From an uncultured Blautia sp. (GTDB taxonomy: Bacteria > Bacillota > Clostridia > Lachnospirales > Lachnospiraceae), in the NCBI GenBank assembly GCA_934409175.1, contig CAKRVX010000070.1, positions 1-10,819 on the forward strand: 10,819 bases of DNA, given 5' to 3'. A model generated the notes under the pieces. It was given only the letters and a program-made list of their open reading frames with translations. It was not told the origin of the DNA and made no database searches. Shown piece by piece: positions 1-10,819 of this stretch. The position numbers were made by a program, and so were the translations under genes. Every line of letters starts with the position of its first letter. Position 1 is the first letter of the stretch.

Positions 1-72
1 ATTTCTTTCAGAACGATACACTGGTTTTGTATCTTTCTCAAATTCATTTACATGTAATGTTTCCTCGCTCAT
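1..72 (-). CDS. Partial CDS, N-terminus of the gene after terL (probably portal protein)
   Basis: An ATG at 72 opens a frame that stays open to the window edge (24 codons, beginning [17 protein letters not shown]). The start overlaps the TGA of the terminase large subunit gene by four bases (ATGA), the usual sign of translational coupling, and a GAGAGG Shine-Dalgarno-like stretch lies about 8 bases upstream. The fragment is too short to recognise by sequence. The portal call rests only on gene order: in SPP1/PBSX-type late operons the portal gene follows terS-terL directly. The N-terminus is acidic and polar, which fits a portal but is not diagnostic. Confidence 0.6.
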   Translation of the reverse strand, partial: MSEETLHVNEFEKDTKPVYRSERN

Positions 73-1325
73 CGCAACATACCTCTCAATCTCTTTGCGT
101 TCTGTATCTGTTTTTGTGGAGTTTCTATCTCTCTTACTGTCATATCGGAGTAAATGCCGTATCGGATTGCGCAAAGAACATCGTCATTCTCTTTTAATGG
201 TTCTCCTGTGTTCTTTTTCCACACGTACTTATAAATCTCTTCCCGGAATCTCGGACATTCATCATAAACAATAAAGAATTTTTTTGTCGTCATAAGCGTT
301 GCGACCGCTTCAATTCCTGACAATACTCTGTTGTTTGCCAGATATGCGGATATTCCCGCTTTCTGAAAAGCTGAGATATGCTCCGTTCTGGCCGGGTCAC
401 AATAAAAAGGGATGTTACCATATCTTCTGATAACATCCTTTGCTCTCTTTATCCATTCGCCTATATATTTATGCTGTGCTGCATATTCTTCTATGATGTA
501 ATACTCATCACCTTTTACTCCGATTACAACAATTGCTCCATAATGCTCCCAGCCCCAGTCCACACCAGCAAAATACCGGTCAAATATTATCTTGTTTGCC
601 TGTTCTCTCGTGATTACATGGACATTTCTATCAAATTCCGGATAAACAACTCCTTCTCCCGATACCCATAATCCATTAATACCTCTATCATAAAACATCC
701 CTTTGGGGGTTGTTTCTTTGATCTGCTGCACATATCTTTCATCCAAGAACGTATTATCATCTAATCGGAAATGAAAGCTCATAATCCCAGCCGCTTCTGA
801 CTGGATGTAGTCTTTTAACAGCCAATGCTCTGGATGGTCCGGGTTAGTATCGGCAATGATTCTTGCTCCTGGACCGCTACATCTTGCTTTAATCTCGTCA
901 AAGACTTCCTGATTTGCAAGTGATGCCTCATTGATATAAGCTCCAAAAGCTGTCATGCCTCGAATTCTTCCCAGACCAGATATTGAACCATGCGAAGTCT
1001 GCACAACCCTTACACCAAATAATGTGAAATTATTGTATTTATCAAACTTAAATTCAAATCCATATTTATTAGATAGCTCTATGAGGATATTCTTCTGAAT
1101 ATTTGAAAAAGAATATCCTGCAAGAATGTATTGCGGAGTATCTATCCCAAGTTTATTTGCTATTCCCCGAACCCTCATGAGTTCCTGCAAGAATATATCA
1201 TTGTCTAGCTGTGTCTTACCGCTACGCTTCGCCCCATGATTGATCAGCATAAACCAATCTGTATTCTGGCAGGCTTTCAATATATCTATCTGCTTCTGCG
1301 TATAAATATTATTCAGATTCAGCAT
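69..1325 (-). CDS. terL: Terminase large subunit (PBSX/SPP1-type), DNA packaging ATPase-nuclease
   Basis: 418 aa, full length for the family. TerL is the motor of the packaging complex: it docks on the portal, hydrolyses ATP to pump DNA into the prohead and cuts the concatemer. The N-terminal ATPase shows a Walker A motif GAKRSGKT (31-38), a Walker B-like AYINEA (129-134, catalytic Glu133) and a DTNP coupling motif (159-162). The C-terminal RNase H-like nuclease starts with GVDWG (Asp256), followed by FYCDP (Asp310) and [10 protein letters not shown] (380-389). In the last motif the usual H-x-x-D-A-x-R-Y pattern reads D-x-x-C-A-I-R-Y, so the expected aspartate is Cys385. ATG start preceded by GGCGGTGA. 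It overlaps the end of terS by 17 bases and ends in an ATGA overlap with the next gene. Confidence 0.95.
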
Positions 1326-2187
1326 CTAGCTCACCGCCTATCGCTTCGAATAGCTTAGCCACCTTATCCTCTACAGATATCTGATCATCAACTTTAGCCT
1401 TTGCTTTCAATACTCCTATTCTTGCTTTCTGTTCTTCTGTTGCAAGATCCATATGATCTGACAGCCATTGCAGGGCTTTCATCCTGTCTGCCAGTTTTAT
1501 ACTTGCTCCATCTTTTCCCTGCTTTATCTCGCTGATTAATCTTCCGTCTACGGAATCAGATTCTTTAAAACGAACTGTGTTTATCTCTCTTTTTAGAATT
1601 TCTTTCTTGCCAGTCTTTTCGTTTTTTACCTGTACTGGTCCAAAAGCTCCCATTACTTCTACTGTTTCTCTACCAAACGAAACATAATCTGTAATATCTG
1701 CAAATGCAATATCCATGTACATTTGAAATATATCTTCTTCTGACAGGAATTCCCGATTAAGACGGTTTTGTTTGAGGTTGTGGATTTCTTTTTTTATTCC
1801 ATCATTTCCCATCATTCTGTAAGCATTGGCCACTGCCGTTTCATAGCTACATTCGTACGCTTTTTGATATGCTTTTGTAGCATTAAAACATCTCACATAA
1901 TAAATGCAGAAAAGTCTTTGTTTATCGGTCAATTCAGAGTTTCCCATAATCTCTGTTATTTCATCATTTTCTTTTTGATAAGATAAAGGATTTTCCTGTT
2001 CTTTTTGTGTGCACACTTTTTTCTTTTTTGTGTGCACACCTTTTTCTTTATTTCTGGACCATCCGTATCTTGTTTTCCATGACTTCACAGTGTTTACAGT
2101 CACACCATATTTTTCTGCAATATCTTTATATTTCATCCCGCCTAAATAATCTGCAAAAGCGGAATCGGCTTTCGTTTTCTTTTCCAA
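1309..2187 (-). CDS. terS: Terminase small subunit (XtmA/PBSX-type)
   Basis: About 292 aa. TerS recognises the packaging site on phage DNA and hands it to TerL. The N-terminus carries a helix-turn-helix ([18 protein letters not shown]), as in PBSX-type small subunits with a resolvase-like N-terminal domain. The Terminase_2 core follows ([20 protein letters not shown]... to about GIKKEI), then a charged C-terminal part probably involved in oligomerisation and TerL contact. The frame also contains GTG codons at 2196 and 2193, but these lie in or against the GAGGTG ribosome binding site. A TTG at 2187 has 8 bases of spacing from GAGG, so I take TTG. It is the first gene after the terminator/promoter region and overlaps terL by 17 bases. 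Confidence 0.88.
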
Positions 2188-2216
2188 CCTCACCACCTCT
2201 CATTCAATTCACTACT

Positions 2217-2245
2217 AATATTGCATAAGAAAAACACCCTGTAAA
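2217..2245 (-). promoter_or_regulatory. Candidate promoter for the terminase operon
   Basis: On the minus strand, TTTACA (2245-2240; 5 of 6 to TTGACA) is separated by exactly 17 bases from AATATT (2222-2217; 4 of 6 to TATAAT). TG sits one base before the -10, as in an extended -10. Transcription would start near 2210, leaving a leader of roughly 23 bases before the TTG start of terS. The -35 box lies in the loop and 3' arm of the terminator at 2234-2258, so the promoter and terminator are interlocked. The match is reasonable but unproven. Confidence 0.45.
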
Positions 2246-2258
2246 AAATACAGGGTGT
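2228..2258 (-). terminator. Intrinsic terminator after the replication/middle operon
   Basis: Perfect 10-bp inverted repeat ACACCCTGTA / TACAGGGTGT (2234-2243 and 2249-2258) with a 5-base A/T loop. On the minus strand it is followed by TTTTCTT. It lies between the sigma-like gene and terS and would stop the early/middle transcript before the late genes. Confidence 0.8.
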
Positions 2259-2323
2259 CTCTCTGGCAGTTTTCCTCACAAAAGATAGTGAAAAAGGAAA
2301 CTTCTGTTCCTGCTTCCTCTTCC

Positions 2324-2372
2324 ATTTTAAACTTTACCACACTTCTTTGCGACATGTACGACATTTGCGACA
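2324..2372 (-). promoter_or_regulatory. Three tandem 9-bp repeats with a downstream -10-like box
   Basis: On the plus strand the units read TTTGCGACA, TGTACGACA, TTTGCGACA (2346-2354, 2355-2363, 2364-2372), head to tail with no gaps. Read on the minus strand they precede TAAAAT (2329-2324, 5 of 6 to a -10). The position where a -35 should be (2352-2347) reads TCGCAA, a poor -35 that lies inside the first repeat. This is the shape of an activator-dependent promoter. It sits six bases past the end of the sigma-like gene, so that protein is the obvious candidate ligand (inference). Confidence 0.5.
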
Positions 2373-2377
2373 AACTT

Positions 2378-2797
2378 TTAAAAATTTTTAAGAAATCTTT
2401 CAAATTCCTTCTGAACACTCTTTTCTGTAGTTCGTATATCCATTTTTTCTGCTACTTCTTTCCATGTTAATTTCTCCATGTAGCGATATCGAATAATTCT
2501 CTGAATACGTGGTGGAGCTGTATTGATAATTTCTAATGCCTGCAACTTTGTCTCCTCCGCTTTCTCCTTTCTCTCATTTAAAATTAATCGCTTTTTTCTT
2601 AAATGTTCAACTTGTCTTCTGTCAGCACCTTTAATGTTAAAGTTTTTTCCTATGTATGGATACTCTTTCATACTTCCTTTTACTTTATCTGAAGTCATCA
2701 TTGACTCTTCATTTTGCAATGCTTCAATATCTTCCTCTGTTTCTCTAACAAGTTCGCAGGCATCTACATAATCATTTAAAACCTGTTTTACATTCAA
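2378..2797 (-). CDS. Sigma-70 region 4-like phage regulator, probable late transcription activator
   Basis: 139 aa from a TTG start. The middle (GSMKEYPYIGKNFNIKGAD) and the C-terminal helix-turn-helix (RIQRIIRYRYMEKLTWKEVAEKM followed by TEKSVQKEFERFL) match a clostridial phage family annotated as sigma factor-like or DUF1492-like, related in role to ArpU/Xpf late regulators. A coiled, charged N-terminal half precedes the HTH. The open frame allows GTG at 2806, but that codon is part of the AGGAGGTG ribosome binding site. TTG at 2797 lies 8 bases after AGGAGG and is preferred. It is the last gene of the operon, directly upstream of a repeat-containing control region and terS, the usual place for a late switch. 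The activator role is inferred from family and position. Confidence 0.8.
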   Translation of the reverse strand: MNVKQVLNDYVDACELVRETEEDIEALQNEESMMTSDKVKGSMKEYPYIGKNFNIKGADRRQVEHLRKKRLILNERKEKAEETKLQALEIINTAPPRIQRIIRYRYMEKLTWKEVAEKMDIRTTEKSVQKEFERFLKNF

Positions 2798-2812
2798 GTC
2801 AAACACCTCCTG

Positions 2813-3001
2813 CTATCTATAAATCTTGCCTGTTTCTTCATCACGAAGCTTGATTCTACCAAATACTTCAAATCCTCCGACCCTTGCTACCGCTCTCATT
2901 GCTTCAATCGTTTTTATAAGGGAATCCGGCGGCTTGTCTGCTGCTTTGATTGCATCGTGTGCCGTTGTATCTTTGTAATGTTCGTGATTTCTTCTATCCA
3001 T
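2813..3001 (-). CDS. Small conserved phage protein, unknown function
   Basis: 62 aa from ATG 3001, which has AAGGAG nine bases upstream. An in-frame ATG at 3061 lacks a ribosome binding site and would overlap the preceding gene by 47 bases, so I reject it. The sequence has an N-terminal basic stretch with EHYKDTTAHDAIKAAD, then a helix and GGFEVFGRIKLRDEETGKIYR. I recognise the HYKD-TA-x-x-AIK ... GFEVxGRI pattern from small proteins of clostridial phages, where it has no assigned role. The stop overlaps the ribosome binding site of the sigma-like gene, so the two are probably coupled, and it may belong to the late-control unit. Confidence 0.7.
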   Translation of the reverse strand: MDRRNHEHYKDTTAHDAIKAADKPPDSLIKTIEAMRAVARVGGFEVFGRIKLRDEETGKIYR

Positions 3002-3014
3002 TTGCCCCATCTCC

Positions 3015-3245
3015 TTATATATGTTCATGCGGTCTAATTGGTTCCCAGTGTTTTTCAGCATCTTGTTCGATTAACCTATTGTACCGCTCCACGAACTCTT
3101 CTTCGCCTATTTCACATTTCATGAACTTCTCTGCCAGTCCCATATAGGTATCCGTTTTGATTGCATCTATCCGTTCTTTAAATTCGTTCGTATCTATCTT
3201 CCCGACAATAAGCATATCTTGTAGTATTCTGGATTCATGGTTCAT
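3015..3245 (-). CDS. Small acidic hypothetical protein
   Basis: 76 aa, ATG start, no recognised domain. It is rich in Glu, Asp and Lys with predicted helices (SRILQDMLIVGKIDTNEFKE; CEIGEEEFVERYNRLIEQD). The internal pattern (IxxGKIDTNEFKERID and GLAEKFMKCEIGEEEFVERYN) looks like two short helical repeats, each a G/E-[ED]-EF turn. Ribosome binding is weak: AAAGG lies 14 bases before the ATG. Translation may rely on coupling to the gene ending at 3256, only 10 bases upstream. Operon position and uninterrupted spacing support it as real. Confidence 0.65.
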   Translation of the reverse strand: MNHESRILQDMLIVGKIDTNEFKERIDAIKTDTYMGLAEKFMKCEIGEEEFVERYNRLIEQDAEKHWEPIRPHEHI

Positions 3246-3255
3246 AGGTCGCTTA

Positions 3256-3666
3256 CTACCTTTCCTCCTCTTGTTTTATATATTTTGCATTTCTAAATTC
3301 AATAATTTCCAGTGGGTCAAAGTATTCTTTGCACTTCGGACATCTCGGAAGCATATTTTTTCTATACGATTCTTCCATCTCGCGAAACACCCTGCTCTTA
3401 CGCATTCTTTTTAGCTCTTTATTTGCTTCTTCTGAATAAAATTTTACTTTTTCTTTTAATCGATTGGTTTCTTCTCTTAGTTGCTCATGATATCTTGCAA
3501 TTGACAACATTGCCTCAAATGGATCCACAACCGCTCCGCAATCTCTACACATAATAATTCGATTTTCAACACTAAGCTCATAATGTGGAGGATTGCATGT
3601 ACATATTTTCTTCATCCCTTTATTGATTCTTAACAAATCAAAGCTGACAGGTTTTTTCTTGTCCAT
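3256..3666 (-). CDS. Hypothetical protein with zinc-ribbon-like cysteine pairs
   Basis: 136 aa from ATG 3666, with AAGGGGG seven bases upstream. This start is preferred over an in-frame ATG at 3696, which would lie inside the previous gene. Cys22, Cys24 (CTC) and Cys40, Cys43 (CRDC) form a probable zinc ribbon (KKICTCNPP...IIMCRDCGAVVDPFEAM). A long charged helix or coiled coil follows (about 55-105). A second half-site CPKC (109-112) ends in EYFDPLEIIEF, echoing the first ribbon's VDPFEAM, so the protein may be an internal duplication of a Cys-x2-Cys/DP-E module. Nucleic acid or protein binding is plausible, but no function can be given. Confidence 0.75.
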   Translation of the reverse strand: MDKKKPVSFDLLRINKGMKKICTCNPPHYELSVENRIIMCRDCGAVVDPFEAMLSIARYHEQLREETNRLKEKVKFYSEEANKELKRMRKSRVFREMEESYRKNMLPRCPKCKEYFDPLEIIEFRNAKYIKQEEER

Positions 3667-3668
3667 CC

Positions 3669-3866
3669 TTATTCCCCCTTTTCGTACATCCCACAACCAG
3701 ATATCGGTTTGTATATATAGCCACTTCCACTGGCTCTTTTTATTTTTCGTGGTTCCAGATAGACCATATTTCCGCCATTATGGCATATCCCCCATTTGAC
3801 CCCATCTCTTTTGCCGGGCTGTGGTTTGCACATTGGACATTCCGGGCATTTTATATATTTTTTCAT
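3669..3866 (-). CDS. Small Cys-rich hypothetical protein
   Basis: 65 aa from ATG 3866, with AAAGGAG about eight bases upstream and an ATGA overlap with the stop of the preceding gene. This start is preferred over the ATG at 3968, which has no spaced ribosome binding site. Cys7, Cys10 and Cys13 form CPECPMC at the N-terminus, with Cys28 (WGICHNGG) and Cys58 (GCGMYEKGE) further on, suggesting a small metal-binding fold. It ends two bases before the ATG of the next Cys-rich gene, so the two are probably translated together and may act together. Confidence 0.65.
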   Translation of the reverse strand: MKKYIKCPECPMCKPQPGKRDGVKWGICHNGGNMVYLEPRKIKRASGSGYIYKPISGCGMYEKGE

Positions 3867-4057
3867 TTCCCTGCTCCTTTCATAAAATCTTTTAATACTT
3901 TTTGTCTTATTTTTTTGTTTCTGTTTCGTTTCTTTGTTTTTTCTACTGCTCTTTGCATATTTATCCATTCCTGTCTTAGATCAGCCGGAAATGCTTCCTC
4001 CACTATCGGCTTTCTTCTTTCTCCTCCGGAATAAACCCGGAGGAATAACAATGGCAT
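3863..4057 (-). CDS. Small basic hypothetical protein
   Basis: Up to 64 aa from ATG 4057. The C-terminal half is strongly basic (EKTKKRNRNKKIRQKVLKDFMKGAGK) and helical; the middle reads IVEEAFPADLRQEWINMQ. The start is uncertain: ATG 4057 has only GGGA upstream, and a strong hairpin (4022-4044) lies inside the first codons. An internal ATG at 3958 with AGGA ten bases away would give a 31-aa peptide. The stop overlaps the next ATG (ATGA), which favours a real coupled gene. No family recognised. Confidence 0.45.
   Translation of the reverse strand: MPLLFLRVYSGGERRKPIVEEAFPADLRQEWINMQRAVEKTKKRNRNKKIRQKVLKDFMKGAGK
4022..4044 (-). repeat. GC-rich hairpin without a T tract
   Basis: Perfect 8-bp inverted repeat TCCTCCGG / CCGGAGGA with a 7-base loop (AATAAAC on plus). 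Neither strand has a T run after it, so it does not look like a terminator. On the minus strand the 3' arm contains GGAGGA, a perfect Shine-Dalgarno, but no ATG/GTG/TTG follows at usual spacing. It may affect translation of the gene that overlaps it or the stability of the mRNA. Confidence 0.5.
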
Positions 4058-4119
4058 ATAGTTCCCATGGAACCGTTGATAAGTTTCGTGTAATGTGTAA
4101 ACCCTTAGAGGGTGTCCAG

Positions 4120-5289
4120 CTATTTTTCCATTTCCTCACTCAGCCAGTTTTCTACGTCTGTAATGCTGTTAAAGGTTAGATGGCGGCTCTTGTATCCCAA
4201 GTGCAGTAATTCGGCTACTTCTGGGATAGACAAATGTTTCATTTTATCCCAGCGGATGATTAACTTTTTATCCTCTTTCGAAACCGCTTCCTCACTCGGG
4301 ATTAATGCGGGTTTTGACGATTTTTGCGCCGGCGCAATTACTTCTTTTTCGATGTTTTCTTCTCTCTCTGGTTTCTCTGCATATCCCATATCTTTTTCTC
4401 TGGATTCTTCTGGGGTATTGTTATCGGTTTCATGTTCTGTTTCACTCTGTGTAGGCTCTGGTGCGTTTTCTTCCGGCTTTCTGATATCTCCTCTAGTTTC
4501 AGTATCATCTCTTCCACTTCCAACTTTGTCTTGTTTGTTGCCTTCGCTATTTTCCTTAAATTCATCTGTGTTTTCCTCCCCTGCGGCATCCTCTTCTGGC
4601 TCATACTTTTCTAGGATTTTAGCCGTTATTGCGGCAAATTCTTCCCAGGATATTTCTTTTGCTACCCCGGAGTATTTTTTGATATTTATCTTGCTTTCGT
4701 GGAACAGGATAAACCAGATACCCTTTCGAAAAGACCGGCTACCGCTTGGAGCGATTAACTCTCGTAAAGCTTTGGGGTCATCTTTTACCGTTACCGCTTT
4801 TCTTACAAGTTCTTGAGATATGTAGAAGTCTCTGATAAGCTGGCCTATGTCGTTTTCCGCTCCCTGTTCCGGATCCGACTTGTTAAAACGGTTTAATTCT
4901 CTAATGTCTTCCCTGCTCGTCTGCGGGGTGATCATGTTTAAGTCGGAATCAGGTAGGGCCAGCATAGCCGCAAGCTTACTTTGGCCGTACTCTAAAAATT
5001 CCGGCCGAAGTTCTTCAGAATTTCCATCTACGGAATATTTTTTGTTTATCTGAATGAATCTTGTTGTATCTGATGGAGATAAGCCACATTCTGCTTTCGC
5101 AAATTCTGCGATGCTCTTATAGCCATCCTGTCTATATAACTCGTTATCATCAATCTGGCGCAGGCGGTAGCCTATCTTCACGAAATCCTTCTTTAATCCG
5201 TTCAGTTTGTTCTTTGCAGAGGAAATATCCTCTTTTAATTTTTGCTTGATATCAATCCACTCTGTGAGTGTCATTTGTTTGTATTCCAT
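4120..5289 (-). CDS. Phage protein with DUF3102/ParB-like helical N-terminal domain and acidic disordered middle
   Basis: 389 aa, ATG start with AGGAGG five bases upstream. Residues about 15-130 form a helical domain (KDFVKIGYRLRQIDDNELYRQDGYKSIAEFAKAECGLSPSDTTRFIQIN...) that I recognise from Lachnospiraceae phages and conjugative elements. It resembles DUF3102/ParB-HTH-like domains: the LSPSDTTRFIQIN part looks like a DNA-binding helix-turn-helix. Residues about 229-325 are low-complexity, rich in Glu, Asp, Asn, Thr and Pro and surely disordered. A short C-terminal domain (IIRWDKMKHLSIPEVAELLHLGYKSRH...WLSEEMEK) follows. It directly follows PcfJ, whose stop overlaps its ribosome binding site. 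The layout, two folded ends joined by an acidic linker, fits a DNA-bound adaptor in replication or partition, but this is inference. Confidence 0.75.
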   Translation of the reverse strand: MEYKQMTLTEWIDIKQKLKEDISSAKNKLNGLKKDFVKIGYRLRQIDDNELYRQDGYKSIAEFAKAECGLSPSDTTRFIQINKKYSVDGNSEELRPEFLEYGQSKLAAMLALPDSDLNMITPQTSREDIRELNRFNKSDPEQGAENDIGQLIRDFYISQELVRKAVTVKDDPKALRELIAPSGSRSFRKGIWFILFHESKINIKKYSGVAKEISWEEFAAITAKILEKYEPEEDAAGEENTDEFKENSEGNKQDKVGSGRDDTETRGDIRKPEENAPEPTQSETEHETDNNTPEESREKDMGYAEKPEREENIEKEVIAPAQKSSKPALIPSEEAVSKEDKKLIIRWDKMKHLSIPEVAELLHLGYKSRHLTFNSITDVENWLSEEMEK

Positions 5290-5298
5290 ATCTGCCTC

Positions 5299-7347
5299 CT
5301 ATACTGCCGCTGCCAGTATCTGCTGATCTGTTCTTGTTTTAAGTTTCTTTGTATATTGCCTCAATAGTTCTGCGATAATTGTCGCATCTGGTTTCTTGTC
5401 GTATGCTCCGTACCACTGAACAACATGTTCGCCTTTAATCTCTATCGTGATATATGGTTCTTCTGGTTTCGTCCGTCTGCGAAGAAATAAGATATAGCTT
5501 ACCCCTCTATTGTGTTTGTCCAAATAGTTGTCACTGCCTACACAGTGGTGAAGGATGCGGCCTTCTCTCATAATCTCCACCGCGCTTCTGGCTGGTCTGA
5601 TAAGATAGTCTTCTGTCTGGCACGAATATCGATAACATAATTTTCTGTAGTTCTTTTCAATTTCTGGATATCTTAAAACAATTTCTGCTTTTCGTTTTTC
5701 AATCTTATCTTTATTGATTTCTTCTAGCAGTGCATCATGTGCTATATCTAAATTTCGCGGGAAAAGGTAAACCGAATTATGTAAATCGTATCCTTGCTCT
5801 TTGCGCATTTTTATGTAATCAATGTATTTTCTTGCAACTACTTCAAGATGTAATTCCTGTGTGGTACAATCACTTTCTACCGCTTTGCAACCGGCATAGC
5901 GTTCTATGTTGTTGATCAGGCGGTCAAGACCCGTATAGTTAAAAATGTCTGCATTTAAATATTGCTCTAACTGACAAACTTTAACCGCTTCCACCTGCCG
6001 TTCCGTAAATCTTTTATCAAGCCTCTTTTCTTTCTGATACACTTTTAGGTATTGTATGTCGCCTTCCTTCCCTTTCAGGCTTTTTACCCTCTCTGGATAA
6101 ATCCCAAAGAAATCCGCTGGCTTCTTTGCTGTTTTATCAGCAATTATTCCGCATTCTCCCAATACCATGTTTCTAACAATTTTATAAAGCCCCATTTTTA
6201 AGAGTACTTCCATTTGTGGATACTCTTTGTATCTTTCCATATATTGGAACAGATTAAATGAGCTGTACCTTTTTGAAAATTCTTTTGCTTCTGAATATTG
6301 TAGGATCGTGCCTTTTAGATTTTTATAACTTTCAGGGTGAATAGCACCGTCAAAAATTTCTATACCGTCATAACCCTGTAGATTACAATCAATCCATTTA
6401 TTTTTCCCTTCCCATCCATCGTATACATGAAAATCTCTTTGCGGCTTTTTGTCTTCTTCAAAAAATTCTCTTGAAATTTCTGTAATAGCTATCTCTTCTC
6501 TCGCTTCTTCGTATTGTTCATTCACAATCAAATTAAATCCCTTTTCAGCTAGATAATATCTTAATACCACTCCTGTTTTCTTATATTTCTGGGCTATAAA
6601 AAAATATTTCTTCAATCGTTCTGGAGTGCCTATACTGATCCTTCGTCCTTTTGCCCGGTATATTCCAACTGCATGACATAATTGGCAGGTTCCCTGTTTT
6701 CCCTCTTTCGGAGTAGGGATGACCGGTTCAAACTGTGCCTCAAAACCCTCTCCTGGCTGCGTTGCTCTTGTGTAGTCCTTTTTACAGGCAGTGCAGTACA
6801 CATCTGCATAGCGGCCATGACGTTTATAGTACAGACGGTGTGCGCGATAAAATAATCTGTCATCTGCCCATTCTTTTAAACTTACCGGTTCTTGCGGAAG
6901 ATTCGCAATCCGCTCATCCAGACGTTTCTGCCTTGTCTCTCTTTGCCGCTCTCTCCGTTCATTTTTTATTTTATGTATCAGATACCTTAAATCACTCGTC
7001 CATAAATTACCCCTTCTTTCGCCCTGACCTCTTTCTTTCGTAAAGTCCCATGTCTCGTCCATCGCTTTTTCTGATATATATACTTTCCTTTGCTCGATGT
7101 AAGTTTCTTCAATACCGCACGCTCTCCAATGATCATTCGGCGGAAAATAAAAACCCCAGTCATGCTTTGTGAAAACCATCCTGATATACGGTGCCGAAAG
7201 AGAGCCTTTTTTATTTTCGTATACCTCTACAAAAAGATGCGAAATCCCGCATATTTCCCGTGTAAATACCACTGCCACATGGGTATATTTTTTAGATGCT
7301 TTTTCCGCTGTCTGATAAGGGATTTTCTCGATTGCTTTCTTTTTCAT
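5299..7347 (-). CDS. pcfJ: PcfJ-like protein
   Basis: 682 aa. The C-terminal block EIMREGRILHHCVG (591-604), SYILFLRRR (617-625) and YITIEIKGEHVVQWYGAYDKKP (632-653) is the PcfJ signature, named from the conjugative plasmid pCF10 of Enterococcus and common in clostridial phages and mobile elements. A central zinc site is formed by C185-x2-C188 and C221-x2-C224. A basic Arg/Lys-rich helix (128-145) precedes it. The biochemical role of PcfJ is not established; pairing with PcfK next to replication genes suggests DNA processing. Start ATG 7347 overlaps the pcfK stop (ATGA), with GGGAGG upstream. Length is typical for phage-borne members. Confidence 0.88.
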   Translation of the reverse strand: MKKKAIEKIPYQTAEKASKKYTHVAVVFTREICGISHLFVEVYENKKGSLSAPYIRMVFTKHDWGFYFPPNDHWRACGIEETYIEQRKVYISEKAMDETWDFTKERGQGERRGNLWTSDLRYLIHKIKNERRERQRETRQKRLDERIANLPQEPVSLKEWADDRLFYRAHRLYYKRHGRYADVYCTACKKDYTRATQPGEGFEAQFEPVIPTPKEGKQGTCQLCHAVGIYRAKGRRISIGTPERLKKYFFIAQKYKKTGVVLRYYLAEKGFNLIVNEQYEEAREEIAITEISREFFEEDKKPQRDFHVYDGWEGKNKWIDCNLQGYDGIEIFDGAIHPESYKNLKGTILQYSEAKEFSKRYSSFNLFQYMERYKEYPQMEVLLKMGLYKIVRNMVLGECGIIADKTAKKPADFFGIYPERVKSLKGKEGDIQYLKVYQKEKRLDKRFTERQVEAVKVCQLEQYLNADIFNYTGLDRLINNIERYAGCKAVESDCTTQELHLEVVARKYIDYIKMRKEQGYDLHNSVYLFPRNLDIAHDALLEEINKDKIEKRKAEIVLRYPEIEKNYRKLCYRYSCQTEDYLIRPARSAVEIMREGRILHHCVGSDNYLDKHNRGVSYILFLRRRTKPEEPYITIEIKGEHVVQWYGAYDKKPDATIIAELLRQYTKKLKTRTDQQILAAAV

Positions 7348-7838
7348 CTCTTCCCGCCTCCCAAGTAGTAATTTCTGATGATTTCTTTCGCCTTACCCAT
7401 TGCAGGGATACCAAGTGTCACCCTTCCTGCTGTTACTCCTGCTGCTTTTAAGATTTCCTTATCTACCGGAACTTGATTTTTGAAAGACCATTTAAGTAAT
7501 GCAGCTATGCAGCCTTTTAAACTCTTATCTTTTTTTCTCACTTGGTGGGCAAGTAAATCATTGTCCGAGATCTGGACACGAAGATATTCCACCCAGTCTT
7601 CCATAATTCCTTTTAGCTTCAGTTCCTTCACTTCGACATCGATCTTTCCGTATGCTGCCGTTTCGGCATCGCACAGCTCCATGATGTCACCCGACAGATA
7701 GAGTTCTACAAAATCTTCCGGGATTCCGTTTTCTTTTGCCATCTCTTTCAAGTTTTTAAGGTCTCCCTCGTTAAACAAATTTTCTGCAAGGGTGTTGATC
7801 TCTTTGTAGCTGCTCATTTCCCCAAATTTATCAAACAT
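7344..7838 (-). CDS. pcfK: PcfK-like protein
   Basis: 164 aa, ATG start with AAAGGA about ten bases upstream. The pattern KEMAKENGIPEDFVELYLSGDIMELCD ... DWVEYLRVQISDN ... KSLKGCIAALLKWSFKNQ ... KEILKAAG is that of PcfK-like proteins, which are found next to PcfJ in plasmids, integrative elements and phages of Firmicutes. All-helical, no catalytic motif visible. The stop overlaps the pcfJ start by four bases, so the pair is coupled. The leader before this gene holds the DnaA-box cluster. Function in the family is not established. Confidence 0.85.
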   Translation of the reverse strand: MFDKFGEMSSYKEINTLAENLFNEGDLKNLKEMAKENGIPEDFVELYLSGDIMELCDAETAAYGKIDVEVKELKLKGIMEDWVEYLRVQISDNDLLAHQVRKKDKSLKGCIAALLKWSFKNQVPVDKEILKAAGVTAGRVTLGIPAMGKAKEIIRNYYLGGGKR

Positions 7839-7860
7839 CTTTCTTCATCCTTTCTATCAG

Positions 7861-7891
7861 TTGTCCACATTATCCACAATGCTGTGGATAA
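7861..7891. promoter_or_regulatory. Cluster of three DnaA boxes, candidate origin element
   Basis: TTGTCCACA (7861-7869, one mismatch) is directly followed by a perfect DnaA box TTATCCACA (7870-7878). After a 4-base spacer comes the perfect box in the opposite orientation (TGTGGATAA, 7883-7891). The last two form a 9-bp perfect inverted repeat. The cluster sits in the 107-base non-coding gap between the RNase H-like gene and pcfK, in a replication module, so an origin or a DnaA-controlled site is the natural reading. An operator for another regulator is the alternative. Confidence 0.6.
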
Positions 7892-7912
7892 CTTCTTTCT
7901 TGCCATTTTTCA

Positions 7913-7955
7913 AAATCGCTCCCCTATTTGGGATTTATGCGGTTTTTAGCGATTT
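7913..7955. repeat. Long-range inverted repeat beside the DnaA boxes
   Basis: AAATCGCT (7913-7920) and AGCGATTT (7948-7955) are 8-bp inverted arms around 27 bases that include a small TCCC/GGGA pair (7920-7923 and 7930-7933). The right arm covers the last codons of the RNase H-like gene. No T tract fits a terminator. It may be a cruciform or secondary structure belonging to the origin region. Confidence 0.35.
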
Positions 7956-8374
7956 ATAGTTGCTCTTTTTAGCTGTTCTTGTATCCACATACTGTATTCG
8001 TGTTTTCCCGGTTCTGACAAAAGCAGATGCTCCCTGGCTTTTTCTTTCAGTTGTTTCCACAAGTCTCCATTTGCCACTGGTTCTCCTTTTGTGGTTACAT
8101 ATCCATTTTGTTCCCATCTGTCTAAATTTTCTTCTAGCATCGTGAGAACAAAGGCGTTTTCAGTATGGATATGTATCTCACTTGGTTTTACTACCCTGCC
8201 TACTGCTTCCGTTATAGCTTCCAGGGTGGCTCTGTTATATGTTCCTTTTGTTTCTCTGAACTCTTGCTTTGTTTCTAGTTTCCCTTTTAGGATGCAGGCA
8301 AGCACATATCCGTACTTTCTTGTACATGACTTTGGGGCTTTACTGTCCGTCCCTATGTAGATATGTACTTCCAT
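7946..8374 (-). CDS. RNase H-like protein, divergent active site
   Basis: 142 aa, close to the size of RNase HI. It starts with a beta strand ending IYIGTDS (Asp10), then TYNRATLEAI (Glu52), then IHIHTENAF (Glu72), and carries the RNase HI-like KGEPVANGDLWKQL block (96-109) and a C-terminal helix. Compared with RNase HI (Asp10, Glu48, Asp70, Asp134), the third acid is Glu and no NExAD-type final aspartate is visible; the segment reads HEYSMWIQEQLKR. I recall this T-E-N/S form from clostridial phage relatives, so it is probably a family trait. It could remove RNA primers, or bind hybrids without cutting. ATG with GAGGAGG seven bases upstream; the start is two bases from a TGA overlap with rep. 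Confidence 0.78.
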   Translation of the reverse strand: MEVHIYIGTDSKAPKSCTRKYGYVLACILKGKLETKQEFRETKGTYNRATLEAITEAVGRVVKPSEIHIHTENAFVLTMLEENLDRWEQNGYVTTKGEPVANGDLWKQLKEKAREHLLLSEPGKHEYSMWIQEQLKRATINR

Positions 8375-8375
8375 C

Positions 8376-9101
8376 TCATTCCCTCCTCTTTATTTTCAAT
8401 AGTGTGTATTCCCGGTATGGGTAACCGGTAACTGGGTTATTTCCTTCGTGGACAGAATCCTTATCAATGTAATATCCTTTTGGGATACGGATTTTGTTCC
8501 ATGTTCTCCATCTGACATATGTTTTTTTCTTTGCTTCTGGAAGAGGGAGATTACGGGATGTGGAATAGCTTGTCTCTCTTAGGCGTTTATCCGTTTCCGG
8601 AGTTTTAGTGATGTATGCGGCCAGGTCTTTAAACTCACCTTTTTCGTACATTAGTTGGCAAATTACTTTTCCTTTCTTCCAAGCTTTTCTGAGAATCAAG
8701 TCTGTATCTGGTATTCTGTTTATTACCAGATGGACATGCCATCCGTTCTTAGTTCCTACCTCAATGTTGCGGATCCATTTCACTTTATATCCTGCTTTCC
8801 CGTATTCTCTCCGAATCACCTTCATTGCATCCGAAAAATCTCTCTTTGCTTCTGCCATATCAGACGGACGTTTTTCTTTTTCGTATGTAAGACATACAAA
8901 ATAATCGTTCTCTTCAAAGTGTTTTCTCAGCTTTCTTCTACAGGTCTTCTCTTTGTTCTTCTGATTGACTGCTTTCATCTGAGCAGGAGTGAGTTTCTTT
9001 TTCTTCTCCCTTTTCATTCCTGGAGAACGGTATCTGTAAGTGTGTCTTTCCTCAACCTCTATTGCATTATTAAATTCATATATATTTTTCGTATAACTCA
9101 T
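8376..9101 (-). CDS. rep: HUH-type replication initiator (Rep)
   Basis: 241 aa from ATG 9101, which has AGGA nine bases upstream; a TTG at 9134 has no ribosome binding site. The three HUH motifs are present in order: motif I FVCLTY (68-73), motif II WHVHLVIN with the metal-binding HVH (122-124), and motif III AAYITK with the nucleophile Tyr163 and Lys166 (YxxK). The N-terminus (EVEERHTYRYRSPGMKREKKKK) and basic region match rep genes of Lachnospiraceae mobile elements. HUH Reps nick one strand at the origin, stay bound to the 5' end and start rolling-circle replication. A single catalytic Tyr fits the plasmid/small-phage class. No helicase domain is fused. It heads the replication operon, preceded by a structured leader. 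Confidence 0.88.
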   Translation of the reverse strand: MSYTKNIYEFNNAIEVEERHTYRYRSPGMKREKKKKLTPAQMKAVNQKNKEKTCRRKLRKHFEENDYFVCLTYEKEKRPSDMAEAKRDFSDAMKVIRREYGKAGYKVKWIRNIEVGTKNGWHVHLVINRIPDTDLILRKAWKKGKVICQLMYEKGEFKDLAAYITKTPETDKRLRETSYSTSRNLPLPEAKKKTYVRWRTWNKIRIPKGYYIDKDSVHEGNNPVTGYPYREYTLLKIKRRE

Positions 9102-9137
9102 ATCTTCTGGTCCTATCTTTAATACGTTTATCAAGGT

Positions 9138-9161
9138 TAATACGGGACTTTCACCCGATTA
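9138..9161 (-). repeat. Bulged stem-loop upstream of rep
   Basis: On the minus strand TAATCGGG (9161-9154) pairs with CCCG + ATTA (9146-9143, 9141-9138), leaving one bulged T and a 7-base loop TGAAAGT. It lies 36 bases before the rep ATG. Position and shape would fit either a Rep nick site (double-strand origin) or a translational control hairpin; nothing in the sequence decides between them. Confidence 0.4.
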
Positions 9162-9166
9162 TCTTC

Positions 9167-9195
9167 TTGACATTTCAGATTACAGATAGTACACT
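9167..9195 (+). promoter_or_regulatory. Plus-strand promoter for the rep-leader antisense RNA
   Basis: TTGACA (9167-9172, perfect -35), 17 bases, then TACACT (9190-9195, 4 of 6 to TATAAT). The start would be near 9202. It points away from rep, on the strand opposite to all neighbouring genes. The -10 overlaps one arm of a GTACAC/GTGTAC inverted repeat (9189-9194, 9215-9220), which could be an operator. Confidence 0.6.
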
Positions 9196-9201
9196 TTAGA
9201 T

Positions 9202-9273
9202 ATCGTTATTTAGCGTGTACCATCTTTGGTATTTGCTACTAAGAGGAGTCAAATGTTTGACTCCTCTTTTTTT
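9202..9273 (+). ncRNA. Candidate antisense (countertranscript) RNA to the rep leader
   Basis: Bounded by the promoter at 9167-9195 and the intrinsic terminator at 9241-9273, giving a transcript of about 72 nt with no ORF of note. It would fold into a short hairpin TACCA-TCTT-TGGTA (9218-9231) and the terminator stem. Every base is complementary to the untranslated region upstream of rep if the minus-strand operon reads through from the small genes, for which no minus-strand terminator is visible. Plasmids of the pT181 and pIP501 type control rep by such RNAs; the same role here is inference. Confidence 0.5.
9241..9273 (+). terminator. Strong plus-strand intrinsic terminator
   Basis: A perfect 13-bp inverted repeat (AAGAGGAGTCAAA at 9241-9253, TTTGACTCCTCTT at 9256-9268) with TG between the arms, so the working loop is about four bases. 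The plus strand continues with a T run to 9273. On the minus strand the stem is followed by AGTAGC, so it is a poor terminator in that direction. Confidence 0.85.
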
Positions 9274-9425
9274 CATACAATCACATAATTCTGTTTAATC
9301 ACTTTACTTCTTTGCTCTGCATAACTTTCTGCTTCTGCCATCGTTCCACAGAAACACTCTAGTTGTCCGTTCTGCCAGCGAATTATTTTCGCCGGATTTT
9401 CTTTATTTTTCTTGGAATACTCCAT
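9273..9425 (-). CDS. Small hypothetical protein (50 aa)
   Basis: A 50-codon frame from ATG 9425 to TGA 9273: MEYSKKNKENPAKIIRWQNG, then LECFCGTMAEAESYAEQRS and KVIKQNYVIV. A basic N-terminus is followed by a beta-like IIRWQNGQLECFCGTMAEAESYAE pattern that I have seen in small phage proteins (strand, Cys-x-Cys, then an A/E-rich helix). Its start overlaps the end of the previous small gene by 23 bases; the upstream GAAGA is a weak ribosome binding site. It ends exactly at the T run of the plus-strand terminator. No function can be assigned. Confidence 0.55.
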   Translation of the reverse strand: MEYSKKNKENPAKIIRWQNGQLECFCGTMAEAESYAEQRSKVIKQNYVIV

Positions 9426-9555
9426 TTTTCTTCATATCCATTGCTATCCACTCTTCCAATGCAGCTTTCCGCTCTAAGAGACGCGATGATGCAGGTTGCA
9501 ATTCAAGAGCAGCTTTTGTCTGGCGATACTTATACATTACAAAATTAATTACCAT
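9403..9555 (-). CDS. Small hypothetical protein (50 aa)
   Basis: A 50-codon frame from ATG 9555 to TAA 9403, with GAGGGG seven bases before the ATG, a good ribosome binding site. The product starts MVINFVMYKYRQTKAALELQ and continues with SSRLLERKAALEEWIAMDMKKNGVFQEK, a single amphipathic helix region rich in Ala, Leu and Glu. It overlaps both neighbouring small genes. No family recognised. Confidence 0.55.
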   Translation of the reverse strand: MVINFVMYKYRQTKAALELQPASSRLLERKAALEEWIAMDMKKNGVFQEK

Positions 9556-9640
9556 CTTTTATCCCCTCATCTATTAATTCTTCAAGGTATTCAATGCAGC
9601 TTTCATATACCTCACGTTCCCCTTTCTCACCTGCATACAT
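9545..9640 (-). CDS. Very small hypothetical protein (31 aa), start uncertain
   Basis: From ATG 9640 to TAA 9545: MYAGEKGEREVYESCIEYLE followed by ELIDEGIKDGN, acidic and helical. The frame looks coding for at least 13 codons further upstream (EKRKEKLCR before the Met), yet has no start codon there. The only nearby ATG (9672) is one frame off, next to a run of five A (9666-9662). A single-base length change in that run would join them into a 42-aa protein. AAGGA lies 13 bases from ATG 9640, rather far. Either a short gene or a frameshifted remnant. Confidence 0.4.
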   Translation of the reverse strand: MYAGEKGEREVYESCIEYLEELIDEGIKDGN

Positions 9641-9684
9641 GCGGCATAATTTTTCCTTTCGTTTTTCTCCATTTTGGAGTATAC

Positions 9685-9690
9685 TATAAT
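9685..9690 (+). promoter_or_regulatory. Consensus plus-strand -10 box
   Basis: TATAAT at 9685-9690. The -35 region 16 to 18 bases upstream is only T-rich and poor. It lies just before a plus-strand hairpin and T run, so a short transcript starting near 9697 is possible. Because the region is AT-rich, a chance match cannot be excluded. Confidence 0.35.
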
Positions 9691-9696
9691 TGGTTT

Positions 9697-9750
9697 TATT
9701 GCTATGTGCCCATCGGGAGTTGCCGCTCCCCTAAGGGCACGTTTTTATTT
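9697..9750 (+). ncRNA. Candidate short structured plus-strand RNA ending in a terminator-like hairpin
   Basis: A two-part hairpin: outer stem GTGCCC/GGGCAC (9706-9711, 9735-9740), extended by A-T and a wobble pair; an internal loop ATC/CTAA; inner stem GGGAG/CTCCC (9715-9719, 9726-9730); loop TTGCCG. The plus strand then runs into GTTTTTATTT. The minus strand has no T tract after the stem. With the TATAAT box at 9685 this makes a roughly 50-nt RNA opposite the small-gene operon. It could be only a terminator for transcripts coming from the left on the plus strand. Confidence 0.4.
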
Positions 9751-9927
9751 GTTCTCATTTTTCCGTCTTTCTTCCGCTTCTAAATTGCGCGTCATTTTAA
9801 GTTTGCACTCAAATTGGTCTTCTAGTAATGCGTGCAGCAGATTATAAACTCTATCTGTAAATTCTTCTGGATTGGAGTCTCCCCAATCCATCCATGTTGT
9901 ACCGTCCGGATTTGTATGTAACTCCAC
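9745..9927 (-). CDS. Small acidic hypothetical protein (60 aa)
   Basis: From GTG 9927, which lies eight bases after AGGGGG; the in-frame GTG at 9936 falls inside that ribosome binding site. The product reads MELHTNPDGTTWMDWGDSNP, then EEFTDRVYNLLHALLEDQFE and a charged tail CKLKMTRNLEAEERRKNENK. The first half is Trp/Asp-rich, the second half a helix. No family recognised. The stop lies at the foot of the plus-strand hairpin at 9706-9740. Confidence 0.6.
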   Translation of the reverse strand: MELHTNPDGTTWMDWGDSNPEEFTDRVYNLLHALLEDQFECKLKMTRNLEAEERRKNENK

Positions 9928-10003
9928 TATAACCACCCCCTTCTTTACAATATGCAGTTAAATTTCTTATTGCTCCCTTCACCTCTATTATTACTTCATA
10001 CAT
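9851..10003 (-). CDS. Possible small protein (50 aa) overlapping its neighbour
   Basis: ATG 10003 overlaps the TAA of the membrane peptide gene (TAATG), a typical coupling signal. The product begins MYEVIIEVKGAIRNLTAYCK and ends in a Gly/Arg-rich stretch (YSGVTYKSGRYNMDGLGRLQ). It overlaps the 60-aa gene by 77 bases in another frame, and has no clear ribosome binding site of its own. The N-terminal half looks more protein-like than the C-terminal half. One of the two overlapping frames may be spurious; the 60-aa gene has the better start. Confidence 0.3.
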   Translation of the reverse strand: MYEVIIEVKGAIRNLTAYCKEGGGYSGVTYKSGRYNMDGLGRLQSRRIYR

Positions 10004-10161
10004 TACTTCAAGCATAACATTGCAATTAACATTAAAATAATTAACATCTGTACATAAATAATTCTTCGATACATCTGTCGTCTGCGGTATATCACTTTGA
10101 AAAATTCTTCTTCCTCTGGTGATATACCGTGAAGTTCAAAGAATCCATCTCTTTCTTCCAT
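10003..10161 (-). CDS. Small single-pass membrane protein (52 aa)
   Basis: ATG 10161 follows GGAGGGAAAG, a strong ribosome binding site with good spacing. The N-terminal part is polar and acidic (MEERDGFFELHGISPEEEEF), followed by a basic juxtamembrane stretch (YRRRQMYRR) and a C-terminal hydrophobic helix IIYVQMLIILMLIAMLCLK that reaches the end of the protein. Positive-inside logic puts the N-terminus in the cytoplasm, a tail-anchored layout. Small early phage membrane proteins often target host functions or exclude other phages, but no such role can be read from the sequence. Confidence 0.7.
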   Translation of the reverse strand: MEERDGFFELHGISPEEEEFFKVIYRRRQMYRRIIYVQMLIILMLIAMLCLK

Positions 10162-10162
10162 C

Positions 10163-10185
10163 TTTCCCTCCTATCCTGCTTTCTC
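10163..10185 (-). repeat. 23-base direct repeat, copy 1 (gene end plus ribosome binding site)
   Basis: Identical over 23 bases to 10644-10666. On the minus strand it covers codons for EKAG, a TAG stop and AGGAGGGAAA. Here it ends an 8-aa micro-ORF (MGRSEKAG, ATG 10197 to TAG 10171) and serves the membrane peptide gene. Confidence 0.85.
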
Positions 10186-10233
10186 GGACCTTCCCATATA
10201 GGCTAATTCCTCATCTTTTCACCTAAATATTTA

Positions 10234-10262
10234 TTGACATTTTTTTACATTTCCTCTATTAT
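10234..10262 (+). promoter_or_regulatory. Near-consensus promoter of the lone plus-strand gene
   Basis: TTGACA (10234-10239), exactly 17 bases, TATTAT (10257-10262, 5 of 6). Start near 10269, leader about 45 bases, then AAAGGAG eight bases before the ATG at 10314. It is the best sigma-A-type promoter in the window and needs no activator by its sequence. A TATAAT on the minus strand (10263-10258) overlaps its -10 but has no -35. Confidence 0.8.
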
Positions 10263-10313
10263 ATTATCACGGGATACTTACATACCCGAATACATAAGAA
10301 AGGAGATGCAACT

Positions 10314-10526
10314 ATGAAATCATTTGAGGAATTTTGGACTTCTCTTACCGAAGAGGATTTTGCTAATTTTGCTGACATTGCTAATGAAAGAGCTAATTCC
10401 GTTGAAACTGAGAATATGATTCCTAATACCATTCTCGGAACTAAAATCAGTATCCAAAACACCATGATGACAATGCAGATTCTTAAGCGTTATCATGAAT
10501 GGATTTCTGAACAGCTTGATAAATAG
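10314..10526 (+). CDS. Small helical hypothetical protein on the plus strand (70 aa)
   Basis: The only convincing plus-strand gene here. ATG 10314 with AAAGGAG eight bases upstream. The product (MKSFEEFWTSLTEEDFANFA, then DIANERANSVETEN, IQNTMMTMQILKRYHEWISEQ) is acidic at the N-terminus and helical throughout. I recall similar small proteins (F-E-E-F ... T-x-E-D-F-A ... LLxxYHxWL) from Lachnospiraceae phages without known function. It has its own strong promoter and an intrinsic terminator, so it is a separate unit, likely expressed in the lysogen or very early. A role like a repressor is not supported, since no helix-turn-helix is visible. Its 3' end overlaps the opposing gene by 44 bases. 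Confidence 0.8.
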   Translation: MKSFEEFWTSLTEEDFANFADIANERANSVETENMIPNTILGTKISIQNTMMTMQILKRYHEWISEQLDK

Positions 10527-10641
10527 CTTTCCCATCAATTTTAGAATCTGGCTTCAAATTATCTTCGATGATTTGAAGCTTTTCTCTTATCTCCTTAAGT
10601 TCCTCATGTATACCAATAAGTTGTGATAATATCTTTCCCAA
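10483..10641 (-). CDS. Small coiled-coil hypothetical protein (52 aa)
   Basis: From TTG 10641, six bases after AGGAGG. The start is supported by the duplicated 23-base block, which in its other copy is followed by an ATG at almost the same distance. An ATG at 10695 or 10668 is in frame but lies inside the preceding gene. The product reads MGKILSQLIGIHEELKEIRE, then KLQIIEDNLKPDSKIDGKAI and YQAVQKSIHDNA, with heptad-like Leu/Ile spacing in the first 30 residues. The last codons are antisense to the end of the plus-strand gene, and its coiled-coil codons form the plus-strand terminator. Confidence 0.6.
   Translation of the reverse strand: MGKILSQLIGIHEELKEIREKLQIIEDNLKPDSKIDGKAIYQAVQKSIHDNA
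10551..10588 (+). terminator. Intrinsic terminator of the plus-strand gene
   Basis: GCTTCAAAT (10551-10559) pairs with ATTTGAAGC (10571-10579). Inside, T-ATC pairs with GAT-G through one wobble, leaving a TTC loop, so about 13 pairs in all. TTTTCTCTT follows. It lies 25 bases past the plus-strand stop, inside the opposing coiled-coil gene. Confidence 0.8.
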
Positions 10642-10643
10642 GT

Positions 10644-10666
10644 TTTCCCTCCTATCCTGCTTTCTC
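10644..10666 (-). repeat. 23-base direct repeat, copy 2 (gene end plus ribosome binding site)
   Basis: Identical to 10163-10185. Here it carries the last codons and stop of the 50-aa gene at 10652-10804 and the AGGAGG used by the coiled-coil gene at its TTG start. Confidence 0.85.
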
Positions 10667-10804
10667 ATCTCTACATAACATCCCAACCGTATCAATTACG
10701 CCAAGAATATAGATTTTTTGTTCATTAGGGACATACTGGATGTAATCTGTTACCTTTTTAATTATTTCTTTTTCTTTGTCAGTTAACTTAGTTTTCTTCG
10801 ACAT
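10652..10804 (-). CDS. Small hypothetical protein (50 aa)
   Basis: ATG 10804 follows AAAGGAGG at good spacing, right at the window edge. The product reads MSKKTKLTDKEKEIIKKVTD, then YIQYVPNEQKIYILGVIDTV and GMLCRDEKAG. A lysine-rich helical N-terminus leads to a hydrophobic strand or helix. The shape (K/E-rich helix, YIQYVPNEQKIYILGVI) resembles small early proteins of clostridial phages without assigned role. Its last codons lie in the duplicated 23-base block. Confidence 0.65.
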   Translation of the reverse strand: MSKKTKLTDKEKEIIKKVTDYIQYVPNEQKIYILGVIDTVGMLCRDEKAG

Positions 10805-10819
10805 TTGTATTCCTCCTTT

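What the first reader, a model, noticed from the sequence alone, without database searches (positions are those of the whole stretch)
9167..9273. A plus-strand RNA opposite the rep leader: plasmid-like antisense copy control in a phage genome
A perfect TTGACA at 17 bases from TACACT, followed about 45 bases later by a 13-bp stem and T run, defines a short plus-strand transcription unit with no gene. It lies directly upstream of an HUH rep gene read from the other strand. No minus-strand terminator separates rep from the small genes upstream, so the rep mRNA would carry the full complement. Antisense RNAs that block rep translation or elongation are known in pT181 and pIP501 plasmids; finding the layout next to terminase genes suggests a phage-plasmid lifestyle with copy control.
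Basis: partly seen in the sequence, partly recalled or inferred. Interest (0 to 1): 0.7.

Follow-up and report, generated by a model that had tools for sequence, protein, structure and literature searches.

The report
Antisense switch on phage replication gene
A short RNA made from the strand opposite the leader of a phage replication gene appears to flip that leader between an open and a closed shape, as some plasmids do to limit their copy number, and the same layout recurs in many related bacterial phages and prophages.

Summary
A plus-strand promoter (TTGACA-17-TACACT, 9167-9195) and a 12-bp hairpin with a T run (9241-9275) are there; 0 of 400 shuffles of the window gave such a unit. The layout is conserved opposite HUH rep genes. 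Of 91 rep loci, 73 have an opposite-strand promoter scoring at least 10, against 3 of 91 for the rep strand over a slightly shorter span. Of those 73, 56 have a terminator, against 2 of 73 on the other strand.

Three leader segments suggest the mechanism. The leader copy of the promoter spacer (arm1') pairs either with arm2', which the antisense RNA would cover, or with the rep Shine-Dalgarno/start region. Both pairings are locus-specific against permuted partners (z 21.6 and 13.5, n 58; arm2' with the start region z -0.3). Antisense RNA would take arm2', freeing arm1' to shut rep: the published ON/OFF logic of pSK41/pSA564 plasmids (PMC8129170), here on an unrelated HUH Rep with a phiX174-like nick motif inside the OFF stem. 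My paper searches listed no report of it.

Expression and regulation are untested, and folding support in the window is weak. A phage-plasmid lifestyle is not shown. 18 of 91 loci fall below the promoter score.

The parts
9167..9172 (+). -35 box TTGACA of the antisense promoter; its minus-strand copy (TGTCAAG) also pairs with CTTGA of the nick-like motif in the predicted OFF stem
   Evidence: TTGAC kept in most of the 59 strict promoters listed
9190..9195 (+). -10 box TACACT, 17 nt from the -35
9202..9275 (+). predicted antisense RNA, about 72-75 nt: short 5' tail, one internal stem-loop, terminator stem-loop (5' end inferred as about 7 nt after the -10)
   Evidence: fold; length; no expression data
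9241..9275 (+). intrinsic terminator: 12-bp stem, 4-nt loop, T run
9179..9194 (+). arm1: promoter spacer plus five bases of the -10; in the rep leader (minus strand) this is the switching segment arm1' (MID)
9215..9230 (+). arm2: lies in the antisense RNA; its minus-strand copy arm2' (UP) pairs with arm1' to form ON hairpin B
   Evidence: score 23; 1 of 72 swapped partners as good
9110..9126 (-). rep translation-initiation segment (DW) that pairs with arm1' in the OFF form; includes SD-like AGGA 9111-9114
   Evidence: 5 of 72 swapped partners as good
9143..9157 (-). hairpin D (CGGG-TGAAAGT-CCCG) between the promoter and rep; terminator-like in a number of relatives, without a U run here
9120..9135 (-). 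conserved motif E, CTTGATAAACGTATTA, candidate nick site of the rolling-circle origin (resembles phiX174 ACTTG/ATATTAA)
   Evidence: 73 of 91 loci match the relatives' consensus at >=11/16 (mono shuffles 48 of 455); nicking not tested
8376..9101 (-). rep, HUH replication initiator (PF23343 REP_ORF2-G2P; phrog_3584)
   Evidence: H122, H124 and Y163 kept in 87, 88 and 88 of 88 aligned relatives
9273..9425 (-). small ORF just upstream of rep; its stop codon abuts the terminator's T run, so a read-through mRNA would carry the full complement of the antisense RNA
   Evidence: no minus-strand terminator-like site between 9135 and 10819
9683..9712 (-). weak candidate promoter (TGGGCA-18-TATAGT) for the small-gene/rep operon
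   Evidence: 9 of 12 matches, not above chance alone

Best explanation
The plus-strand unit makes a constitutive antisense RNA of about 55-75 nt that senses gene dosage and represses the phage's HUH initiator Rep. In the rep mRNA leader, arm2' and arm1' pair as they emerge (hairpin B, ON) and leave the rep ribosome site free. When antisense RNA is abundant it pairs with the terminator region and arm2' of the nascent leader. arm1' is then free to pair with the rep Shine-Dalgarno/start region (OFF), closing a long stem that encloses hairpin D and the nick-like motif; rep translation stops. In some relatives arm1' can instead pair with the loop and 3' arm of D, which is followed by Ts, and may end transcription. 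Shown by sequence: the promoter, the terminator, both locus-specific pairings and their conservation. Inferred: that the RNA is made, that it acts by this switch, and that it limits phage copy number or holds rep silent in the prophage.
For: Opposite-strand promoter score >=10 in 73 of 91 rep loci (rep strand over a slightly shorter span: 3 of 91; shuffles 25 of 455), and >=11 in 63 of 91 (0 of 91; 3 of 455). Terminator in 56 of 73, against 2 of 73 on the rep strand and 13 of 365 shuffles; median 3' end 65 nt after the -10. Hairpin B: own score >=20 in 54 of 73, against 380 of 5256 swapped pairs. Own-versus-permuted tests: B z 21.6, arm1' with start region z 13.5, arm1' with D z 5.3, arm2' with start region z -0.3, arm1' with far upstream DNA z 0.6 (n 58); after thinning to 49, z 20.7, 11.6 and 4.1 for the first three. 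The best start-region pairing is in the top 10% of swaps in 28 of 58 loci and covers the SD-like core in 15 of those 28 (4 of the other 30). Blocking the antisense site in the fold lowers start-region accessibility more than in arm-shuffled controls (n 56, Wilcoxon p 6e-5). Hold-out: promoter >=10 in 9 of 12 and terminator in 8 of 12 further genome loci.
Against: No RNA data. The fold test is weak in size: mean drop 0.045 against -0.015, drop above 0.1 in 14 of 56 and rise above 0.1 in 2 of 56; in the window accessibility rises from 0.32 to 0.39 (control rises more), and the free leader's minimum-energy fold is already OFF, so ON must be kinetic. The window's own arm1'-SD match is only moderately special (5 of 72 swaps as good). 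arm1' also shows an own-partner excess with early rep codons (z 5.1; 3.5 thinned). 18 of 91 loci lack a promoter at score 10, among them L233 and L234 (55-56% identical Reps) and Butyrivibrio phage Arawn (L113). Of the 12 hold-out loci, hairpin B is clear (at most 2 of 73 swaps as good) in 3, and the start/D-region match is within the best 6 of 73 swaps in 4. Loci are related, so counts are not independent.
Confidence: 0.65

Rival explanations
1. pT181/pIP501-type attenuation is the main mechanism: antisense binding lets a terminator (hairpin D, or arm1' with the 3' arm of D) form ahead of rep, so transcription stops.
For: D scores >=20 in 24 of 58 loci, against 5 of 580 mononucleotide shuffles, in a number of rows with A/T-run arms ending in TTTT. 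arm1' with D shows an own-partner excess (z 5.3; 4.1 thinned); L132, L140, L131 and L148 have long arm1'-D matches.
Against: In the window D has no U run (CCCGTATTAACC). The arm1'-start-region signal is much stronger than arm1'-D. D may be kept as part of the replication origin.
Confidence: 0.15
2. The antisense unit acts without the switch: duplex formation, RNase III cleavage or transcription collision lowers rep mRNA.
For: Any antisense RNA of this kind would form a duplex with a read-through rep mRNA; promoter and terminator are conserved.
Against: Does not explain why the promoter spacer is complementary to both arm2 and the rep start region in a locus-specific way.
Confidence: 0.1
3. The plus-strand promoter is a lagging-strand (single-strand) origin where RNA polymerase primes synthesis on the displaced rep strand.
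For: If E is the nick site, the displaced strand is the rep strand, which is the template of this promoter; M13 and plasmid ssoA use RNA polymerase this way (recalled). In the window's predicted single-strand fold the -35 is mostly paired (0.82), and stem B covers five bases of the -10. TAGCGT, recalled as the ssoA CS-6 motif, occurs in the window RNA.
Against: A conserved terminator about 65 nt on is not needed for priming. In DNA folds of the rep strand both boxes are >=0.7 paired in only 8 of 73 loci, and the window's -10 is 0.41; of 54 strong B stems 13 cover >=4 nt of the -10 and 16 touch the -35. Pairing with the SD has no role in an sso. TAGCGT was not seen in L125 read by eye.
Confidence: 0.07
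4. Chance: a promoter match and a hairpin that happen to lie together.
For: Promoter-like sites alone are no more frequent than in shuffles.
Against: 0 of 400 shuffles give the unit; conserved in most relatives.
Confidence: 0.02

Closest known systems
RepA_N plasmid control, pSK1/pSK41 RNAI and pSA564 RNA1 (PMC8129170: abstract and passages seen; PMC5703833: passages seen)
   Same: A small antisense RNA (about 83 nt in pSK41, <100 nt in pSA564) with two stem-loops covers an upstream leader segment; a middle segment pairs either upstream (ON) or with the ribosome site (OFF); the RNA follows copy number.
   Different: Rep here is an HUH nuclease of phages (PF23343), not RepA_N; the switching segment is the spacer of the antisense promoter (not compared with pSK41 here); a nick-like motif and hairpin sit inside the OFF stem; rep seems to be read from an upstream operon.
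pT181 RNAI attenuation (PMC5703833: passages seen)
   Same: Rolling-circle replicon; antisense RNA against the leader; pre-emptor versus inhibitory hairpin just before the start codon.
   Different: Rep_trans initiator with the dso inside rep; main effect is transcription termination. In the window the candidate hairpin lacks a U run.
pMV158 RNAII (PMC5703833: passages seen)
   Same: Rolling-circle replicon, HUH initiator (family recalled), 48-nt antisense RNA proposed to hinder ribosome binding.
   Different: RNAII pairs just upstream of the ribosome site and works with CopG; no leader switch described in the passages seen.
phiX174 gene A origin; pC194-type origins (recalled)
   Same: Motif CTTG-AT...ATTAA at the annotated or likely nick site; HUH initiator (recalled for phiX174).
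   Different: The candidate origin here sits in the rep leader of tailed phages; nicking unproven.

Membership tests
RepA_N antisense replication control (pSK41/pSA564) | RepA_N initiator gene downstream | tested here: not met
   Rep hits PF23343 REP_ORF2-G2P and phrog_3584
RepA_N antisense replication control (pSK41/pSA564) | Antisense promoter and terminator opposite the rep leader | tested here: met
   (sequence only; RNA not shown)
RepA_N antisense replication control (pSK41/pSA564) | Mutually exclusive UP:MID and MID:RBS pairings with only UP covered by the RNA | tested here: met
   permutation tests; positions. In the window itself MID:RBS is moderate and equilibrium folding does not show the shift
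RepA_N antisense replication control (pSK41/pSA564) | RNA represses rep in trans | not testable with these tools
   needs bench work
pT181 family | Rep_trans initiator, dso within rep | tested here: not met
   HUH-type family; candidate nick motif upstream of rep
pT181-type attenuation | Terminator with U run before the rep start, formed when antisense binds | tested here: inconclusive
   terminator-like D in part of the relatives, no U run in the window
HUH rolling-circle initiator and origin | HxH and catalytic Tyr in Rep | tested here: met
   H122 87/88, H124 88/88, Y163 88/88 (88 of 92 loci translated; which Tyr is catalytic is inferred)
HUH rolling-circle initiator and origin | Nick site cut by this Rep | not testable with these tools
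   resemblance to the phiX174 annotated origin only
Phage-plasmid | Plasmid partition or no integration | tested here: inconclusive
   ParA-type in 3 of 13 related records, Tyr integrase in 6 of 13; integrase genes near rep in four of five genomes fetched; window is a 10.8-kb piece without a held genome
RNA-polymerase-primed single-strand origin | Both promoter boxes duplexed in the folded single strand | tested here: not met
   both boxes >=0.7 paired in 8 of 73 loci; window -35 0.82, -10 0.41 (predicted folds only)
Any Rfam family | Covariance-model match at gathering score | tested here: not met
   window at E<=5: the only match here is P31 (RF01676) on the minus strand, 9243-9311, 24.0 bits against a gathering score of 40, E 0.62; 14 relatives at gathering: one tRNA in L009 and nothing else

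The most novel reading that the evidence does not exclude
A widespread, undescribed class of phage regulatory RNA: in prophages of Lachnospiraceae and related Clostridia (and perhaps lactobacillus phages) the rolling-circle origin, the antisense promoter and the rep ribosome switch are one interlocked element. The promoter spacer serves as switch arm, the -35 complement and the nick site pair in the same stem, and antisense dosage counts phage genomes, so each nicking or transcription event at the origin feeds back on rep. It would set the choice between quiet carriage and rolling-circle burst.
Probability: 0.33. Interest if true: 0.78.

Novelty: new variant of a known kind. Interest (0 to 1): 0.64.

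Why it matters
Antisense copy-number switches are textbook plasmid biology; here the same three-segment logic appears on an unrelated phage initiator and recurs across many prophages of gut Clostridia. It makes testable whether integrated temperate phages count their own genome copies by RNA, and gives a sequence signature (promoter, B arms, D, nick-like motif) with which origins of these phages can be found and annotated.

Tried and rejected
DNA-level relatives of the window in the phage collection: none. Rep in the plasmid collection: none at E<=1e-5. Relatives by the 389-aa ORF in viral contigs: none confirmed. Terminase relatives are close (up to 84%), but none of those 80 partial loci showed rep, so they were not used for the leader. 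Rfam: nothing at gathering score at this place; one sub-threshold overlap, P31, on the minus strand, and nothing but a tRNA in 14 relatives. Genus-level searches around the closest genomes added no new locus, and a second family draw largely repeated the first. Rep against solved structures by sequence: two matches at E 0.45 and 0.7, taken as noise. NCBIfam: none for the four window proteins scanned.

Rejected or put low: an sso reading (both boxes paired in 8 of 73 predicted single-strand folds; the window's -35 is paired, its -10 only partly); the ssoA CS-6-like TAGCGT in the window, not seen in L125 by eye (not counted over all loci); hairpin B as a protein operator, because arm sequences differ between loci while pairing is kept. 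Equilibrium folding alone does not show the switch in the window. An ungapped pairing score can miss bulged B stems (L244, by eye).

Rows dropped: 13 of 105 rep loci (8 duplicates, 5 with short upstream DNA); one with a run of N; 18 of 91 with promoter score <10 before the pairing tests; 15 of 73 without motif E between -35 and start; 17 of 73 without a terminator. At the laxer score of 9, one search gives 82 of 91 against 15 of 91 and 105 of 455. The rep-strand control had to fit both boxes inside the 125-nt interval, the opposite strand only its -35, so it had somewhat fewer positions; the shuffles did not have this handicap.

Full report
What is there. The window is a piece of a phage or prophage: terminase large and small subunits, a sigma-like regulator, an RNase H, a PcfJ-domain protein and a 241-aa initiator on the minus strand. 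No genome is held for it. The initiator (8376-9101) matches Pfam REP_ORF2-G2P and PHROG 3584, replication initiation protein. Its HxH (H122, H124) and Tyr163 are kept in 87, 88 and 88 of 88 aligned relatives (88 of 92 loci translated), so I take it as an HUH-type rolling-circle initiator. The promoter match alone is not unusual, but the promoter-plus-terminator unit appears in 0 of 400 shuffles.

Relatives. Rep relatives came from viral contigs, GTDB contigs, phage records and whole genomes (family of G001: 43 of 397 genomes at E<=1e-20, order of G252: 25 of 392, family of G252: 33 of 368 at E<=1e-30, largely the same genomes). Of 105 loci with a rep hit, 92 were kept after removing 8 duplicates and 5 with too little upstream DNA. 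Rep identities to the window run from 63% (L176) down to 26% (L115).

Conserved antisense unit. On the strand opposite rep, with the -35 at -165 to -40 from the start codon, 73 of 91 loci score at least 10 for a promoter (TTGAC, 17 nt, mostly extended TGnTATAMT). The rep strand over a slightly shorter span gives 3 of 91 and dinucleotide shuffles 25 of 455. At a score of 11 the figures are 63 of 91, 0 of 91 and 3 of 455; at 9 they are 82 of 91, 15 of 91 and 105 of 455 (one locus with N left out). Among the 73, 56 have an intrinsic terminator within 130 nt, against 2 of 73 on the other strand of the same DNA and 13 of 365 shuffles; its 3' end has a median of 65 nt after the -10, with the middle 80% at 55-70. 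So the predicted RNAs are short and fairly uniform; the window's terminator ends at 73 nt, slightly above that range.

Leader structure. Between promoter and rep lie two further elements. Hairpin D scores >=20 in 24 of 58 loci, against 5 of 580 mononucleotide shuffles; the window's own D scores 12. Motif E, CTTGATAAAGATATTA and variants, matches at >=11 of 16 in 73 of 91 loci, against 48 of 455 mononucleotide shuffles. E resembles the phiX174 origin, whose annotated origin base 4306 falls after CAACTTG in CAACTTGATATTAATAAC. I take E as the likely nick site; this is resemblance, not a test.

Two competing pairings. The promoter spacer (arm1) pairs with nucleotides about 10-30 of the antisense RNA (arm2): own score >=20 in 54 of 73 loci, against 380 of 5256 swapped pairs. 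Since arm1 lies in the promoter and not in the RNA, this hairpin (B) exists only in the rep mRNA, or in single-stranded DNA. The rep-mRNA copy of arm1 (arm1') is also complementary to the rep start region. In permutation tests over 58 loci with E in place: B z 21.6, arm1' with the start region z 13.5, arm1' with D z 5.3, and arm1' with early rep codons z 5.1, each with 0 of 20000 permutations reaching the observed mean. The other controls are flat: arm2' with the start region z -0.3, arm2' with D z 0.9, arm1' with DNA far upstream z 0.6. After thinning similar leaders to 49 the values are B 20.7, start region 11.6, D 4.1, early codons 3.5, and -0.2, 0.9 and 0.4 for the flat controls. In 28 of 58 loci the own start-region match is in the best 10% of swaps; in 15 of these it covers the SD-like core, against 4 of the other 30, and in several more it covers the start codon. 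In the window, GTACTATCTGTAATCTG pairs with CGTATTAAAGATAGGAC, which contains the AGGA nine nucleotides before ATG.

How it likely works. The antisense RNA covers the terminator region and arm2' but not arm1'. Without it, arm2' and arm1' pair as they leave the polymerase and the start region stays open. With it, arm1' is released and closes the start region in a stem that also contains D and the nick motif (fold). This is the upstream/middle/downstream logic published for pSA564 and pSK41, where the OFF form also acts as a putative terminator (PMC8129170, abstract and passages; PMC5703833, passages). Some relatives could use D as a terminator; the window's D has no U run.

What speaks against it. 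There are no expression data. The constrained fold supports the switch only modestly: over 56 loci with a terminator the mean loss of start-region accessibility is 0.045, against -0.015 with arm1' shuffled (Wilcoxon p 6e-5); the loss exceeds the control by more than 0.1 in 16 loci and falls short by that much in 1. The window itself does not show a loss (0.32 free, 0.39 bound; shuffled control rises more), and its free minimum-energy fold is already the OFF form, so the ON form would have to be kinetic. The window's start-region match is equalled by 5 of 72 swaps, its B arms by 1 of 72. 18 of 91 loci have no promoter at score 10, including L233 and L234 (55-56% Rep identity) and Butyrivibrio phage Arawn, L113; Arawn has been observed only in lytic growth, though the authors find signs of temperance (PMC7372960, abstract and passages). 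Of 12 further genome loci, all those listed that had not been fetched, 9 score >=10 and 8 have a terminator; hairpin B is clear (at most 2 of 73 swaps as good) in 3, and the start/D-region match is within the best 6 of 73 in 4; L276 and L278 share the same promoter. Of four distant phages two score >=10 and one has a scanned terminator. The promoter regions of L259 and L260 fit the layout by eye although the terminator scan missed them.

Single-strand origin. Because the displaced strand would be this promoter's template, I tested whether the folded rep strand could form a duplex promoter. Both boxes are at least 0.7 paired in 8 of 73 loci; in the window the -35 is 0.82 and the -10 0.41 paired. 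Together with the conserved terminator and the SD complementarity this puts the reading low, not out.

Lifestyle. Of five genomes whose rep regions were fetched, four have an integrase gene on the same contig: phrog_95 type in L265 and L266, tyrosine type in L267 and L269, on contigs of 445 kb, 3.08 Mb, 617 kb and 31 kb; in the fifth, L268, only a terminase and a portal ORF were scanned. Among 13 related viral records 6 have a tyrosine integrase and 3 a ParA-type ATPase; serine integrases were not searched. So the unit is kept in integrated prophages and may also occur in phage-plasmids; the window cannot be placed.

Novelty. I ran eight searches of the open paper library and saw listings only: 20 of 32, 16 of 16, 20 of 22, 2 of 2, 10 of 128, 2 of 2, 0 and 1 of 1 papers. 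None of the listed titles or abstract starts reports antisense control of an HUH rep in tailed phages; subscription papers and preprints are largely missing. No Rfam family reaches its gathering score here. I rate it a new variant of a known kind: the plasmid ON/OFF antisense switch on a different initiator, in phages, merged with a probable replication origin.

Noticed in passing
window 9680-9750 (+): A second plus-strand hairpin, GTGCCC-ATC-GGGAG-TTGCCG-CTCCC-CTAA-GGGCAC (9706-9740), followed by GTTTTTATTT, just after TATACTATAAT, with no gene noticed; it lies opposite the weak candidate promoter of the small-gene/rep operon.
   Followed up: no
window 10234-10580 (+): A divergent plus-strand gene (70 aa, phrog_7728) with a near-consensus promoter TTGACA-17-TATTAT and a terminator-like hairpin behind it.
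   Followed up: no
window 4120-8374 (-): rep is followed by RNase H, a 164-aa ORF with no family hit, a PcfJ-domain protein and a 389-aa ORF; the same order recurs behind rep in L105, L267 and L268 and partly in others, a conserved replication-side module.
   Followed up: partly
window 69-1325 versus 8376-9101: Mosaic: terminase relatives reach 84% identity while rep relatives reach only about 63%, and none of 80 terminase loci fetched showed rep.
   Followed up: partly
L233, L234: Two fairly close Reps (55-56%) keep hairpin D and motif E but lack the antisense promoter region.
   Followed up: partly
L113, L247, L262 (Arawn type): Origin-like D and E are kept without a recognisable antisense unit.
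   Followed up: partly
L247: The rep-like frame in this genome holds one in-frame TAA.
   Followed up: no
L001, L177, L195: Viral records with a ParA-type ATPase (phage-plasmid candidates); the record of L001 also has a tyrosine integrase.
   Followed up: no
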